This document shows, piece after piece, positions 1-64,000 of a DNA stretch of 64,000 bases; positions within the stretch are counted from its first letter, which is position 1, and each line of letters opens with the position of its first letter. This DNA is from a virus: IMG/VR virus record IMGVR_UViG_3300005613_000025, positions 1 through 64,000 of that record; one strand, given 5' to 3'. The notes beneath the pieces are model-generated. The model worked only from the letters and a program-made list of their open reading frames with translations. It did no database searches and had not been told where the DNA came from. The translations under genes and the position numbers were made by a program.

Positions 1-289
1 ATTGTGCCAAAGATTGGTCCAATAATCAACATTCACTATGTCCATTCTTTTAGTGAGTTCTCTACCCTGTGATGTTATACTGCCTGCTACATACTCATTG
101 AATAGTATGAAGTAGGGTGTTGCAAGGGCACCATAAGTTCCATTCAATACATTTTTGTCCCCACCTACGAATAGGTGGGGACAATCAAACTAACTTCAGA
201 GCCAATTGCATGGCGTTGTAGTAATCAACGTCCTTCTTTAACTCCGAAGCCTGTTTTTTCAATTCCTTTATTTTTTGCTTCTTGTCCAA
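1..289 (-). CDS. Family B DNA polymerase, C-terminal part, interrupted and cut by window edge
   Basis: On the minus strand, positions 289 to 185 encode a 34-residue stretch (TTG or ATT start) ending YYNAMQLALKLV and then TGA. After 37 nt the homology resumes in another frame from 150 down to 1 with LNGTYGALATPYF, then SITSQGRELTKRMD. Joined, this gives ALKLV-LNGTYGAL, the motif B helix (Kx3NSxYG) of family B polymerases, which contacts the incoming nucleotide. The palm motifs lie beyond the left edge. The N-terminal exonuclease half is not upstream; a plus-strand homing endonuclease sits there, so the polymerase is probably split. Frame change plus hairpin suggests translational bypassing, but a broken gene is possible. 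Confidence 0.75.
151..187 (-). other. 37-nt hairpin element interrupting polymerase motif B (bypass-like)
   Basis: Minus-strand segment between a GTT valine codon (188-190) followed directly by TGA (185-187) and a GTA valine codon (148-150) where polymerase homology resumes. It contains a perfect 11-bp stem, GTCCCCACCTA / TAGGTGGGGAC, closed by a TTCG tetraloop (157-182). Matching take-off and landing codons, an adjacent stop codon and a UUCG-capped stem are the known features of the T4 gene 60 bypass. No T-run follows on either strand, so it does not look like a terminator. Confidence 0.55.
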
Positions 290-345
290 TTTAATATTTT
301 ATTTTTTAATTATATTCTAAGGGGAACTTATTGTTTTTATATATA

Positions 346-353
346 AATAAAAG
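346..353 (+). promoter_or_regulatory. Late-type promoter box TATAAATA
   Basis: The sequence TATATATAAATAAAAG just upstream of the 366 gene contains an exact T4 late box TATAAATA, about 12 nt before the ATG. It fits recognition by the gp55-like sigma factor encoded at 8140. Confidence 0.5.
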
Positions 354-365
354 TTCAATAGTTAT

Positions 366-1505
366 ATGATAAAAGAAAAAAAAGTTAATGTAAAGATAGG
401 ATTAAGAAATATCTCACATTATCGAGACATGGGTTATGATGTTTCAGTTATAAATGATGATAATAAAATATTACCAGTTTCGGTACATGATGTTCCAAGA
501 AAATCAAAGATTCGAATCACTGCGATATGTGAGTTGTGTGGTTCTGAGCGTTCAATACAAATGGTCAAGTATTGGGCAAATCACGATAGATATGGTTTTT
601 ACTCTTGCTTCAATTGTAAAAATGTTAAGAAGGAAAAGACAAATTTGATAAAGTATGGAGAGAAGTCATATTCTAAAACTGAAGAGTTCAAAGAAAAGTT
701 CAAATCAACATGTTTAGATAGGTACGGTGTTGATAATCCAAATAAATTAAAATCTGTCAGGAGAAAGATAGCAGATACTTGTGAGTCAAAATATGGTGTG
801 TCTTCACCATTATTACAAGAGTCTGTTATTGAAAACAATAAGAAGTGGATGTCATCTCAAGAATTCAAGGACAAGTCAAAGAAAACACTTATTGAGAAGT
901 ATGGTGTTGATAGCTTTTCCAAGACAGATGAATTTAAGAAAATGTTACAGGACAAGAAAGAGGAAATTGTTGATAAAATAAAGAAAACATTCAATGATAA
1001 ATATGGATTTGACCATTATTCACAGACAGACCAATTTAAGGAAGATTACCTATCTAAGATTGATGAGATAGGTGAGAAAAGGATTGAAACTTGTTTGTCA
1101 AGATATGGTGTTGATAATGTGGCTAAAGTAAATGAATTTATGAAAAAAACGATAGCTACAAAAATTGAACGAGGTCTTATATCAGATGGTGATGATGAGT
1201 GGATAAAGTATAAGAAAAAGGTTAGGAGAATTACCAATAGGTTCAAAAAGGAATTATTCAATAGATGGGAAGGATATGATTATTATGATGATGAGTATAT
1301 AAAAGAAAATTTCAGATTTTCACATACACATCGATACTATCCAACAATCGATCATAAAGTAAGTGTCTTCTATGGCTATCAGAATAACATTGATGCATCA
1401 GTAGTAGGCCATATTGATAATCTATGCATAACAAAAAGATATATAAATTCAATCAAGAGAGCAACTATTGATTCGGAATTTATTTCACACCGAACATCCC
1501 TATAA
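366..1505 (+). CDS. HNH-type homing endonuclease with KYGVD repeats
   Basis: Protein of 379 residues. The N-terminus has a zinc-binding look (CELC at 55-58, CFNC at 81-84). It is followed by about six repeats of the form K/RYGVDxxxKxxEFKEK, spaced roughly 20-35 residues, a DNA-binding repeat common in phage homing endonucleases. The C-terminus has PTIDHKVSVFYGYQNN followed by HIDNLCITKRYIN, an HNH-like nuclease core (IDHK, N, NLC). It sits next to a split DNA polymerase, a typical homing target. A late-type box lies upstream. The close relative at 5726 has the same repeats with a different nuclease. Assignment as an HNH homing enzyme is inferred from motifs. Confidence 0.7.
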   Translation: MIKEKKVNVKIGLRNISHYRDMGYDVSVINDDNKILPVSVHDVPRKSKIRITAICELCGSERSIQMVKYWANHDRYGFYSCFNCKNVKKEKTNLIKYGEKSYSKTEEFKEKFKSTCLDRYGVDNPNKLKSVRRKIADTCESKYGVSSPLLQESVIENNKKWMSSQEFKDKSKKTLIEKYGVDSFSKTDEFKKMLQDKKEEIVDKIKKTFNDKYGFDHYSQTDQFKEDYLSKIDEIGEKRIETCLSRYGVDNVAKVNEFMKKTIATKIERGLISDGDDEWIKYKKKVRRITNRFKKELFNRWEGYDYYDDEYIKENFRFSHTHRYYPTIDHKVSVFYGYQNNIDASVVGHIDNLCITKRYINSIKRATIDSEFISHRTSL

Positions 1506-1572
1506 AAAATCCACCTTTCAATTTCACGGTATTTTAAGTCGATATATACATTAAAATAAATCGACAAGATAT

Positions 1573-3768
1573 ATGAAACCCGTACTAATTGTAGAGAACT
1601 CAACAAATGGTCTGACATTGAACGAATCGTCTAAATCAGACGATAGATATACACTTGGAGGTATATTCACTGAATTCGGAATTAAGAATCGAAATGACCG
1701 TGTTTATACTGCTGAGAAGTTCTTGCCAGCTTTGAATGAGTTGAATGAAAGAATAAATCAACTTGGTGTTGTATATGGTGAATTTGACCATCCAGATGTT
1801 TTCGATACTTCTTTATCAAGAGCATCTCACATCATCAAATCAACAAGTTATATTAAGGAACACAATCGTGTTGAAGGTGAGATAAAACTGCTTTCAACTT
1901 ACTGGGGTAAAGAGGCCAAATCATTGGTAAATGATGGCTGTCCAGTATTTGTTTCTTCTCGTGCTGCCGGTATCACAGAATCGGATGGCTCAGTTTCTCT
2001 TAAGAAATTATTCACTTATGATATAGTTGCTGATCCAGGATTCGGATCTGCTAAGATGCATGTTAAGTCAATTAACGAGTCTCTTGGATATGGTTCGAAC
2101 ACCAATTTCAGGATCTATGAAATGAATGATGAATCAAAAATTAATGAACTATTCGATATGAACAAAAATGAATTTGTAACAAAAACACAATTGACAGAAT
2201 ACTCAAAGTATCTGGTCAATGAGCTGGCTTCTACAAAGAAAGAAGTAAAATCAGCACTTACGAAAGGTGATCTTACACCTAAAAAATTGGAACAACTACT
2301 TGAGTATTACGAGGAGTTGAATGCAACTAACTCAAAAATGGTCAAGTATCTTGATTACTTGGCTGAGAAGGTTCAGGTTGTTGTCAATGAGAACAAGTCT
2401 CTTGCTAAGAAGACTGATAAGATCATCGAGCACAATGATTACTTGGCTGGAAATCTTGAAAAGTCTATCAATTACTCTGAGTATTTGGCAGAAAAATTGG
2501 ACAAGAACATCGAGTATTCTGAGTATATCGCTGAGAATCTTGACAAGTCTATTTCTTACGGAGAATACTTGGCTGAGAATCTTGACAAGTCTATTTCTTA
2601 CGGAGAATACTTGGCAGAGAACTTGGATAAGAACATTGCATACTCTGAGTATTTGGCAGAGAATTTGGATAAGAACATTGCATACTCTGAGTATATCGCA
2701 GAAAATCTTGACAAGTCTATCTCTTACGGAGAATACTTGGCAGAGAATTTGGATAACTCGATAGCTTACTCTGAATATTTGGCAGAGCATGTTGAGGGTA
2801 ACATTGCATACTCTGAGTATATCGCAGAAAATCTTGATGACAATATTGCATACTCCGAGTATGTTGCTGAGTCGCTAGACAAATCTATTTCTTATCAATC
2901 ACTTATTGTTGAAAAACTGAATGGTGGAAAACTTAACGAAAGTTATGGTGAGGAAGGAATGATGCTTCCAACACCTGAGGATATGGGTTTTGAAACATAT
3001 GATGAAGAAGAAGAGGTAGAGGAAGTTGAAAAAATGGGTGATGAAGGTACATACCCATCAAAAGAAGAGACACCACAAGTTGGTTGTGATGTTTCTGAGG
3101 AAGAAGAAGCTCAAGAAGAAGATGAAATGGAAGTTTCTGAGTCTTCAGATGAGCAAGTAATCAAAGACATGGATTCAGAAATGAAGTCCGAAGAAGAAGA
3201 TGAAGAAGAAGGTGAAGATGAAGAAGAAGCTGAATATGTAGGTGAATCAGACTCTGAACTTTCACAATCTATAGATAAATTGATCAAGGAAGCTAAAAAA
3301 CGAAAAGTAGCTGAAACAACAGATCTACACTTTTTAAAGTTCTTGAACAAATCACAGGTCGATAGTTTCTACTCTCTTACAAATGAGGAGCAAGAAACTG
3401 TTAAACTTCACATAAACGAAAGAAGTTTCTACTCTACACAGGATGTATTGAAGTTGATCTCTGAGGCGTTGAGCACTAAAAACGAATCTCTTGATGAAAG
3501 AGTAATCAGATTGATGCCGGAAAACATTAAGCCGATCTGGAACCAGTTGAACGAGAGCACTCGAAAGTCAGTCCTTTCACAGGCAAGACTTTATCCCGAA
3601 GAAGTACTTATGAATGAATCACAGGTAGAACACTTCTGGATGACGAGAAATCTCAAAAAGAACGAATCTGTAACTAAAAAATTGGTATCACACGACTCGT
3701 TGGTACAGGAAGACAAACTTTCTGACAATGAAGTGAAATCGATAATGGAAAGATTCAAAAACCTTTAA
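1573..3768 (+). CDS. Prohead protease fused to scaffold core (gp21-gp22-like)
   Basis: Protein of 731 residues. Residues 1-165 match the T4 gp21 prohead protease type: GEFDHP (H73) and VSSRA (S128/S129) give the His and Ser of the catalytic site. Residues about 257-443 are tandem 14-residue repeats (YxEYLAENLDKxI), exactly two heptads each, predicting a long coiled coil. Residues about 473-560 are strongly acidic, and a helical tail follows. T4 makes protease and scaffold from separate genes; here they are one polypeptide. It lies directly upstream of the major capsid gene, as in T4. The protease would cut head proteins after (I/L)xE, including the leaders described elsewhere in this window. 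Confidence 0.85.
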   Translation: MKPVLIVENSTNGLTLNESSKSDDRYTLGGIFTEFGIKNRNDRVYTAEKFLPALNELNERINQLGVVYGEFDHPDVFDTSLSRASHIIKSTSYIKEHNRVEGEIKLLSTYWGKEAKSLVNDGCPVFVSSRAAGITESDGSVSLKKLFTYDIVADPGFGSAKMHVKSINESLGYGSNTNFRIYEMNDESKINELFDMNKNEFVTKTQLTEYSKYLVNELASTKKEVKSALTKGDLTPKKLEQLLEYYEELNATNSKMVKYLDYLAEKVQVVVNENKSLAKKTDKIIEHNDYLAGNLEKSINYSEYLAEKLDKNIEYSEYIAENLDKSISYGEYLAENLDKSISYGEYLAENLDKNIAYSEYLAENLDKNIAYSEYIAENLDKSISYGEYLAENLDNSIAYSEYLAEHVEGNIAYSEYIAENLDDNIAYSEYVAESLDKSISYQSLIVEKLNGGKLNESYGEEGMMLPTPEDMGFETYDEEEEVEEVEKMGDEGTYPSKEETPQVGCDVSEEEEAQEEDEMEVSESSDEQVIKDMDSEMKSEEEDEEEGEDEEEAEYVGESDSELSQSIDKLIKEAKKRKVAETTDLHFLKFLNKSQVDSFYSLTNEEQETVKLHINERSFYSTQDVLKLISEALSTKNESLDERVIRLMPENIKPIWNQLNESTRKSVLSQARLYPEEVLMNESQVEHFWMTRNLKKNESVTKKLVSHDSLVQEDKLSDNEVKSIMERFKNL
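2446..2902 (+). repeat. Tandem 42-bp coding repeats (14-residue coiled-coil units)
   Basis: About eleven in-frame 42-bp units encode YSEYLAENLDKNI-like blocks within the scaffold region. Some neighbours, such as those at about 2530-2612, are nearly identical in nucleotide sequence, pointing to recent duplication. Each unit is two heptads, so unit gain or loss would change coiled-coil length without breaking its register. Confidence 0.8.
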
Positions 3769-3808
3769 TCTATGGGTAAAATAGATAAAAAATTAAGAAA
3801 AAAAAATT

Positions 3809-5614
3809 ATGTCATACATTAGAATTAATAAAGACAAAGCCGTTAAGAAATGGACTCCTGTATTGGAGAACATGGGTGTTACTAATGAAGATAGACTAGA
3901 CTGGCTTTCAGAATACGCTGAATACCACACTATCAACGAGAACGCTTACGTTAACGCAACTACTGCTGGTATGGGTGGAGTCGTTTCTCCTCAACCAGGT
4001 ACACTTCCAGGTCTTCTTGGTGGTGGTGCTGGATTCGGTGCACAAGGTGCTCCAGATGGACAAAACTTACCATTGATTGGATCAGGTGATGTTGGTCAGA
4101 ACCTACTTCCAGTAGCAATGAAAATCGCAGCTCAGACAATCGGTCTTGACCTTGTTGCTGTAAAACCTACTCCAGGTCCAAAAATCGATCTTCTTTATAT
4201 TGATTTCCAATATGATGATCTAAGAGACCTTGGTACAGATGCAAGACCACAGGTGTTCAAGTTGAATTCAACTGATACTGATGCATTGACAGCGTTAGGA
4301 CTTACTCTTTCTGCGAATTTAGGTGCAGGTTTCGGTGCTGTTGGATCAACTATTACTATCAGAGAAACTTCTGGTGGATTGGAAGATGGACAATTGTTCC
4401 TGAACTTCGCTGACGGATCAGATGTATCTTATAAGATCAACAATGGTGTAGCGAATTTCATTGATATAGCCGATGACAAGTATGGTTGGTTGGAATTCCT
4501 TGGATTCTCTCGTGTTGATGAACTTCCAATGTTCAGAGCATTCAGACAAGCTAACTCTACTGTTCCTGGTGGAAATAACTATCCATACACATTACAGCCG
4601 AATCTGAACACATTTGCAAACACAGGATCAATCAATAGCCAACTTGATTTTACAATCGCTGGTGGTGGTGCTTCTGCATCTCTATTGGGTGTTACTTTCT
4701 CATCAGTTTCTGTTGAATTGATTTCAGCTCTTGAAGATCACCTTCCAGGTTTCTCAGCAAACTGGACAGCAAATCAAAATTCAGGTGACTATCCAATGGA
4801 TCGTGATACTGATGACAAACGTTACTCAGGTGTTATCGGACCGAAGATCTCTTCTAAGTCTGTTAAAACTGGTACTATCGAAGTATCTACAGCATTGAGA
4901 AGAACTGAGATCGAAGATATCAAAGCTAACACTGGTATGGATATCGTTCAAAAGATGGAATCTATCCTTGTTAATGAGTTGTCTCAGGTAATTTCAAGAC
5001 AGATCGTTTCAAGAATCTTCGAATTGGGAGATGTGAACAGAGCAAGTGCTCCTGCATATCAAGGAACATTGACAGGTATTGCAAGTCAAACTATATTTGA
5101 CCTTGATACTCAATATGTTGTTGGTGCAGGTGGTATCGGTGGTGAGACAACTCACGCTGTTCAAAGAAAATTGATCACTAAGATGGTTCATGCTTCTAAC
5201 TACATCGCAACAGAAGGTCGTGTGGGTCCTGCACAGTTTGCAGTGACAAACGGGGGTCTAGCGGCAGCTTTGATGGATGTAGCAGGTTACACTATTAACC
5301 CAGTGAAATCTAAAATCAACGGTCAAGGTCAGTTGTACCCAGTAGGACAGATCGGAGATATCCAGATCTATGTTGATCCTTACATGAAGTATAACGACAA
5401 CAGAATCGTTCTTGGTCGTAAGAACAACCCAGATCAGCCTGGTTTGATTTTCGTACCATATCTTATGGCACAATCAATCAGTGTTATTTCTGAGGCAACC
5501 TTCGCTCCAAGAATGTTGTTGAGATCACGATATGCAGTCGCGGATGTTGGTTTCTTCCCAGAAAAACAGTACATGACTATTGTTGTTCGTGATACACAAG
5601 GTTTCTTGAACTAA
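3809..5614 (+). CDS. Major capsid protein (gp23-like)
   Basis: Protein of 601 residues, somewhat longer than T4 gp23 (521). The N-terminal region ends HTINE-NAYVNATTAG; INE at 42-44 fits the gp21 cleavage rule (I/L)xE, so mature capsid protein probably starts at N45. A glycine-rich segment and the block KIAAQTIGLDLVAVKPTPGPK follow, typical of gp23 around residue 110-130. The C-terminal part (FVPYLMAQSISVISEATFAPRM) is typical of the fold. Codon use looks optimised relative to neighbours (many GGT and CCA codons), as expected for an abundant protein. The gene ends just before a strong terminator. Confidence 0.92.
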   Translation: MSYIRINKDKAVKKWTPVLENMGVTNEDRLDWLSEYAEYHTINENAYVNATTAGMGGVVSPQPGTLPGLLGGGAGFGAQGAPDGQNLPLIGSGDVGQNLLPVAMKIAAQTIGLDLVAVKPTPGPKIDLLYIDFQYDDLRDLGTDARPQVFKLNSTDTDALTALGLTLSANLGAGFGAVGSTITIRETSGGLEDGQLFLNFADGSDVSYKINNGVANFIDIADDKYGWLEFLGFSRVDELPMFRAFRQANSTVPGGNNYPYTLQPNLNTFANTGSINSQLDFTIAGGGASASLLGVTFSSVSVELISALEDHLPGFSANWTANQNSGDYPMDRDTDDKRYSGVIGPKISSKSVKTGTIEVSTALRRTEIEDIKANTGMDIVQKMESILVNELSQVISRQIVSRIFELGDVNRASAPAYQGTLTGIASQTIFDLDTQYVVGAGGIGGETTHAVQRKLITKMVHASNYIATEGRVGPAQFAVTNGGLAAALMDVAGYTINPVKSKINGQGQLYPVGQIGDIQIYVDPYMKYNDNRIVLGRKNNPDQPGLIFVPYLMAQSISVISEATFAPRMLLRSRYAVADVGFFPEKQYMTIVVRDTQGFLN

Positions 5615-5637
5615 TAAGTTTATTGAACTTGATATTG

Positions 5638-5670
5638 AAAACACCTTCCATTTGGAAGGTGTTTTTTTTT
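5638..5670 (+). terminator. Rho-independent terminator after the major capsid gene
   Basis: Stem AAACACCTTCC / GGAAGGTGTTT with loop ATTT, followed by a run of nine or more T. It ends the head-gene transcript before the homing endonuclease gene. Confidence 0.9.
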
Positions 5671-5706
5671 GCTTTAAATCCTTCTTGGAGCAAACAAGCC
5701 CTCTGA

Positions 5707-5718
5707 TTTTAATATATA
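5707..5718 (+). promoter_or_regulatory. Late-type promoter TTTTAATATATA
   Basis: TTTTAATATATA lies 7 nt before the ATG at 5726. The same 12-mer or a close variant precedes more than ten genes on both strands. Confidence 0.5.
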
Positions 5719-5725
5719 ACAAATA

Positions 5726-7759
5726 ATGAACAGAAAAGAGATCATTGATAATATATTGGATGGAAGTCCTACACGAATGAGAATTTCCTATTTTCAAAAA
5801 AATCACATTGATGTTCTGAATGAGATAGAACAATTCTGTAAGAATATAGATGTTCCATTTAAACAGATGATATGGCATTGGGTCAATGATAGACCAAACA
5901 AGGTTTTATGCTCCTGTGGGAATCCTGTGAAATTCAATAGAAATTGGATTGATGGGTACAAGGAAAATTGCAGTCCGAAATGTGCCCAATCTAAAAGATC
6001 AACAAAAGAAAAGAGAAGGAAAACCGTAATGGAGAAATATGGGGTTGATAACATAGCAAAATCGACTGATATTAAAGAAAAACAGCGTAATACCAATATC
6101 GAGAGGTATGGTGCAACATCTTCATTTCAAAATAAGCATGTTCGTGATAAATGGAAAAACACAATGTTATCAAAGTATGGAGTAGACCATTATTTCAAAA
6201 CTGATGATTTCAAAGAAAAGTCAAAGGAAACAAATGAAAAAAAGTATGGAAAGCCATATTTTGTGCAGACAGATGATTATATTGAAAAGACAAAGCAAAC
6301 CATGAATGATAGATTCGGTGTTGATTGGTTCTCAAAAACTGATCAGTGGTATGAAATGTCAAAACGAACCAGTGAGGAAAAGTATGGTGTTGACCACTAT
6401 GCAAAGACCGATGAGTATAAAGAAAAAGTAAATTCCTATTACAATGAAAAATATAAAACAGATTGGTTTTTCCAGACCGATGAATTCAAAGTAAAAACAA
6501 AAGAGTTAATGAATGAAAAGTTCGGAGTTGACCATCACACGAAATCTGACTTTTACAAACAAAAGGTCATATCAGAATCACAAAGTAAATGGGGCAAGGA
6601 TCACTTTTTTCAAACTGATCAATTTTTAAATGTTTCAAAAAAGACAATGAATGAAAAGTATGGTGTTGATCATTTTCCATTATCGGATCAATATAAAGAT
6701 ATCATGTCCAGTGATAAGATGATCGAGAAAAGATTATCAAGGAGAAAGCTTTTCTATAAAGGTCTTGGATTCACTTTCATATCAGACTCTAAAAACAATG
6801 TATCACATGTTGTTTTGAAGAGTGAGGTGTGTGGACATGAATTTGAGATACATCCAACAACATTGCAAAGAAGAATGGATGCAAATATTCAAGCCTGTTC
6901 CGTGTGTAATCCATTCGATACACAATCTGGACAGGAGAAAAATGTCATTGAGTTCATCGGATCATTGGGAATTGATTTTGTTGCAAATAAAAGAGATATT
7001 ATACCGCCTTATGAAATTGATATTTATATTCCAGAGTTAAAGTTGGCGATCGAGTATAATGGTCTTTATTGGCATTCTGAGATGTACAGATCAAGAAAAT
7101 TTCACATCGAAAAAACTTCTAAGTGTAATGAGTCGGGTATAAGACTCATACATATATGGGAAGATGATTGGATGTTCAAAAATGACATAGTAAGATCCAT
7201 AATACTCAATGCTGTCAATAAAACGGGAAACCGTATATATGCTCGTAAGTGTGTCATAAAGGAGGTTACCGATAAGAAACTGGTGAATCATTTTTTCGAT
7301 TCAAATCACATACAAGGCAAGACAAACTTTAAAACAGCAATTGGTCTGTTCTATGATGATGAAATGGTTTCGTGTATGTTGTTTCATAAACCAAGGAAGC
7401 AACACGAGCTTGTAAGGTTCTGTAATAAAAAGTTTCATAATGTGATCGGTGCTGCATCCAAGCTGTTCAAGTATTACATTAAGAATTATGAAGTTGATGA
7501 GATCATTTCATTTGCTGATATTTCAATGTTCACTGGCGGTTTATATGAATCACTCGGATTTGAATTTGATAATAGAAGTGATGTGAATTATTGGTGGGTT
7601 GTCAATGGGATAAGAAGGCATAGGTTCTCTTTCTCCAAGAAAAAACTTGTCAGTAAAGGATATGATGAGAATTTAAGTGGTTCTGATATCATGCGTTCAC
7701 TTGGCAATTACAAAGTGTTCGGATGTGGATTGGATAAATGGGTATGGAATAGAAACTGA
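5726..7759 (+). CDS. Vsr-fold (PD-(D/E)XK) homing endonuclease with ten KYGVD repeats
   Basis: Protein of 677 residues. After an N-terminal zinc-type region (CSCG, CSPKC) come about ten repeats of KYGVDHxxKTDEFKEK at residues 102-330. The nuclease domain near 400-500 has EIDIYIP then AIEYNGLYWHSE, and GIRLIHIWEDDW, the core of Vsr-like phage homing endonucleases. A C-terminal domain (about 510-677, FADISMFTGGLYESLGF) is often attached to this family. It follows the major capsid gene and its terminator and has its own late-type promoter, the usual position of a free-standing homing gene. Confidence 0.8.
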   Translation: MNRKEIIDNILDGSPTRMRISYFQKNHIDVLNEIEQFCKNIDVPFKQMIWHWVNDRPNKVLCSCGNPVKFNRNWIDGYKENCSPKCAQSKRSTKEKRRKTVMEKYGVDNIAKSTDIKEKQRNTNIERYGATSSFQNKHVRDKWKNTMLSKYGVDHYFKTDDFKEKSKETNEKKYGKPYFVQTDDYIEKTKQTMNDRFGVDWFSKTDQWYEMSKRTSEEKYGVDHYAKTDEYKEKVNSYYNEKYKTDWFFQTDEFKVKTKELMNEKFGVDHHTKSDFYKQKVISESQSKWGKDHFFQTDQFLNVSKKTMNEKYGVDHFPLSDQYKDIMSSDKMIEKRLSRRKLFYKGLGFTFISDSKNNVSHVVLKSEVCGHEFEIHPTTLQRRMDANIQACSVCNPFDTQSGQEKNVIEFIGSLGIDFVANKRDIIPPYEIDIYIPELKLAIEYNGLYWHSEMYRSRKFHIEKTSKCNESGIRLIHIWEDDWMFKNDIVRSIILNAVNKTGNRIYARKCVIKEVTDKKLVNHFFDSNHIQGKTNFKTAIGLFYDDEMVSCMLFHKPRKQHELVRFCNKKFHNVIGAASKLFKYYIKNYEVDEIISFADISMFTGGLYESLGFEFDNRSDVNYWWVVNGIRRHRFSFSKKKLVSKGYDENLSGSDIMRSLGNYKVFGCGLDKWVWNRN

Positions 7760-7782
7760 TTCTTGAATTGAATATATATGAT

Positions 7783-8064
7783 ATGTTCGATTATATTTCA
7801 TTTTTGGAATCGCGTGAAGGTGTTGAGGTCAAATATTTGAATATTGCAAATATCACAATGCCTGATAGATTACCACTGACACCTGAGACATTGGACCTTG
7901 CCATGAAGATAAAAAAAGGTAAAGTTGATTGGCGTTCATTGCCTCCTGTAAAGGTGACATATCACAATAATAAGTATATTCTTCGTGATGGTAGGCACAG
8001 ATATACAGCTTTGAGGTTGAATGATATAAAAGAAATAAAAGTAAAAATTTCAAAGAAAAAATAA
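7783..8064 (+). CDS. ParB/sulfiredoxin-like nuclease-fold protein
   Basis: Protein of 93 residues. The core LPPVKVTYHNNKYILRDG-RHRYTAL is the ParB N-terminal/sulfiredoxin signature (GxxRxxA-type nucleotide-binding loop). The ATG at 7783 is chosen because a TATATAT box ends just upstream; an in-frame TTG at 7768 would add five residues. Role in a phage is unknown. Small ParB-like proteins of this type may be nucleases or NTP-binding modifiers. Confidence 0.65.
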   Translation: MFDYISFLESREGVEVKYLNIANITMPDRLPLTPETLDLAMKIKKGKVDWRSLPPVKVTYHNNKYILRDGRHRYTALRLNDIKEIKVKISKKK

Positions 8065-8089
8065 ACTTTAAAAAATCCATGTATATAAC

Positions 8090-8137
8090 ATGAAAGCATT
8101 CAAATCCGTGATATTCGGATAAAAAAATAAAATGCTT
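8090..8137 (+). promoter_or_regulatory. Structured leader with 10-codon mini-ORF before the sigma gene
   Basis: The sequence between the ParB-like gene and the sigma gene can fold: AAGCATT (8094-8100) pairs with AATGCTT (8131-8137), enclosing a hairpin ATCCG / CGGAT (8104-8120). A mini-ORF (MKAFKSVIFG, 8090-8122) starts just after a TATATAAC box and ends inside the fold, 17 nt before the sigma start codon. Confidence 0.35.
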
Positions 8138-8139
8138 AT

Positions 8140-8511
8140 ATGCACATAGACAATAAAGAACTATACTATGAGATAATAGTATCAAAGGCAAGAGGTAGAC
8201 TGACCAGAAAATCAGTTAAAATGTTAGAATTATTAGGCAGTGAGGCCATTAAGAGGATGAGTCGTAGATTTTTCACACACGATGATCAAATGGATTGTTA
8301 TCAATCGGGGTTGTTGAAAATGTATCAGAACTGGTATAATTTCAATGAAATGAAATCCGAAAATGCATTTGCCTATTACACAGAGATTTTCAAAAGGGCA
8401 CTCACAGAACAATTCAATGAGCTTTACAAGAAAAAAGGTGATCCTGAACATAATGTTAAGTTGATATCAATTCAAGGATCAAATGAGGGTCAAGGCCTGC
8501 ATTCAATATAG
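8140..8511 (+). CDS. Late sigma factor (T4 gp55-like)
   Basis: Protein of 123 residues. The stretch SRRFFTHDDQMDCYQSGLL followed by NAFAYYTEIFKRALTEQF resembles sigma region 2 as found in T4 gp55: a short helix-rich core with an aromatic DNA-melting motif and no region 4. It would direct host RNA polymerase to short AT-rich late boxes, which fits the TTTTAATATATA and TATAAATA elements found upstream of many genes here. T4 gp55 is 185 residues, so this one is shorter. A sliding-clamp coactivator was not seen in the window. Confidence 0.72.
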   Translation: MHIDNKELYYEIIVSKARGRLTRKSVKMLELLGSEAIKRMSRRFFTHDDQMDCYQSGLLKMYQNWYNFNEMKSENAFAYYTEIFKRALTEQFNELYKKKGDPEHNVKLISIQGSNEGQGLHSI

Positions 8512-8540
8512 AATTGGAAAAAAATGAGTTTTCAAACATA

Positions 8541-8559
8541 ATATATACATTAAAAATAA
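8541..8559 (+). promoter_or_regulatory. Late-type promoter AATATATACATTAAAAA
   Basis: AATATATACATTAAAAATAAA precedes the 8572 gene. Nearly the same string precedes the protease-scaffold gene (1541-1560), the 28007 gene and, on the minus strand, the 44910 gene, marking it as a repeated promoter element. Confidence 0.5.
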
Positions 8560-8571
8560 ACAAATAATACT

Positions 8572-9324
8572 ATGGCAAGACCTTATTTAAATATTGGACA
8601 GATAACATACGCAACTGCATCCAATTTAGTAACAATACCTATTTCAGCTTTCAGAGTAAGAGGAACAGTGAGTCCTGAAACAGGAGCTGATGATCCACAG
8701 ATATCAATAACTGGATTCTCACAATCTATAACAATAGATCTTGATGATAATGGAGCATATATGGCAGAAGATGGTGTTTCTCCAAGAAATTACACATTCT
8801 CAGCTGATCTTGAAACATCAACAGCATCTACGAGTGACACAACAACTTATGTTGCTCCTTATGTTGATTGCTACATTTCGGGAACTGCAGTTGATGGTGA
8901 TACATTTGATTTATACACGGAATTGGGAACGGAACCAGGACTTAGAAATAAGACTTTTGGAAATACTTATAGTGCTTGGGAGGCTGTTGATTTTTTGTTA
9001 GGAACTTTCTCAACAACTTTAGGATTTACTGCGTCACGACCAAGTGCTGATGGAGTTAGTCCGGCTATTTTAAGAGTTTCGGCTCCATGGGGAGCATATT
9101 ACAATGGTTTGAACATAGGTAATGATGGTTCTGGACTACTTCAAGTTGTAACTTCTGGAAGTCTTACTGCATCATTCGCTGTTGATTCTCTGGTAACTGT
9201 TACAGAATTTACAGGAGGTGTAACCAAGTATAATCTATCTTTGAACGCACCTGATTACTTTGGATTCTCTGATGATGATACATTCAGCTTCACAGTTGGA
9301 TCAACACAATCAGGCGAGATCTGA
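8572..9324 (+). CDS. Probable virion structural protein
   Basis: Protein of 250 residues, rich in Ser, Thr, Gly and beta-strand patterns (TASFAVDSLVTVTEF), without enzyme motifs. Its base composition resembles that of the capsid gene. It has its own promoter and terminator, and so forms a single-gene unit. It could be a capsid decoration, tail-tube or fibre component. No family is recognised. Confidence 0.5.
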   Translation: MARPYLNIGQITYATASNLVTIPISAFRVRGTVSPETGADDPQISITGFSQSITIDLDDNGAYMAEDGVSPRNYTFSADLETSTASTSDTTTYVAPYVDCYISGTAVDGDTFDLYTELGTEPGLRNKTFGNTYSAWEAVDFLLGTFSTTLGFTASRPSADGVSPAILRVSAPWGAYYNGLNIGNDGSGLLQVVTSGSLTASFAVDSLVTVTEFTGGVTKYNLSLNAPDYFGFSDDDTFSFTVGSTQSGEI

Positions 9325-9348
9325 TAATTGAATTATTTTCAATATTGG

Positions 9349-9377
9349 AACCTCCATTTCATATGGAGGTTTTTTTA
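9349..9377 (+). terminator. Rho-independent terminator
   Basis: Stem AACCTCCAT (9349-9357) / ATGGAGGTT (9363-9371) followed by a T-run. It ends the 8572 transcription unit. Confidence 0.88.
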
Positions 9378-9388
9378 TATATATCAAT

Positions 9389-10204
9389 ATGAGATATTTG
9401 AGACCATATGGTGTAATAAATGAGAAATATGATTATAAGATCAATTTCGTTGATAGGGGTAATAGATACAATGATATCAGATATACTTTTTTGAAATTGG
9501 TTCAGAAAGCCATACCACATGGACAGGAATCATATTACGAATCCTTCTTACCTGGTCTCAATAGGGATAAAATAGGTAATTTCTATGTGAAGATAGGTGA
9601 TTCTGATGTCATGTTCACATCACATCTTGATACTGCTTCAGATGATATGTTTGATATAGAGCAATTTGCTTACGAGTCTGCTGGTGATGAGATAATTCAT
9701 ACGGGCAAAAAAAGTATATTAGGAGCAGATGACAGGTCAGGAGTTGCTCTCATGTTGAAGATGTTGCATAATAGAATTCCAGGACTTTATTATTTTTTTA
9801 TCGGAGAAGAGCGAGGTTCAATTGGATCTAAATTCGTGAGAGAGAATTTTCACAACATAGAGCACATGACATCTTTGAATAAGTGTATATCTTTTGATAG
9901 GAGTGGTATTGACTCGATAATAACACATCAGGCAGGTGATACCTGTTGTTCGGATCAGTTTTCAAGTGCCATATTGAATGAATTCAATCTATCAGGTATG
10001 AGAATGAAAAAGGATCCGACAGGAGTTTGGACCGATTCAGCAACATTCATGGATGTGATACCTGAATGCACGAACATATCAGTTGGATATTACAACGAAC
10101 ATAGCGAGAATGAATATCAGAACATGACATTTTTGAATAAATTGTCTGATAGTGTTTTGAGAATTGATTGGAATTCACTACCTTCGTTGAGAAATAAGTG
10201 GTAA
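9389..10204 (+). CDS. Zinc-dependent peptidase (M20/M28-like)
   Basis: Protein of 271 residues with the metal-ligand pattern of co-catalytic zinc exopeptidases: SHLDT (H79), GADDRSG (D114, bridging Asp), GEERGSIGS (E140 catalytic, E141 ligand) and a late HSENEY. The spacing fits the M20/M28 clan. It begins MRYLRPYGVINE, loosely like the head-targeting leader. It overlaps the next gene by TAATG, so the two are translationally coupled. A peptidase of this type is unusual in a phage; its substrate is unknown. Confidence 0.7.
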   Translation: MRYLRPYGVINEKYDYKINFVDRGNRYNDIRYTFLKLVQKAIPHGQESYYESFLPGLNRDKIGNFYVKIGDSDVMFTSHLDTASDDMFDIEQFAYESAGDEIIHTGKKSILGADDRSGVALMLKMLHNRIPGLYYFFIGEERGSIGSKFVRENFHNIEHMTSLNKCISFDRSGIDSIITHQAGDTCCSDQFSSAILNEFNLSGMRMKKDPTGVWTDSATFMDVIPECTNISVGYYNEHSENEYQNMTFLNKLSDSVLRIDWNSLPSLRNKW

Positions 10205-10773
10205 TGACGATACAGGATATTCTAAAGAGTTTGGATTTCACGGTCGGTGATATTAAAAGTAGAGTGAATTCTGGTGTGATATCATTGAATGGTGATATTG
10301 TAAATGATGTCAGGTTGGATATCGGTGAGGTATCACAAGTGATGTCGTTCGGACATTTTCTAAGTCACTTGAATTCACATATCAATTTCGGTGATTTCAC
10401 TCAATTCTTGAAAGTGTTCGGATTCGATGATATTATGCACAATTCCAGTAATATAAAGAACGAATTGACCTTGTTTCTCAATGATTGGTCACTTGTCAGA
10501 ACAAGTGCGTTTGATGGATTTTTCATAAAACATGGGCCATGTGAGGAAAATGGCATTTTATTTCACATTGAGGGAACTCCTGAATTTTTCAAACAGATTG
10601 TCGTCAATAAAAATCCGAACATTGATATTGATAAATTGAAAGCAGACCTTGAAAAAGTGAACAAACAATTGAGCAATCAAGGATTTTTGAACAATGCTCC
10701 AAAATTCAAGGTGGATCAGTGTATCAAAAGAAAGGAAAAGTTGGAAAAACAAATTATGGAATTTAATATATAA
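10204..10773 (+). CDS. S4-like plus ValRS-arm RNA-binding protein, next to tmRNA
   Basis: Protein of 189 residues. Residues 15-36 (VGDIKSRVNSGVISLNGDI) resemble the S4 RNA-binding motif found at the C-terminus of TyrRS. Residues about 142-187 (LKADLEKVNKQLSN, then FLNNAPKFKV and KRKEKLEKQ) match the coiled-coil tRNA-binding arm at the C-terminus of valyl-tRNA synthetase (NxxFxxxAP then RxKL). No catalytic domain is present. The ATG at 10204 overlaps the previous TAA; a GTG at 10198 is possible. It ends 8 nt before the tmRNA, so a role with tmRNA or tRNA is likely, but this is inference. Confidence 0.6.
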   Translation: MTIQDILKSLDFTVGDIKSRVNSGVISLNGDIVNDVRLDIGEVSQVMSFGHFLSHLNSHINFGDFTQFLKVFGFDDIMHNSSNIKNELTLFLNDWSLVRTSAFDGFFIKHGPCEENGILFHIEGTPEFFKQIVVNKNPNIDIDKLKADLEKVNKQLSNQGFLNNAPKFKVDQCIKRKEKLEKQIMEFNI

Positions 10774-10781
10774 GTGAATAT

Positions 10782-11154
10782 GGGGGCGTTTTGGCATTTG
10801 ACTCATAATGTTGAAAGGTTATCATGCAGGTATCGGTTTGTTAGTTTCCGATCATAAAAAATTGACATTTTAAGTAAACGGCAACGTTTCAACAGAAGTA
10901 GGAAACAGTGAAGATGTAGTAGCTGTCCTACAAAACAACTTGCTCGAGGTAAGAGAGCTTGAAGTAGCTTAATTGACACTTCATAAATCACTTCCGCTGA
11001 GTCACAACAGGTAAAAAGTGTGATAGTTTTTGTTGGTCTTTTTTGAGTCGAAAAACCAAATATTTTGTTGAATTTTGAAAAATTCTCCTAAACCTGTGAA
11101 CGAGTGATGTCGGTCAGTTATGAACACGAGGGTTCGAGTCCCTCCGCTTCCACC
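10782..11154 (+). ncRNA. ssrA: tmRNA with a non-standard 30-codon tag
   Basis: Ends pair as a tRNA acceptor: GGGGGCG (10782-10788) with CGCTTCC (11145-11151), including a G3-U70 pair needed for alanylation. The T-arm is GAGGG-TTCGAGT-CCCTC (11128-11144), and the 3' end is ACC with CCA completed after transcription. The D-like loop reads TTTTGGCATTTGAC. A hairpin TATCGG/CCGATC has its loop strand TGTTAGTTT pairing with AAATTGACA, giving pseudoknot PK1 just before TAAGTAAAC and the GGC resume codon at 10880. The tag runs 10880-10969 with stop TAA at 10970-10972 inside the P5 loop (GAAGT/ACTTC). Tag begins GNVSTEVGNS and ends LEVRELEVA, not YALAA. Confidence 0.9.
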
Positions 11155-11156
11155 GG

Positions 11157-11199
11157 AGCCTTTACTTTTAATATATAGAATATTATGAAAGTAAAGGCT
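11157..11199 (+). promoter_or_regulatory. Hairpin with late promoter in its loop and start codon at its 3' arm
   Basis: AGCCTTTACTTT (11157-11168) pairs perfectly with AAAGTAAAGGCT (11188-11199), followed by TTTT. The loop holds the late-type box TTAATATATAG (11168-11178) and the ATG of the GIY-YIG gene (11185). On a transcript reading through from tmRNA the start codon would be locked in the hairpin, and the structure may also act as the tmRNA terminator. Transcripts starting at the late box would lack the 5' arm. T4 I-TevI is regulated by the same kind of arrangement. Confidence 0.6.
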
Positions 11200-12054
11200 T
11201 TTTCTGTATATCAAATAACTAATGAAATAAATGGTAAGATATATGTTGGTATCCATGAAACTTATGACCTTGGTGACGGTTATATGGGAAGTGGTAAGAT
11301 ATTACATCGAGCATATAAAAAATATGGTTTGGAAAATTTTAAAAAAGATATATTATATGTGTTTGATAATAAAAAAGATATGTTGGATAAAGAACGTGAG
11401 ATTGTTAATGTGGATTTTATAAAGAGGAAAGATACATATAATGTTATTGTTGGTGGAGTTTTAAATACATCTAATTTCGTAAATGTTAAAGATTCTAATG
11501 GTAACTGCTTTCTTGTTCCTATTGATGATGAGAGATATTTATCCGGTGAGTTGGTTGGTATAACAAAAGGATTTGTGAATGTAATGGATAATGACGGTAA
11601 TACATTCCAAGTTTCTTCCGAAGAATATTTAAATAATGATAATTTATCGGGTATTACCCGGAATATGGTAACTGTTAAAAATTCAGATGGTGATACTTTT
11701 AATGTGTCTATTGATGATGAGAGATATCTTTCTGGTGAATTAGTAGGTGTAACCAAAGGTTATGTAACAGTTGTTGATCCAAATGGGGATGTCAAGCGTG
11801 TGTCTGTGGATTGTGAAGAATATTTGAATGGTACTTATAAAAAGTATAAAGTCCCCGGCAAAAAACATACTTCTGAAACAAAAGAACGAATAAGTATTTC
11901 TAAGAAAGGCAAGGGTTGTGGTTCAGATAATTCACAATATGGTACTAAATGGGTCTATTCTATGTCGTTAAAGATGAATAAGAAGATAGGTGTTGATGAA
12001 TTGGATAATTATCTATCAGATGGGTGGTTAATTGGTAGGAAGATGTCTTTTTGA
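11185..12054 (+). CDS. GIY-YIG homing endonuclease
   Basis: Protein of 289 residues. The GIY-YIG core is VYQITNEINGKIYVGIHET (residues 8-26) with a later EREIV glutamate. Four repeats of about 32 residues (VxDxNGNxFxVxxDDERYLSGELVG) fill residues 90-225. The C-terminus has KHTSETKERIS, a NUMOD-like DNA-binding helix. It sits 30 nt after the tmRNA 3' end. The first six codons form the 3' arm of a hairpin with the end of the tmRNA unit, suggesting early silencing and late expression. Confidence 0.85.
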   Translation: MKVKAFSVYQITNEINGKIYVGIHETYDLGDGYMGSGKILHRAYKKYGLENFKKDILYVFDNKKDMLDKEREIVNVDFIKRKDTYNVIVGGVLNTSNFVNVKDSNGNCFLVPIDDERYLSGELVGITKGFVNVMDNDGNTFQVSSEEYLNNDNLSGITRNMVTVKNSDGDTFNVSIDDERYLSGELVGVTKGYVTVVDPNGDVKRVSVDCEEYLNGTYKKYKVPGKKHTSETKERISISKKGKGCGSDNSQYGTKWVYSMSLKMNKKIGVDELDNYLSDGWLIGRKMSF

Positions 12055-12123
12055 TACAACAATTCCATTTATTTATAATAGAAGGGTATGGAATCAAATC
12101 AAGAAAGAATTGACCAATAGAGT

Positions 12124-12660
12124 ATGATAGAAAAATTCAAAGGTAGATATTACTTTCTTTCAAACTTTTACCCTTGTAAGGTAAAGCATCGTGGTATTGA
12201 GTACCCATCTGTTGAGCATTATTATGTTGCTCAGAAAATAAAGGGTATTCAACATTATCAAGGTCAATATTTCACAGAAACCGATTTCAAAGAATTATTG
12301 TCAAAGGTGAAAAATCCAGCTGATGTGAAGAAAATGGGAAGTGCCTTGAAATTGAGATCAGATTGGAATGATATAAAGTTCGGTGTCATGTTGTTCGGTG
12401 TTGAATATAAATTCTCAAAGGATGAGAAATTAAAGGAAATGTTGTTATCTACTGGTGACGAGCAGATAATTGAAGGTAATTTTTGGCACGATAATTTTTG
12501 GGGAAATTGCTCTTGTGATAAATGTAAAAATATTAATGGAGAGAACAATCTTGGAAAGATATTGATGCGAGTGAGGGAAGATATAAGGCCAAAAAAACAA
12601 TCAAGTTTCGAGGATATGATAAATGAGAATTTCTTCAGATCATCTGGGTCTGAAGAATGA
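12124..12660 (+). CDS. NADAR (YbiA-like) domain protein
   Basis: Protein of 178 residues with the family pattern FLSNFYPC (11-18), YPSVEHYYVAQK, RSDWNDIKFGVM, YKFSKDEKLKEMLLSTGD, IEGNFWHDNFWG and ENNLGKILMRVR. YbiA/NADAR proteins act on ribosyl- or ADP-ribose-linked substrates; some members remove ADP-ribose from guanine bases. A predicted ADP-ribosyltransferase lies less than 1 kb downstream, so both genes may belong to ADP-ribose chemistry during infection. The tail (residues 160-178) is unrelated to the fold. Confidence 0.85.
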   Translation: MIEKFKGRYYFLSNFYPCKVKHRGIEYPSVEHYYVAQKIKGIQHYQGQYFTETDFKELLSKVKNPADVKKMGSALKLRSDWNDIKFGVMLFGVEYKFSKDEKLKEMLLSTGDEQIIEGNFWHDNFWGNCSCDKCKNINGENNLGKILMRVREDIRPKKQSSFEDMINENFFRSSGSEE

Positions 12661-13053
12661 TATTCCAGTGTGTATATTCTTGTGTCCGTTTGGTTTCGAT
12701 TCTATATAGAAATAATTCAATATCAGTCCAAGATCATCGATCACTCTGTTCGTGAATTTTTTCATTTCTTCATAAACCTCTATATACATTTCAATTGATC
12801 GGTCAATATCAGTGAAGTCACGACCATGTTCTTGTTCATATGCCTCATATACCCCGAATTTTGCCTTTGATGTTATCATGATCCTGTATTCGTCATATCC
12901 TGTTGTGTAAGATTCATATCCCCACATTTCAACATTATCTACGATATCTTCAATATCACTTATCAGAAAGTTCAATTTTTCCAAAGTAGGATCATCTTTT
13001 GGAAAATGATCACCTTTGGCTTCAAATGTTCTGAAATTTTCTATTCTTGACAT
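12640..13053 (-). CDS. Head-targeted protein of unknown function
   Basis: Protein of 137 residues starting MSRIENFRTFEA, a capsid-targeting-like leader. The rest is acidic and aromatic without a recognised motif. A late-type box TTAATATATATATTA lies directly upstream on the minus strand (13055-13068). Its 3' end overlaps the NADAR gene by 21 bp (convergent). Confidence 0.6.
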   Translation of the reverse strand: MSRIENFRTFEAKGDHFPKDDPTLEKLNFLISDIEDIVDNVEMWGYESYTTGYDEYRIMITSKAKFGVYEAYEQEHGRDFTDIDRSIEMYIEVYEEMKKFTNRVIDDLGLILNYFYIESKPNGHKNIHTGISFFRPR

Positions 13054-13054
13054 A

Positions 13055-13068
13055 TAATATATATATTA
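13055..13068 (-). promoter_or_regulatory. Late-type promoter TTAATATATATATT
   Basis: Minus-strand element ending within a few bases of the ATG at 13053, matching the repeated late-type box. Confidence 0.45.
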
Positions 13069-13071
13069 ACT

Positions 13072-13105
13072 ACTCATTGTCTAAATACCAATGAGTTGTT
13101 TTTTT
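13072..13105 (+). terminator. Hairpin terminator 1
   Basis: Stem ACTCATTG (13072-13079) / CAATGAGT (13089-13096), then TTG and a run of seven T on the plus strand. Confidence 0.65.
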
Positions 13106-13107
13106 AT

Positions 13108-13134
13108 CACACAAGATAAATACTTGTGTGTTTT
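13108..13134 (+). terminator. Hairpin terminator 2
   Basis: Stem CACACAAG (13108-13115) / CTTGTGTG (13123-13130) followed by TTTT. Directly downstream of the first hairpin; the pair may work in both directions between two minus-strand units. Confidence 0.5.
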
Positions 13135-13163
13135 AATATTTAATATAAAAATGAAAATTAGAC

Positions 13164-13376
13164 TTATACACCTAAAAGTTTTAATTTATAATTTCGAGTT
13201 TCTTTAAGAGAGAAGACCAAACCAACAAATTCAAGTCCGATTTGATTGATAGGAGATTCGTATGAAACACCATTATGTATCAGATTAGATTCTGAATTGA
13301 CAATTATCTTATCACTTTTCTTAATATTCATTCTTCCGAATAAATTCACATCTTTTTCTGCTATAAATACTTTCAT
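13164..13376 (-). CDS. Small early-type protein of unknown function
   Basis: Protein of 70 residues (MKVFIAEKDVNLFGRMNIKK). The start at 13376 is chosen because a host-type TATATTTG box lies 25 nt upstream (13402-13409, minus); a longer frame to 13424 would run through the promoter. No family is recognised. The beta-rich pattern resembles small phage-encoded inhibitors, but nothing specific can be said. Confidence 0.6.
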   Translation of the reverse strand: MKVFIAEKDVNLFGRMNIKKSDKIIVNSESNLIHNGVSYESPINQIGLEFVGLVFSLKETRNYKLKLLGV

Positions 13377-13401
13377 GTTTTTAAATTTAATTATTGAATC
13401 A

Positions 13402-13409
13402 CAAATATA
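13402..13409 (-). promoter_or_regulatory. Host-type promoter box TATATTTG
   Basis: Matches the Bacteroidota -7 consensus TAnnTTTG, 25 nt upstream of the ATG at 13376. Confidence 0.6.
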
Positions 13410-13446
13410 GATGATTATTTTCAAAAATCAAAGAATAGTTATCATT

Positions 13447-13460
13447 TTTTTAATATATAT
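13447..13460 (+). promoter_or_regulatory. Late-type promoter TTTTTTAATATATA
   Basis: Poly-T followed by TTAATATATATTAAT ending at the ATG at 13465. It fixes the start of the ADP-ribosyltransferase gene. Confidence 0.5.
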
Positions 13461-13464
13461 TAAT

Positions 13465-14256
13465 ATGAAATTCTTAAAATCATTCAGATTGTACGAGTCG
13501 GTCAGTGATTTCACAATAAACGATGTCGCATGGCTTTATTTCCTAAAATGCACATATGATGGTAAAATGAGTGTTGATCGTTGGAAAGGAGATAAAAGAA
13601 TGGGTGTTGATATAGATATCGCGTTTGAAAAATTCGACTTTGTGAATAAAATGAATGGTTGGTATAGAATATCTGATGAAAAAAAGGCAGATAAAATCAT
13701 AAACAAATACTTTGGAACAAAGAATTTCAAAGAGGCAGTTCGTAAAAAGATCGAATCCAATAACACCATGGTAAGAGGTATACCATATGATTATTTCATG
13801 TGGAAGAATCCCAATATAGAGACAGCATTTGATAGAATATCCGATAGGATCGTTGAGCATTTCAATTCACAGGGTTGTTATCAGATGATTCTTGAAAAAT
13901 TAAGCAGATCAAGAAGGTTGAAAGAATGGAATTTTAAAACGTTCTTTGATATGTTCCCTGATGAGCCAAGGACAATCACATTATACAGAGGAATAAAAAA
14001 AGAATATGAACCAAAAAGAAACGAAAAAGGATTTTCTTGTTGGACAACTGATAGAAAACAGGCCGAAAGGTTTGCAAGACATCACTTCACCGGTGGCATG
14101 CAATTTGATCCTATTTATTCCAAGGCGCCACATATATTGACAACCGAGGTAACATTTGATGATGTTGCTGTTTTCATAGGAGGTGATGAATCTGAGGTCA
14201 TATTGAGAAATCCTGTGAACATTTCAAATATTGAAAAGATAGAACGATTAAACTAA
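13465..14256 (+). CDS. Head-targeted ADP-ribosyltransferase (R-S-E class)
   Basis: Protein of 263 residues. The leader MKFLKSFRLYE resembles T4 capsid-targeting sequences, with a possible prohead-protease cut after LYE. The ART signature is in the C-terminal half: TLYRG (R175), GFSCWTT (S191, the STS-like strand) and DESEVILR (E242-x-E244). This is the R-S-E arrangement of arginine-type mono-ADP-ribosyltransferases such as T4 Alt, which is also packaged and injected. The start at 13465 is set by the late-type box. The NADAR gene is nearby. Substrate unknown; RNA polymerase or ribosomal proteins are candidates by analogy. Confidence 0.75.
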   Translation: MKFLKSFRLYESVSDFTINDVAWLYFLKCTYDGKMSVDRWKGDKRMGVDIDIAFEKFDFVNKMNGWYRISDEKKADKIINKYFGTKNFKEAVRKKIESNNTMVRGIPYDYFMWKNPNIETAFDRISDRIVEHFNSQGCYQMILEKLSRSRRLKEWNFKTFFDMFPDEPRTITLYRGIKKEYEPKRNEKGFSCWTTDRKQAERFARHHFTGGMQFDPIYSKAPHILTTEVTFDDVAVFIGGDESEVILRNPVNISNIEKIERLN

Positions 14257-14301
14257 GTCTCACATACATCATATAATTTATCTAAATCAAATTAAGAAAA
14301 T

Positions 14302-14391
14302 ATGGTAGATATAGTAATTGGAATGCAATTCGGTGATGAGGGCAAAGGTAAGATAGTGGATTATTTGGCCGATAACTATGATGTTATATAA
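14302..14391 (+). pseudogene. Adenylosuccinate synthetase N-terminal remnant
   Basis: A 29-codon ORF reads [20 protein letters not shown], the P-loop-like start of PurA ([14 protein letters not shown]), then stops after DNYDVI. The next expected PurA block (RYQGGxNAGH) is not present in any frame downstream. It appears to be the stump of a purine-synthesis gene, possibly a PurA/PurZ relative. Confidence 0.6.
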
Positions 14392-14411
14392 AAACGATAT
14401 GAAAAAAGTTG

Positions 14412-14753
14412 ATGTACTATCTGACCATATATGATAAAGATTCTGAGATCGAATTGAGAGTTGACCAAATCAATAATATGTTAACTGGGAAATACATATT
14501 AAGTTGCAGTTCAAAATTATCACATCGTGTTTGGGGAGAATATGTTGCATCGATAAACATACAGAACATAACAAAAATAGGTATCTGTAAAATACTTGAA
14601 GTAGAGACCGATTACATACAACAACCATTTGATGGTCCTCGTAAGTCAGTTGAAGTGGTACACAGATATGAAATTGTATTCACAATAAATAATGAGGTCA
14701 GCTCAGTAAAGCAATTGCAAAGGCGAATGAAACTGCGTGATATACTGAATTGA
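14412..14753 (+). CDS. Unknown protein with shared C-terminal tail
   Basis: Protein of 113 residues (MYYLTIYDKDSE). The ATG at 14412 is preferred to the TTG just before it. It ends QRRMKLRDILN, one of at least eight unrelated proteins here that end in a similar basic-amphipathic tail (RxxKLKxILN). Otherwise unrecognised. Confidence 0.55.
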   Translation: MYYLTIYDKDSEIELRVDQINNMLTGKYILSCSSKLSHRVWGEYVASINIQNITKIGICKILEVETDYIQQPFDGPRKSVEVVHRYEIVFTINNEVSSVKQLQRRMKLRDILN

Positions 14754-14754
14754 T

Positions 14755-14919
14755 CTAAATGTGTTTTTTGATTATTTCTTCTAAGAAGTCTTTCACCTTT
14801 ATATTATTTGACTTGCAATGATCCTTTACCTTTTTGTGTAATTCCTTTGATATTTGAAATGTTGATAGCTTGGAATTGTAAATTCTCTTTGATTCTGAAT
14901 ATTTATCATTTTTTTCCAT
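14755..14919 (-). CDS. Small ribbon-helix-helix-like protein
   Basis: 54-residue protein on the minus strand. After a polar N-terminus, residues 19-54 read STFQISKELHKKVKDHCK then VKDFLEEIIKKHI, a strand-helix-helix pattern like Arc/MetJ-type DNA-binding proteins. A similar small protein is at 58303. It is divergent to the LAGLIDADG fragment. Confidence 0.5.
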   Translation of the reverse strand: MEKNDKYSESKRIYNSKLSTFQISKELHKKVKDHCKSNNIKVKDFLEEIIKKHI

Positions 14920-14934
14920 AGGAAGGAGTTGTTT

Positions 14935-14947
14935 TTTAATATATAGA
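14935..14947 (+). promoter_or_regulatory. Late-type promoter TTTTAATATATAG
   Basis: Upstream of the LAGLIDADG fragment, about 30 nt before its ATG. Confidence 0.45.
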
Positions 14948-14975
14948 TTATATCAAAAAAAATAAACAAGGTTTC

Positions 14976-15308
14976 ATGAGAGGTGTGTTCGATGGTGATG
15001 GATGTATATCACTCAGAACAGATAAGAGAGATAATTCTCAAAGGGGCCAGGTCAATCTGTGTTCCGGTAGTTACGATTTCATCAAAGAATACTATGATAG
15101 ATTGGTGAAGTATTGTTGTTTGTCTGGTAAAAATAAGATTAGAAATCCCAAAGGGTCATATTATGTTGTTGATTGGGGTAAGATGTCGGATGTTGAAAAA
15201 ATATATCAATTTTTCTACAAAGATTCCAATGTATATCTCAAAAGAAAAAAAGAAACATTCGATAGGGTTTATGATATAATAAAAGTAAAAAATAAATATA
15301 GGAAATAA
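14976..15308 (+). CDS. LAGLIDADG endonuclease fragment
   Basis: 110 residues beginning MRGVFDGDGCISLRTD, the second LAGLIDADG motif (RGxFDGDG) of a homing endonuclease, followed by the usual NLCSGSYDFIKEYYDRL. The N-terminal half with the first motif is missing, so this is probably a decayed gene, though a single-motif dimer is possible. The open frame extends upstream of the ATG through the promoter. It ends right before the methyltransferase ATG. Confidence 0.65.
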   Translation: MRGVFDGDGCISLRTDKRDNSQRGQVNLCSGSYDFIKEYYDRLVKYCCLSGKNKIRNPKGSYYVVDWGKMSDVEKIYQFFYKDSNVYLKRKKETFDRVYDIIKVKNKYRK

Positions 15309-16253
15309 ATGGCGATGTTAAGTTATTTTGGAGGCAAGAGTTCTAAAGATTTTATGGAACTTATCAATTCACGGATACCGAAAAGTGGAATAAAAACATA
15401 TGTTGAACCGTTCAGTGGTTCATTTGCAACTTACATGGATGACAAGTCGATATATTTCGATCAGGTCATATACAATGATAAGAACCGACATCAGGTGAAT
15501 CTTTATAGATGTTGTAAAGATCCTGAGAAGTTACTTGAAGCAATTGATGAGTTGAAATCAACTTTATTGAAGACCGACATCACTGACCTTGAAGAAAAGC
15601 GTATTTTCTATCGTGGTATATACAAAGAGTATATTCAGAATGATTTTCTTGATGATATGAATTTCGAGATCGGTGATTTCAAAAAGGCGGCCATTTATGC
15701 ATTTTTGATAACGTCTTCTTTCTCAGGTGTTTATCCAAGAGGTGGTGGATTTGTTGGATTCAATAAGAAAAAGGATGAGTTGAAGCTTGAAGTTCTCGTC
15801 AGAAAATTGAAAACAAACAAGTATGGTAAAAAAATTGAATCCATAACAGCTTTTCATAATATGGATTTCGAAGAGTTGATAAGGAAATATGATTCAGATG
15901 AAACTTATCTTTATCTTGATCCACCGTATTACAGATTCGATGAAAAGACCGGTGGTGATGATGCCAGAAGATTGTTCTGGTACGGAAGTGATTCTGATGA
16001 TGTTTTCGGACCGGCCTCTCACAGAAGATTACTTGAACTCATAAAGGAGACAAAGGCAAGGTGGTCACTTTCGTATTATTACTTTCCATTGCTTGAAGAA
16101 TTGTTACCAAAGGATCAATATTTCTGGTTTGAAAAAGAAGTAAGAAGAAGTTCAGCACAAGGTGGTAACAACTCAGATTCAAAAAAGGTTGCAGAAAAAG
16201 GAGTTGAACTTTTGATATGTAACTATGATCCAACGACAGGTGAAAAAATATGA
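15309..16253 (+). CDS. D12-class DNA adenine methyltransferase
   Basis: Protein of 314 residues with YFGGKSS (6-12), VEPFSGSFA (32-40, SAM-binding motif I), NDKN (56-59) and YLDPPYY near residue 204 (motif IV, catalytic DPPY). This is the Dam/D12 N6-adenine methyltransferase fold; it would transfer a methyl group from SAM to adenine in DNA. A role in protecting phage DNA from host restriction is likely. A second methyltransferase of another class is at 58479. Overlaps the next gene by ATGA. Confidence 0.88.
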   Translation: MAMLSYFGGKSSKDFMELINSRIPKSGIKTYVEPFSGSFATYMDDKSIYFDQVIYNDKNRHQVNLYRCCKDPEKLLEAIDELKSTLLKTDITDLEEKRIFYRGIYKEYIQNDFLDDMNFEIGDFKKAAIYAFLITSSFSGVYPRGGGFVGFNKKKDELKLEVLVRKLKTNKYGKKIESITAFHNMDFEELIRKYDSDETYLYLDPPYYRFDEKTGGDDARRLFWYGSDSDDVFGPASHRRLLELIKETKARWSLSYYYFPLLEELLPKDQYFWFEKEVRRSSAQGGNNSDSKKVAEKGVELLICNYDPTTGEKI

Positions 16254-16951
16254 CATATGAAGAGGAAATAAAGGATTGTATCGCGGCCAAGTTCAATGAA
16301 TCTGAATTTATTGAGTGTGGTGATATCAATAAAAATATCCCGATAGCACAATCAATGCAAGTATCTGTTCAACTTGATAGGAATATCGATTTTGATTATA
16401 TTACACATCTTATTGATGTTGCAAAACAGAATTTTTCGATCGAGATAAATAAACTGATATTGAAAGACTTTAAAAAGCTGAGTCCCTTTGTAATTGATCG
16501 AAGAGATTCGAAAGATATGAACACATATGAGTTATCGAATTCTGTTTTAAGGGAATTTGTTTATATCTGTAAAGGCAAGGGTCGGTCAATAACATCTTCA
16601 AAAGTTGTCATCGAATTACTTGAAACATCTTCTCAATATGAATTTTATAAGAACACCAGTTTGTCAAGTTCTCTGAGATGTGTTGGTAGAATTTATGATA
16701 TTGGTATTTTTGTTGATTCATATCTTGCTTGGTCAGAAAATTTTATTATGCATTTCAGCTCTCTCGATTACAATATCGAATTGGATAATGTTACATTTGG
16801 TGATGATCATGTTTTATCGGTCGGTATAAAATATGGATATCAAATTGACGATCCTAAGATGATATACATATTCACAGATGAACTCAATGATAATGTTGAT
16901 GTACTTGTCAGGCATCAAAGACGGGAAAAGATAAAAAAGTTACTGAACTGA
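16250..16951 (+). CDS. Unknown protein with shared C-terminal tail
   Basis: Protein of 233 residues starting MTYEEEIKDCIAAKFNES and ending HQRREKIKKLLN. Alternating beta and helix patterns, no recognised motif. Coupled to the upstream methyltransferase by a 4-base ATGA overlap. The tail is shared with other unknown proteins of this window. Confidence 0.6.
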   Translation: MTYEEEIKDCIAAKFNESEFIECGDINKNIPIAQSMQVSVQLDRNIDFDYITHLIDVAKQNFSIEINKLILKDFKKLSPFVIDRRDSKDMNTYELSNSVLREFVYICKGKGRSITSSKVVIELLETSSQYEFYKNTSLSSSLRCVGRIYDIGIFVDSYLAWSENFIMHFSSLDYNIELDNVTFGDDHVLSVGIKYGYQIDDPKMIYIFTDELNDNVDVLVRHQRREKIKKLLN

Positions 16952-16984
16952 AAAAAGAAACCCTGATAAAAAGTCTATCAGGGT
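16950..16984 (-). terminator. Terminator for the minus-strand 17013-19520 block
   Basis: On the minus strand the stem ACCCTGATA / TATCAGGGT (16960-16984) is followed by TTCTTTTTT. A second hairpin CATAGAAT/ATTCTATG lies at 16989-17007. It closes the minus-strand operon and separates it from the convergent plus-strand genes. Confidence 0.75.
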
Positions 16985-17012
16985 CGGTCATAGAATGCTA
17001 TTCTATGAGTGG

Positions 17013-17420
17013 TTATCGTTTCATTTGTTCTTTAAGATAGTCTGCTGCATCATATAATCCAAGTCTATTTGCAACAAAAGTAAGTTCTTCCAATTGAGTT
17101 TCTGTATCATATTGTGCCTGTCTTTGTTGTGGTATGTTTTTCTTGACCATTTCGATTATATCTGAGTCATAGACGAATGATTCTTCGAACTGATCAAGTC
17201 GATCCTCGACATCTTCTATACCTACATCATCCAATTTCTTGGTTACTTTATTATATTTGAGTTTTCTTTCTTTTTGGCCTACTTCAAGTTCATTCTTTTT
17301 GAATGATCGTTTCATTTTTTTAAGTTCTTCTTTTTCGTCTGGGAGGCTCTGTAAGAAGTCTTTGAAATTTGCCATTTTTCTGTCACCGGCATTGAATGTT
17401 GGTTGATTATCTTTATACAT
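17013..17420 (-). CDS. Unknown charged helical protein
   Basis: Protein of 135 residues (MYKDNQPTFNAGDRKMANF), highly charged and helical, with LTFVANRLGLYDAADYLKEQ at its end. An internal ATG (residue 16, MANFKDFLQSLPDE) could be the start and would resemble a targeting leader. A TATATAGTAAC box lies upstream. Function unknown. Confidence 0.6.
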   Translation of the reverse strand: MYKDNQPTFNAGDRKMANFKDFLQSLPDEKEELKKMKRSFKKNELEVGQKERKLKYNKVTKKLDDVGIEDVEDRLDQFEESFVYDSDIIEMVKKNIPQQRQAQYDTETQLEELTFVANRLGLYDAADYLKEQMKR

Positions 17421-17437
17421 GTTACTATATATTATTT

Positions 17438-18085
17438 TTATTTTTCAAAAAATTTAATTATCACTGAACTTCCATCTATCGTTTTTTTCATATCCACACC
17501 GTCCATATCAATTTGCCTCAATAGAAGTTTCAATCTTCTGTCAGTGAATGTCCATGTTGAACTGATCAATGTCAGAGTATTCTCTGATTCATCAAATTCG
17601 GTCCAAGTGTCATTTGAGAAGTCAGATTTTGATTTTAAAAGTCTTGATCTGATCTCAAGATAGATATCGTGTAATTTATTCTCTTTCTTTTCAACTTCCT
17701 TGTCTGTAAGTATATAGATATCTATTACTGATATATACTTACTTGTTCTTAACTTTACTCGTGTATCGAAATATTTTGTGATATTGGATATGGCAGAAAA
17801 AACATCCTTGTCTTTATTCGGTATCAGATATAATTGTTGTCCAACACTCTTTGGTGCCATGTTCTCCATTAAGCTTATCGATATCTTGTGACAGAATTTA
17901 TCCCTATTACTTGTAGGTTCTCTGAATAATAGTCCAGATCCATCGGATTCTATACCTTTTTCAAGTGAACTTTCTGAGAAGTAACCTTTTTGGTGATCAT
18001 ACTTGATCAATTCATCATCCAATTCTTGAAGTATTATATCCTCTACATGTGAGGAATCGATCGATTCATTGAATTTTCTGATCAT
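17438..18085 (-). CDS. Head-targeted protein of unknown function
   Basis: Protein of 215 residues starting MIRKFNESIDSS, a capsid-targeting-like leader. No enzyme motif seen. It is the third of four closely packed minus-strand genes (17013-19520), with only 2 bp to the gene upstream. Confidence 0.6.
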   Translation of the reverse strand: MIRKFNESIDSSHVEDIILQELDDELIKYDHQKGYFSESSLEKGIESDGSGLLFREPTSNRDKFCHKISISLMENMAPKSVGQQLYLIPNKDKDVFSAISNITKYFDTRVKLRTSKYISVIDIYILTDKEVEKKENKLHDIYLEIRSRLLKSKSDFSNDTWTEFDESENTLTLISSTWTFTDRRLKLLLRQIDMDGVDMKKTIDGSSVIIKFFEK

Positions 18086-18087
18086 TT

Positions 18088-18780
18088 TTATCCTTTTAAT
18101 TTTTTGTCAAGTATTTTTGCAATATTCGATCCTATCATAAAGTGAATGTTCTGAAGTGAATCAGATTCCTCTGTTGTTATCTCGTCCATGAATTTAAAGT
18201 TGAATCTGTATGTATCAGGTTCTTCATCATCACTTTCTCTGTCAACCTTATATATTGACACATCGAATTTGTAATTGTTATTTATGTTTATCTCAAAGTC
18301 AAATGTGGTTGAGTCACATGGTTGTGTTTTGAATTTCGGTTCATATTTTACATCGAAAACCGAATATTCGGTTATTTCTGCTCTTCTCATGTAATAATTC
18401 AAGAACATGGCCGGTGCTTCGATAAAGTCACTCAATATCTTGATATCATCACCGAAATTGTTCTGTTCGACAATATTCGCTATTTTATTTTTCATGTCTA
18501 TCACATTTTGAAAGTCCATTTTATGGTAAATGCAGTTTATGTCATATAGATAGGTGAATGACTTATCTATCAATAACCGTTTCTCAAGATCTGTCTTGAA
18601 TATGAACTTTGTGTGTATTATCATTGTTTCTTCAACTGATAACCCATGTATCGTTATCACAAGGCGATAGAATTTCTCATCATTTGAAATCTCGTAAACG
18701 GTCTCAAGTGATTGTGCCATCCCATCTTCTTCTTGGAAAATGTCTTTGAATGCTTGTTCTACTTCTGCTATTCTTATCAT
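18088..18780 (-). CDS. Unknown protein
   Basis: Protein of 230 residues (MIRIAEVEQAFKDIFQEED), acidic, with alternating beta strands and no recognised motif. Overlaps the upstream nucleotidyltransferase gene by 4 bp, so the two are translationally coupled. Confidence 0.6.
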   Translation of the reverse strand: MIRIAEVEQAFKDIFQEEDGMAQSLETVYEISNDEKFYRLVITIHGLSVEETMIIHTKFIFKTDLEKRLLIDKSFTYLYDINCIYHKMDFQNVIDMKNKIANIVEQNNFGDDIKILSDFIEAPAMFLNYYMRRAEITEYSVFDVKYEPKFKTQPCDSTTFDFEININNNYKFDVSIYKVDRESDDEEPDTYRFNFKFMDEITTEESDSLQNIHFMIGSNIAKILDKKLKG

Positions 18781-19520
18781 TTTTTTGATTCAAATTGTTT
18801 ATCGTATGATGTTATTTTCATATTCACTATTTTCTCTATATATCCATTTCTTCTCAGCAATTTGAATACGAGATTTCCTGTTCCGAATTCCCCGCTTTTC
18901 AATCCCTTCTTTCTTTCGGATTTTATTTTTTCCCATGTTTTCTCTAAGTCCTTTATGAAATCTTTATATTCTTTTTTACTTTTATCAAGATCGTCTATTT
19001 CTTGCATTATCGGTTTTGCAACTTTCAATATTTCATCTTCATCAATATCAATTTCTTTCTGCTCAGGCTCTTCGACCCACTTATCATTCATAAGTGAGTA
19101 TATTCCTGTTGATACATGTGGTTCATTCACATCCTGTATATAAACCTCAACATCATATCCTTCGATTTTGATATCATGTCGATCGTTCCAAACGGATCTT
19201 GCATTATCGACCATTTTTTTGACAAGTTCAATGTCTTTATTCACTTTTTTGAAATCGATCAATATATGAAGGTCGAAATCTGAATATTTCTTATCCCAAT
19301 TGTAATTGGCAAGTGATCCTGTGAGTATTATATCTTCGATCTTAGCATCAAGTTCAAGTGGTCTATAAAAATCTCTTGCAATTTTCAAAAGATCCTTTTT
19401 GATATCCTTTTTTATTTCCATATCATTCCAAACCTTGGTGTCCAAATTGTTCTTGATTTTGAATGATTTCACTGGAGCAAGATCACTTTGATTGAATTCT
19501 AAGAATTTTTTAAGATGCAT
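18777..19520 (-). CDS. Head-targeted nucleotidyltransferase (Pol beta superfamily)
   Basis: Protein of 247 residues. Leader MHLKKFLEFNQS looks like a capsid-targeting sequence. The NTase core is ILTGSLANYNW (G68-S69) followed by SDFDLHILID (D81, D83) and YDVEVYIQD as third acidic strand. This is the GS-x9-13-DxD pattern of minimal nucleotidyltransferases that move NMP groups onto RNA, protein or small molecules. The C-terminal half is helical and charged. It heads the minus-strand operon, with a late-type box upstream. Target unknown. Confidence 0.72.
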   Translation of the reverse strand: MHLKKFLEFNQSDLAPVKSFKIKNNLDTKVWNDMEIKKDIKKDLLKIARDFYRPLELDAKIEDIILTGSLANYNWDKKYSDFDLHILIDFKKVNKDIELVKKMVDNARSVWNDRHDIKIEGYDVEVYIQDVNEPHVSTGIYSLMNDKWVEEPEQKEIDIDEDEILKVAKPIMQEIDDLDKSKKEYKDFIKDLEKTWEKIKSERKKGLKSGEFGTGNLVFKLLRRNGYIEKIVNMKITSYDKQFESKK

Positions 19521-19532
19521 TTGTTCGATTTC

Positions 19533-19551
19533 TTTTTAATATATATAAAAT
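19533..19551 (-). promoter_or_regulatory. Late-type promoter TATATATATTAAAAAG
   Basis: Minus-strand AT-rich box about 13-30 nt before the ATG at 19520. Confidence 0.4.
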
Positions 19552-19579
19552 CCATTAAACGACTTTTTCGATTTTTAAT

Positions 19580-19589
19580 GTATAAATAA
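19580..19589 (+). promoter_or_regulatory. Late-type promoter box TATAAATA
   Basis: Exact T4 late box TATAAATAAA about 20 nt before the ATG at 19608. Confidence 0.5.
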
Positions 19590-19607
19590 AAAATATAACT
19601 AACTGAT

Positions 19608-20885
19608 ATGCAAACACTTAATGATGTAAAAGACAAAAACATCCTGAGTGACATCTTCGACAATGAAATAATCGTGTTTGAAGATGTCCAAGGCTCAAAG
19701 ATATGGGTCAATTGGAATGGTAAGGAATTCACCATAAAACCAAAAAGAATTTCAAATGAACCAATAAACCTTGTAGATCTGGCGATGCAGAACTTTTACA
19801 ACCCTGCAATGAATTACTTTAATTCTCTTTCAGATCGTGTCAAATCATTGATGCCAAAGAAATGGTGGTTCTGCTTTGAATATTTCCCAGATCAACAACC
19901 GGCCAATATAGATTATAATAGAATACCAAAGAATGGTCTTGTACTTACCGCAATAAACAAGAACAGAAAATATGACTATTCAGTTGAGGAACTTACAGAA
20001 TACGCCAGATTATTCGAGGTTGATCATCTTCCTGTGATATACAAAGGCACTTTGAATGATGATATGAAACAAGGAATTGAATATTTTCTTAATACCTCAG
20101 AAGAGGATCTTGAATATGTTTTCGGTGAAAAGAATTTTGCCTTTTTCTTTTATCGACTATTGAACCCGAATGAGGAAGGATCATTTCTAATGGGGAATGA
20201 GTTTCAAGATAATATTGAAAAAATAATAATCAGGATCAAAGACCAAGAAATGAGTTTTCAGATACTGAATCCCCTATATAAACGAATTAGTCAGGATAAT
20301 GCAACTGATTTTGTTGAGATATACACTCTCATATTGGTAAACTTTCTCACATTCTGTCAGGGTGTTGATATCTCTTCGATAAAACTTGATGGAAAATCGC
20401 GTGATGAAATGTATATTGAACTGGTGTGTAAGCTGTTCAATAAGTATATGAGTGATGTTAAGGATGATCTTGTGAACTTTGATTTCACGATACCTGAATT
20501 TTGGACACAGGATAAATTCAAGATAAATCGTGAACTCATTAAAAACAAAAGAACATCAAGTATAATTGATGAATCCGAAAAGATGGAGTATTATTTCAAG
20601 ATAATTCTTTCGTCATTCAATAAGAAACGAAAGAAACCTATTGGTATATTCACCGATAACACGGTAGAACTTTTCAATTCATATGTTGATAAGATAGATA
20701 GGACCATTGATAAGAAGCTCAAGATAATGCGTGATATGCATCTTGCTCAGACCGGTCTTGTTGACTTTGGATCATTCATTGATTTTGATGTTGAAACAGA
20801 CTCACAGGGACAAGTTTACCCATCTGTATGGGATGAAATTGAAAGTGGATCAATGGATAAAAAGAAGAAAGGCTTTAAAAAATAA
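19608..20885 (+). CDS. Ligase-like (nucleotidyltransferase-fold) phage protein
   Basis: Protein of 425 residues. The block KKWWFCFEYFPDQQPANIDY then RIPKNGLVLTAI (about 84-117) resembles a phage family distantly related to the adenylation domain of DNA/RNA ligases (EYF...YDRxPKNxLxLxxI). The nucleophilic KxxG lysine is not clear, so catalysis is uncertain. The C-terminal half is helical and ends with a Lys-rich tail. It is followed after 11 nt by a polymerase-like gene and may form a replication or repair pair. Confidence 0.4.
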   Translation: MQTLNDVKDKNILSDIFDNEIIVFEDVQGSKIWVNWNGKEFTIKPKRISNEPINLVDLAMQNFYNPAMNYFNSLSDRVKSLMPKKWWFCFEYFPDQQPANIDYNRIPKNGLVLTAINKNRKYDYSVEELTEYARLFEVDHLPVIYKGTLNDDMKQGIEYFLNTSEEDLEYVFGEKNFAFFFYRLLNPNEEGSFLMGNEFQDNIEKIIIRIKDQEMSFQILNPLYKRISQDNATDFVEIYTLILVNFLTFCQGVDISSIKLDGKSRDEMYIELVCKLFNKYMSDVKDDLVNFDFTIPEFWTQDKFKINRELIKNKRTSSIIDESEKMEYYFKIILSSFNKKRKKPIGIFTDNTVELFNSYVDKIDRTIDKKLKIMRDMHLAQTGLVDFGSFIDFDVETDSQGQVYPSVWDEIESGSMDKKKKGFKK

Positions 20886-20896
20886 TCTTATTATGA

Positions 20897-22099
20897 ATGT
20901 CAAGTATAAAAGACCTGTCAAAGGAAATTCCGGTCATACCATTTCGGAAAAAAGAATTCTTTCTTCAATTCGTGCCAGAGAAGATGATGCATCTTTTGAA
21001 TGTTAAAAAGGTAACTTATAAGAACAAGAATCTCAAATCTGCATACTTGATCGACATTGTTCATGGTATGATTTTGAAATATTATTTCAAAAATGAAAAT
21101 GAATTTGCACTCAATACATTGGTTTTGAAAGAAAGATATGGATACCTTTATAATTATTATGTTGATTATCTGATAGATATAGGAACGATCAAATTGGTCA
21201 GAAAACACTTAGCTGGTGTCACTTCAAGGAAATATGAGATATGTCAGGAGGTATTGAATGGTGACATGCACCGTTGGAAGAATAATGATACGATACTTTT
21301 GAAAAAATATCACAATCGATATCTGAAATTTGAACTGAGTAAGACCGATATTATTCCCGATCACATAAAGGTGAAATTGATAAATGACCTTTTTTCAGTC
21401 ACAATAGACGAGTCAAGGTCCTTATTTTTCTTGGATTCACTCAAAGAAAAGGATAACATATATAAACGAAACAGATATTCTGTTCATTCGATTTCAGAGA
21501 AGCACATTTTTTATCATTTTGACCATTATGGTAGAATGCACACCAATTTCACGATATTGAGATCATTCATAAGAAAAACATGTCTTTTGATCAACAATGA
21601 GGAAACATTCGAGATCGACATTCCAAACTCACAACCCATGCTTCTTGCTAAATTGATAGATGATTCAATGACAAAATGGGTGAAAAAGGACGAGTTGGAA
21701 TTTTTCAAGGAGCTTTTAAGATATGGTAGTTTCTACGAATTCATTGCAGATAGATTGAACATAGAAAGAAAAGAGGCAAAGAAAATAACATATAAGGTTC
21801 TTTTCGGAAAAAATCACTTCAATTCAAAGGCTGATCGACAATTCAAGGAATTTTTTCCAACGATACACAATTTCATAAAACTTTATAAGAAGGAACATAA
21901 TGATTACAAGGTTCTTGCATATACTTTACAAAGGAATGAATCAGAGTTGATATACAAAAGGATCATTGGTGAAATAATGAAAGCGAGTGATGTGAATGTC
22001 ATAACAGTTCATGACTCGATAATCGGACCGTCATCACAAAGAGATCTGATAACTGGAATTTTTGAAAATCAGATGAAAAGGTTCTTTACTTTTCTGTGA
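20897..22099 (+). CDS. PolA-like single-domain polymerase
   Basis: Protein of 400 residues. Three blocks match the palm of family A polymerases and T7-type RNA polymerases: FEIDIPNSQPMLLAKLI (about 238-254, motif A Asp), RKEAKKITYKVLFGKN (about 290-305, motif B Rx3Kx6FG) and VITVHDSI (about 369-376, motif C HDS). HYGRMHTNFTILR before motif A also fits. No exonuclease domain is present. Family A DNA polymerases usually have HDE in motif C, while T7 RNA polymerase has HDS. It may be a primase-like or repair polymerase. Confidence 0.55.
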   Translation: MSSIKDLSKEIPVIPFRKKEFFLQFVPEKMMHLLNVKKVTYKNKNLKSAYLIDIVHGMILKYYFKNENEFALNTLVLKERYGYLYNYYVDYLIDIGTIKLVRKHLAGVTSRKYEICQEVLNGDMHRWKNNDTILLKKYHNRYLKFELSKTDIIPDHIKVKLINDLFSVTIDESRSLFFLDSLKEKDNIYKRNRYSVHSISEKHIFYHFDHYGRMHTNFTILRSFIRKTCLLINNEETFEIDIPNSQPMLLAKLIDDSMTKWVKKDELEFFKELLRYGSFYEFIADRLNIERKEAKKITYKVLFGKNHFNSKADRQFKEFFPTIHNFIKLYKKEHNDYKVLAYTLQRNESELIYKRIIGEIMKASDVNVITVHDSIIGPSSQRDLITGIFENQMKRFFTFL

Positions 22100-22115
22100 A
22101 GTATGATATTCAAAA

Positions 22116-22126
22116 TTAATATATAG
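22116..22126 (+). promoter_or_regulatory. Late-type promoter TTAATATATAG
   Basis: 3 nt before the ATG at 22130, an extreme case of a promoter box adjoining the start codon. Confidence 0.45.
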
Positions 22127-22129
22127 AAC

Positions 22130-22666
22130 ATGTTCAACTTGAAAGATCCAAATATTTCATACATTGTTGTCTCAGGTGATGTGAATGCGTGTAGCAACTA
22201 CCTTTATTCGAGAGAAACATATCAGATATTGGAAATGAGTTCATATTTCCAAGGTGAATTTGATAGATCTTTGTTTGCTTTCACGAATATTGATAATACT
22301 GACATCAGAAGGGATGCCATGTCATTGATGATGCATTTCAATGAAGATCATATCATTGTGAAATATCATGGTGAGTCCGCGCCAACAAAGATCACTCCTG
22401 ATGGTAAGGAACATCCAATGGGTGTTTTGATGTATAACACAGATTCTGAAAAAAAGTCATACATATTTGAAGGAATTTCATTCAGTTTCATTGAACAACA
22501 ACTTTATTATTTTCCAAAGTCAAAGAAAGATTTCAAGCAAGGTATGGTAGTTGAATGTTACTCGAATAATGATTGGATCGAAAAACGAGTATTTGATGTT
22601 GATACTGAATATGATAGCATGTATCACCTTCTGATAAAGTATAAGAAGATCAGGATACCTGTCTGA
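22130..22666 (+). CDS. Unknown protein
   Basis: Protein of 178 residues starting MFNLKDPNISYIVVSGDVNA. No motif recognised. It has its own promoter box and converges on the 2H phosphoesterase gene with a 17-bp overlap. Confidence 0.6.
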   Translation: MFNLKDPNISYIVVSGDVNACSNYLYSRETYQILEMSSYFQGEFDRSLFAFTNIDNTDIRRDAMSLMMHFNEDHIIVKYHGESAPTKITPDGKEHPMGVLMYNTDSEKKSYIFEGISFSFIEQQLYYFPKSKKDFKQGMVVECYSNNDWIEKRVFDVDTEYDSMYHLLIKYKKIRIPV

Positions 22667-23168
22667 ATGCCTCGTCAGTTGAGATTCTCGTGTTGTTTGA
22701 TATCAGTTCGAACCTTTTACATTGTCGTGTGATATACTCTGAGAATTCGATCACTTTTTCATTTGCGTGTCCAATGGTTATATGAAAATCATAATAAGGA
22801 TTCCTACCAAGACCCATTGACATTCTTATGTTCTCAGCGTCACGAGACCAAGCCCTGAGCCACCAGTGTTCTCCGTTTGACCGTGGCTCTGTATCATAAA
22901 GAAATTCTATTTCACGACCATTGAACATCTTTGCGGCATCATCGAATATCTTCTTATCCATTTTATCTGAGATGAATGTGATGTGTGTTCCTCTCAGATT
23001 CTTGTTCAAAACAAGGTTGAATCTTTTTTTCAAGAACCAAGCATAATATTGGTCAATGTCACAATTTGTTCGGATCAGAGCAACATGTTTCCAAGAAGAT
23101 TGTTCTTTGTGTTTGTTCGTAATATCCTCCGGTGAGAATTCAATTATGCCTTTTGCTCTCAGTATCAT
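22650..23168 (-). CDS. 2H phosphoesterase
   Basis: Protein of 172 residues with two HxT motifs: GTHITFIS (H62) and YDFHITIGH (H129), 67 residues apart, the signature of 2H (LigT/CPDase) enzymes that open cyclic phosphates or cut 2'-5' linkages. T4 and relatives use a 2H enzyme (Acb1) to destroy cyclic oligonucleotide signals of CBASS; RNA end repair is the other main possibility. A host-type TATATTTG box sits 4 nt before the ATG, so early expression is likely, which fits a counter-defence role. Confidence 0.75.
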   Translation of the reverse strand: MILRAKGIIEFSPEDITNKHKEQSSWKHVALIRTNCDIDQYYAWFLKKRFNLVLNKNLRGTHITFISDKMDKKIFDDAAKMFNGREIEFLYDTEPRSNGEHWWLRAWSRDAENIRMSMGLGRNPYYDFHITIGHANEKVIEFSEYITRQCKRFELISNNTRISTDEAFRQVS

Positions 23169-23172
23169 ATTA

Positions 23173-23180
23173 CAAATATA
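23173..23180 (-). promoter_or_regulatory. Host-type promoter box TATATTTG adjoining the ATG
   Basis: TATATTTG followed by TAAT and then ATG (23168). With a 4-nt gap the transcript would be leaderless or nearly so. Confidence 0.65.
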
Positions 23181-23222
23181 AGGAAAGAAAAAAAATGATA
23201 TATAAAAATAAACAATTATTTT

Positions 23223-23405
23223 ATGAAAGACGAATTATTGAAATCAAATGCATTATCCACAGAGGAAGTGTCAATGTTAAGAGAAAAGTTCATTCACGAG
23301 TACTCAAAGAAAATGGGTTGGAACTCAAAGGAACTTACCACACAACAGATGTTGGAAATTGCCACTCAGAAAGAATATAAGAATCCAGGATTAATTTTGG
23401 GATGA
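23223..23405 (+). CDS. Small unknown protein
   Basis: Protein of 60 residues (MKDELLKSNALSTEEV), helical, ending EYKNPGLILG. A TATATAAAAATAAAC stretch precedes it. Its 3' end overlaps the convergent 23391 gene by 15 bp. Confidence 0.55.
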   Translation: MKDELLKSNALSTEEVSMLREKFIHEYSKKMGWNSKELTTQQMLEIATQKEYKNPGLILG

Positions 23406-23930
23406 TGTTCCCAGTATTGACTTTAATTTTTCTTTTCTTTGATGTTTCTTGATAATATCATTCATGTTTGTCTTGATATTTGTTTTCATGTCAGTGACGG
23501 TGTAATGTTTCAACCGTTCTTCATCATTTCTTAAATAGCTCAATGATATTGTGTTGTATCTGTATGGTTCTGCATCAAAGAAAAGTGTCTCGTCCCAATT
23601 CTTATATTTCTCAGGTGTGTTCGTATTTTTCACATAGATTATAGGCAGTTCAATCTTTTTCAAATTTGAAAGACACCATTCGATCGATTGTGGTTCTATC
23701 AGTATGAAATCACATCTGAATGAATTGTTTTTTATTGATTCGAATATTTCAGTATTTGTGAATTTTATTGTCTTAATTGAAGAACTTTCAGACATTCTGG
23801 TTCTATTTTCGTAGAAATAAACAAAAGTATTTCCGAGAAGATCGAGAAGTTTAAGGTATTCTGAAAGAGATGATACTGATCCGAAGTGTGATTTATTGTA
23901 AAGAAAAATAGTTCTATTTTTTATTTCCAT
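23391..23930 (-). CDS. Unknown protein with shared C-terminal tail
   Basis: Protein of 179 residues (MEIKNRTIFLYNKSHFGS). It ends HQRKEKLKSILGTSSQN, a version of the shared tail. Alpha/beta alternation (FILIEPQSIEWCL, PIIYVKN) could suggest a Rossmann-like fold. A TAAATTTG host-type box lies 6 nt before the ATG. Confidence 0.6.
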   Translation of the reverse strand: MEIKNRTIFLYNKSHFGSVSSLSEYLKLLDLLGNTFVYFYENRTRMSESSSIKTIKFTNTEIFESIKNNSFRCDFILIEPQSIEWCLSNLKKIELPIIYVKNTNTPEKYKNWDETLFFDAEPYRYNTISLSYLRNDEERLKHYTVTDMKTNIKTNMNDIIKKHQRKEKLKSILGTSSQN

Positions 23931-23977
23931 TAAACAAATTTATTTATACTTATATAATACAAAAATAACACAATGTT

Positions 23978-24721
23978 TTGAAAATACCCTTTTTATTCAC
24001 CTATATAATTCCTTTCACACACTCACACGAAAGGATAACAAATCTCAAAAGGACCATCGAATGGTTATCTGGTTTCTCGAATGTTGAGATAATAGTTGTA
24101 GAGCAATCAAAGAGTCCTATGTTACACACATTTTCAATGCGTGGATTCAAACATATTTTCACACAAACTGATATGCCATTCAATATCGGATGGGCATATA
24201 ACATCGGTATAAAGAACTCAACATCTGATGTGATAGTTTTCGGAGATTGGAAAACAAAAATGAATCCAGACGATATGATACGATCACTGAATCAACTTCA
24301 AAATAATCAAGTGGTCATATGTAACTCAAAGACAGTAACACTACACCCACATGAATTCGACAATGATTTTCAAAAACTGGGTATGTTGAATAGAAATAAC
24401 GATAAATCTCATATATCACAGGCAATTGTTGCCATGAGAAAGGATGCTCTTGAAAGATTGTCATTGTGGCCTGAGGACTTTTTTGAAGGAGACCATGTGT
24501 ATCAACTTCAAGACATCAAAATAAAACAGCTCACATCTTATCAGGAAATGCCATTCACAGCTTTCAGATACATTGAAAGTGAGATGAATATAAGTCAGAT
24601 AAATGAATCAAGAAACAACATGTTGATCGAGAATTATAAGAAAATGGATAATTCAAACTTTGAGAGGAGTATTGCATCAACAAGGTCAAAAATAGGACTG
24701 AAAATGAGATTTACAGCATGA
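23978..24721 (+). CDS. Glycosyltransferase (GT-A, GT2-like)
   Basis: Protein of 247 residues. YIIPFTHSHERITNLKRT and VEIIVVEQSK form the first two beta-alpha units of a GT-A fold; FNIGWAYNIGIKNSTSDVIV leads to FGDWK in place of the DxD motif; EDFFEGDH could supply the catalytic acid. The start is TTG at 23978; no in-frame ATG occurs until residue 49. It could glucosylate phage DNA or modify a surface sugar. Coupled to the next gene by an ATGATGA overlap. Confidence 0.65.
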   Translation: MKIPFLFTYIIPFTHSHERITNLKRTIEWLSGFSNVEIIVVEQSKSPMLHTFSMRGFKHIFTQTDMPFNIGWAYNIGIKNSTSDVIVFGDWKTKMNPDDMIRSLNQLQNNQVVICNSKTVTLHPHEFDNDFQKLGMLNRNNDKSHISQAIVAMRKDALERLSLWPEDFFEGDHVYQLQDIKIKQLTSYQEMPFTAFRYIESEMNISQINESRNNMLIENYKKMDNSNFERSIASTRSKIGLKMRFTA

Positions 24722-24921
24722 TGACCTACTCAATGACATATGAAAGATCTAAGATAAACGATCTATCACAATATGGATTCGATGTTAGTGATGAACTTAC
24801 TAAATTGTTATCAGAGGAGTTGGCCAAAGAAATTGATCAAGTGATTCTTTCCAGTTTAGGGATAGACACTTTTGATGAAAAATTAAAAAAATTAACAGAT
24901 AGGTTGTATGGAAAAGAATAA
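24718..24921 (+). CDS. Small helical protein
   Basis: Protein of 67 residues starting MMTYSMTYERSKINDL and ending EKLKKLTDRLYGKE. It overlaps the glycosyltransferase by 4 bp and thymidylate synthase by 14 bp, so it is part of one operon. Function unknown. Confidence 0.55.
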   Translation: MMTYSMTYERSKINDLSQYGFDVSDELTKLLSEELAKEIDQVILSSLGIDTFDEKLKKLTDRLYGKE

Positions 24922-26020
24922 TGTTGATAGACAATATTTTGAACTTGCTAAGAAAATTCTCTATAAAGGTCGAAAAAAATCAGACCGAACAGGAACTGGA
25001 ACGGTATCAATATTCGGGTCCGAGATGAGATTCGATATGTCAGAAGGATTCCCACTACTTACCTCAAAGAAGGTTTTCACAAAGGCAGTTATACACGAAC
25101 TTATTTGGTTTCTGAGAGGTGACACCAATATAAAATACCTTTTAAAGAATGATGTTCATATTTGGGATGGTGATGCTTACAAGCACTATACGAAAACTCC
25201 TCTTGATAAATTAAGTGAAGATGAGTGTAAATTGGTATCAGCCTCGCATAAGTTGTTTGACCATTTTGATAAAGATGAATTCATTGAGAAAATAATGACA
25301 GATGAAAGTTTCTGTAAGAAATTTGGCGATCTTGGTCCGATCTATGGACATCAATGGAGAAATTGGGGAGGTTACTCTGAAACACATCTCTCAAATGAGA
25401 AAGATGAGAACGGCTTTTTGAAGTATTATGAAAAAAAGATACATGGTTTTGATCAAATAAAGAAATTGTTGGATGACCTTAGAAACGATCCAGATTCAAG
25501 AAGATTAATAGTTTCTGCATGGAATGTTGATGCACTCGATGACATGAAATTACCACCCTGTCATTATGGGTTCCAATGTTATACTTATGAAATGGACCTT
25601 CAAGAAAGGAGATATGAATGGTGTATGTCATTGGGTAAAGATATTTCGTACTCAGAAGATGTCACACACGAATGGCTTGACGACATTGAATTTCCAAAAA
25701 GAAAGATCAGTTTGAAATGGCATCAGCGTTCTGTCGATTTTTCATTGGGTCTGCCTTTCAATATTGCGTCATATGCGATTCTGTTACATTTGATAGCAAA
25801 TGAAGTTGGTATGTTACCTGACGAATTGATATTCACCGGAGGAGACACACACATCTATTTAAATCAAATTGATGGTATCAAAGAGCAATTGAAACAGGAG
25901 ACATTTGAATTACCAAGTATCGAACTCAGTAATGATTCCATATTTGATGTGAAATTCGAGGATATAAAGATAGTGAATTACCGATCATCGAAAAGGATCA
26001 GTATGCCACTTTCAAATTAA
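24908..26020 (+). CDS. thyA: Thymidylate synthase
   Basis: Protein of 370 residues. Recognised blocks: SDRTGTGTVSIFG (about 23-35), FPLLTSKKVFTKAVIHELIW, GPIYGHQWRNWGG, SRRLIVSAWN, PPCHYGFQCY (catalytic Cys near 218) and QRSVDFSLGLPFNIASYA. The Asn in LPFNIASYA favours dUMP over dCMP, so this is thymidylate synthase rather than dCMP hydroxymethylase. It is longer than the bacterial enzyme (about 264) because of insertions around residues 90-130 and 155-180. It makes dTMP for phage DNA synthesis, using methylene-tetrahydrofolate. Confidence 0.93.
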   Translation: MEKNNVDRQYFELAKKILYKGRKKSDRTGTGTVSIFGSEMRFDMSEGFPLLTSKKVFTKAVIHELIWFLRGDTNIKYLLKNDVHIWDGDAYKHYTKTPLDKLSEDECKLVSASHKLFDHFDKDEFIEKIMTDESFCKKFGDLGPIYGHQWRNWGGYSETHLSNEKDENGFLKYYEKKIHGFDQIKKLLDDLRNDPDSRRLIVSAWNVDALDDMKLPPCHYGFQCYTYEMDLQERRYEWCMSLGKDISYSEDVTHEWLDDIEFPKRKISLKWHQRSVDFSLGLPFNIASYAILLHLIANEVGMLPDELIFTGGDTHIYLNQIDGIKEQLKQETFELPSIELSNDSIFDVKFEDIKIVNYRSSKRISMPLSN

Positions 26021-26036
26021 AAAATAATATAAAAAA

Positions 26037-26534
26037 ATGGAGGAATTAAAAGAACAACAGCAATCAATATATGATTCAATTGTAGAACAATTGAAAGATG
26101 TTGACACAAAAGACCTGAGAGATGATATTGAACAATCTCCAATGACAAAAATAGTCGAACAACAGAAGGTTTACTTTTGGATAAGATTATACATAAATGA
26201 TGTTGATGATAAATTGGATGTTGGTGACGATATCGATATCATCTATATGGATGATGAATCACTTGACACCAAATTCATTACATATGGTAAAAAGAATGCA
26301 ACCCGTGACATGGACGAAGATATCATAAATTATGAACAGGAAGATGATACAAAATGTCTTTGTTTGATGGTTGATGAGGATCGTGTGAAGAGAAGTTCAG
26401 ATGACATTCCTTTCATAAGAACCTTGTTCAAAACATCACCATATTATCAAGAACAGGTTTATAGAAAAAAAGATCTTGTATTCAAAAATAAAAGAACCGG
26501 TGAGGTATATGAATATTATCAAGTTGATTTTTAA
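26037..26534 (+). CDS. Unknown acidic protein
   Basis: Protein of 165 residues (MEELKEQQQSIYDSIVEQL), strongly acidic in the middle (DVGDDIDIIYMDDESL). No motif. Its TAA overlaps the next ATG. Confidence 0.6.
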   Translation: MEELKEQQQSIYDSIVEQLKDVDTKDLRDDIEQSPMTKIVEQQKVYFWIRLYINDVDDKLDVGDDIDIIYMDDESLDTKFITYGKKNATRDMDEDIINYEQEDDTKCLCLMVDEDRVKRSSDDIPFIRTLFKTSPYYQEQVYRKKDLVFKNKRTGEVYEYYQVDF

Positions 26535-26707
26535 TGGATATGAAAGAAAACGATGAAAAAATATTGTTGGGCAAAAAACCAATGGAACAAGGATATGTTT
26601 ACGCACCTTATATAATCAAACATGAGGTTAGCATAATGTATAGCTCACAATTCGATTTCGATGAACGACTTAAAAAACTTTGTGAAAAATTATATAAAAA
26701 AAAATGA
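26534..26707 (+). CDS. Small unknown protein
   Basis: 57-residue ORF (MDMKENDEKILLGKKPMEQ), containing GYVYAPYII, a phrase seen in T4-like capsid-region proteins, and a Lys-rich end. Start overlaps the previous stop (TAATG) and its own stop overlaps the next start (ATGA), which supports translation. Confidence 0.5.
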   Translation: MDMKENDEKILLGKKPMEQGYVYAPYIIKHEVSIMYSSQFDFDERLKKLCEKLYKKK

Positions 26708-26952
26708 GTAAAAGAAAATATCATGTATGGGAAGATATATATCCACTGACTTTGATTCAAATGAGGTATGGTGGTAAATATGTTGCATTCAATTGTGAAG
26801 AAGATTCAGGACATGTTCAAAATGTCAATACAGAAGAAGTTCATTATCATTTGGAAGATTGGTTGAAAGAGAATGTTTCACCATGTCATTATGGTGTGGG
26901 TGATACAATAATGGATGCTATGAATGACCTACTTGATTCTATGAATTCTTGA
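26704..26952 (+). CDS. Small unknown protein
   Basis: Protein of 82 residues (MSKRKYHVWEDIYPLTLIQ). Contains EDSGHVQNVNTEEVHYHLEDWL, and resembles no family that I can name. Last gene of the 23978-26952 operon. Confidence 0.55.
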   Translation: MSKRKYHVWEDIYPLTLIQMRYGGKYVAFNCEEDSGHVQNVNTEEVHYHLEDWLKENVSPCHYGVGDTIMDAMNDLLDSMNS

Positions 26953-27471
26953 TCATTTCAAGAATCTCAGTTTATACACCAATTTGTATATGACAATAAG
27001 AACCTCATCGATCAGTGCTTGAAGATGTGCATCTTCTTCTTTTATTGCAGAGTATCTTGTTCTTTTTACGAATTCTGCAAGTTCTATAAAGTATTGAACA
27101 GGTTCCACATCTGAATTGACTGTCTTATCGATATTATCCCATCCTTCAATAAGATCATATTGTCCTTGATAAACTTCAACCAGGTCATCAATGAGGTCCA
27201 ATATACCACCATCATCTTCACCACCTTCGTAATATTCCTGTAAGGCAATGTGTGATGCAAATGCTCCATCGCCTTGTGCCTTCAAGTGAAACATATGAGC
27301 CATTTCACGACTTTCAAATAATTTTGAAAAGAATTTCACAGGTTCTGATTTCACAGGTCCTTCACCTAAATTTACAGGATCATCCTGTCTGATGGGCATA
27401 AGTTCATTCTGTTCATTTTCTACTATTCTTTTGACTTTTCTTGTTTGTTTGATGTCTGTGAATCTTTTCAT
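26953..27471 (-). CDS. Ferritin-like phage protein with leader
   Basis: Protein of 172 residues starting MKRFTDIKQTRKVKRIVENE. The block FFSKLFESREMAHMFHLKA followed by HIALQEYYE and LDLIDDLVEVYQGQY resembles a T4-group family of unknown function with a four-helix (ferritin- or Dps-like) look: two helices carry His and Glu residues. No proof of metal binding. The leader suggests packaging. Confidence 0.55.
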   Translation of the reverse strand: MKRFTDIKQTRKVKRIVENEQNELMPIRQDDPVNLGEGPVKSEPVKFFSKLFESREMAHMFHLKAQGDGAFASHIALQEYYEGGEDDGGILDLIDDLVEVYQGQYDLIEGWDNIDKTVNSDVEPVQYFIELAEFVKRTRYSAIKEEDAHLQALIDEVLIVIYKLVYKLRFLK

Positions 27472-27487
27472 TGTTTTTTATTATTTT

Positions 27488-27928
27488 TTAGTTATTGTAT
27501 ATATCATCAACTTTTTTGGCCATTTCATGGTCAAGTTCTGTTATCTTGTTTTCCTTATTGGTTTTAAATAATAAGGTGACCTCATTGAATTTGATATTTA
27601 TTCTTGGGTGATGTTGTTCTTTTTCTGATAGTTCAGCGACCTTATTTACGAAATCAATTGATTCTTTGAAATTATCAAATTCATATTTTCTTCTTAAAAA
27701 TCCATTTACTTCGAGCCATTCAGTTGATTCGACCTGTTCATTGAATTGATCCATTTTTTGAACACTTGATATTGTGTAATGTATCACATAACCATTCTCA
27801 TCAAGCATTTCATTTACCTTATATGTGGCCTCACCTTCATTATCAGCATCGATCTCCATGGTGACATCTGCGCTCACAATATAATTCTGTTGTAAGTTGT
27901 TTTCTATCAGTTTAGTGAATTTTCTCAT
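27488..27928 (-). CDS. Head-targeted pterin-4a-carbinolamine dehydratase-like protein
   Basis: Protein of 146 residues with leader MRKFTKLIENN. Residues about 75-146 match the PCD/DCoH fold: FLRRKYEFDNFKESIDFVNK, VAELSEKEQHHPRINIKFN (catalytic HHP) and VTLLFKTN then LDHEMAKKVDDIY. Bacterial PCD recycles tetrahydrobiopterin-type cofactors and may aid folate synthesis. The start at 27928 is chosen because the leader begins there and a TATATATTATG-type box is upstream. Why this enzyme would be packaged is unclear. Confidence 0.7.
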   Translation of the reverse strand: MRKFTKLIENNLQQNYIVSADVTMEIDADNEGEATYKVNEMLDENGYVIHYTISSVQKMDQFNEQVESTEWLEVNGFLRRKYEFDNFKESIDFVNKVAELSEKEQHHPRINIKFNEVTLLFKTNKENKITELDHEMAKKVDDIYNN

Positions 27929-27973
27929 AACATATATATTATGTTTCATTTTTACAAAATTCACATTTTAAAA

Positions 27974-27993
27974 AATAATATATACATCAAAAT
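27974..27993 (+). promoter_or_regulatory. Late-type promoter AATATATACATCAAAA
   Basis: Same element as before 1573 and 8572, about 14 nt upstream of the ATG at 28007. Confidence 0.45.
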
Positions 27994-28006
27994 AAATATC
28001 ATTAAT

Positions 28007-28252
28007 ATGCAATTCATTAAGAAATTCACCAAATTCAAAGAGTCTGTTATGACTGAAGAGCCAGTTGTAAAACCAGACAGAACAAAAACAAAACCAAGTA
28101 CAAGACCTCAAAGACCGACACCCTTTCCGACCAAGAGGCCATCTGAACATGACCTACCAAGTCCAAAGGCAACTCAGGATGATGTTATCGATCGGTTCAT
28201 ACAACTTGCGATTGAGAACGAAATAGATATGAAAAAATATATTAAACAATAA
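28007..28252 (+). CDS. Head-targeted Pro-rich small protein
   Basis: 81 residues: leader MQFIKKFTKFKES, then a basic Pro/Thr-rich linker (TKTKPSTRPQRPTPFPTK), then a short helix. The start at 28007 is fixed by the promoter. Its TAA overlaps the ATG of the next gene. Confidence 0.6.
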   Translation: MQFIKKFTKFKESVMTEEPVVKPDRTKTKPSTRPQRPTPFPTKRPSEHDLPSPKATQDDVIDRFIQLAIENEIDMKKYIKQ

Positions 28253-29832
28253 TGAAGAATTATCAAGAATTCATAAAAGAAGCAGAACTTTCAAAGACAG
28301 AGGGTGTACCAGAGGATTGGATAAGAAAGACCGATGTGAAGGCGCAAAGAGAACTTGGTGTTAGAAAGGATGAGCCGACAGGGCGAGTGCCACACGGTCT
28401 ACGACCACCACCTGGAATGCCACCACTACCTCCTGGAACGGAATTGCCTGGACCTCAAACAATGGCTCTTGTTCAGAAAATGAATAGAATGATGCAAAAT
28501 GTCATGCCCATTTTCAGAAAATATGATAAAGATGAGGTTTACCCGAAAATGACTGAAATTGCAATTGAAGCAGTAAAATCTGAATTTCCAAATGTATTGG
28601 ATAATGTTACACTTGATGTCAAAATGGTTGATATGTTCAAAGTTGCAGAGGAGATGCCAGATATCAAGGAGACTCCAAAGGATCCAAAATCTGAGGAGGA
28701 ACAAAAAGAAAAAATAGAATCAGAGGAAGAATCTGAAAATGATGAGGGTTCTGATAATGATTCGAATGAAACCCCAATAGATGATTTTTTAAGATCACCT
28801 GAATTGAAAAAAGAGATCGACAAGGTAAAGTTGATGAATGCCATTTCACAGGGTGAAGGTTTGAACACTAAAATGATATTGCATAGTGATGTTGTAAAGG
28901 ATGGTTTGAAAGAAATATTCGGTGATGATTGGCAGATCGTTTTCAATACATATGATGAGATGTCGAAGATACATCTTCAAATGAACTGGTCTCAGTCAAT
29001 AGATTTCACTGCTAAGAACATGTCAGATAACTCAGAAGGAATTGCAGGAACAGTTCAAGTTGGTTGGGATGATAATAATGAAGAGGATGGTGATGAACAG
29101 ACACAAAGTGCAGAGGATATACTCAAATCAATTGAGCAAGGTGAATCTTTAAGTGATATGAGTGATGAGATAAGTGACCAACTTGAAGGTGGTAGAGGTA
29201 AAATAACCGTAAGAGCGGTTGATCTTGCCATGTTGATACATGAAATTGTCAAGGGCATCTATCAATTGGTTGTTGTGAGTGGTATGCAAGTAATGAAAGA
29301 TGAGAGAACTAAGATGGCTGCCAAGATGGCAACCGATAGTTTTGCCGATGAGGCAGAAGAGTTCCGATATGGTCCTTACATAGCTGCCGCATTGAGGGAT
29401 GTTGTGAATAAATGTGACGGATCAGATAAATATCCGAATGCAAGACTTTATGTTTTCGGGTTGATGGTTCAGATGGATGCACAGCCATTCTTGGATCTGA
29501 TGCTTGAAATACTAAAGGAAAGTGATAGTGCAACTGAGATGGTGCAATCCCTTGTTGATCAGGTCAATGAGATGTTTGATGAATATCAACAAAAAGAAGT
29601 TGAATACGATCTTGATAGTGACGGGGATGATGATCAGATGATTCCTTCACAATCGGATGAGAAAGAGTATAAGGATATGTCACAATCAGAATTGAAAGAG
29701 TTGATCGATATGTATCTTGATTCGGGAGACTTCGGCGAGATCGAGAAAATAAGACCTTACTTGAAAGAGTCGATCGACATGAGAATATATTTTGAAAGAC
29801 AAGTGCAAAAAATAAAGGAATCAAAAAAATGA
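28252..29832 (+). CDS. Head-targeted internal protein, 526 residues
   Basis: The leader MKNYQEFIKEAE is almost identical to T4 internal-protein leaders (MKTYQEFIAEA), cleaved after the first Glu by the prohead protease. A Pro-rich segment (residues 48-63), an acidic stretch (147-180) and a long helical C-terminal part follow. No enzyme motif is seen. It overlaps the next gene by ATGA; the two may be packaged together. Confidence 0.7.
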   Translation: MKNYQEFIKEAELSKTEGVPEDWIRKTDVKAQRELGVRKDEPTGRVPHGLRPPPGMPPLPPGTELPGPQTMALVQKMNRMMQNVMPIFRKYDKDEVYPKMTEIAIEAVKSEFPNVLDNVTLDVKMVDMFKVAEEMPDIKETPKDPKSEEEQKEKIESEEESENDEGSDNDSNETPIDDFLRSPELKKEIDKVKLMNAISQGEGLNTKMILHSDVVKDGLKEIFGDDWQIVFNTYDEMSKIHLQMNWSQSIDFTAKNMSDNSEGIAGTVQVGWDDNNEEDGDEQTQSAEDILKSIEQGESLSDMSDEISDQLEGGRGKITVRAVDLAMLIHEIVKGIYQLVVVSGMQVMKDERTKMAAKMATDSFADEAEEFRYGPYIAAALRDVVNKCDGSDKYPNARLYVFGLMVQMDAQPFLDLMLEILKESDSATEMVQSLVDQVNEMFDEYQQKEVEYDLDSDGDDDQMIPSQSDEKEYKDMSQSELKELIDMYLDSGDFGEIEKIRPYLKESIDMRIYFERQVQKIKESKK

Positions 29833-31826
29833 AGTTATTCAGATTCAATAATTTTAAGAGTGAAAAATTGATAAATGAGAATGTTGCTCAGGCAAAGAAA
29901 TTGGCCAAAGATACATATCAACTTAACAAGGCTATTGTAAGTTTATCAGATGGTAAGTATAAGACCGATAAAGAAGGTCTTGTGATACTCGATACTGATG
30001 GATATCCTGTCGAGCCAAAGGATATGGACCAAGAGATAGTTCAAAAAGCGAAAGATTCTGTTTCAGAGATAGAGGTCACTGAGGAAGAACTAAAAGCAGC
30101 TGAGAGGTCATCTGCCATGGGTGTCATTCGTGATATAGTTGGTAAAAAACAAGGATACACATATATGTTCCTTTATTTCAAGTTGGTTGAACAGGTTCCT
30201 GATGATATGCTCAAAACAATAATGTCAAGGTTGAAACAGAATGGTGATCTTTTGAATCGACTGAGAAGGAATATTTCAAATTACATTGATCCTGAGGTGA
30301 AAAACAATTCTGAGCAATTGGTTGATGATCTTGATGATATTGAAAGATATAGAAAGGCAAAGAAGTTCATCAATGAGTTCACATCAGTGCTCAAAGAAGA
30401 TTACGCACAAGCGCCACCATATTTGAAGGATAAACTTGTTGATGTTGCATCAGCATTTGATGAACTTGGAAAAGATGATTCTGGTAAAATAGATAAGGTA
30501 GCGCAAAAAGCATCACAGAAAATATTCTTCGATAAGATAAAGCGATATAACACAGTGAGAGAGATGTTGGTTGCTGCTGAGGCTCATCTAAAAGCTGAGG
30601 CAAATTCAGGATACACTAAATATCTGAAATCAATAAAAGAAGTGAATCGTAAATTCGGAAAATTCGGTGCGGATGCTTTATTTGTTGAAAATGGAATTCT
30701 TGTGATGGAGCTCAAATCCTACCAGGCAACCAAGAAACTGTGTGGTAACACTGCTTGGTGTATTAAGGATCTATACTATTGGAACAATTATGTTGGTGGA
30801 GATACTGTTTATAACAGACAATATGTTATTGTGAATTTCAATTTACCCACATCTGATAGGAAGAGTATGATAGGTGTCACAATAGGACCTAATCAGTCAA
30901 TATATGCTGCACACTATAAGAATGACAATGAGGCCAAACCGTATCTGAAACAAGATCTCAAAGAATTCGAAGATGAGTATGGTCTGCCAGAAGGATCATT
31001 GTGGTATTACTTACAACCAATGGATGAAAACGATATCGAAATGAAAAAGAGAAGGATCAGTGCAAATAGAAATGTCGTGAAAAAAGGAATATCGCTTGAC
31101 CAATTGAAACAATATGTTGTTGAAGATGGTGCTGATGTGAATGCTGAAAACGGAGCTCCACTGGACAATGCAGTTGAGGAAGATGATTATGACAAAGTGG
31201 AATTTTTGTTGAACAGTGAGGCAAGTCCGAATTTGAGGACTGAGTTTTCAGCAACTGTGAACAAAGTGAAATCGTTCAAAATATTGAAACTTATGTTGAA
31301 CAATGGTGCAGAGTTGACGAAACACGCATTCAGGCCGATGATGGATGACCGTGATGCTATCAAGTTCTGTCTTGAGAATGGAATGGATCCTGACCTTGGT
31401 AAAGGACTTCCTATCCGACAGGCCATCAAGCGAGGTGATTTGGATCTCATCAAGGTGTTCATTGAGAATGGTGCTACTTGGGGTATGGATGACGGAAGAG
31501 CTCAGCGAACAGCATTCGAAAAAGACCAGATCGGAGTTGCAGAATATCTTGTCGAGAACGGATTCAATAAGCGATTTGATATTGTGATGGATTGGATCGG
31601 CATGATAAAATCAATGCACTCTCCTGACAAAAGATACGAACTTCTTAGTATCTGTCAGGACTGGATAGACCGTAAAAGAGTTGAAATGCAACAAAGTGGA
31701 TACCGTGACAAGGATTCTGATGGAAAAACCATTGTCATTGACTATGATCGACTTGTTGAAAAGTATGGAAATTACATGAATTATGTCATAAGTAATGATC
31801 CATCTATGTCGAAATTTAAAAAATGA
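29829..31826 (+). CDS. Head-targeted protein with ankyrin-like repeats
   Basis: Protein of 665 residues. Leader MKLFRFNNFKSEKLINE. A central domain has KLCGNTAWCIKDLYYWNNY and MIGVTIGPNQSIYAAH (residues about 298-360), a block seen in other large-phage proteins of unknown role. Residues about 420-600 contain ankyrin-type repeats (GADVNAENGAPLDNAV, NGAELTKHAF, NGMDPDLGKGLPI, NGATWGMDDG). Ankyrin repeats bind proteins, so this could grip a host target after injection. Confidence 0.65.
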   Translation: MKLFRFNNFKSEKLINENVAQAKKLAKDTYQLNKAIVSLSDGKYKTDKEGLVILDTDGYPVEPKDMDQEIVQKAKDSVSEIEVTEEELKAAERSSAMGVIRDIVGKKQGYTYMFLYFKLVEQVPDDMLKTIMSRLKQNGDLLNRLRRNISNYIDPEVKNNSEQLVDDLDDIERYRKAKKFINEFTSVLKEDYAQAPPYLKDKLVDVASAFDELGKDDSGKIDKVAQKASQKIFFDKIKRYNTVREMLVAAEAHLKAEANSGYTKYLKSIKEVNRKFGKFGADALFVENGILVMELKSYQATKKLCGNTAWCIKDLYYWNNYVGGDTVYNRQYVIVNFNLPTSDRKSMIGVTIGPNQSIYAAHYKNDNEAKPYLKQDLKEFEDEYGLPEGSLWYYLQPMDENDIEMKKRRISANRNVVKKGISLDQLKQYVVEDGADVNAENGAPLDNAVEEDDYDKVEFLLNSEASPNLRTEFSATVNKVKSFKILKLMLNNGAELTKHAFRPMMDDRDAIKFCLENGMDPDLGKGLPIRQAIKRGDLDLIKVFIENGATWGMDDGRAQRTAFEKDQIGVAEYLVENGFNKRFDIVMDWIGMIKSMHSPDKRYELLSICQDWIDRKRVEMQQSGYRDKDSDGKTIVIDYDRLVEKYGNYMNYVISNDPSMSKFKK

Positions 31827-31867
31827 GGAAGTGATAATAGAGATATATAAAATAAACATCTCTTTTT

Positions 31868-32581
31868 ATGAACATAATCAGTATAGACCCATCATTGATA
31901 TCAACTGCAATGGTTGTGAATGGTAAGATATTCAATTATTGCAGGGAAACAGATGCCACGACCAAAAATGGACTATCTAAGTGGTTCAAGATGGCCGAAC
32001 AATTATGTGAGTACAAATTCATCAGTTATAGAAAATTCAATGGATATTCGGATGGTGAGATAATCAAGTTGATGGATTATGATAGTATAACTCAAATGAT
32101 AGTTGATGATATCATTGAGAACATTGATGTGATGGAAGAAACCAAATGTGTTATAGAGGGTTATAATTTCGGAGCACAGGTTGGTGATCTACTTGATCTT
32201 GTTACCTTTTCCACACTATTGAGAAAAAAAATATTCGATCAGGTCACTCAAGATATAATAGTTTTCTCTCCAACTCAATTGAAATTGGAAAGCTGTAAAC
32301 TGACATATCCACCATTTGAACAGATAGTTGGTGTTAGGAAAAAGAAGATAAAGACAAGTTATAGAAACAATCAAGGAATTGCCGGTGGCAAATTCACCAA
32401 AAGAGAAATGCTTTTTTCAATATTGGAGAATAAAGAAATTGATACCGATTGGTTCAGTCATATAAAATCAATAAAACAGGATATCACTGAGAGAAAAACA
32501 ATTCCAAAACCATATGAGGACATCAATGATGCCATACTCATGTATCACATCATAGAAAAAAATATGAAAGATAATGTTTGA
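31868..32581 (+). CDS. RuvC-like Holliday junction resolvase
   Basis: Protein of 237 residues with an RNase H-like fold: ISIDPSLISTAMV (D7), KCVIEGYNFGA (Glu near 97) and YEDINDAILMY (Asp near 220). This acidic set is typical of RuvC-type phage resolvases, which cut branched DNA before packaging. T4 uses endonuclease VII for the same step. Overlaps the next gene by 8 bp. Confidence 0.75.
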   Translation: MNIISIDPSLISTAMVVNGKIFNYCRETDATTKNGLSKWFKMAEQLCEYKFISYRKFNGYSDGEIIKLMDYDSITQMIVDDIIENIDVMEETKCVIEGYNFGAQVGDLLDLVTFSTLLRKKIFDQVTQDIIVFSPTQLKLESCKLTYPPFEQIVGVRKKKIKTSYRNNQGIAGGKFTKREMLFSILENKEIDTDWFSHIKSIKQDITERKTIPKPYEDINDAILMYHIIEKNMKDNV

Positions 32582-32870
32582 AGATGATATGCAAAATCTG
32601 CCTATGCAGGATCTCATTGAAAAATACAAATTGTATCCAGAAGTTGCTTTTGAAGAGGATGATCATGGAATTCTCATAAATGAAACATGGACATCCGATA
32701 CGGACCAAGACATAATGCTTGAGAGATTCTATTATTTTGACATATATTTTGCTGAATTCCTTCCAACTGAAATTAAAAAAGAATGTTTCAGTGTGGTTTT
32801 GGATATTTATGTGGCTCGTGAGATGTATGAGGAAGCTGCAATACTCAGGGATGAGATTCAGCTTTTATAG
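32574..32870 (+). CDS. Small unknown protein with UVR-like end
   Basis: Protein of 98 residues (MFEDDMQNLPMQDLIEKY). The C-terminal MYEEAAILRDEIQLL resembles a UVR interaction helix (xYExAAxLRDxI). Coupled to the resolvase gene. Confidence 0.55.
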   Translation: MFEDDMQNLPMQDLIEKYKLYPEVAFEEDDHGILINETWTSDTDQDIMLERFYYFDIYFAEFLPTEIKKECFSVVLDIYVAREMYEEAAILRDEIQLL

Positions 32871-33040
32871 CTACCACCTCTTTTCTTTCTCTTACAGAAC
32901 TGTTTCTGTGAAAATCCCTTTGGATCATTACAGTTTATCGACTTTTTATACTTGACCGACCATCTTTTCTTCATTTTCTTTCGCGGTTGGTTGTACTCTT
33001 TCTTCTCGTTGAATTCGTAAAAGTCCTGTAAGTGTGTCAT
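32858..33040 (-). CDS. Small basic protein with leader
   Basis: 60 residues: leader MTHLQDFYEFNEKK, then a strongly basic part with NCNDPKGFSQKQFCKRKKR, a pattern seen in small T4-group phage proteins. Possible DNA-binding internal head protein. Converges on the 32574 gene with a 13-bp overlap. Confidence 0.6.
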   Translation of the reverse strand: MTHLQDFYEFNEKKEYNQPRKKMKKRWSVKYKKSINCNDPKGFSQKQFCKRKKRGGSYKS

Positions 33041-33378
33041 TTCTTTTCAACATTTATTATGATCCTGTTTCTATCTCTATCATAGTTTACTGATCCCATA
33101 TCAAGACCTTTTAATTCAAGTTCAGATTTCAATTGCTCGATAACTTTCTTTTCTTCAAGTTCTTTCAATTCAAGTTCAAGGTCATTATTTGGCTTTTCGT
33201 CCAACTCTTTATCGAATATCTCTATTGTAAAGTTGTTCTCATCTTTTTTATTCATTTCGATATCGAGAAAAAGCCATTTATCAAATAATTCATCAAGTGT
33301 TGACTTTATATCATCTGCATTTATGTTGAAATCATTATTGAGGTCAAAGAATTCATTTATAGGTTTCAAGTATTTCAT
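33037..33378 (-). CDS. Head-targeted unknown protein
   Basis: 113 residues: leader MKYLKPINEFFDLN, then acidic helical sequence. Preceded on the minus strand by TTTTTTAATATATAA (33401-33414). Overlaps the downstream gene by 4 bp. Confidence 0.6.
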   Translation of the reverse strand: MKYLKPINEFFDLNNDFNINADDIKSTLDELFDKWLFLDIEMNKKDENNFTIEIFDKELDEKPNNDLELELKELEEKKVIEQLKSELELKGLDMGSVNYDRDRNRIIINVEKK

Positions 33379-33422
33379 AGGAAATTATTTATTTTTCAGT
33401 TTATATATTAAAAAATAATACT

Positions 33423-33430
33423 TATATTTG
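33423..33430 (+). promoter_or_regulatory. Host-type promoter box TATATTTG adjoining the ATG
   Basis: TATATTTG, 4-nt gap (TGTT), ATG at 33435. Predicts a leaderless or very short-leader early transcript. Confidence 0.65.
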
Positions 33431-33434
33431 TGTT

Positions 33435-33848
33435 ATGAAATCGAACAAGCTTAATAGACACGAATCTCTAAAATTCATTTTCGGTGGTAATTCAACATTT
33501 ACTTTTAAGAACAACATCACTGAGAACCGATTCACATATCGAGTGAGAAAACACAAGACAAACGACATTTACTTCGTAAGTGTTTTGACTCAGCCAGATA
33601 CATACACATTCATCGGATCAATTTTCAAAGAAGGAAATTACAGACATTCTGTGAAAAGTAAAATATCATCAAATGCGCAATCTGTGAAAGTTTTTGATTA
33701 TGTTCTTAGAAAATTGCATACAGATTCACTGAGTGAGTCCATTGAAGTATGGCACGAGGGTAGATGTGGTCGATGTAACAGAAAATTGACCGTTCCTGAA
33801 AGTATCGAGTCAGGATTCGGACCGGAATGTATAAGAAGGCAAAAATGA
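33435..33848 (+). CDS. Zinc-ribbon protein
   Basis: Protein of 137 residues. The C-terminus reads EVWHEGRCGRCNRKLTVPES then SGFGPECIRR, a short Cys-ribbon common in phage and plasmid proteins (GRCxxCxRxLxxPxSxxxGxGPxC). N-terminal 95 residues are beta-rich. Early-type promoter directly at the start codon. Function unknown. Confidence 0.6.
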   Translation: MKSNKLNRHESLKFIFGGNSTFTFKNNITENRFTYRVRKHKTNDIYFVSVLTQPDTYTFIGSIFKEGNYRHSVKSKISSNAQSVKVFDYVLRKLHTDSLSESIEVWHEGRCGRCNRKLTVPESIESGFGPECIRRQK

Positions 33849-34414
33849 TATCATTACTTTTAATCACACTATTATCATATCATTTCATATTTCAATATCG
33901 ATACCTTCGAGTATTGTCTGAATTGAGGTCAATGTCGAGGTGTCATCATTGTTATGTTAAAAAAGATTCATATGATATAAGTTTCAATCAAAAAACTGGT
34001 GAGATCCATGCAAAACTCAATGGTAAATATTGCACATCTTGCCATGAAAAAATAACGAGAAAGAAAAAATTGAACTCACTTCTTTCTAAAAAATTCACAT
34101 ATTACAAAGAAAAGTTCGACCAATCCCAATTTGAAAAAAAATTCGATAATATACTACTGTTGTATCTTATTTCAATTTTTATTTTGAGTTTGTTCACTCT
34201 AATTTTCATAAGTGATGAGTCAGGAATCATTTTAAATGTTTACAATTTCGGGAATTGTATATATTGGATCTTTTTAGTGAGAAGGAATTATTTCATAAAG
34301 AAAAAGGTCCAAGAACATGACCGTTCTCAGACCTTAGGGCCAACACTTTTTGCTGACATCCACCACTTTATTTTTAAAAGAATAAAGAAACTTAAAGATT
34401 ATATTAAGAATTGA
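33845..34414 (+). CDS. Membrane protein with Cys motifs
   Basis: Protein of 189 residues. One membrane segment at 2-20 (ISLLLITLLSYHFIF), two more at about 103-122 and 128-145. CHHC near 33 and CTSCH near 65 may bind zinc. The ATG at 33845 overlaps the previous TGA and is preferred to 33827. It probably acts at the host inner membrane early in infection, for example against superinfection, but this is a guess. Confidence 0.55.
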   Translation: MISLLLITLLSYHFIFQYRYLRVLSELRSMSRCHHCYVKKDSYDISFNQKTGEIHAKLNGKYCTSCHEKITRKKKLNSLLSKKFTYYKEKFDQSQFEKKFDNILLLYLISIFILSLFTLIFISDESGIILNVYNFGNCIYWIFLVRRNYFIKKKVQEHDRSQTLGPTLFADIHHFIFKRIKKLKDYIKN

Positions 34415-34423
34415 AAAAATGTT

Positions 34424-34431
34424 TATATTTG
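34424..34431 (+). promoter_or_regulatory. Host-type promoter box TATATTTG adjoining the ATG
   Basis: TATATTTG, gap TGAT, ATG at 34436. Confidence 0.65.
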
Positions 34432-34435
34432 TGAT

Positions 34436-35554
34436 ATGAAAGAACAACTAATTCAACTTATTGAAGAAAAATCACCAGGTTCAATTCCTGTTTACCTCGT
34501 TATTCGTGGGTCACACGCATACGGAACTAATATCGAAACATCTGATGTTGATTATTCAGGAGTCTTTGTACAAAGCCAAGATTCCATTTATGGGATGTCT
34601 TATAAAGAGCAGATCAATGACGATACTAATGATATTGTTATTTACGAGATCCGTAGATTCCTTGAACTTCTTGAAAAAAACAATCCAACCATTTTGGAAC
34701 TTCTCAACACACCTGAGGATTGTATCATCTATAAACATCCTATCTTTGATGAAATTCTTAAAAATAAAGAGAAATTCATTACTAAGCAATGTGCTAATTC
34801 ATTTGGTGGTTACGCCAAACAACAGATCAGTAAGGCTCGTGGTATGAACAAGAAACAAAACTGGGAGAAACAAAAAGTAACTCGTAAAACACCACTTGAT
34901 TTTTGTTATATTCACAGAGGAGAAAAGTCGATGCCACTTTCTGATTTTCTAAAAGAAAAGGCAATGGATCAAAGATTCTGTGGACTTTCAAATGTTCCAC
35001 ATTCACGAGATACTTATGCTCTTTTCTATGATTTCAAAGAAGAAGAAACTGATGGTGAGATCAAAAACTTTGGATTCAAAGGAATTGCTTTTGAATCATC
35101 AAATCAATTGAGACTTTCATCTATTCCTAAGAACCTGACACAGACTAGGAATTTCATCGGGTATGTTTCATATAATAAAGATGGATATACTAAACACTGT
35201 ATTGATTATTCATCTTATCAGAAATGGCTTGAAGAAAGAAACGAGGCAAGATATGTTGATGTCAAAGGTCACGGACAAATGATCGATGGTAAGAACATGA
35301 TGCACTGTCGTAGGCTGATGGATATGGCAAGAGAAATTGCCGAAGGTAAAGGAATCATTGTAAGGAGACCAAACGCTGATCAACTACTTGATATCAGAAG
35401 AGGAAAGGTTGATCTGAAAACTCTTATTGATCATGTTGAAAGTGAGATCAAAGAGGTAGATAACCTGTTCAAAGAATCAACTTTACCACAATTGGTTGAT
35501 ACAAAATATGTAGAAGAGTTGTTGGTAAAAATCAGAAAAACTATATATAAATAA
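34436..35554 (+). CDS. Nucleotidyltransferase (RlaP-type, Pol beta superfamily)
   Basis: Protein of 372 residues. IRGSHAYGTNIETSDVDYSG (about 23-42) is the GS...DxD active-site block of the predicted nucleotidyltransferase family linked to RNA ligase operons; YEIRRFLELLEKNNPTILELL follows as the usual helix. The C-terminal half is a helical substrate-binding domain. It is expressed from a host-type promoter, so it is an early enzyme. RNA repair or tRNA modification is plausible, given two ligase-like proteins and a 2H phosphoesterase in the window. Confidence 0.72.
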   Translation: MKEQLIQLIEEKSPGSIPVYLVIRGSHAYGTNIETSDVDYSGVFVQSQDSIYGMSYKEQINDDTNDIVIYEIRRFLELLEKNNPTILELLNTPEDCIIYKHPIFDEILKNKEKFITKQCANSFGGYAKQQISKARGMNKKQNWEKQKVTRKTPLDFCYIHRGEKSMPLSDFLKEKAMDQRFCGLSNVPHSRDTYALFYDFKEEETDGEIKNFGFKGIAFESSNQLRLSSIPKNLTQTRNFIGYVSYNKDGYTKHCIDYSSYQKWLEERNEARYVDVKGHGQMIDGKNMMHCRRLMDMAREIAEGKGIIVRRPNADQLLDIRRGKVDLKTLIDHVESEIKEVDNLFKESTLPQLVDTKYVEELLVKIRKTIYK

Positions 35555-35555
35555 A

Positions 35556-36134
35556 ATGATCGAATTCTTAATTTTCATATTTGGTGCCGTTGTAGGATAT
35601 ATTATGAATATACTATATCAAGAACTTGTTAAATATCTTGGTGTGAGAAAAAACAAGATATTGTTCGATAGTTTACTCACATCAGTTGAAGGAGGTGAAG
35701 GTAAATTTGTCAGTAGGCTCGGTGATTCGATCACCATATTCTTGAAGAAAGGCTCTCATGTTGGAAAATACATCATATATGATAAGACTTCTAGATATGT
35801 CAGTATTATTTCTGATAATAAAGAATTGACCAACTCAAAAAAGGTAAGATTATACTTTCCAAAAGAAACGGTAGTTGATGACCTTATTGATGAGATCGAA
35901 TATAGATTCCATGAAAACATTGAAGATTATGTTGTTGTGAGTGGTATAAAAATAGACCGCGAATATCTTGATTCAATGATGAAAAAACAAATGGATAATT
36001 TAGATTCAATGTACAGTACATACCAAAAAAAGGAAGAAAGTTTCAACATTGATGACATCTTGGATAAGATAAATCAAGTTGGGTTCGAAGGACTTACAGA
36101 TAAAGAAAAAAACTATTTAAAAAATATAAAATAA
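35556..36134 (+). CDS. Membrane-anchored unknown protein
   Basis: Protein of 192 residues with an N-terminal membrane segment (FLIFIFGAVVGYIMNILY, 4-21). The C-terminus DDILDKINQVGFEGLTDKEKNYL matches a short motif found at the end of some membrane proteins (IL.KI...G..SLT..E...L). A similar end occurs in the 62333 protein. Same operon as the nucleotidyltransferase. Confidence 0.6.
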   Translation: MIEFLIFIFGAVVGYIMNILYQELVKYLGVRKNKILFDSLLTSVEGGEGKFVSRLGDSITIFLKKGSHVGKYIIYDKTSRYVSIISDNKELTNSKKVRLYFPKETVVDDLIDEIEYRFHENIEDYVVVSGIKIDREYLDSMMKKQMDNLDSMYSTYQKKEESFNIDDILDKINQVGFEGLTDKEKNYLKNIK

Positions 36135-36135
36135 A

Positions 36136-36318
36136 ATGGACGAATTAAAGGAAATACTTGACGAGAAAACTTTTTATGAACTTGAATTGTTTTTTGCAAA
36201 TACGAATTTGGACAGAAAAGGGCGAGAACAGTTGATTGATATCATAAAGAAGGTATCAAATCCAACACTTATTGACCAAGTTTTAAGTTTCAGTGAGGAA
36301 ATCAAAAGCAATATCTAA
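36136..36318 (+). CDS. Small helical protein
   Basis: 60 residues (MDELKEILDEKTFYELELF), fully helical. Last base overlaps the next ATG. Unknown role. Confidence 0.5.
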   Translation: MDELKEILDEKTFYELELFFANTNLDRKGREQLIDIIKKVSNPTLIDQVLSFSEEIKSNI

Positions 36319-36542
36319 TGTCTTCATACGAAAAATTACAGAATATCTTCAAAGAGGACGAGAAAAAACTCAGCAGTTCTGGTAGAAAGAGACTCGATGC
36401 GATTCTTGGTAAGAAAGAGTCTGTTGTGAAATGGCAATCATTCAAAGATATTTTTCAAAAATTGAAATCACCTTTTTTAAAATTGGATAGTCTCATTTTC
36501 AAAGATCCGCCTAAATACACAAATCAATTCAATAAGAGATGA
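36318..36542 (+). CDS. Small basic protein
   Basis: 74 residues (MSSYEKLQNIFKEDEKKLSS), basic C-terminus (YTNQFNKR). Overlaps the Nudix gene by 4 bp (ATGA). Unknown role. Confidence 0.5.
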   Translation: MSSYEKLQNIFKEDEKKLSSSGRKRLDAILGKKESVVKWQSFKDIFQKLKSPFLKLDSLIFKDPPKYTNQFNKR

Positions 36543-37018
36543 AAAAATTCAATAACAGACCAAATAGATTCGTAACATCTGATTCAGATTCTGGATGGAT
36601 TAGCAGATCATGTGTTGTGGTTGCACTTATACATCACGATAATAAAATATTGTGTGTTAAAAGAGGTGATGATATGACACAAAGTGGTAAATGGTGCATG
36701 CCGTGTGGATACCTTGATTGGAATGAAACCATAGAACAAGCTGTTCACAGAGAAGTGTATGAGGAATCCGGAATATATCTACCGGATATCGAACATGAGT
36801 TACATGGTCCTGTTCATATAAACTCACATCCTATCGGTAAAAAACAGAACATCACATTTCATTATCATATTGAATTGGATAGTTTGGTCGATTTCAATAT
36901 TAGTGTTGTTGATCCGGGAGAAGTTACCGATATTGCATGGGTCGAAAAAGATCACATAACTGAGTATGATTTTGCTTTTAACCATAATAATATAATCAAT
37001 GAATACTTTAAAGGATAA
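36539..37018 (+). CDS. Nudix hydrolase
   Basis: Protein of 159 residues. The Nudix box reads GYLDWNETIEQAVHREVYEE then SG (about 61-83), a full Gx5Ex7REUxEExGU match. It hydrolyses a nucleoside diphosphate linked to another group; substrate cannot be told from sequence. With a second Nudix enzyme at 59240 and ADP-ribose enzymes present, ADP-ribose or capped RNA are possible substrates. Confidence 0.88.
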   Translation: MKKFNNRPNRFVTSDSDSGWISRSCVVVALIHHDNKILCVKRGDDMTQSGKWCMPCGYLDWNETIEQAVHREVYEESGIYLPDIEHELHGPVHINSHPIGKKQNITFHYHIELDSLVDFNISVVDPGEVTDIAWVEKDHITEYDFAFNHNNIINEYFKG

Positions 37019-37844
37019 AAAAGGATTTCTTAAACTTTTTGACATCAAGATACCAAGAGAGTGTGATTTTGACTATTATATAGATCAATTGTCAAATCTA
37101 TCAAGATACTCCAATATCAAGGAACTGGTGGATATATATCACGAGGATGAGTTGAAATATGGTGACCTTTTCGAACTTAGAATGATTCTTTCGAATGAGA
37201 TCATCAATGAATTGAAAAACACACATGCTTATAATGAAATGTTGATCGATCAACTATCAGGACTTCCTACGAATAAAAGTTATTCATATGACAATGGTAT
37301 TTATGTTTCGATCGACCTTAGGTCTGCTAATTTCCAATCTCTGAAAAAGTATGACCAAAGAGGTGAAATTCCAACCAGTTATAGTGAGTTGTTAAGTAAT
37401 TTCAATTCACCAGAGATATTCAAGCATTCAAAATATCTCAGACAGGTGATTTTTGGTAATCTGAATCCTAAAAGACAACAACTTGTTCAACGACATATAG
37501 TTCAAGAACTTGTAAGAAAATTGGATTCAGAGAATATTCAAGCAGTGAGAAATGATGAGATAATCATAAAGTTGGAAAGTTATGATGAATATGAATCCAA
37601 TATAGAACCATATGTTGATTTTGAAAAGTATCGTGTGAAAATCTTTCAAAATTCAAACTATGATGGATTCAGGATCGAGCGTGAGATAGATAGTGATGGC
37701 CGACTTATTTCAAAGGATTTTTATGGATTGAACAGGAACATGTTATTTTGGAAGATCAAGGAACTTATAACATTCGAAGAAATAGAAGATCGAGATCTTT
37801 ATTTCATATCCGAAGGAAAACTTGCAAAATGGGTCATTGAGTGA
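36999..37844 (+). CDS. Unknown conserved-looking phage protein
   Basis: Protein of 281 residues. The stretch VSIDLRSANFQSLKKY then KYLRQVIFGNLNPKRQQ (about 103-165) is reminiscent of a family seen in large phages; the Asp-containing strand and the following Arg/Lys helix could be part of a polymerase-like or nucleotide-binding site, but this is weak. Overlaps the Nudix gene by 20 bp. Confidence 0.5.
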   Translation: MNTLKDKKGFLKLFDIKIPRECDFDYYIDQLSNLSRYSNIKELVDIYHEDELKYGDLFELRMILSNEIINELKNTHAYNEMLIDQLSGLPTNKSYSYDNGIYVSIDLRSANFQSLKKYDQRGEIPTSYSELLSNFNSPEIFKHSKYLRQVIFGNLNPKRQQLVQRHIVQELVRKLDSENIQAVRNDEIIIKLESYDEYESNIEPYVDFEKYRVKIFQNSNYDGFRIEREIDSDGRLISKDFYGLNRNMLFWKIKELITFEEIEDRDLYFISEGKLAKWVIE

Positions 37845-38187
37845 CTTTTATTTGTAATTTTCCATCCATACTGCTGAAATTTTTATGCTGTTTTGTTTCT
37901 AAAAGATAATAGCTAACTTCGAATCCAATATCATTTAACCTTTTAAAGAATACATCACATTCTTTGTATATCTCTTGCATTTCATTTTGATTTTCATAGA
38001 TATTCATTGGAACATGTCCTTTTATTTCATATTTGAATTCCACCAAGTATAAACTCTGCTGTTTCCATCTATTGTGAAGTTTTGCAGTGAACTCATCGAC
38101 CTCATCTATCAGTTCATATGCAGCATCATATATCTTGCTGATGTTATCATCTGTTTCATTTTCAAATATGTGTCTGATATGCTTCAT
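37834..38187 (-). CDS. Head-targeted unknown protein
   Basis: 117 residues: leader MKHIRHIFENE followed by acidic helix and beta strands. No motif. Confidence 0.6.
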   Translation of the reverse strand: MKHIRHIFENETDDNISKIYDAAYELIDEVDEFTAKLHNRWKQQSLYLVEFKYEIKGHVPMNIYENQNEMQEIYKECDVFFKRLNDIGFEVSYYLLETKQHKNFSSMDGKLQIKVTQ

Positions 38188-38242
38188 TTTTATTTCTATT
38201 TCTATTTTTGTATATAACCAGCTAGCTGTTTATACAGTAGTT

Positions 38243-38458
38243 CTATTTTTTTCTGTAATGATCTATGATATCACGACCATTTACTAACTCATCTGGTGCA
38301 TTCTTTATTTTTGAATCTTCGCAATTGTGAGATACCTTATATTTTCTTTTCACCTTTTCAATGATCTTCACTGGTGTTATCATATTATTGTACCAATATT
38401 CTATCAATACAACATCACCTTCATTGAAATAACTTTTATATTCGAGTAAATGTCTCAT
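38243..38458 (-). CDS. Small head-targeted protein
   Basis: 71 residues: leader MRHLLEYKSYFNEGD, then an SH3-like beta pattern (VVLIEYWYNNMITPVKIIEKV). Overlaps the 3' end of the 38436 gene by 23 bp, same strand. Confidence 0.55.
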   Translation of the reverse strand: MRHLLEYKSYFNEGDVVLIEYWYNNMITPVKIIEKVKRKYKVSHNCEDSKIKNAPDELVNGRDIIDHYRKK

Positions 38459-39344
38459 AATTCTGTAAATTTTTAAGAACCTGTTCTCGGTTGTTCATTA
38501 TATATCTGATGACATCAGGTCTTATTTTATTTCCCACATATCCGAAGACTTCGGTCGAAAATTTGGTTTCCTCTGGATTCTTGGCCAATTTTCTGAGTTC
38601 TTCTGTCGAAACTTTTGGAAGTATCACTCTTGAAATATTATGAACTTGTTTATCAGTGTATGTGGAATTTATTGCAAGCTGATACTGTTTTATCCAACCA
38701 CCTTTACCAGCTACCGTATTGCCTGTAAGTACGAAATTACCCATTTGTTCTTTTGTGAAATAATGCATTATTATCTCGGTCTCGTCAGAGTTGGGATGTG
38801 CGATCAACCAACCATTAACATCTTTTGATATGATATCCCATATTTCTTTTTTCAATTGATAATCATCTGAATGAAATACCTTACCAAGCGATTCATATCC
38901 ACCTATTTCATCTTTGTAATCAGAAAGTATTGATTCATATGATCCTAATTGTACTCTTTCGTTTTCATCTCTGTAAAATTTGACTGAAATATTCTCACCA
39001 TTAACGGTGATATCGTATTTACTACCCCTTTTGGTCAATGTGCCACCATAAACACCACATAAGAACCCCTCAAAATTATGTCCTCTGATATCCTGGTGTT
39101 TTATAAGTGAGTCAAAATAATCTGCAAATCTCACCTTATCGTGTGTTTCTTGATAATCTAGATCTATATTTTCCCCAAGTTTAAAGAATTCACCCTTTGT
39201 TTTCATTATGATCCTTTTTATAACTTGTGATGATTTTTCCTTAGGTAATGGAATCGAACCATATAAGTGTAATAATTTACCCATAAGATCGTCATACTCA
39301 CTATCATGTGATTCAAACAATTGAAAACTCACTAAATTCTTCAT
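38436..39344 (-). CDS. Head-targeted protein, possible PD-(D/E)XK nuclease
   Basis: Protein of 302 residues: leader MKNLVSFQLFES. The block NFEGFLCGVYGG then KYDITVNGENISVKFYRD (about 95-130) has the E, D and xxK order of restriction-type nucleases (FEGLxxxxxGG...YDxxxxG..xxVK). If right, it would be a nuclease injected with the DNA, perhaps to destroy host or competitor DNA. The assignment rests on one short block. Late box TTAATATATA at 39351-39360 (minus). Confidence 0.5.
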   Translation of the reverse strand: MKNLVSFQLFESHDSEYDDLMGKLLHLYGSIPLPKEKSSQVIKRIIMKTKGEFFKLGENIDLDYQETHDKVRFADYFDSLIKHQDIRGHNFEGFLCGVYGGTLTKRGSKYDITVNGENISVKFYRDENERVQLGSYESILSDYKDEIGGYESLGKVFHSDDYQLKKEIWDIISKDVNGWLIAHPNSDETEIIMHYFTKEQMGNFVLTGNTVAGKGGWIKQYQLAINSTYTDKQVHNISRVILPKVSTEELRKLAKNPEETKFSTEVFGYVGNKIRPDVIRYIMNNREQVLKNLQNYETFTRI

Positions 39345-39350
39345 ATTATC

Positions 39351-39360
39351 TATATATTAA
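39351..39360 (-). promoter_or_regulatory. Late-type promoter TTAATATATA
   Basis: Exact minus-strand 10-mer 6 nt before the ATG at 39344. Confidence 0.5.
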
Positions 39361-39372
39361 ATTAAATTTTCA

Positions 39373-39380
39373 TATATTTG
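39373..39380 (+). promoter_or_regulatory. Host-type promoter box TATATTTG adjoining the ATG
   Basis: TATATTTG, gap TATT, ATG at 39385. Back-to-back with the minus-strand late box at 39351. Confidence 0.65.
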
Positions 39381-39384
39381 TATT

Positions 39385-39774
39385 ATGAAGGATTATCCTC
39401 TTTTTATTACTTTGGTCAGATATTATCGAGATAAAACAACATCTCATAATTTCAAACAAGGCAAGCTGTCGATAGCTGAACTTGTTCTCACCGAAGATGG
39501 CCAATTATATTTACATCAATCTGATAATAATGTGATAACCATGAATTCCCCAGAAAAACTTGCTGAATCAAGATGCATCATATATTACTCATGGGTAAAT
39601 TTAGATCAAATTAAATATGTTCATGATTATTGTGAAATGTTGTCAGATGAAAAAGAATGGTTGGTCGGTCACACATACACAAAGGAGTTCATGGCATCTG
39701 TGATCAAAGATTTCAGAAAATATAAATTGAAACTCATCACCGGTGATCTTGATATCGAAAAGATAAAGTTTTAA
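39385..39774 (+). CDS. Unknown early-type protein
   Basis: Protein of 129 residues (MKDYPLFITLVRYYRDKTT), alpha/beta. No recognised motif. Single-gene unit driven by a host-type box. Converges on the PhoH gene with a 4-bp overlap. Confidence 0.6.
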   Translation: MKDYPLFITLVRYYRDKTTSHNFKQGKLSIAELVLTEDGQLYLHQSDNNVITMNSPEKLAESRCIIYYSWVNLDQIKYVHDYCEMLSDEKEWLVGHTYTKEFMASVIKDFRKYKLKLITGDLDIEKIKF

Positions 39775-40541
39775 ACTTTGTATCTTTTCATTATATCGAT
39801 CAAAAATGGATCCCGCACAATGTCATCTTCTGTGAATTCAACTATTCCGACACCATCCATCTCTTTGAATCTTTCTATGGCATCAACGAGTCCATTTTTT
39901 TCATTTTTATTTAATTTGATATCACATTGTTCTGGATCACCACATATTACCATTTTTGAGTTTTCACCTAATCTTGAAATGAAAGTTTTCATTTCAGAAA
40001 CAGTAAGGTTCTGTGCTTCATCCAATAAACAATAAGTGCCGATAGGCTCATTGTTCTCATCGTATTTTCCAAAAGTTGTTCCTCTCATGAAATTAACAAC
40101 CTTATCATTGACAACATTACTTCCCTTTAAGAATTTTCTAACTTTGCTTCCGACCATCTTATCCAAGTTATCATAGAAATGGTCAAAATAATTGGTTATC
40201 TTATCTTGAAGGTCGCCAGGCAATGCACCCAATGATTTTGGAGAAACTTCAATTATAGGAGTGGTCAACATCATATCTCCAATTCTAAAATCATCTGACT
40301 TCAATAATTCCAATCCTGTTTTCAAGGCAATGAAAGTTTTTCCTGATCCTGGACTTCCAGTTACGAATGTTATTCTATTTTCTTTTATCGTATTGGCCAA
40401 TTGTTTTTGCTTTTGGTTCTTGAACTTACAATTGATCTTGAAATTCAGATTCATCAATTGTCTCATTTCATCAGCTCTGATATCTTCCATTTCGTTCAAA
40501 GCATCTTGTAATTCTTGTTTCTTGGTTCTTCGTCTAGCCAT
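39771..40541 (-). CDS. phoH: PhoH-like ATPase
   Basis: Protein of 256 residues. Walker A TGSPGSGKTF (61-70), Walker B YCLLDEAQN (about 168-176) and a sensor-like VICGDPEQCDI match PhoH, an ATPase often found in large phages. A basic N-terminus (ARRRTKKQE) may bind RNA. The ATG at 40541 is preferred because the longer TTG start would overlap the upstream gene. Confidence 0.88.
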   Translation of the reverse strand: MARRRTKKQELQDALNEMEDIRADEMRQLMNLNFKINCKFKNQKQKQLANTIKENRITFVTGSPGSGKTFIALKTGLELLKSDDFRIGDMMLTTPIIEVSPKSLGALPGDLQDKITNYFDHFYDNLDKMVGSKVRKFLKGSNVVNDKVVNFMRGTTFGKYDENNEPIGTYCLLDEAQNLTVSEMKTFISRLGENSKMVICGDPEQCDIKLNKNEKNGLVDAIERFKEMDGVGIVEFTEDDIVRDPFLIDIMKRYKV

Positions 40542-40554
40542 GTAATTGATTTTT

Positions 40555-40989
40555 TTAATAGTTGTCAAACAGAAAATCTCTCAATTTACTGCCTTTCAAT
40601 TCGATACCATAATATGATTTTCTTAATATTGTCGTTTCAATTATCTCACCATCATATGGGAAGTATATCCATGAATGCTGTCGCCATACACTATCATCAA
40701 TACCTAAGGCCCATCCTGTCATCAATGAAATTTCATCTGGTGAATTGTTCTGATCCATCCAATTCTCATAGAATGTTGCAGAATTTCTATGACATTTTGA
40801 TGGATCCATCTCATACAATATGACTGAATAATCATCTGAATCGTAAAAATCACCTGATCCGATCAATTGTTCGATGTCTTCTTCAAAAACTTGATTCACT
40901 TGATCACCATCGTGCTCCAATAATATTGATTCAAGCTCTTTGAATCTATTGAATGATTCGTATTTTTTTATTGTTTTATCATCTTTCAT
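40555..40989 (-). CDS. Unknown protein, possible hydrolase
   Basis: Protein of 144 residues (MKDDKTIKKYESFNRFKE; an ATG at 41010 would add seven). Residues include PSKCHRNSATFYENW, MTGWALG, WRQHSWIYF and IIETTIL. Conserved-looking Cys, His and Glu blocks in this order resemble a cysteine-hydrolase-like family of unknown role. Leader is head-targeting-like. Confidence 0.5.
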   Translation of the reverse strand: MKDDKTIKKYESFNRFKELESILLEHDGDQVNQVFEEDIEQLIGSGDFYDSDDYSVILYEMDPSKCHRNSATFYENWMDQNNSPDEISLMTGWALGIDDSVWRQHSWIYFPYDGEIIETTILRKSYYGIELKGSKLRDFLFDNY

Positions 40990-42034
40990 AGAATCCAGCA
41001 AATAATTCATGTTGTGTCAGATAATTGTAATGATCATCTTTCATATATTTTGGATTTATCAAAAATCCTTTCAAGTATATATCAAGTGGCTCAATTGACC
41101 CTCCTGATTTTTCTCTTTCATTTAAAAATTTTCTTCCTTTCAGTGAATGTTTTATTACTTTTGTTATAAGAAATTCTTCACGCTCTCGTTTCATATTCAT
41201 TCCCTGTTCATATCCTCTACCTATTGAATATCCCCAGTTATATGGTACTATTTTATATTTCTGTTTCAATTTGTCTTGATCGAATATGAAAACAACTGAT
41301 TGCCATTTTTTTGCATATTCAACATCTCTTGTAAGTGATATTCCTCTCATCCACCAAGAATCATCATATCCTGGCATGTCATCTTTCAGTCTTTTACCAC
41401 CTGGCCAAGTTCTTTGAAATCCATAGCAGTCCAATCTGTTCAATTCAAGTGCATTGATAGCATACTTTGCTTCAAGTGCGTGATAAAGGTCAGCTCTTGA
41501 CACTTCTTCTGTGATATATTCAGAGAATCTTATCACCTTTGGATTCATTTTGAAATCAAGTAAGTAATCTTCGTTGAATTTACCACCACCACACTTTGAA
41601 CATGATAATTTGTTCTTTGGCTTTATGTTCTTATAGAACTTTTTATGACATGTTCTGCACTCAGCTATCCATTTTGCAACATTGTCCATATTCACACTTG
41701 AAAGTGGTGTGCATTCTTTTGCATTGCAACCTATTTCTTTTGCAATTCGTTGCCACTTACTATCATGGTTTGATTTCTTACCTCTATTATTGAAGTCAAT
41801 TGCGTGTGCTATCTCATGCAATATCGTGTTCTTTATTCTATCAAGTGATGTTTCATTCTTGGTCAATTTTCTTGATAGTATGATTTGTTTATATCGATAG
41901 TTACATCTTGCAAAATAAAATTTCTGATTGTCTTTCATTTCACGATCGTTACCGAATTTGAATGTCCAATCACTCAGTCCATGTTGTCTTAGCATGGAAT
42001 CTCCCATTTTTTTTATTTTGTTCAGGTCCATCAT
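40979..42034 (-). CDS. SprT-like metallopeptidase joined to a second domain
   Basis: Protein of 351 residues. Residues 1-155 are SprT-like: HEIAHAID (73-80, zinc protease motif), HDSKW, and a zinc ribbon CRTC (126-129) / CSKC (145-148). From M163 the sequence restarts as MNPKVIRFSEYITEEVS, like a capsid-targeting leader, followed by a domain with RGISLTRDVEYAKKW that looks ART-like. Either two proteins are fused or a second product starts at 41548. SprT proteins cut DNA-bound proteins. Confidence 0.72.
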   Translation of the reverse strand: MMDLNKIKKMGDSMLRQHGLSDWTFKFGNDREMKDNQKFYFARCNYRYKQIILSRKLTKNETSLDRIKNTILHEIAHAIDFNNRGKKSNHDSKWQRIAKEIGCNAKECTPLSSVNMDNVAKWIAECRTCHKKFYKNIKPKNKLSCSKCGGGKFNEDYLLDFKMNPKVIRFSEYITEEVSRADLYHALEAKYAINALELNRLDCYGFQRTWPGGKRLKDDMPGYDDSWWMRGISLTRDVEYAKKWQSVVFIFDQDKLKQKYKIVPYNWGYSIGRGYEQGMNMKREREEFLITKVIKHSLKGRKFLNEREKSGGSIEPLDIYLKGFLINPKYMKDDHYNYLTQHELFAGFYER

Positions 42035-42044
42035 ATTATTTCAA

Positions 42045-42770
42045 TCATATTATTTCAACATCAATTGCGCTAGTCAGTTCGATAACTATTGATGACAAGT
42101 CATTTGTTCTGAATATGCCGATGAATACCCGATTTCTGATCCTGCTAGTGAACACTGGAAAGGTTTCTCCTGGGTTTCGGACCCATGTTATATCTTTTAA
42201 TTCTTCCCATAGTTTATTCATCATACTTTTTTTGATTTTATCTGATGTTATAACTAAATGATTTCTATCCAGATTCTTAGTGTGATTGATAGACATATCC
42301 TTCAAATTGAATTCTTTTTCAAGATATTCTGTAAATAACTTTTTATTGAGTGTCAAAGTGTTGTCTTTAATAGAGAATGAATTCGATGCTTTATCCCACC
42401 ATTTTTCGAAAATGAACAGGATAGCGATCTTATTCATGTTTTCGAAATTTACCCATACCTTATCGAAATTATCTTCGATCTTGCCTATACTTTCTTTTAT
42501 GAGTTCGACTATTTTCAGGCTGTTACTCATTTGATTTATAACTCTATCAACATCACTGACAGATTTTGCGAACATGTTCGATTCACCTATCTGTTTATCA
42601 AGTGTCACTAAAATGAGATGCTCTTGATTTTCGTATTTTATCTCATAATCGGTCAATTCATCCTCGACATCCAACATAGCTTCATTTACGAGTGTACGCA
42701 ACTTTCTTTTCATTTCTACCTTATCTTTAAGGTCACTGGATTCATTGAACTGACTGAATTTGTGTATCAT
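42045..42770 (-). CDS. Head-targeted unknown protein
   Basis: 241 residues: leader MIHKFSQFNES. Several alternating beta/helix segments without motif. A minus-strand late box TTTTAATATATAG (42792-42804) lies upstream. Confidence 0.6.
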   Translation of the reverse strand: MIHKFSQFNESSDLKDKVEMKRKLRTLVNEAMLDVEDELTDYEIKYENQEHLILVTLDKQIGESNMFAKSVSDVDRVINQMSNSLKIVELIKESIGKIEDNFDKVWVNFENMNKIAILFIFEKWWDKASNSFSIKDNTLTLNKKLFTEYLEKEFNLKDMSINHTKNLDRNHLVITSDKIKKSMMNKLWEELKDITWVRNPGETFPVFTSRIRNRVFIGIFRTNDLSSIVIELTSAIDVEII

Positions 42771-42791
42771 TTATCAATTTTATTTTGTTAC

Positions 42792-42804
42792 TCTATATAT
42801 TAAA
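42792..42804 (-). promoter_or_regulatory. Late-type promoter TTTTAATATATAG
   Basis: Minus-strand box 22 nt before the ATG at 42770. Confidence 0.5.
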
Positions 42805-42834
42805 ACCAAACTACAATAACCAACTATAATTCAC

Positions 42835-44505
42835 ATGTCAATAAGGAGAGATGTAAATAAATATAAGCCAAGAAAAGAGCAACAAGAGTGTTTGGATTTC
42901 ATTGATTCAAATTATAAGAAAAATCCACAGGATAAGATATATCTTTTGGATCTTCCAGTAGGTGTGGGAAAGTCACATCTTGCTATGATGATATCACAAT
43001 GGTATTTTGATAATGTTAACAGGATGGCAAGAGTTGATGTCATCACGAATTCAAAGATATTGCAGGATCAATATTCATCGACCTATAATTCAATTCAAGA
43101 CCTGAAAGGAAAGGATAACTATGAATGTAAAGAATATGGATGTTCCTGTGCGCAAGGTGCAGAGTTCAATAAATTGAATAAGACGAAATGTGATGATTGT
43201 CCTTATCAGTATGCAAGAGAGTCATTCATAAATGGTAAAATTTCATTGACCAACTTTTATCTTTATGTACTTTATGCACTTTACATACCAAAGGTGTTGG
43301 AAAATAGAGCAGCATCTGTTCTTATAGTCGATGAGGCTCATTCATTTGATGAGGTCATGAGTAATTTCATATCAGTAAAGATAACTGAGAAAACCATTAA
43401 AAAGATGAAACTCACCGATGAGAGGAAAATGCTAAGTGAGTTGAAGTCGGTCAAGACGATATCAGAATATATCAAATTCTTGAAGAAGCTTGAAAAAACA
43501 ATTTCAAATTCAATGAATGACATTACACGATCAATGATGGGCAGATCACGAAGCATCACAAAAGATAAAAGAAGTGTTAAATTATCAGTGATACTGGAAA
43601 AAGGTCCGAACAGTGATGTGAAAATGATGAATCTCATATCTGACCTTGATCAGTTGAGATCAAAGATCGAGATATTTTTAAAAGAGTATGAGAATGATCC
43701 TGACAATTGGATATTGGAATCAAATTGGAATGAAAAGACCAAGAAGGTTGAACTTTCACTTGAGCCGATATGGGCCTATGAATATCTTGATAAATATGTT
43801 TTCTCAAAATACGATATGGTCTTTCTCATGTCAGGAACAATATTGAACAAATCTCTTTTCTGTGAAATAAATGGCCTCGATGTTGATCGGTCAGTATATT
43901 ACTCGATCAATTCACCATTTGAAGTAAGTAAAAGACCTATATTTTATATGCCGCTTGGTAAAATGTCATATAAACAAAAAGAAACAACATTCAAGAATTA
44001 CATACCATATATACATAAGATACTGAAAAAGTACAATGATAAGAAGGGGATCATCCACACAAATTCCTTTGAATTGTCAAAATGGATCGAGGATTCAGTC
44101 AAGGATGATAGATTGATGTTCCATGATTCATCAAATAAAGATCAGGTCCTGAACGAACATTATGACTCTACTAAGCCGTCAGTGATTGTCTCACCATCAA
44201 TGGATACCGGTGTAAGCTTCGATGATGATAAGGCAAGATTTCAGATCATTGCAAAGGTTCCATATCCTACACTCGCATCTAAAAAGAACAAGATGCGTCA
44301 AAAAATGAAACCTGATTGGTACATATGGAGAACCGTGTCCGGCTTGATACAAATGACCGGAAGAGCTGTAAGATCAGTGGATGATCATGCCGATACAATT
44401 ATAATAGATGGAGGATTCGGTGATGTAATGAGATTCAGTTCACATTTTTTACCGAAATGGTTTCAAAATGCAATAAGATCGGTCAATATCAAAACAAAAG
44501 TTTGA
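42835..44505 (+). CDS. XPD/DinG-type iron-sulfur helicase
   Basis: Protein of 556 residues. Walker A LPVGVGKSHLA (40-50), Cys cluster NYECKEYGCSCAQ and KCDDCPY (about 97-126, a 4Fe-4S domain), DEAH box VDEAHSF (about 165-171) and motif VI IQMTGRAVRS (about 505-514) define a superfamily 2 helicase of the XPD/DinG type, which unwinds DNA 5' to 3'. It is plausibly a phage replication or recombination helicase. Single-gene unit. Confidence 0.85.
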   Translation: MSIRRDVNKYKPRKEQQECLDFIDSNYKKNPQDKIYLLDLPVGVGKSHLAMMISQWYFDNVNRMARVDVITNSKILQDQYSSTYNSIQDLKGKDNYECKEYGCSCAQGAEFNKLNKTKCDDCPYQYARESFINGKISLTNFYLYVLYALYIPKVLENRAASVLIVDEAHSFDEVMSNFISVKITEKTIKKMKLTDERKMLSELKSVKTISEYIKFLKKLEKTISNSMNDITRSMMGRSRSITKDKRSVKLSVILEKGPNSDVKMMNLISDLDQLRSKIEIFLKEYENDPDNWILESNWNEKTKKVELSLEPIWAYEYLDKYVFSKYDMVFLMSGTILNKSLFCEINGLDVDRSVYYSINSPFEVSKRPIFYMPLGKMSYKQKETTFKNYIPYIHKILKKYNDKKGIIHTNSFELSKWIEDSVKDDRLMFHDSSNKDQVLNEHYDSTKPSVIVSPSMDTGVSFDDDKARFQIIAKVPYPTLASKKNKMRQKMKPDWYIWRTVSGLIQMTGRAVRSVDDHADTIIIDGGFGDVMRFSSHFLPKWFQNAIRSVNIKTKV

Positions 44506-44910
44506 TCATTTGAAGCTATCGAATCGAACTATACTGGATTCATTCTTCTTCTTTTTCTCAATTGCCTTTCTCAATCCTTCTGGAAGCTTCTTTTGTTTTG
44601 CAGTTAATCCTTTTGATTTTCCTTCTTCTTTATCTTCCATTGAATCTTCGATCGCTTTTCCTCTTGATTTCTCATACTTAGAGATTTTCTTGTTCTTATC
44701 GAGGTCAGCTTTTTTTGGATTTTTCAATCCTGATTTTTCGTACGATACTTCGTTCTTTTTCTTTTCATCAACCTCGACAACTTCTGATGCCTCAGACTCA
44801 CAGGTATCACAACCTTCTTCTTCAAGTTCGGATATTTCATCCTCTTCTTCGTATTCGTCTTCAAATTCTGGTTCTACATAGAATTTTTCAAATTTAGTGA
44901 GGTGTTTCAT
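44506..44910 (-). CDS. Head-targeted charged protein
   Basis: 134 residues: leader MKHLTKFEKFYVE, an acidic segment with CDTC, then LKNPKKADLDKNKKISKYE and LTAKQKKLPEGLRKAIEKKK, a basic block repeated in small T4-group proteins. Probably an internal head protein that neutralises DNA. Late-type AATATATATACATTAAAA box upstream. Confidence 0.65.
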   Translation of the reverse strand: MKHLTKFEKFYVEPEFEDEYEEEDEISELEEEGCDTCESEASEVVEVDEKKKNEVSYEKSGLKNPKKADLDKNKKISKYEKSRGKAIEDSMEDKEEGKSKGLTAKQKKLPEGLRKAIEKKKKNESSIVRFDSFK

Positions 44911-44979
44911 AATAAAAGATTTAATTTTAATGTATATATATTATTCTAAAAATAGAAAATGTGATTTTATATATATTTC

Positions 44980-46212
44980 ATGAAAAAAATTTTCGATTAT
45001 TACCAGTTCATAAATGAGTCGAAATATGTGAAGGTTCCATTTGTTTTCTCAATAGATTTCGGAAAAACAATAAGAAAAATAGATGAGTTGATCGGAACAG
45101 ATGTTGCCAATAAATTACTTGATAGAACAATCGATTTCAGGTCGGATATTTCTTTGATCGACCTATCAGATGATCCGAACATGGTTGAATTCACAACTGC
45201 AGATAAAATATCACAAAAGTTCAATACAACTGATTTTGTCCTATTAGGTCTTAATATATCACCTTTGGTCTATTCTGGATCTAAAATTTACAATGAACAA
45301 AGATCCAAGATGAGGATAGGAAAATTCCTTAAAAAAATATTAGGTGCTGATATCAATGACCAAGAAGTTGAAAAGTTCTCAAAGGCATATGAATCACAGA
45401 ATCGAGAAGATTCAAAATATTTCGAGATATATCGAGGAGTTGATATCAAAATAGGTTATGATACTGAAAATTTTGTTGAAGCGGGATCAAGTGAGTTGCA
45501 CAATTCATGCATGAATGATCGATTTTATGAATTGGAATTCTTTCTTGGGTGTCCTGTCATGTTACTTACTTTGAAACAGAATGAAAAGATATGTGCAAGA
45601 GCGCTTATTTGGGAAGTTGAGGTTATTGATAGGTCAGGAACTTTATCCGGCAAATCCAAAAAATACAATTTCATGGATCGTGTGTATTACATTGATACAA
45701 AAGACCTATACAGGTTTCAGAGATGGTCCAAGGAAAATAAAGTGTTGTACAAGAGCGATAATAAAACAGGCCCATTCGAAAAAATAACAATGCCTGATGG
45801 AACACAAACATTTCTGAATATGAAATGTGAGATAAAAATCGATCTTGATGAGTGGCTTGATATAGATAATCCTTATATGGTTCCTTACATTGACACTCTC
45901 TGCCATGGTCAGAAAAATCAACTTAGTAATTTCATACCATCAGATGGAAAATATTATGTGTTTCAAGAAACAGATGGTACCGTATTGGTGCAATCGAATA
46001 TGAAAGATGTAAATGGTGAAAGAATACCGGAATCAGAATCACACAATTATGTGATGTCGAATTATCAGCAAGGACTTGTTCATGTAGATGATGTCGAATA
46101 TGTTGAATATGAAGCTGATGGAAAAATTATGAAAGATCCGATTGATATAGAAGTTCTTAAACAGTCTGATGATTTTAAACAAATAGATAATAAATGGATA
46201 AAAGTCAAGTAA
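44980..46212 (+). CDS. Head-targeted unknown protein, 410 residues
   Basis: Leader MKKIFDYYQFINES. Around residues 165-210 it has EAGSSELHNSCMND then CPVMLLTLKQNEKICARALIWEV, a block found in other large-phage proteins of unknown function (ELxNSCM ... RALxW). No catalytic motif can be named. TATATATTTC box before the start. Confidence 0.6.
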   Translation: MKKIFDYYQFINESKYVKVPFVFSIDFGKTIRKIDELIGTDVANKLLDRTIDFRSDISLIDLSDDPNMVEFTTADKISQKFNTTDFVLLGLNISPLVYSGSKIYNEQRSKMRIGKFLKKILGADINDQEVEKFSKAYESQNREDSKYFEIYRGVDIKIGYDTENFVEAGSSELHNSCMNDRFYELEFFLGCPVMLLTLKQNEKICARALIWEVEVIDRSGTLSGKSKKYNFMDRVYYIDTKDLYRFQRWSKENKVLYKSDNKTGPFEKITMPDGTQTFLNMKCEIKIDLDEWLDIDNPYMVPYIDTLCHGQKNQLSNFIPSDGKYYVFQETDGTVLVQSNMKDVNGERIPESESHNYVMSNYQQGLVHVDDVEYVEYEADGKIMKDPIDIEVLKQSDDFKQIDNKWIKVK

Positions 46213-46221
46213 AATGTTAGA

Positions 46222-46854
46222 ATGATGCTTGATAAAATAAAAGAAAATTTCAAATACAGTGAATCAATTCACGGATCATTTTATTATTTGAATGAATCAA
46301 AAATCAATAAACACATTTTTGATGTAAATGTTCTGAGCTTTAAAAACTTCTACGCCAACCTCATACTTTATGTGAATGATAACATATTCGAACTGGGCGA
46401 CGAATCTATTGAAGAATTGAGAAGCTTAATGGATCAAAATGACATAGACAGTAAGTATTACAGGAACTCTTTTTTTGGAAAAAAACTGATGAACAAATAT
46501 CACAGTATCAATAGAGAGGATCAAAGAGGAATGAAAATGGGAAACATGGTCATACAGATCGGACGGGAGATAATGGAATCAGTGAGACATAACTATCATG
46601 ATGTTACATGTATTGATACAGACATGATAATCTCTGAGTCAACAATAGAAATTGACATAGAATTACCAATTGAGAAGGAAAAATACGAATGTATCAGGTT
46701 TATAAATGCAAAAAGGTATGTCTTTAAGGAGTATGGAGAATCAGAGATCAAAGTAAGAGGGTACACCAGAAGAGACCTTCAGAAAACCTTGGGTTACCAA
46801 CAAGAAATGATGAAATTATTAAGAAAGCAAAAGCTTAAAAAAATCTTAGAATGA
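46222..46854 (+). CDS. Unknown protein with shared C-terminal tail
   Basis: 210 residues (MMLDKIKENFKYSESIHGS; a second Met is at position 2). Ends LRKQKLKKILE. Overlaps the next gene by 4 bp. No motif. Confidence 0.6.
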   Translation: MMLDKIKENFKYSESIHGSFYYLNESKINKHIFDVNVLSFKNFYANLILYVNDNIFELGDESIEELRSLMDQNDIDSKYYRNSFFGKKLMNKYHSINREDQRGMKMGNMVIQIGREIMESVRHNYHDVTCIDTDMIISESTIEIDIELPIEKEKYECIRFINAKRYVFKEYGESEIKVRGYTRRDLQKTLGYQQEMMKLLRKQKLKKILE

Positions 46855-47045
46855 AAAAAAGATGTGAAACATGTGCTCATTTTAGAGAATACTTCCATAT
46901 GGATACAATATATTCGGACGAGTATATATGTAAATTACATGGGGACTCTGCACTCATAACACATCCTGATACACAATGTTGTGAGAAGCATATAAGTGAT
47001 TTAGGTCACAAACGAAAAGAAAAATTAAAAAAACTTCTTGATTGA
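46851..47045 (+). CDS. Small Cys-rich protein with shared C-terminal tail
   Basis: 64 residues: MKKRCETCAHFREYF, YICKLHG and QCCEKH make a compact zinc-finger-like set (CxxC...C...CC). Ends HKRKEKLKKLLD. Coupled to the gene upstream. Confidence 0.6.
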   Translation: MKKRCETCAHFREYFHMDTIYSDEYICKLHGDSALITHPDTQCCEKHISDLGHKRKEKLKKLLD

Positions 47046-47076
47046 TTTCTATTATAATAGAAAAATATAAATTAAA

Positions 47077-47397
47077 ATGGCAGAATCAGTAACAGATAAT
47101 AACTTCTCAGAATTCATCCAGAATAAAGTAGTTCTGGTGGATGTATTCACAACTTGGTGTGGACCATGTAAGATGCTAGGACCTATCATAGAAGATGTTT
47201 CAAATCACTACGAGAATGATGAAAAAGTGAGTATAGGAAAGATGAATGGTGAGGAAAACAGAGAAACTATCACACAACTACAAGTGAGAAATGTTCCTAC
47301 GATCATATTTTATAAGGATGGTCAAGAAGTTGAGAGAAAAGTGGGTGTTGTTCAAAAAAGTGAATTGATCAATATCATTGATAATCTTAAAGATTAG
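47077..47397 (+). CDS. Thioredoxin
   Basis: 106 residues with TTWCGPCKML (active site CGPC) and VRNVPTIIFY (cis-Pro loop). Full-length thioredoxin fold. Phage thioredoxins supply electrons to ribonucleotide reductase or act as polymerase partners. A TATAATAGAAAAATATAAA stretch precedes it. Confidence 0.93.
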   Translation: MAESVTDNNFSEFIQNKVVLVDVFTTWCGPCKMLGPIIEDVSNHYENDEKVSIGKMNGEENRETITQLQVRNVPTIIFYKDGQEVERKVGVVQKSELINIIDNLKD

Positions 47398-47402
47398 TCT
47401 AA

Positions 47403-47957
47403 ATGGATGAGTTCTTAGAGATATTGAACGACCATTCGATAATAACGATGAGTTATAATTCATCATATGAAATAAAGGTCAACAGCTTTATCAAGTATTT
47501 TTACAATGATCCTACATTTTTCTCGGATATGGATATCGATGAGATATTTGAGAAACTGAATGAAAAAAAGTTCAATCGATCTATTGTGATATCATCGATA
47601 GTTGGTAATGAGAAAACAATAGTCATAGATCTACCATCATTGCATCTACCAGATGGTTTGCCTCTTAATTCGAGAAATCAACATAAAACTCTGATGCACC
47701 GATTATCTGAACTTATTTTCATTAATGATGAAATAAAATGGAGGTTCATAATTCTCTCACATAAATATACATCTTTTGGCAAGCATAATATTTTAGGTGG
47801 TGAGCAGCTTTTATATCACTCACATCATGTGCTCGATATTGATGAAGATATCAACATAATCAAATCCAGAAATTTCTCACCGAAATATCTTGAAAAATCA
47901 GATAAATTACTTAGAAAGATCAAATTGAATGACATACTCAATGAAACTGAAAAATAA
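47403..47957 (+). CDS. Unknown protein with shared C-terminal tail
   Basis: 184 residues (MDEFLEILNDHSIITMSYN). Ends LRKIKLNDILNETEK. Overlaps the SmpB gene by 17 bp. No motif. Confidence 0.6.
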   Translation: MDEFLEILNDHSIITMSYNSSYEIKVNSFIKYFYNDPTFFSDMDIDEIFEKLNEKKFNRSIVISSIVGNEKTIVIDLPSLHLPDGLPLNSRNQHKTLMHRLSELIFINDEIKWRFIILSHKYTSFGKHNILGGEQLLYHSHHVLDIDEDINIIKSRNFSPKYLEKSDKLLRKIKLNDILNETEK

Positions 47958-48378
47958 AAAAGCATATTTTGACTTTGATATAGAACAAGAATATGTTTGT
48001 GGTATCAAACTTGTTGGATCCGAGGTCAAATCCGTTAGAATGAAGATGATATCATTCTCAGACTCATATGTTCTGATAGATAATGAGAATCAGGTGATCC
48101 TTAGAAATCTCAGTATTGCAAAATATGAGAATGCATCATTTGACAATCACGATGAGAAGCGGGATAGGATACTTCTTTTGAATAAAAAGGAGATTGAAAA
48201 GATATCTCACTCACAGATGGCAAAGAACCTTTCTATCATTCCTCTTGAAATATTCACAAAAGGAACACTTATAAAAGTGAAGATAGGTCTTGGCCGTGGT
48301 AAAAAGAAGTATGATAAGAGGAATTCAATTAAGGAAAAGGACATAGAAAGAGAAGTAAAAAGAAATGAGAAAAATTGA
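47941..48378 (+). CDS. smpB: SmpB, tmRNA-binding protein
   Basis: 145 residues. NKKAYFDFDIEQEYVCGIKL, GSEVKSVRMKMISFSDSYV, RDRILLLNKKEI and LIKVKIGLGRGKKKYDKR match SmpB throughout, including the C-terminal GKKxxDKR tail that enters the ribosomal decoding site. SmpB carries tmRNA to stalled ribosomes. The phage also encodes a tmRNA (10782), so this is probably its partner. The ATG at 47941 is preferred; one at 47929 would add MTYS. Neighbours are thioredoxin and small unknowns, not the tmRNA itself. Confidence 0.9.
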   Translation: MKLKNKKAYFDFDIEQEYVCGIKLVGSEVKSVRMKMISFSDSYVLIDNENQVILRNLSIAKYENASFDNHDEKRDRILLLNKKEIEKISHSQMAKNLSIIPLEIFTKGTLIKVKIGLGRGKKKYDKRNSIKEKDIEREVKRNEKN

Positions 48379-48739
48379 TATTGAATTTGGTGATGTAACA
48401 TCTGAGTTCTTGGACAGAAGTAGTATAATGGCTCGAAGTCTTATAAAACAACTTATACGAGAAGGTATAAACAAAGATTTCTCATCAGTTCTACTATCAC
48501 CTGGTGTCATATTAGAGGTCGATTTTCCAAGATACAGTTTGATACCATCCGAAAATCAATCAACCGGTCAAATAATGATGATAGGTATGTGTGATGGTTT
48601 TTTCATATTCAAGGATATGGTTGGATTTTTAGACCATTCACATCAAGCATGTTTATTTGACACATATGATATTCAAGTAGTATCAAGTATGATATTGAAA
48701 GATATCAGAATGAAAAAAATGAAAGATATACTTAATTAA
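48365..48739 (+). CDS. Unknown protein with shared C-terminal tail
   Basis: 124 residues (MRKIDIEFGDVTSEFLDRS). Ends RMKKMKDILN. Overlaps SmpB by 14 bp. No motif. Confidence 0.6.
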   Translation: MRKIDIEFGDVTSEFLDRSSIMARSLIKQLIREGINKDFSSVLLSPGVILEVDFPRYSLIPSENQSTGQIMMIGMCDGFFIFKDMVGFLDHSHQACLFDTYDIQVVSSMILKDIRMKKMKDILN

Positions 48740-48876
48740 GATTCCTCGGATTGTTCATTTTTACCTTCTTCCTTTGTCTTATCAAAGTTTTCAGAGCTTA
48801 TCACAACCAATTTATTTATTTCAACATCTGAACCGTTCTCGGTTTTCACTTATATATAAAAAAATAAAAATAAAAT
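48740..48876. other. Gap with a weak minus-strand ORF only
   Basis: No convincing gene. A 38-codon minus-strand frame (48849 to 48736, GTG start, ending EQSEES) is open but has no leader, motif or clear promoter. It could be the end of a decayed gene. Confidence 0.3.
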
Positions 48877-48907
48877 TTTGGTGGTAAACTTTTAATATAT
48901 ATATTTG
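48877..48907 (+). promoter_or_regulatory. Complete host-type promoter (TTTG, 19 bp, TATATTTG)
   Basis: TTTG at 48877-48880 and TATATTTG at 48900-48907, separated by 19 bp, is the full Bacteroidota -33/-7 pair. The sequence TTTTAATATATATATTTG also overlaps the late-type box. No start codon follows; the product is the structured RNA. Confidence 0.7.
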
Positions 48908-48911
48908 TATA

Positions 48912-49490
48912 ACAATTGAGAGTCAATTAATAGACACTTGGAATTCTCACACTGAGATAGGCCGTCGCATTAAAACGGGGTTGTTTTATAAAATAAAACT
49001 ATACGTGATGTAACCCGTGGCTGAATCCCTTTCTTGGATGTGGGTGAAAATCCCACCGAAAGTGTCTTTAAAGAACTTGGTTAATAATTTTTATCTCTTT
49101 TATAAACCCTGGTTTGAGATTACTTTCAATTATAATATTATAATATAGATATAATAAAAAAATAAAGAGGTCTTTTGTGTTAGTATATGGTAAGTGTAAC
49201 TTTCACAGATGATATATGATTTAGATAAAATATATAATTGAATTATATATGAATAGCTTACCTTGATGTGTCTATGATGGTATGACACATCAATAAGATG
49301 AAACCATTATGGAGAGTTGAATACGGCAAAACGGGACATTGCCAAACCAAGGGACATTAGAGTAGCTCATATTCTTTTGTCTTTTAAGATAAAGTCCAAG
49401 TGGTCAGACCACAAAAGTTAAACGAACATCAAGTTCAAGGTTTTAGGCTTTAGACCTAGTTTAACAGAAGTTCCACAACTCTCCATTTAT
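48912..49490 (+). ncRNA. Large structured non-coding RNA (about 580 nt)
   Basis: No ORF on either strand, but many long helices. AGACACTT (48932-48939) pairs with AAGTGTCT (49060-49067), enclosing ACGGG/CCCGT and hairpin GTGGG/CCCAC. GGTAAG (49189-49194) pairs with CTTACC (49257-49262), next to a 9-bp hairpin TTGATGTGT/ACACATCAA (49263-49293). ATGGAGAGTTG (49309-49319) pairs over 11 bp with CAACTCTCCAT (49476-49486), enclosing GGCAA/TTGCC and GTGGT-CAG-ACCAC (49400-49412). A full host-type promoter drives it. Size is like that of GOLLD or ROOL RNAs of phages, but I cannot assign a family. Confidence 0.7.
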
Positions 49491-49518
49491 TTTGCAACAA
49501 TTTTAAAATCAATATAAA

Positions 49519-49917
49519 ATGACACTTAAAGAACAGATCAAAAAAGATTTCATGGCAGCTTTCAAAGCAAAGCAAACTCTGAAAAAACAATTGCTATCAA
49601 CCATCAAAGGTGAGATTGAAACACAGGAGAAATCAGGTGTTGAGATGACAGATGACCAGGTTGAGAAGATCCTACAGAAATTCAAAAAGAATCTTGAGCA
49701 ATCATTGAGTGTGAGAGATGATGAATCAACCAGAGAGGAATTGAACATTGTATCTAAATATCTTCCTGAGGAATTGTCAGAGGAGGCCATTCGTGAAAAG
49801 GTGTCACAACTCATTTCCAGTGGAGTTGGACACATTGGACAGATCATGAAAGAATTTTCAAATGTTCCTTGTGATAAAAAGGTTGTATCACAGGTTGCAA
49901 GAGAGATGCTTCAGTGA
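49519..49917 (+). CDS. YqeY/GatB-like protein
   Basis: 132 residues matching the YqeY family: LKEQIKKDFMAAFKAKQTLK, LLSTIKGEIE, VSKYLPEELSEEAI and GHIGQIMKEFS. The domain is shared with the tail of GatB, which binds tRNA in the amidotransferase. Its function alone is not settled; a tRNA-related role fits the other translation genes here. It follows the large RNA and ends before a terminator. Confidence 0.85.
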   Translation: MTLKEQIKKDFMAAFKAKQTLKKQLLSTIKGEIETQEKSGVEMTDDQVEKILQKFKKNLEQSLSVRDDESTREELNIVSKYLPEELSEEAIREKVSQLISSGVGHIGQIMKEFSNVPCDKKVVSQVAREMLQ

Positions 49918-49941
49918 TATCGATTTTTTTTGAGATGAGAG

Positions 49942-49971
49942 ACCGGATTGAAAATCAATCCGGTTTTTTTA
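49942..49971 (+). terminator. Rho-independent terminator
   Basis: Ten-bp stem ACCGGATTGA / TCAATCCGGT with loop AAA and seven T. It ends the RNA-YqeY unit. Confidence 0.92.
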
Positions 49972-49981
49972 TATATATGAC

Positions 49982-51058
49982 ATGGCAAAAGAGTTCAAAA
50001 CAATAGATGAGTTTGTAAGTTACCTCAGGTCAAGGAATAGAGAATCCAATATCAATGTCCGCAAAGGAGAAATATATTCAATCGGTGATGTTAGAATGTA
50101 TAATGATGATATCGATAAAGTGCCTTTTAAGTTTGAATTTGTAGATGGGTATATTGATGTATCAAATAATGATCTAATGAGTTTTGAATTTCTTCCTGAA
50201 GATGCAAAATCCTATGATATATCAGGCAATCCAGGAGTTACCGGTATCTTAAAAGAGATAACTGATAAATGTTCACACTGGACATTCAAAAAAATATACA
50301 ACCAACTCATACAGAATTGTCTTATCAATGATGTCTGGGTGGATGGTGTAACAAATCTTGAGATCATCGAAGAAATTTGGAAAGAAACAAAAAATGACAT
50401 TTATTTGGAGGATAAAAATGGATTCATGTCAAGATACTACAAATTACTTGACTCGAATGACATCGATCTTCTGGCGGATTATTATGATGTCACAGGTGAC
50501 ATATGGTCAAGTGATGATATATTGAAAAAGATATTTGACAAATTCGCTTCAGATAAATCAAATGAAAGAATTTTGAATTTCAGAATCTTATCAGTTCTCA
50601 TGTCAAATGATGAGGATAGCAAGATCAAAGACCTTATAGTGAAAAGTGGTTATGAGAAAGTATTGCCTTATATTTCATTATCTGAAAGACAAGATGAAGA
50701 AAAGAACATTCAAAAGGTGATATACCTGTTAGGTAAAAAAGTAACTCGTGGTGAGAAAACAATACAACGCGATGAGGAAAATGAGTGTCTTGTTTTCAAT
50801 GCATCATACGAGTTCATAGAAAATGATCAAGGTCTGTTCAAGAAGCAATTGAATATTGAAAGATTGATGAAGGTGGACATATACGATGCATCTGACCTTC
50901 AGATCATTAACATGATGAAGATGAGATCAAGATTCCAACAGGATGTTGAAACATATTTCATATGGGTTCCAAAAGGATCATTCGATGAATACATAGAAAC
51001 GAATGATATTCCCGATTATATCCTTGATCTCATAGATAAAAAGAAAACAAGAACATGA
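49982..51058 (+). CDS. Unknown protein, 358 residues
   Basis: MAKEFKTIDEFVSYLRSRN. Contains a leucine-repeat-like start (YIDVSNNDLMSFEFLPED) and helical middle. No catalytic motif. A TATATATGAC stretch precedes it. Overlaps the next gene by 4 bp. Confidence 0.55.
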   Translation: MAKEFKTIDEFVSYLRSRNRESNINVRKGEIYSIGDVRMYNDDIDKVPFKFEFVDGYIDVSNNDLMSFEFLPEDAKSYDISGNPGVTGILKEITDKCSHWTFKKIYNQLIQNCLINDVWVDGVTNLEIIEEIWKETKNDIYLEDKNGFMSRYYKLLDSNDIDLLADYYDVTGDIWSSDDILKKIFDKFASDKSNERILNFRILSVLMSNDEDSKIKDLIVKSGYEKVLPYISLSERQDEEKNIQKVIYLLGKKVTRGEKTIQRDEENECLVFNASYEFIENDQGLFKKQLNIERLMKVDIYDASDLQIINMMKMRSRFQQDVETYFIWVPKGSFDEYIETNDIPDYILDLIDKKKTRT

Positions 51059-51702
51059 AATCATTTAAACAATTCAATGAATCGAATCAGGAATCTCTTC
51101 CATACCTTAATATCAAGGATGGGAAGTATAAATATGATTATTCTAAGATGTCAGTTGATGACCTTAATAGACAATTTGACTTTCATAGAGAAAAACATAT
51201 TGAAATGGAAGATTCAGATCCTGAATTATCAAAACATCATCTTAATATGATGAGACAAATACACACTAAATTGATAAATTCGCAAAAGAAGCAAAGAGCT
51301 AAGAAAAGACAAGATGATATTGCTCAACATAAAGAAAGGATAACTGATATCTTTCAAGATATGATAGACGAGGATCTTACTGATTTCAGTATTAAAACCT
51401 TCAGTCATACCGGTGAGTTCGGAGTAATTCGTGACGAATCGATTTACAGAACGATACTTGTTGGAATGACGATGGAAATAATGAACAGTTCAGATAGTGC
51501 ATTCATTGAGACTGAGCATTTCAGCGGATTTACGAATTTCGATGGTATGTATGAAAAGCTTGGATTTTTAAAGAAATTCGATCAGATACAAAAAGTGTTG
51601 AAGGATGCAGGGTATGATTTTACTTTCACATGCGAAGTTGATATAAATGAAGATGAAACTTCTAAAATTCATGTGAAAGGTTTCTGTGCATTGAAAAAAT
51701 AG
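51055..51702 (+). CDS. Head-targeted unknown protein
   Basis: 215 residues: leader MKSFKQFNESNQES. Basic helical middle (KKQRAKKRQDD) and beta-rich C-terminal half. Coupled to the gene upstream. Confidence 0.6.
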   Translation: MKSFKQFNESNQESLPYLNIKDGKYKYDYSKMSVDDLNRQFDFHREKHIEMEDSDPELSKHHLNMMRQIHTKLINSQKKQRAKKRQDDIAQHKERITDIFQDMIDEDLTDFSIKTFSHTGEFGVIRDESIYRTILVGMTMEIMNSSDSAFIETEHFSGFTNFDGMYEKLGFLKKFDQIQKVLKDAGYDFTFTCEVDINEDETSKIHVKGFCALKK

Positions 51703-51703
51703 T

Positions 51704-51711
51704 TATATTTG
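51704..51711 (+). promoter_or_regulatory. Host-type promoter box TATATTTG
   Basis: 15 nt before the ATG at 51727; starts the early-type operon 51727-53794. Confidence 0.65.
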
Positions 51712-51726
51712 TAAAAAATAAATTAA

Positions 51727-52116
51727 ATGCACTCAATACAAGTTTATCTATTGGACAAAAAAGAAATAAGAGGTGAAAAGATCAGATCCGTAACAGAAGG
51801 TGAAAGTTCGGATATAAAATTCACCAAAATGGGTGAAGGTATCTTAGCAACTACTCACATTCCAAAATTCAAAGAATTCAGAAAAGGAAAGACAATAGCC
51901 AAGATCGAAACAGATTATTTTGGAGGATCTGGTGAGCAATCTGCCAAACTTTATGTTGATGGAGTCAAGAAGTATGATGAATCAGATGTTTTTGATTATT
52001 CAAAAACTCCTATCAATGATGTTCTCAAAATGATGGGTGTTGTTAAAAAAACAGGTATGGATGAATTTGATACTATCGGACTTGGGAAATTTAGAACAAA
52101 TCAAGATTTCGAATGA
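51727..52116 (+). CDS. Unknown early-type protein
   Basis: 129 residues (MHSIQVYLLDKKEIRGEKI). First gene of a tight operon that contains IF3. Overlaps the next gene by 4 bp. No motif. Confidence 0.6.
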   Translation: MHSIQVYLLDKKEIRGEKIRSVTEGESSDIKFTKMGEGILATTHIPKFKEFRKGKTIAKIETDYFGGSGEQSAKLYVDGVKKYDESDVFDYSKTPINDVLKMMGVVKKTGMDEFDTIGLGKFRTNQDFE

Positions 52117-52589
52117 AAGATAAGGTATTGAAAATTGTAAATGACGAAGAATTCCAAAAACATTTCAATAAGTGGAACTTTTTTGATTATGAGGGAACCT
52201 TAGAAAATGAATTAGGACATTTGCCATATTCCAAGGATCTTTCATTGAGAAAACCTGGTCAGATATTCTTATTTGAGAATTTTCAAGATAGTGATTATCA
52301 AATAATACATTATCCAACATTAGCAGTTTTCTTAGACTATATTCCGTGTGATCAAACCGTTGAAATTGAGTATTCACCTATCAAAAGAAATCATCAATTA
52401 AAGAAAAACGAATATCTCGAAGCAGAGATAAGAAGAGATGCACAATGGCATAATTATCATTTGATATATGGTGTTTGGAATTCTTATCCAACTTGGAAAG
52501 AATTAAGAAGAGCATATGAAAGAACATGGTGGTTCCATAAAACAAAAAAACAAAAAAGAAATATAAAGATCAATCAAATTTTTAAATGA
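52113..52589 (+). CDS. Unknown protein
   Basis: 158 residues (MKDKVLKIVNDEEFQKHFN), aromatic-rich with basic C-terminus (KTKKQKRNIKINQIFK). ATGA overlaps on both sides. It could bind RNA, but no motif is clear. Confidence 0.55.
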   Translation: MKDKVLKIVNDEEFQKHFNKWNFFDYEGTLENELGHLPYSKDLSLRKPGQIFLFENFQDSDYQIIHYPTLAVFLDYIPCDQTVEIEYSPIKRNHQLKKNEYLEAEIRRDAQWHNYHLIYGVWNSYPTWKELRRAYERTWWFHKTKKQKRNIKINQIFK

Positions 52590-53095
52590 GAAAAAACACA
52601 GAGCACAAACTCAATAATCAAGTAAGATTTCCAAAAGTAAGAGTTATCGGTGATGGTGACGGTGAGATAATGTCATCTTATGATGCATTTCAACTTGCAA
52701 AATCACAGGACAAAGACCTTATACTCATATCAGAAAAGGCAGATCCGCCTGTTGTGAAAATAGAAGAGTATAGCAAATTCATCTATGATCAGAAACAGCG
52801 TGAGAAAAAGATGAAAAAGAACCAAAAGCGGGTCGAGATGAAAGAATTGAAACTGAGTGTGAATATTGCAGAACATGACCTCATGGTAAAGGCAAAAAAA
52901 GGTGAAGAGTTTCTCAAAAAGGGAAATAAGATCAAATGCACTTTGATGATGAAGGGCCGACAGAACCAGAACAAACAACAAGGAGAGGTTGTCATGTTGA
53001 AATTCGCAGATATTCTTTCTGACATCGGTGTTCCTGAGTATCTTCCAAAATTACAGGGAAATAAATGGCAAATGACTCTGAAGCCAAAGCAATGA
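52586..53095 (+). CDS. infC: Translation initiation factor IF-3
   Basis: 169 residues matching IF3 along its length: NNQVRFPKVRVIGDGDGEIM, AFQLAKSQDKDLILISEKAD, PPVVKIEEYSKFIYDQKQRE, KELKLSVNIAEHDLMVK and FLKKGNKIKCTLMMKGRQ. Both the N-terminal and C-terminal domains are present. IF3 controls start-codon and initiator tRNA selection on the small subunit. A phage copy could bias initiation toward phage mRNAs, including the leaderless-type ones inferred here. Early-type operon. Confidence 0.92.
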   Translation: MRKNTEHKLNNQVRFPKVRVIGDGDGEIMSSYDAFQLAKSQDKDLILISEKADPPVVKIEEYSKFIYDQKQREKKMKKNQKRVEMKELKLSVNIAEHDLMVKAKKGEEFLKKGNKIKCTLMMKGRQNQNKQQGEVVMLKFADILSDIGVPEYLPKLQGNKWQMTLKPKQ

Positions 53096-53406
53096 ACTTA
53101 AATGAACCTTTTTTCATTCTTTATTTGAATGTTGATGGAATGAGTCAGCAATTTATCGATGAATATACTTCACAGTGTTCAAAGACCTTATCACATCAAG
53201 GTATAGTATCATTTGTTATTCCTGTAAGAAATCAGGAAACAAAATTCGAATGTGTTTGGAAAGGTTCAAAAGAAGATCCGCAGAATTTCGATTTTATGGT
53301 CGAAAAAATGAACAAATTATTTAAAATGATGAGTGATGGTATTGATAATGATACCATTACAAGGAAAGTAAGACAATTCACACTTGAAAATATTCTAAAT
53401 GAGTGA
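53065..53406 (+). CDS. Unknown protein with shared C-terminal tail
   Basis: 113 residues (MANDSEAKAMNLNEPFF). Ends VRQFTLENILNE. Overlaps the end of the IF3 gene by 31 bp. No motif. Confidence 0.55.
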   Translation: MANDSEAKAMNLNEPFFILYLNVDGMSQQFIDEYTSQCSKTLSHQGIVSFVIPVRNQETKFECVWKGSKEDPQNFDFMVEKMNKLFKMMSDGIDNDTITRKVRQFTLENILNE

Positions 53407-53794
53407 CATTTCAGAAAAAGTAAAAAATGAAGGTGACCACCATGAATTCAATTATAGAGGATTCAGATGCTCTATGATCAGAAATGCTTTTTCCACATGG
53501 TGTGGTTATATTGATATACCATCAGATTATGATGGAGATATCAACCATATACATGTTCATGGTGGTATCACCTATGATCAAGTGGATGGTGATATAAGAA
53601 CAATTGGGTTTGATTGTGCTCATGCAGGAGATCGTGTGCCTTTTTATGATCATATCGGATTATATGATAGTGGAATTTACCGAGATAAACAATTCGTGAT
53701 AGGTGAACTAAGATCAGTTGTTGATCAATTGATGAATATCGACTTTTTCATCAGATATTCAAGAAATAAGACATTGAAGTTTTTAAAGGAATGA
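53399..53794 (+). CDS. Unknown protein
   Basis: 131 residues. Contains HIHVHGGITYDQVDGD then IGFDCAHAGD, a His/Cys/Asp-rich block found in other phage proteins of unknown role; it could bind metal. Ends YSRNKTLKFLKE, a weak version of the shared tail. Confidence 0.6.
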   Translation: MSDISEKVKNEGDHHEFNYRGFRCSMIRNAFSTWCGYIDIPSDYDGDINHIHVHGGITYDQVDGDIRTIGFDCAHAGDRVPFYDHIGLYDSGIYRDKQFVIGELRSVVDQLMNIDFFIRYSRNKTLKFLKE

Positions 53795-53795
53795 T

Positions 53796-53803
53796 TATAT
53801 TTG
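53796..53803 (+). promoter_or_regulatory. Host-type promoter box TATATTTG
   Basis: 12 nt before the ATG at 53816; starts the operon 53816-56260. Confidence 0.62.
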
Positions 53804-53815
53804 AAAAAAAAGAAA

Positions 53816-53962
53816 ATGGAATATAACTATATTGAAGAATTGAAAGAATCGGTATCTGAATCAAAATATTTTGATATCTGTGTAATGGAAGAAGAGTATT
53901 TTCAACAACTTGAAATAGAAAATATCATAGAAAAAGAAAAAAGCGATGAAAGTTACATTTGA
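53816..53962 (+). CDS. Very small acidic protein
   Basis: 48 residues (MEYNYIEELKESVSESK), helical and acidic, directly after a host-type promoter. Overlaps the next gene by 17 bp in another frame. Confidence 0.5.
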   Translation: MEYNYIEELKESVSESKYFDICVMEEEYFQQLEIENIIEKEKSDESYI

Positions 53963-54248
53963 TAATATAGAAAGTATAATTGAAAATCTACCCTTGGATC
54001 AGAACACAAAAGATAAAATGGTTGAAAACTCAAGAATAATAACGAGCTTCAGAGATCATTTGTGTGATTGTGACGGTCTAACAAAAGAGGAGGCCGAGAA
54101 AATGATACAGAATGTTACTACATCTTCATTTGATGGATCAGTAGAATCCATAAATGAATCACTCGTTAAATTTGCAAGAGAAAAGAATTTCAAAGATGTT
54201 GATAAGATTGAAAAATCATTGAATTATTTTAAAAATGTCAAGCGATAA
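53946..54248 (+). CDS. Small helical protein
   Basis: 100 residues (MKVTFDNIESIIENLPLDQ) with GLTKEEAEKMIQN. Overlaps the next gene by 14 bp. Unknown role; partner of the NTase downstream is possible. Confidence 0.5.
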   Translation: MKVTFDNIESIIENLPLDQNTKDKMVENSRIITSFRDHLCDCDGLTKEEAEKMIQNVTTSSFDGSVESINESLVKFAREKNFKDVDKIEKSLNYFKNVKR

Positions 54249-54750
54249 ATTCATATCCAAACTTAGAAAGCTAAAGATGAAGGTTGTCTTTGGTGAGGTT
54301 GAGTTCAATATATCGCGTGATAAATTAAAAGAATTCAAAAAAAGCAAAGAGTTCAAAATATACAAAAAACATTATCAAGGCGAGGTTATAACAGGATCAA
54401 CTGTCCTTTTGGTATATGATATGTTGTTAAGATATCCAGTCGATATCGACATTCTTGATACGCTATCAAGAGATACCGACATTGTTAGAGGTGAATATCC
54501 ATCGGATTTTCCTGATGGATACCGTGGTTCAGTGAAACACCAATTCGGTAAAATATTCAAAGATTTTATTTATGTTGATCTCTTTGAACCTAAAACTGAT
54601 GGTCATACTGAGATCGATGGTATAAAATTTGACAATGTTCTAAATGTATTGAAATCCAAGATACGTCTTATCGAAAGGTCATCATCGATGACACAAAGAA
54701 ACAAACACATAAATGATATTTCACATATTTTCACTAAATTTGATATATGA
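54235..54750 (+). CDS. Possible minimal nucleotidyltransferase
   Basis: 171 residues. VITGSTVLLVYDMLLRYPVD then IDIL (about 50-74) has a GS followed by DxD at a spacing near that of nucleotidyltransferases, and KDFIYVDLFEP could be the third strand. It lies just upstream of the ligase-like gene with a 4-bp overlap, which supports an RNA/DNA end-processing role. Confidence 0.45.
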   Translation: MSSDKFISKLRKLKMKVVFGEVEFNISRDKLKEFKKSKEFKIYKKHYQGEVITGSTVLLVYDMLLRYPVDIDILDTLSRDTDIVRGEYPSDFPDGYRGSVKHQFGKIFKDFIYVDLFEPKTDGHTEIDGIKFDNVLNVLKSKIRLIERSSSMTQRNKHINDISHIFTKFDI

Positions 54751-55379
54751 AATATGAAAATTACAGATATCTTTATCCACCAAGGCCAAAGAATGCCATA
54801 CCTCCATCTGAGCTGAAAGGATATGATAATAATATACTATTTGCACAGCCAAAACTCAATGGGTCAAATTGTGTGATATTCACCAACGGCACTGAGTGTC
54901 ATATGATGAATAGACATTATCAGAGAATGTCAAATTTTAAAATATCGAAAAATGAGATAATCAGCACATTCAAACCCAATGGAAAGTGGATCGTTCTCAA
55001 TGGTGAGTATATGAACAAGTCAAAGCGTGATGAAAGGAATGAGTTGTTCAATCACAAGTTTGTTCTATTTGATTGTCTTGTCATTGATAATAAATATCTA
55101 GTTGGTAAAACATTCAAACAACGAGTTGATATCATTGAGAAATTCAATGATATTGGTTCAAATATCGAACATCTTGATAGATTGTCTGAAAACATATATA
55201 GAGTGAGAACATATAATGAACACTTTACTGAACTATTTGAGAAGTTGATAGAAGTTGATATGATGGAAGGTCTTGTTCTGAAAAGAAAACGAGCAAGACT
55301 TGAGACCGGATACAATGAATTGAATAACACAAAAACTCAGTTAAAGTGTAGAAAGCCTACAAAAAATTATCACTTTTGA
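54747..55379 (+). CDS. ATP-dependent polynucleotide ligase core
   Basis: 210 residues with ligase motifs: QPKLNGSN (motif I KLNG, K32-type nucleophile), NGEYMNK (motif III), KFVLFDCLVI (IIIa), EGLVLKR (IV) and LKCRK (V). This is a compact adenylation domain only, without an OB domain, like small phage DNA or RNA ligases. T4 encodes separate DNA and RNA ligases. The neighbouring NTase-like gene favours RNA repair, but the nucleic acid cannot be told from the sequence. Confidence 0.78.
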   Translation: MKYENYRYLYPPRPKNAIPPSELKGYDNNILFAQPKLNGSNCVIFTNGTECHMMNRHYQRMSNFKISKNEIISTFKPNGKWIVLNGEYMNKSKRDERNELFNHKFVLFDCLVIDNKYLVGKTFKQRVDIIEKFNDIGSNIEHLDRLSENIYRVRTYNEHFTELFEKLIEVDMMEGLVLKRKRARLETGYNELNNTKTQLKCRKPTKNYHF

Positions 55380-55775
55380 ATGAAAATATATTTAGATTTT
55401 GATGGAACTGTTGTTGAACACATGTATCCTGAAATTGGAAAAATAAATCCAGGATCTTTGGATGTAATACAAAAATTACACGATGCTGGTCACGAAATAA
55501 TAATAAACACGATGCGTGCTGATATGAGAAACGGTACACTACAACAGGCACTGTACTTCCTCAACTCAATACCTTACTGTAATATCAAGTTTGAAAAGTT
55601 CTGTGCATCAAAAGTTGATCCTGATGAATGGGTAACCCCAAATAAAGAAATGGAAAAGATATACATTGATGACATTGCACACGGAATCCCACTCAGAGAC
55701 GGATTCCATGTAGGTTCAAAAATGGTTGATTGGCAAGAACTGAATAGACAATTTACAGATAATAATATTTATTGA
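55380..55775 (+). CDS. HAD-family phosphatase
   Basis: 131 residues starting MKIYLDFDGTVVEHMYPE (motif I DxDGT), INTMR (motif II Thr) and IYIDDIAHG (motif IV). Small cap-less HAD enzyme, perhaps a nucleotide or polynucleotide phosphatase like the one in T4 Pnkp. It follows the ligase directly, again suggesting nucleic-acid end repair. Confidence 0.75.
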   Translation: MKIYLDFDGTVVEHMYPEIGKINPGSLDVIQKLHDAGHEIIINTMRADMRNGTLQQALYFLNSIPYCNIKFEKFCASKVDPDEWVTPNKEMEKIYIDDIAHGIPLRDGFHVGSKMVDWQELNRQFTDNNIY

Positions 55776-56260
55776 TGAAGAAGGAATTAAGAAAACTCAA
55801 ATTATTTGAACTTGGTATAGGAGAATGGCCATATACTACCTCCTACGAATCGATGAAAGATGTGGTTGATCGAAATCTTGATGGGTGTGTTATCAAGACA
55901 AGTGATGATTGCCCAGATTCTTATGTTTTCATTCAAGGGGGAAAGTATATTATGGAGCAGGATAAAAAAAATGACGCTTTATGGGTCAGATGGGATGGTC
56001 TTTGGTCCATTTTTTCAAATGACTTTTCTTTGGAACATAGTGACATTCAAGCAATTATAAAGTTCCTGGTGGAACAACATCTCAAATCAAAGGTAGGAAC
56101 ACCAAAATACGACTATCCGAATTCAACATCTGAGGTGGAACAACATCTCAAATCAAAGGTAGGAACACCTGGTCTTCATATCAATTACACCATTGAAGGG
56201 GTGGAAAAACATCTCAAATCAAAGGTAGGAACACCCCAGGAATCTACTTGGTACAACTGA
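55772..56260 (+). CDS. Unknown protein whose 3' end runs into the CRISPR-like array
   Basis: 162 residues. The first about 98 (MMKKELRKLKLFELGIGEW ... SDIQAIIKF) look like an ordinary small protein. From residue 99 the frame reads through three 36-bp repeats, each giving VEQHLKSKVGTP, separated by unrelated decapeptides, and stops at 56260 inside the third spacer. The unit of 66 bp is a multiple of three, so the frame is kept. The C-terminal third may be a by-product of the array. Confidence 0.55.
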   Translation: MMKKELRKLKLFELGIGEWPYTTSYESMKDVVDRNLDGCVIKTSDDCPDSYVFIQGGKYIMEQDKKNDALWVRWDGLWSIFSNDFSLEHSDIQAIIKFLVEQHLKSKVGTPKYDYPNSTSEVEQHLKSKVGTPGLHINYTIEGVEKHLKSKVGTPQESTWYN

Positions 56261-56301
56261 ACACCGGTGGAACAACATCTCAAATCAAAGGTAGGAACAT
56301 C
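56068..56301 (+). CRISPR. Four-repeat CRISPR-like mini-array (36-bp repeats, 30-bp spacers)
   Basis: Repeats at 56068-56103, 56134-56169, 56200-56235 and 56266-56301. The 36-bp unit starts GGTGGAACAACATCTC and ends AGGTAGGAACACC; R3 differs by one base and R4 by one base near its end. The three spacers are each exactly 30 bp and unrelated (56104-56133, 56170-56199, 56236-56265). Ends GGTG/CACC are complementary. 36/30 is the geometry of type VI-B and II-C arrays of Bacteroidota, and GxTGGAAC...TCTC...GGTA...C resembles VI-B repeats as I remember them. No cas gene is in the window. R4 lies beyond the ORF stop yet is conserved, arguing against a protein repeat. Confidence 0.72.
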
Positions 56302-56447
56302 CGATTGGGTCACGCGGATCCTGAGTTGAAAAAATTAGTGGATAATTGAACTCGTGAAAGACTATCAATAGTATCAACATCTGAAAGCCCAAACAACTTT
56401 GACAGATATTTTCAATAGAATTTAAAACTGTTAAAAATATAAAAAAA
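56302..56447 (+). other. Non-coding stretch after the array
   Basis: About 145 bp with no ORF. The first 40 bp (GGGTCACGCGGATCC region) is more GC-rich than its surroundings and could be a trailing spacer or leader remnant. No terminator is seen before clpP. Confidence 0.3.
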
Positions 56448-57173
56448 ATGGATTTAGGAAAAGATTTTAGAAAATTTGCCAATTCTGAAGGAATTGCATC
56501 AACAACATTGGACTCAATAGAAGCGTCACTTACACCTTATATTCTTGAAGAACGAGAAATGAGAGCAACTCAGATCGATATATTTTCAAGATTGATGAGA
56601 GATAGAATTCTTTGGGTAAGTGGTGTGGTTGATCAAAGAATGTCTGATGTTGTTCAGGCACAACTTCTATACTTGGACCAAGCAGAAAAGAAAGATATCA
56701 ATATGTATATCAATTCACCAGGTGGTTCTGTTATGAACGGTCTTGGTATTTATGATGTTATGAATTATATCTCATGTGATGTTGCAACTATGAACTTGGG
56801 TATGTGTGCAAGTATGGGATCGGTTCTTCTGTCAAGTGGTGCCAAAGGTAAACGATCATCTTTGATATACTCAAGAGTTATGACACACCAAGTAAGTAGT
56901 GGAAATCAAGGCGTGATTGAAGATACTAGAATATCACAAATAGAAAGTGAAAAGTATAATTACATACTATTCAGAATATTGGCAAAGAATTGTGGTAAAA
57001 CATTTGATGAGATGTTAGATTCGTCAAGAAGAGATAAGTGGTTTAATTCACAGGAGGCTCTTAATTTTGGACTAATTGATGAGGTAATAGGAATTGAAAA
57101 AAACAATGGAATTGAGAACTTATTGGAGGGATTTGATTCATATTATAAAAAAGAGGTTTTAGGAAAATTTTAA
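56448..57173 (+). CDS. clpP: ClpP-like serine protease
   Basis: 241 residues. The catalytic triad is complete: MCASMGSVLL (S122), VMTHQVS (H147) and SSRRDKWFN (D196); INSPGGSV is the oxyanion-hole loop. Length fits ClpP plus a longer N-terminus and C-terminal tail. ClpP needs a Clp ATPase for unfolding; none is seen here, so it would use a host or distant phage partner. Together with tmRNA and SmpB it could form a phage-specific path for degrading tagged proteins, or it could process virion proteins. Confidence 0.9.
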   Translation: MDLGKDFRKFANSEGIASTTLDSIEASLTPYILEEREMRATQIDIFSRLMRDRILWVSGVVDQRMSDVVQAQLLYLDQAEKKDINMYINSPGGSVMNGLGIYDVMNYISCDVATMNLGMCASMGSVLLSSGAKGKRSSLIYSRVMTHQVSSGNQGVIEDTRISQIESEKYNYILFRILAKNCGKTFDEMLDSSRRDKWFNSQEALNFGLIDEVIGIEKNNGIENLLEGFDSYYKKEVLGKF

Positions 57174-58249
57174 TCATTTCCAAGCCAATCATACCAATTT
57201 GTCCATTCTTCTTTGTAAACATAATCTGGGGCGGATGGTAAACGAATGAACTCTTCTGGTTTATTTTTACACCATTCTCTCCATTCTTTATTTGTGTTGA
57301 TATTCAAACTTCTTGAAATTTTTCTAGCTTCATTAAAATTCATGTAAAATTCTTTACTTTTACTTCTCTGATTGCTGAATAGATATTCCGACCATTTGAA
57401 GTTTTCATAGTATCTCTCTGGTTTTTTCGGTAAAAAATCAGATAATGTGTTTTCTTTCGATTTCTTTCTATACTCAGCGACGGTAATCTTACCGTAATTT
57501 TCTTTTATCCATATTTTAGCCGATTCAAAATCAAGATAATCATTACCTTTCCTTATTTTAGATTCATATCCTATAAAATCCTCCCACTCAAACAATTCTT
57601 TATAGATATTTTTAGGATTCTTCGGTATAAATAAAGGAATTTCTTTACACCTTCTAAAATCCATAGAATTTTTAAAATCAAAGTTCTCTTTCAGATATTT
57701 TTTAGCTTCTTCGTAACTCAAATAAATATCTTTTCTATTATGTGCATGTATATTTCCTGTTCCTAGATAATCTCCCCAGTATGTCCAATCTGGAAAAACT
57801 TTATTAGGAGCCTTTGGGAGAAAATCGGGAAATTTTTTCATTTTTGACCATTTTTTGTAGTCAATCATTCTTGTTACCCATTCAGGTTTATTTAATTTCA
57901 GCCAAGTTTTACACTCATCAAATGACTTATTATATTTGTTAAACATTTTACCATCACCACCGTCTGTAAGATTTACAAGATTGCATTTTTCTCTGTATTC
58001 CTTAATTGTCTCGGTTTCAACTTTTTTCCATAATTCTTGACTTGACACTTTCAAAACCTTAATACCAACATCACTACCTTTGGAAACAACACTTTTTATC
58101 CAAGATGATTTATAGCTTGTTCTTCTTTTATCATTTTTGTGATCTCTTATTCTCTTTTTTGGATTATCGGTTTTACCAATGTATCTTATTTCATCCTCTT
58201 TACCTATTTCATAGAGTCCATATATGTATGTAATTTTGCAACTGTTCAT
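57170..58249 (-). CDS. GIY-YIG endonuclease with integrase-type repeats
   Basis: 359 residues. GIY-YIG core: YIYGLYEIGKEDEIRYIGKT with NPKKRIRDH (about 8-36). Then four repeats of about 60 residues (SFDECKTWLK ... FLPKAPNKVF ... WGDYLG), similar to the repeat unit attached to some phage integrases. The start at 58249 follows a minus-strand TATATATAGTATATG box; a longer frame to 58294 would include it. Converges on clpP with a 4-bp overlap, so it may home into that locus. Confidence 0.75.
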   Translation of the reverse strand: MNSCKITYIYGLYEIGKEDEIRYIGKTDNPKKRIRDHKNDKRRTSYKSSWIKSVVSKGSDVGIKVLKVSSQELWKKVETETIKEYREKCNLVNLTDGGDGKMFNKYNKSFDECKTWLKLNKPEWVTRMIDYKKWSKMKKFPDFLPKAPNKVFPDWTYWGDYLGTGNIHAHNRKDIYLSYEEAKKYLKENFDFKNSMDFRRCKEIPLFIPKNPKNIYKELFEWEDFIGYESKIRKGNDYLDFESAKIWIKENYGKITVAEYRKKSKENTLSDFLPKKPERYYENFKWSEYLFSNQRSKSKEFYMNFNEARKISRSLNINTNKEWREWCKNKPEEFIRLPSAPDYVYKEEWTNWYDWLGND

Positions 58250-58302
58250 TAAACTAATGTATATTTTTTCATATACTATATATAAAAAAACCACTTCCCT
58301 AT

Positions 58303-58482
58303 ATGGAAATAAATGAGAATATCAAGAAATCAAAAAGAAAATATGGTGATAGATACAATAAAGAGAATGTAAATGTTCAATTGAATCGAGAATTGATAAA
58401 TAAATTGAAAGAGAAATTGAATAAAGAGAAAAGCATCAAATCTCATATTGAGGAATTGATAGAAAAAGATATCTTAAAATGA
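58303..58482 (+). CDS. Small ribbon-helix-helix-like protein
   Basis: 59 residues. ENVNVQLNRELINKLKEKL then SIKSHIEELIEKDI is a strand-helix-helix pattern of Arc/MetJ type. Its TGA overlaps the methyltransferase ATG (ATGA), so it may be a transcriptional regulator of that gene, or a DNA-binding partner. Confidence 0.6.
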   Translation: MEINENIKKSKRKYGDRYNKENVNVQLNRELINKLKEKLNKEKSIKSHIEELIEKDILK

Positions 58483-59213
58483 TAGAATTGAATAGAATAT
58501 TCAACGAAGATTGTCGTGAAACCATGTCAAGGATGGGTGATGATTCGATCGATCTTGTATTGACCTCACCACCATATAATATGATGACACAGGTCAAATA
58601 TAACAAGTATATACGAAGGGTATCACCAAAACACAGATCCAACAAATATCTTGATTTCAATGATGGATTGAAACCTGATGAATTTTATCGGACACACTCA
58701 GAGATACTTAAAGAACTTTTAAGGGTCTCTAAGTGTGTTCTTTATAATTTTCAGATTGTGAGTGGTTCAAAAGAAGCTTTCTTCAAGATAATAGGAGAAT
58801 TCAATACTTATATCAAGGATATAATAATATGGGATAAATGTAGGTCTCTTCCTGCAAGTAGAGAAAAAATATTGAACGCAGGATATGAGATGATACTTGT
58901 CATGGAGAACGACCAACATTTAGGTAGAACAATTCAAAATGCTCAATTTGCAAGATGTGAATTGGATAACATCCTAAGAATTGAAAGAAAAAAAGTTGTC
59001 ATCGATGGTGAAAAACACAACGCTGTCTATCCAGAAGAACTTTGTCGTATCTTGATAGATGCGTTCTCCAAAGAGAACGATATTGTTTATGATCCGTTCA
59101 GTGGTACAGGAACCACATTGAAAATAGCAAAGGAAAGAAATAGGAATTTTATTGGAAGTGAAGTTTCAAGTGAATATTGTAAATTGATTGAAAAAAGGAT
59201 AAGTCTGATTTAA
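58479..59213 (+). CDS. DNA methyltransferase (beta class, TSPPY)
   Basis: 244 residues. NEDCRETMSRMGDDSIDLVL then TSPPYN (30-35, catalytic motif IV), and DPFSGTGTTLKIA (about 206-218, SAM-binding motif I) come in the beta-class order. TSPPY is typical of N4-cytosine enzymes, also of some N6-adenine ones. Likely protects phage DNA from host restriction. Coupled to the RHH-like gene. Confidence 0.88.
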   Translation: MIELNRIFNEDCRETMSRMGDDSIDLVLTSPPYNMMTQVKYNKYIRRVSPKHRSNKYLDFNDGLKPDEFYRTHSEILKELLRVSKCVLYNFQIVSGSKEAFFKIIGEFNTYIKDIIIWDKCRSLPASREKILNAGYEMILVMENDQHLGRTIQNAQFARCELDNILRIERKKVVIDGEKHNAVYPEELCRILIDAFSKENDIVYDPFSGTGTTLKIAKERNRNFIGSEVSSEYCKLIEKRISLI

Positions 59214-59220
59214 TATATAA
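59209..59220 (+). promoter_or_regulatory. Late-type promoter TTTAATATATAA
   Basis: Overlaps the stop of the methyltransferase gene, 19 nt before the ATG at 59240. Confidence 0.45.
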
Positions 59221-59239
59221 TGAAATCATACTTATCAAT

Positions 59240-59809
59240 ATGCAAAGATTTTCAAAGCTAAAACCAAAAACAGAATTCGAACCAAAAAAGGATGATGTTG
59301 TCTTCAAGACAGATCATATGTCATTGATCGAGTATGAAGGATGGTCAATAGTAGATGAGCCTGATATGGTTGTTTGTATCATATACCTTATTCAAGAAAA
59401 TCTTTTCATACTCAGACATGAGTATATACCAACATTCAAATATTGTGAAGGCCAGGAGTATCACATGACCGTATTGAGTGGTACAATGGAAAGAGGGGAA
59501 GATCCAAAGGTAACTTTATTGAGAGAAATTGAAGAAGAGGCCGGTATAGTAATATCTCCCGATATAGAGATAGAATTTGAAAAGCCTCTTTTTGTGTCGA
59601 AAGGCAATACTGCTAAATACCACCCTGCAATAATAACATTGACCGAAAGTGATTATCACGAGATAATTCCACCAACTGATGGATCGAATGCAGAGAAGAA
59701 AAGTAAAACCGTAAAACTTGAAACGAGATACTTGAATTCAATAAACTCATCAGATCTGATAACTGAATACATGCTCGATAAGTTCAAAAAATTCATAAAT
59801 TTCCAATGA
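59240..59809 (+). CDS. Nudix hydrolase
   Basis: 189 residues. Nudix box GTMERGEDPKVTLLREIEEE then AGI (about 77-99), exact Gx5Ex7RExxEExG. FILRHEYIPTFKYCEGQEYH before the box resembles the ADP-ribose/NDP-sugar pyrophosphatase subfamily. MQRFSKLKPKTEFE at the start is leader-like, so packaging is possible. Confidence 0.87.
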   Translation: MQRFSKLKPKTEFEPKKDDVVFKTDHMSLIEYEGWSIVDEPDMVVCIIYLIQENLFILRHEYIPTFKYCEGQEYHMTVLSGTMERGEDPKVTLLREIEEEAGIVISPDIEIEFEKPLFVSKGNTAKYHPAIITLTESDYHEIIPPTDGSNAEKKSKTVKLETRYLNSINSSDLITEYMLDKFKKFINFQ

Positions 59810-59836
59810 AACATTTAAATCGGAAATTATGTTTGA

Positions 59837-59850
59837 TTTTTTAATATATA
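59837..59850 (+). promoter_or_regulatory. Late-type promoter TTTTTTAATATATA
   Basis: 21 nt before the ATG at 59872, identical to the box at 13447. Confidence 0.5.
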
Positions 59851-59871
59851 ATAAAAATTGATGTAATGATA

Positions 59872-60753
59872 ATGAAAAAATTGAAATATTTTGGTGAATT
59901 TGTAAATGAAAATTATAACCAATCATTAAATGAGGGTTTATTTGGTAAATTATTTGATTGGGCTGGTGGCATTTTAAAACTTGGAAAAGTTAAGAAAGCA
60001 TTAGAGACATATGAAAAAGAGTTAATAGGCAACATTCAAGTTGATATGACTGATGAAAATGAAGACAAAATGGGCATCTTTGCAAAGATATTAAAGAAAG
60101 AATTCGAAATTGAGATAGCAAAGAAAAATAAACAAAATACAGAAGAATTTAAAAAACAATTAAATTTATTGAAAGAGGAAGAAAAAAATATAAAAGAATT
60201 TTTAGATAATGAAATTTCACAAGCAATAAAAAAGAAACCAAATATTAAATATAAAGCTACTAAACTTAAACTTGAAATGAATAAGAAAGGTATAGAAGCT
60301 AAAAGAAAGATATTGGAAAAATTTCAAAAAGATGAAAAATACAAAGGAATATCATCGATAAGTGCTAAGCTAAAAGATATTAAAAATATTGAAAACAAAA
60401 TGAATTCAGAATTGGCTAAAATCGATAATATATCTAAAGGATATCAACCAGGTGATGTGGTTAAATATAAGTCTAAGGATGGTGGTGAAAATATAATATT
60501 AATAACAAAAGTCGAAAACGATGATAGGGGTGAAATCAAAGATATAATGGCAAAAACATTAAAAGAAGGTGATGGAGAATTAAGAACTGAAAAAGAAATG
60601 CAAGAAAAAGATTCTTTTACACCTATTAGAAATAATATTGGCGAAAAGATAACAGATGAAAAGGAATTATCAGATTTATTTGGTGGTGAAGAAGGTAGTT
60701 TAGATAAATATAAAGAATATAAAGAAAAAAATATAATAAAGTCTAAAGATTAA
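59872..60753 (+). CDS. Head-targeted coiled-coil protein
   Basis: 293 residues: leader MKKLKYFGEFVNENYNQSL followed by NEGLFGKLFDW, giving two possible (I/L)xE-type cuts. Long charged helices (residues 40-185), then an SH3-like segment (GYQPGDVVKYKSKDGGEN). An ATG two codons earlier is possible. More A-rich and less codon-biased than neighbours. Confidence 0.6.
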   Translation: MKKLKYFGEFVNENYNQSLNEGLFGKLFDWAGGILKLGKVKKALETYEKELIGNIQVDMTDENEDKMGIFAKILKKEFEIEIAKKNKQNTEEFKKQLNLLKEEEKNIKEFLDNEISQAIKKKPNIKYKATKLKLEMNKKGIEAKRKILEKFQKDEKYKGISSISAKLKDIKNIENKMNSELAKIDNISKGYQPGDVVKYKSKDGGENIILITKVENDDRGEIKDIMAKTLKEGDGELRTEKEMQEKDSFTPIRNNIGEKITDEKELSDLFGGEEGSLDKYKEYKEKNIIKSKD

Positions 60754-60755
60754 TT

Positions 60756-61001
60756 ATGAAACATTTAAAAAGATTCAATGAAAGTATCAAGAATGAAATA
60801 ATATCACACCTATCAGAAAAAGAAGGAGATATTGATTCAGAGGAGATACAAAATGTTTTTGATATACTCAATGAGTATGATGATGATCTGACCGGATTGA
60901 CATCAATTGACAGTAAATTGATATCAAGATTATTGGATGATAAACGAATCATTTCAAGGATCGAGGCTGATGATTCTTTTAGTGATCCATTTGAATTTTA
61001 A
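60756..61001 (+). CDS. Small head-targeted protein
   Basis: 81 residues: leader MKHLKRFNESIKNE, then acidic helix. Follows the 59872 gene by 2 bp. Unknown role. Confidence 0.6.
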   Translation: MKHLKRFNESIKNEIISHLSEKEGDIDSEEIQNVFDILNEYDDDLTGLTSIDSKLISRLLDDKRIISRIEADDSFSDPFEF

Positions 61002-61051
61002 ACTTTTTGTAAATAACATATATAATCATTCAAATTATTAATATTACTGAA

Positions 61052-61522
61052 ATGAAAAATTATGTTACAAAAAAGGGATATGACCAACTACAATCTCAAC
61101 TTGATAAACTTGTTCGTGTAGATGCACGAGAGGCAATTGAAATGATAGCAGATGCCAAGGACAAAGGTGATCTTTCTGAGAATGCTGAGTATGAAGCTGC
61201 AAAAGCTTATCAAGAATCGGTTCAAATAAAAATACACCAACTTTCTGAAAAATTGAGAAACAGTGAGATAATTTCGACTCCGAAAGATGTCACATCTGTT
61301 GGTATGTTGACACAAGTTGAATTGAAAAATCACACGAACGGTCAGAACATGATCTGGTCATTGGTTCCAGAGAATGAAATAGATATTAAAAATGGTAAGA
61401 TATCATTCAATTCTCCGATAGCTGCCGGACTGATAGGAAGAAAGGTGGGTGAGATGGTTGATGTGAAAGTTCCTGTTGGTGAGATGCGATTTGAAATACT
61501 CGCCATCAAACCACACCTTTGA
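61052..61522 (+). CDS. GreA/GreB-type transcript cleavage factor
   Basis: 156 residues: N-terminal coiled coil with acidic tip GDLSENAEYEAAK (about 38-50) and C-terminal FKBP-like domain (SPIAAGLIGRKVGEMVDVKVP). The tip residues D and E reach the RNA polymerase active site to rescue backtracked complexes. A phage copy may help host polymerase read late genes or oust host Gre factors. Confidence 0.92.
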   Translation: MKNYVTKKGYDQLQSQLDKLVRVDAREAIEMIADAKDKGDLSENAEYEAAKAYQESVQIKIHQLSEKLRNSEIISTPKDVTSVGMLTQVELKNHTNGQNMIWSLVPENEIDIKNGKISFNSPIAAGLIGRKVGEMVDVKVPVGEMRFEILAIKPHL

Positions 61523-61558
61523 TTTTTTTAATTCAAAAAAAATTCATATATTAGTGGT

Positions 61559-61996
61559 ATGAAAAAATTCAGTTTTGACATACATGGAGTGATTGATGCG
61601 ACCCCTGATATGTTTTCATTCCTGACATCAATATTGGTTGATTCTGGTTGTGAGGTACATATTCTTACTGGTGGATCTTGGAACGAACAACTTGAATCAC
61701 AATTACGAGAAATGAACATAAAATGGACACATAGTTTCTCTGTGTATGACCATCTCATAGAAAATAACACACCAACAAAAGGACATGTTGAATTTCCTGA
61801 TGGGACGGTTCAAAAAAAATTTATTGATGGATATTGGGATAAAGTGAAGGGTGAATATTGTAAGAAACATAATATTGACCTTCATATTGATGATACTCTG
61901 ATATATAATGATTTCTTTTCTACGCCATTCGCAAGGTTCTGGTCACATAATAACAAACCAAAGGCAAAACATAAAGATGTGAGATTATTGAAATGA
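61559..61996 (+). CDS. HAD-like phosphatase
   Basis: 145 residues: KKFSFDIHGVIDATPDMF (motif I as DxHG instead of DxDG), HILTGGSWNEQ (motif II) and LHIDDTLIYND (motif IV). The second Asp of motif I, the usual general acid, is His here, so activity may be altered. Preceded by CATATATTAGTGGT, close to the host-type box. Confidence 0.7.
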   Translation: MKKFSFDIHGVIDATPDMFSFLTSILVDSGCEVHILTGGSWNEQLESQLREMNIKWTHSFSVYDHLIENNTPTKGHVEFPDGTVQKKFIDGYWDKVKGEYCKKHNIDLHIDDTLIYNDFFSTPFARFWSHNNKPKAKHKDVRLLK

Positions 61997-61999
61997 ATA

Positions 62000-62281
62000 T
62001 CAATTTCCACTGAAAGAGTCAGAAAATTTTCCACCTTCTACCCACTTTCCCTTTTTATCATCCCAGTTCACATAATTGACATCTGGGTTTTTTCTTATGA
62101 ATTCGACATATTTTTCTGCCTTTTCATCTTCACTCTTTTTTAAAAGATCGTTATAAATTTTTCTTTTTGCCGGGTGTTTATCTATGATACCCAAAGCTTC
62201 TTCTCGAGATTTCTTACCGAATCCTAAGAAACCTTCATTTGTTGGATTTTCAAAAGATTCAAATGTTGTCAAATGCTTCAT
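62000..62281 (-). CDS. Small head-targeted protein
   Basis: 93 residues: leader MKHLTTFESFENPTNEGFLG, with FGKKSREEALGIIDKHPAKR following. The NEGFLGFG block also occurs in the 59872 protein (NEGLFGKL), so both share an extended leader. AT-rich box upstream. Confidence 0.6.
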   Translation of the reverse strand: MKHLTTFESFENPTNEGFLGFGKKSREEALGIIDKHPAKRKIYNDLLKKSEDEKAEKYVEFIRKNPDVNYVNWDDKKGKWVEGGKFSDSFSGN

Positions 62282-62332
62282 TTCAAAATAATATATTTTT
62301 AATTATATATTAAGTTAAAAATACCTTTATTT

Positions 62333-62734
62333 TCAAATTTCAGATAAAACTTGCCTATCATATTCTGATAGGCTTTCTATTCCATGTAAATTTATTTTAT
62401 CCAATACTATATCAACCGTCAAATTAGAATTTATATAATCTTGTTTTATGAGATCGAATTCAGTATCATCAAAGTCAATATTGTCAGTGATGACATCGAA
62501 TGTTACATCGTTGAACTCAAATTTGATCTCATTGTCAAAAAATACATTGATGAAGAAATCCAGATCGGTTTCGTTAATATACACATAAGATATTAAATGG
62601 TCAGTAGATACCCATTTATCCAATGTGTCGCCTGGCATATTATGAAGTTTTTCTAAAATTGTAATAGGCAAATTATTTTCGATGAAAGAAATCCTTTTTT
62701 TGGTTTCAAATATGTCGAACCTATAGAACCTCAT
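62333..62734 (-). CDS. Unknown protein with leader
   Basis: 133 residues: MRFYRFDIFETKKR is leader-like. C-terminus DIVLDKINLHGIESLSEYDRQ matches the motif at the end of the 35556 membrane protein. Overlaps the CAP gene by 4 bp. Confidence 0.55.
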   Translation of the reverse strand: MRFYRFDIFETKKRISFIENNLPITILEKLHNMPGDTLDKWVSTDHLISYVYINETDLDFFINVFFDNEIKFEFNDVTFDVITDNIDFDDTEFDLIKQDYINSNLTVDIVLDKINLHGIESLSEYDRQVLSEI

Positions 62735-63363
62735 CTTAATTGAGCGAAATTTTGCACGAACTTAATGTTTTGGCAATTATCAACCTGAACGACAGCGACA
62801 ATATTCCATTTTTCATTGAAAATGTTTTTTCTGTGACCTTTGTTATCATTGTTGCTATCAATTATGAATTGTAACATCGTATCGATAACTTCATCACTTG
62901 TGGAGATATTCTCACCCCATGATAAATGATCGGTTTGTGAGTTATCGATGTGCTTGATCGAATCATTTTTTTCATTTTGTTTGAAGTTATGATTCTTCAT
63001 TGTATTATACATCGTGGTGTCGAATTTGAGAGGAGATACTGGTGAAACGGTATCTAGAAAAGAAATGGTCTCATCAATATCTCGAATTATGTTTCGTTTT
63101 TCAAATTTTTCAGATTGTGATGTTTTAAAAGATACCATGATATTTTCTGATATCTTTTTCTTCAATTCATCGACCAAACTCATCGTATTGTTTTGGTTCT
63201 CATACTCAAGTTCTTTATTTTTAAGTGAGTCGAGCATTGGTATGAATGATCTAGGTGATGTTCTGATTTGATTTATAAGGTTCAACATTTTAACTTCTTC
63301 GATTGTCTGTGTGAAAGAAACAAATGGAAGTATGATCAAAAGAAGTGTCAGTGATTTTTTCAT
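62731..63363 (-). CDS. Secreted CAP-domain protein
   Basis: 210 residues with an N-terminal signal peptide (KKSLTLLLIILPFVSFTQT). The CAP/SCP pattern follows: MLNLINQIRTSPRSF, HLSWGENIS, GHRKNIFNEKWNIVAVV and VQNFA. The usual active-site His and Glu set is partly kept (GEN, GHRKN). Bacterial CAP proteins act in the envelope. It might alter the host surface or be displayed on virions. A minus-strand TTCATATATTTAAAG box is upstream. Confidence 0.72.
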   Translation of the reverse strand: MKKSLTLLLIILPFVSFTQTIEEVKMLNLINQIRTSPRSFIPMLDSLKNKELEYENQNNTMSLVDELKKKISENIMVSFKTSQSEKFEKRNIIRDIDETISFLDTVSPVSPLKFDTTMYNTMKNHNFKQNEKNDSIKHIDNSQTDHLSWGENISTSDEVIDTMLQFIIDSNNDNKGHRKNIFNEKWNIVAVVQVDNCQNIKFVQNFAQLR

Positions 63364-63405
63364 ACTTTAAATATATGAAATATTTTTAACATATCCAAAA
63401 AGATG

Positions 63406-64000
63406 TCATCTGCGTTTAACTCGTTTTTTCTTGAAATCTTCACAACCACCAGCCTTGCATGTCGAAAAAATTGTCGTTACAGGATTATTATTTATTGAAT
63501 TTTTGCTCTTTTTCGTTTTTTTGGATTTTTTCTTTTTACCATATACTTTTGTCATCATCAGGTCATATAATATAACGGAGCTTTTATCATTATCAATATC
63601 AAACACTGGATCCTTTGCCTCTATATCTTCATCAAAATCCGTGAAATATATTTTGATATTTACATATCTGGCTTCAGGATCTTGCTCTTGTGATGAACCT
63701 AATTCACCTTTACCCTGTTCATATAATATGTTTTGGTCAATCATTGGCAATCCTTTCTCTGGAACACCTTTTCCCTTTAAAAATTCTACTATTTCAGATC
63801 TTACTTTGTTATTTCTTACAGTCGATAATCCTTTATTATCACCAGAAACTCCTAAATTCATTAACTTTTTTGATAAATTTTCAGAAACTCTTTGTTTATC
63901 TGTTGATGATTCTATTTCAATTTTCAATATGGTACCACCAGATGAATTTAACAATTCTAAAGTCCTGTGTATATTTTCCTTGAATTTTTCTGTAATATCA
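63406..64000 (-). CDS. OmpA-like domain protein, 5' end outside the window
   Basis: The minus-strand frame stays open from 63406 to the right edge, so the start lies beyond 64000. Visible residues include NSSGGTILKIEIESSTDKQ, NKGLSTVRNNKVRSEIVEFL, KGKGVPEKG and DPEARYVNIKIYF, the order of an OmpA C-terminal peptidoglycan-binding fold (xGxTD, LSxxRAxxV, NRxVxI). The C-terminus is very basic (KKKKSKKTKKSK and KKKRVKRR) with a Cys pair. It could be a tail or baseplate protein that meets the cell wall. Confidence 0.55.
   Translation of the reverse strand, partial: DITEKFKENIHRTLELLNSSGGTILKIEIESSTDKQRVSENLSKKLMNLGVSGDNKGLSTVRNNKVRSEIVEFLKGKGVPEKGLPMIDQNILYEQGKGELGSSQEQDPEARYVNIKIYFTDFDEDIEAKDPVFDIDNDKSSVILYDLMMTKVYGKKKKSKKTKKSKNSINNNPVTTIFSTCKAGGCEDFKKKRVKRR

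Follow-up and report, generated by a model that had tools for sequence, protein, structure and literature searches.

How a family B DNA polymerase (PolB) could be made as a single chain from a gene whose motif B is interrupted by a frame-changing gap is the question raised by this locus, which lies at the start of the window, the whole stretch of 64,000 nucleotides that was analysed and part of a 91.7-kb viral record (IMGVR_UViG_3300005613_000025). The best explanation, and judging from comparison of related sequences a likely one, is programmed translational bypassing, by which ribosomes would pass over a homing-associated insert in a polymerase that is already divided between two loci.

Anatomy of the split motif B

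An earlier note on this DNA had described motif B as split ALKLV / LNGTYGAL on the minus strand, and the split was re-found in place together with the 37-nt frame-changing gap (window 187–151, minus strand), the TGA directly after a GTT codon and the gap end directly before a GTA codon. The reported hairpin was present with its TTCG loop and perfect pairing, but its stem was counted as 13 bp and not 11 bp. The site comprises the following features.

188–289, minus strand: first ORF (ORF1) of the C-terminal PolB gene (MDKKQKIKELKKQASELKKDVDYYNAMQLALKLV), with 34 codons counted from the TTG start at 289 to GTT
190–188, minus strand: take-off codon GTT, the last codon of ORF1, encoding Val34
151–187, minus strand: insert (coding gap) of 37 nt, consisting of TGA, hairpin and AAAT, missing from insert-free relatives
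187–185, minus strand: stop codon TGA adjoining the take-off codon, the first triplet of the insert
155–184, minus strand: perfect 13-bp hairpin, TTGTCCCCACCTA-TTCG-TAGGTGGGGACAA, from fold and sequence
148–150, minus strand: putative landing codon GTA, which encodes Val like take-off GTT, from comparison of inserts
1–147, minus strand: ORF2, the remainder of motif B and onward (LNGTYGALATPYFILFNEYVAGS...), leaving the window and going on in contig L012

As the gap from GTT to GTA is 37 nt, the frame changes across it; 40 nt separate the end of GTT from the resume codon TTG, and the resume sequence from window position 147 (minus strand) reads TTG AAT GGA ACT TAT GGT. ORF1 was also found in relatives, where its start was mostly ATG, with TTG shared by L138. 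The RNA fold of the hairpin gave z = -5.07 against 200 shuffles, none of which (0/200) was as stable. The window copy was the sole hairpin of this kind in the own-record DNA searched and no further copy was found in 400 kb of G001, on which grounds a dispersed mobile hairpin was rejected, and GC-rich CCCC..GGGG hairpins in ~970 kb of collected loci occurred mostly at this polB place. A terminator was also rejected, as the hairpin lacks a T-run on both strands, in contrast to unrelated CCCC hairpins of other contigs.

A polymerase encoded at two distant loci

The ORF ending in ALKLV opens a polymerase gene of its own, which encodes the C-terminal part (C-part) and is read from window position 289 on the minus strand, and the N-terminal part (N-part) was located elsewhere in the record.

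Record 75049–76563 (L003:1050–2564), plus strand: PolB N-part, 504 aa, comprising the exonuclease domain with motif A and reaching as far as the fingers, in which it ends

The closest relatives in annotated collections were uncultured phage records of 635–735 kb, and in LR745206 the N- and C-parts also lie ~100 kb apart on opposite strands. PolB is encoded throughout this clade by two distant, oppositely oriented genes split at the fingers, and each part is present as a single copy in larger related contigs. Matches to the N-part and C-part were likewise far apart in Lak phages.

The C-part leaves the window edge and continues in contig L012 with 123/123 nt identical, and the catalytic YADTDS motif is intact in this continuation. 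L012 (IMGVR_UViG_3300005613_000395) matches window 1–123 and begins 24 nt past the first base of the resume codon; judging from this overlap, L012 and the window apparently represent the same phage, the contig having broken near the insert. Probable inteins were observed after YADTDS, polymerase motif C, in the insert-carrying L016/L071 and L018/L075.

Two further features of this genome were recorded. The window holds a phage-encoded tmRNA at 10782–11155 (plus strand) with the tag VLQNNLLEVRELEVA (ARAGORN; Rfam RF00023, 49.4 bits against a cut-off of 47), directly 3' of which is an ORF (11185–12054) that looked GIY-YIG-like by eye. A 425-aa protein at L003:3610–4887 (minus strand) appeared TnpB-like by eye and had no Pfam match.

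Recurrence of inserts in related huge phages

Searches with the C-part, after removal of duplicate fetches, gave 34 loci with an insert and 23 without. The unique alleles from the polymerase search comprised 26 inserts and 19 insert-free sequences, and later fetches raised the unique inserts to 32; no relative was found in the bacterial and archaeal genomes searched. The earlier note had proposed alignment with relatives lacking the gap, of which these 19 alleles are examples. Removal of one stretch of 36–48 nt brought back 12/12 motif B residues in 26/26 unique inserts, with insert lengths that span all three remainders modulo 3. Six insert sites were distinguished, all within 12 codons of motif B (the caret marks the site, followed by take-off and landing codons).

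Site A: QLA^LKLV, GCT to GCT or GCA
Site B: QLAL^KLV, CTT or CTG to CTA, with the later additions L226, L250, L260 and L138
Site C: KLV^LNG, GTT to GTA or GTT, the window and L071
Site D: NGSY^GAF, TAT or TAC, with no matching landing codon, n = 8
Site E: NGS^YG, TCT to TCA
Site F: NG^SYG, GGT to GGT, L165 and L171/L268, from later fetches

That the window contig ends within this gene would suit a dead gene or an assembly error, the latter also raised in the earlier note. Identical inserts recurring in separate metagenomes (e.g. L037, L038, L070 and L076) speak against error, and both readings are further opposed by the occurrence of different inserts at one motif, by larger contigs without a second C-part copy and by a predominance of synonymous differences among alleles across ORF1, the motif and ORF2, several dS values being saturated. 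We regard a dead gene or an assembly error as extremely improbable.

Flanking codons and hairpin position

The codons on either side of the gap were synonymous in all 24 inserts of classes A, B, C, E and F, usually with a different third base, and unmatched in all eight at site D, giving 24 synonymous cases among 32 unique inserts. Sites A and B carry similar hairpins one codon apart, with both flanking codons shifted along. At site D the triplet in the Tyr landing position was TAA, CAA, AGC, AAC or GAC, and by our own count six of the eight could form Watson-Crick pairs at two positions of a GUA anticodon, which is a weak pattern. Alternative take-off codons for site D (Gly and the codon after Tyr, considered by eye) were rejected since each would delete motif B residues.

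Stems were mostly 9–17 bp and located 3' of the take-off codon, and 9/26 inserts had GNRA or UUCG loops. The C-run of the hairpin begins 6–7 nt past the take-off codon in 26/26 inserts and 5 nt past it in class F, and the distance from stem to landing site (3') varies among inserts. Sixteen G.U pairs were counted on the sense strand versus one antisense equivalent (binomial p = 3e-4, the rows being related by descent). The constraint on the hairpin lies in the mRNA, and these sequence patterns point to selection of the hairpin there, short of proof of bypassing.

A constraint on the RNA strand is also what removal of the insert from the mRNA would produce, whether by a hairpin-guided endonuclease and ligase or as a mini-intron, and such removal would account for codons restored at any insert length and for the unmatched site D. 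It does not explain why flanking codons are synonymous in five site classes or why stops lie close to take-off, the 5' distance is fixed while the 3' distance is variable, and a conserved splice motif is absent. An Rfam search near the site gave no intron match and the 37-nt insert is much shorter than known self-splicing introns, and a self-splicing intron was rejected on these two counts. Overall, we consider RNA-level removal improbable.

Stop codons and reading frames

A stop codon was found no more than two codons from take-off in 24/26 inserts, mostly one codon later; classes A, B and D usually have a sense codon right after take-off and the stop one codon on, and in the window TGA is directly adjacent. 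All three stop codons occur among the inserts, which makes stop-codon recoding unlikely, and it was rejected. The leader peptide is Lys-rich in insert-carrying and insert-free relatives alike, so an insert-specific nascent-peptide signal of the KKYK type known from gene 60 was not apparent.

In the window the sequence GUU UGA resembles the RF2 frameshift context, and the +1 frame is open here and in some other inserts, L071 among them, which would allow a +1 frameshift at GTT TGA with reading through the hairpin and the addition of 13 residues (DCPHLFVGGDKNV). Such a Pro/Gly-rich addition to motif B would be likely to inactivate the enzyme, and inserts of 36, 39, 42 and 48 nt involve no net frame change yet contain in-frame stops. 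Because the downstream frame is stopped inside the insert in 17/26 cases, one frameshift cannot account for the family, and we find this reading scarcely credible.

A second division of the protein, with ORF1 and ORF2 as separate chains that assemble in the manner of gp43A/gp43B of Aeromonas phage 44RR, would extend the existing division of the polymerase between two loci. The 44RR gene 43 is divided by a 49-nt hairpin-bearing spacer (PMC2988022), and the IC-UTS of gene 43 in Aeromonas phages 44RR and 25 is like the present inserts a short hairpin-bearing insertion in a T4-type PolB. The 44RR gene is cut at the fingers, as in the N/C split described here, and not in motif B; its 43B has its own ATG and purine-rich leader and makes a second subunit, unlike the present inserts. 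Given this position at the fingers followed by leader and ATG, the 44RR spacer represents a two-cistron split of a different kind. An in-frame ATG, GTG or TTG near the resume point is absent in 13/26 inserts, and re-initiation, which like frameshifting fails for most inserts, was rejected on the missing starts. A second split would also break one active-site helix at six places and leave ORF1 as a 33–49-aa peptide, all of which makes it very improbable.

A model for bypassing

The hop from GTT to GTA proposed in the earlier note is supported by the restored motif, the synonymous codons and the hairpin bias. According to the bypassing model, a ribosome translating the C-terminal PolB gene would halt at GTT (Val34), its A site occupied by UGA and the hairpin lying where the mRNA enters. 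Peptidyl-tRNA-Val would release GTT, and the ribosome would slide across 37 nt. The same tRNA would then re-pair with GUA and decoding would restart at UUG, yielding a single chain ...ALKLV-LNGTYGAL...; we infer the jump itself. The pattern of NNU take-off and NNA landing suggests a U34 tRNA leaving a weak wobble pair for a Watson-Crick pair. All gap lengths found here are below 56 nt, the limit for efficient sliding at T4 gene 60 (PMC11194080).

Association with an endonuclease-like gene

Next to the C-part, the window carries a divergently oriented gene.

366–1505, plus strand: divergent homing-endonuclease-like gene with DUF7487 repeats and an HNH-like C-terminus (PTIDHK...NLCITK..NS.K)

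Its protein matches DUF7487, and the C-terminal part has invariant DHK, N and NS.K residues and a predicted strand-strand-helix arrangement. The best fold match in the PDB was an HNH nicking endonuclease (weak, E 0.35), and a PDB sequence search gave no match. Divergent relatives of this gene lie just upstream of the C-part in 14/26 insert alleles compared with 0/19 insert-free alleles (Fisher p = 6e-5, unique alleles being counted irrespective of phylogeny), which links the inserts to the endonuclease-like gene. The remaining 12/26 inserts lack an intact copy, and L031/L032 retain a degraded remnant. Downstream in the insert-free L025 and L028 is a distant DUF7487 relative in which the HNH-like part does not match.

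Across the tree, insert state has a scattered distribution: L043, with a site A insert, and L056, with one at site D, share an identical downstream protein. L050 (site D, gene present) and L039 (neither insert nor gene) are 92–100% identical downstream of the motif, and at the motif identity falls to 67% with zero amino-acid changes. This pattern would fit a cassette introduced through gene conversion. Most proteins from sites D and E group apart from A, B and C proteins in the endonuclease tree, the exceptions being L079 (B) and L051 (D). The endonuclease-like proteins upstream of the C-part in L079 and L051 have the same C-terminal domain and different N-terminal parts, which are perhaps swapped DNA-binding parts.

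A look at what else lies beside relatives of the endonuclease revealed more polB cases and no additional gene recognisably split by a hairpin. More DUF7487-type proteins were observed in the same genome, at window 5726–7759 (by eye) and at L003:6275–7924 and 9597–11132 (Pfam), near apparent structural genes.

We infer that the endonuclease-like protein would cut motif B DNA that lacks an insert, that an insert would shield against the cut, and that insert and endonuclease gene would travel together as a cassette, as has been proposed for T4 mobA and gene 60. A bolder proposal is that huge phages harbour a family of mobile bypass cassettes, in which DUF7487/HNH endonucleases target motif B DNA and target-destroying hairpins, arising or arriving at six or more positions, are tolerated because ribosomes hop over them, with one class lacking a codon-anticodon match at landing; to this we give about even chances.

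Comparison with known systems

T4 gene 60 resembles the present locus in that a conserved motif of an already split replication enzyme is interrupted by a short non-coding stretch, 46 codons from the start (33–49 here), with matching codons, a stop nearby, a hairpin and a homing endonuclease gene (mobA; here an endonuclease-like gene) alongside. The T4 gap is 50 nt and those here are 36–48 nt; its codons are identical, whereas here they are usually synonymous and at site D unmatched. The T4 hairpin contains the take-off codon and its stop follows take-off directly, while here the hairpin begins after the take-off codon and classes A, B and D usually have a sense codon first. T4 gene 60 encodes a topoisomerase, in contrast to a polymerase with six insert sites and more than 30 natural variants, and the divergent endonuclease-like gene found here is of a DUF7487/HNH-like type unlike mobA. 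The T4 mobA cassette beside gene 60 was reportedly described by Bonocora et al. in 2011.

Background on the mobA cassette and gene 60 is available together with that on the byps of Magnusiomyces capitatus mitochondria, short inserts skipped by translational jumping whose codons are sometimes imperfectly matched (PMC5009743). The 81 byps of M. capitatus are scattered over mitochondrial genes, whereas here each genome searched yielded a single insert, invariably within motif B of polB. The terminase of Streptomyces phage Hau3 is a candidate for bypass in a phage gene (PMC5009743); its gap is much shorter than the 36–48 nt found here, it involves a UUA codon and the candidate is unproven. Searches of the open-access literature turned up no description of bypassing in the PolB of huge phages.

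Implications

To our knowledge, T4 gene 60 is the single proven case of efficient programmed bypassing in phages. In the present family more than 30 natural variants are available for six positions in one gene, together with insert-free sister alleles that serve as controls, and because both exist the rules for take-off, sliding and landing should be readable from nature. Gene finders, our results suggest, overlook or shorten such bypassed genes. The results also suggest that bypass inserts have emerged more than once in company with homing endonucleases, and this even within the catalytic helix of a DNA polymerase that is probably essential. Bypassing, known from one T4 gene, appears to be a recurring mobile trick.
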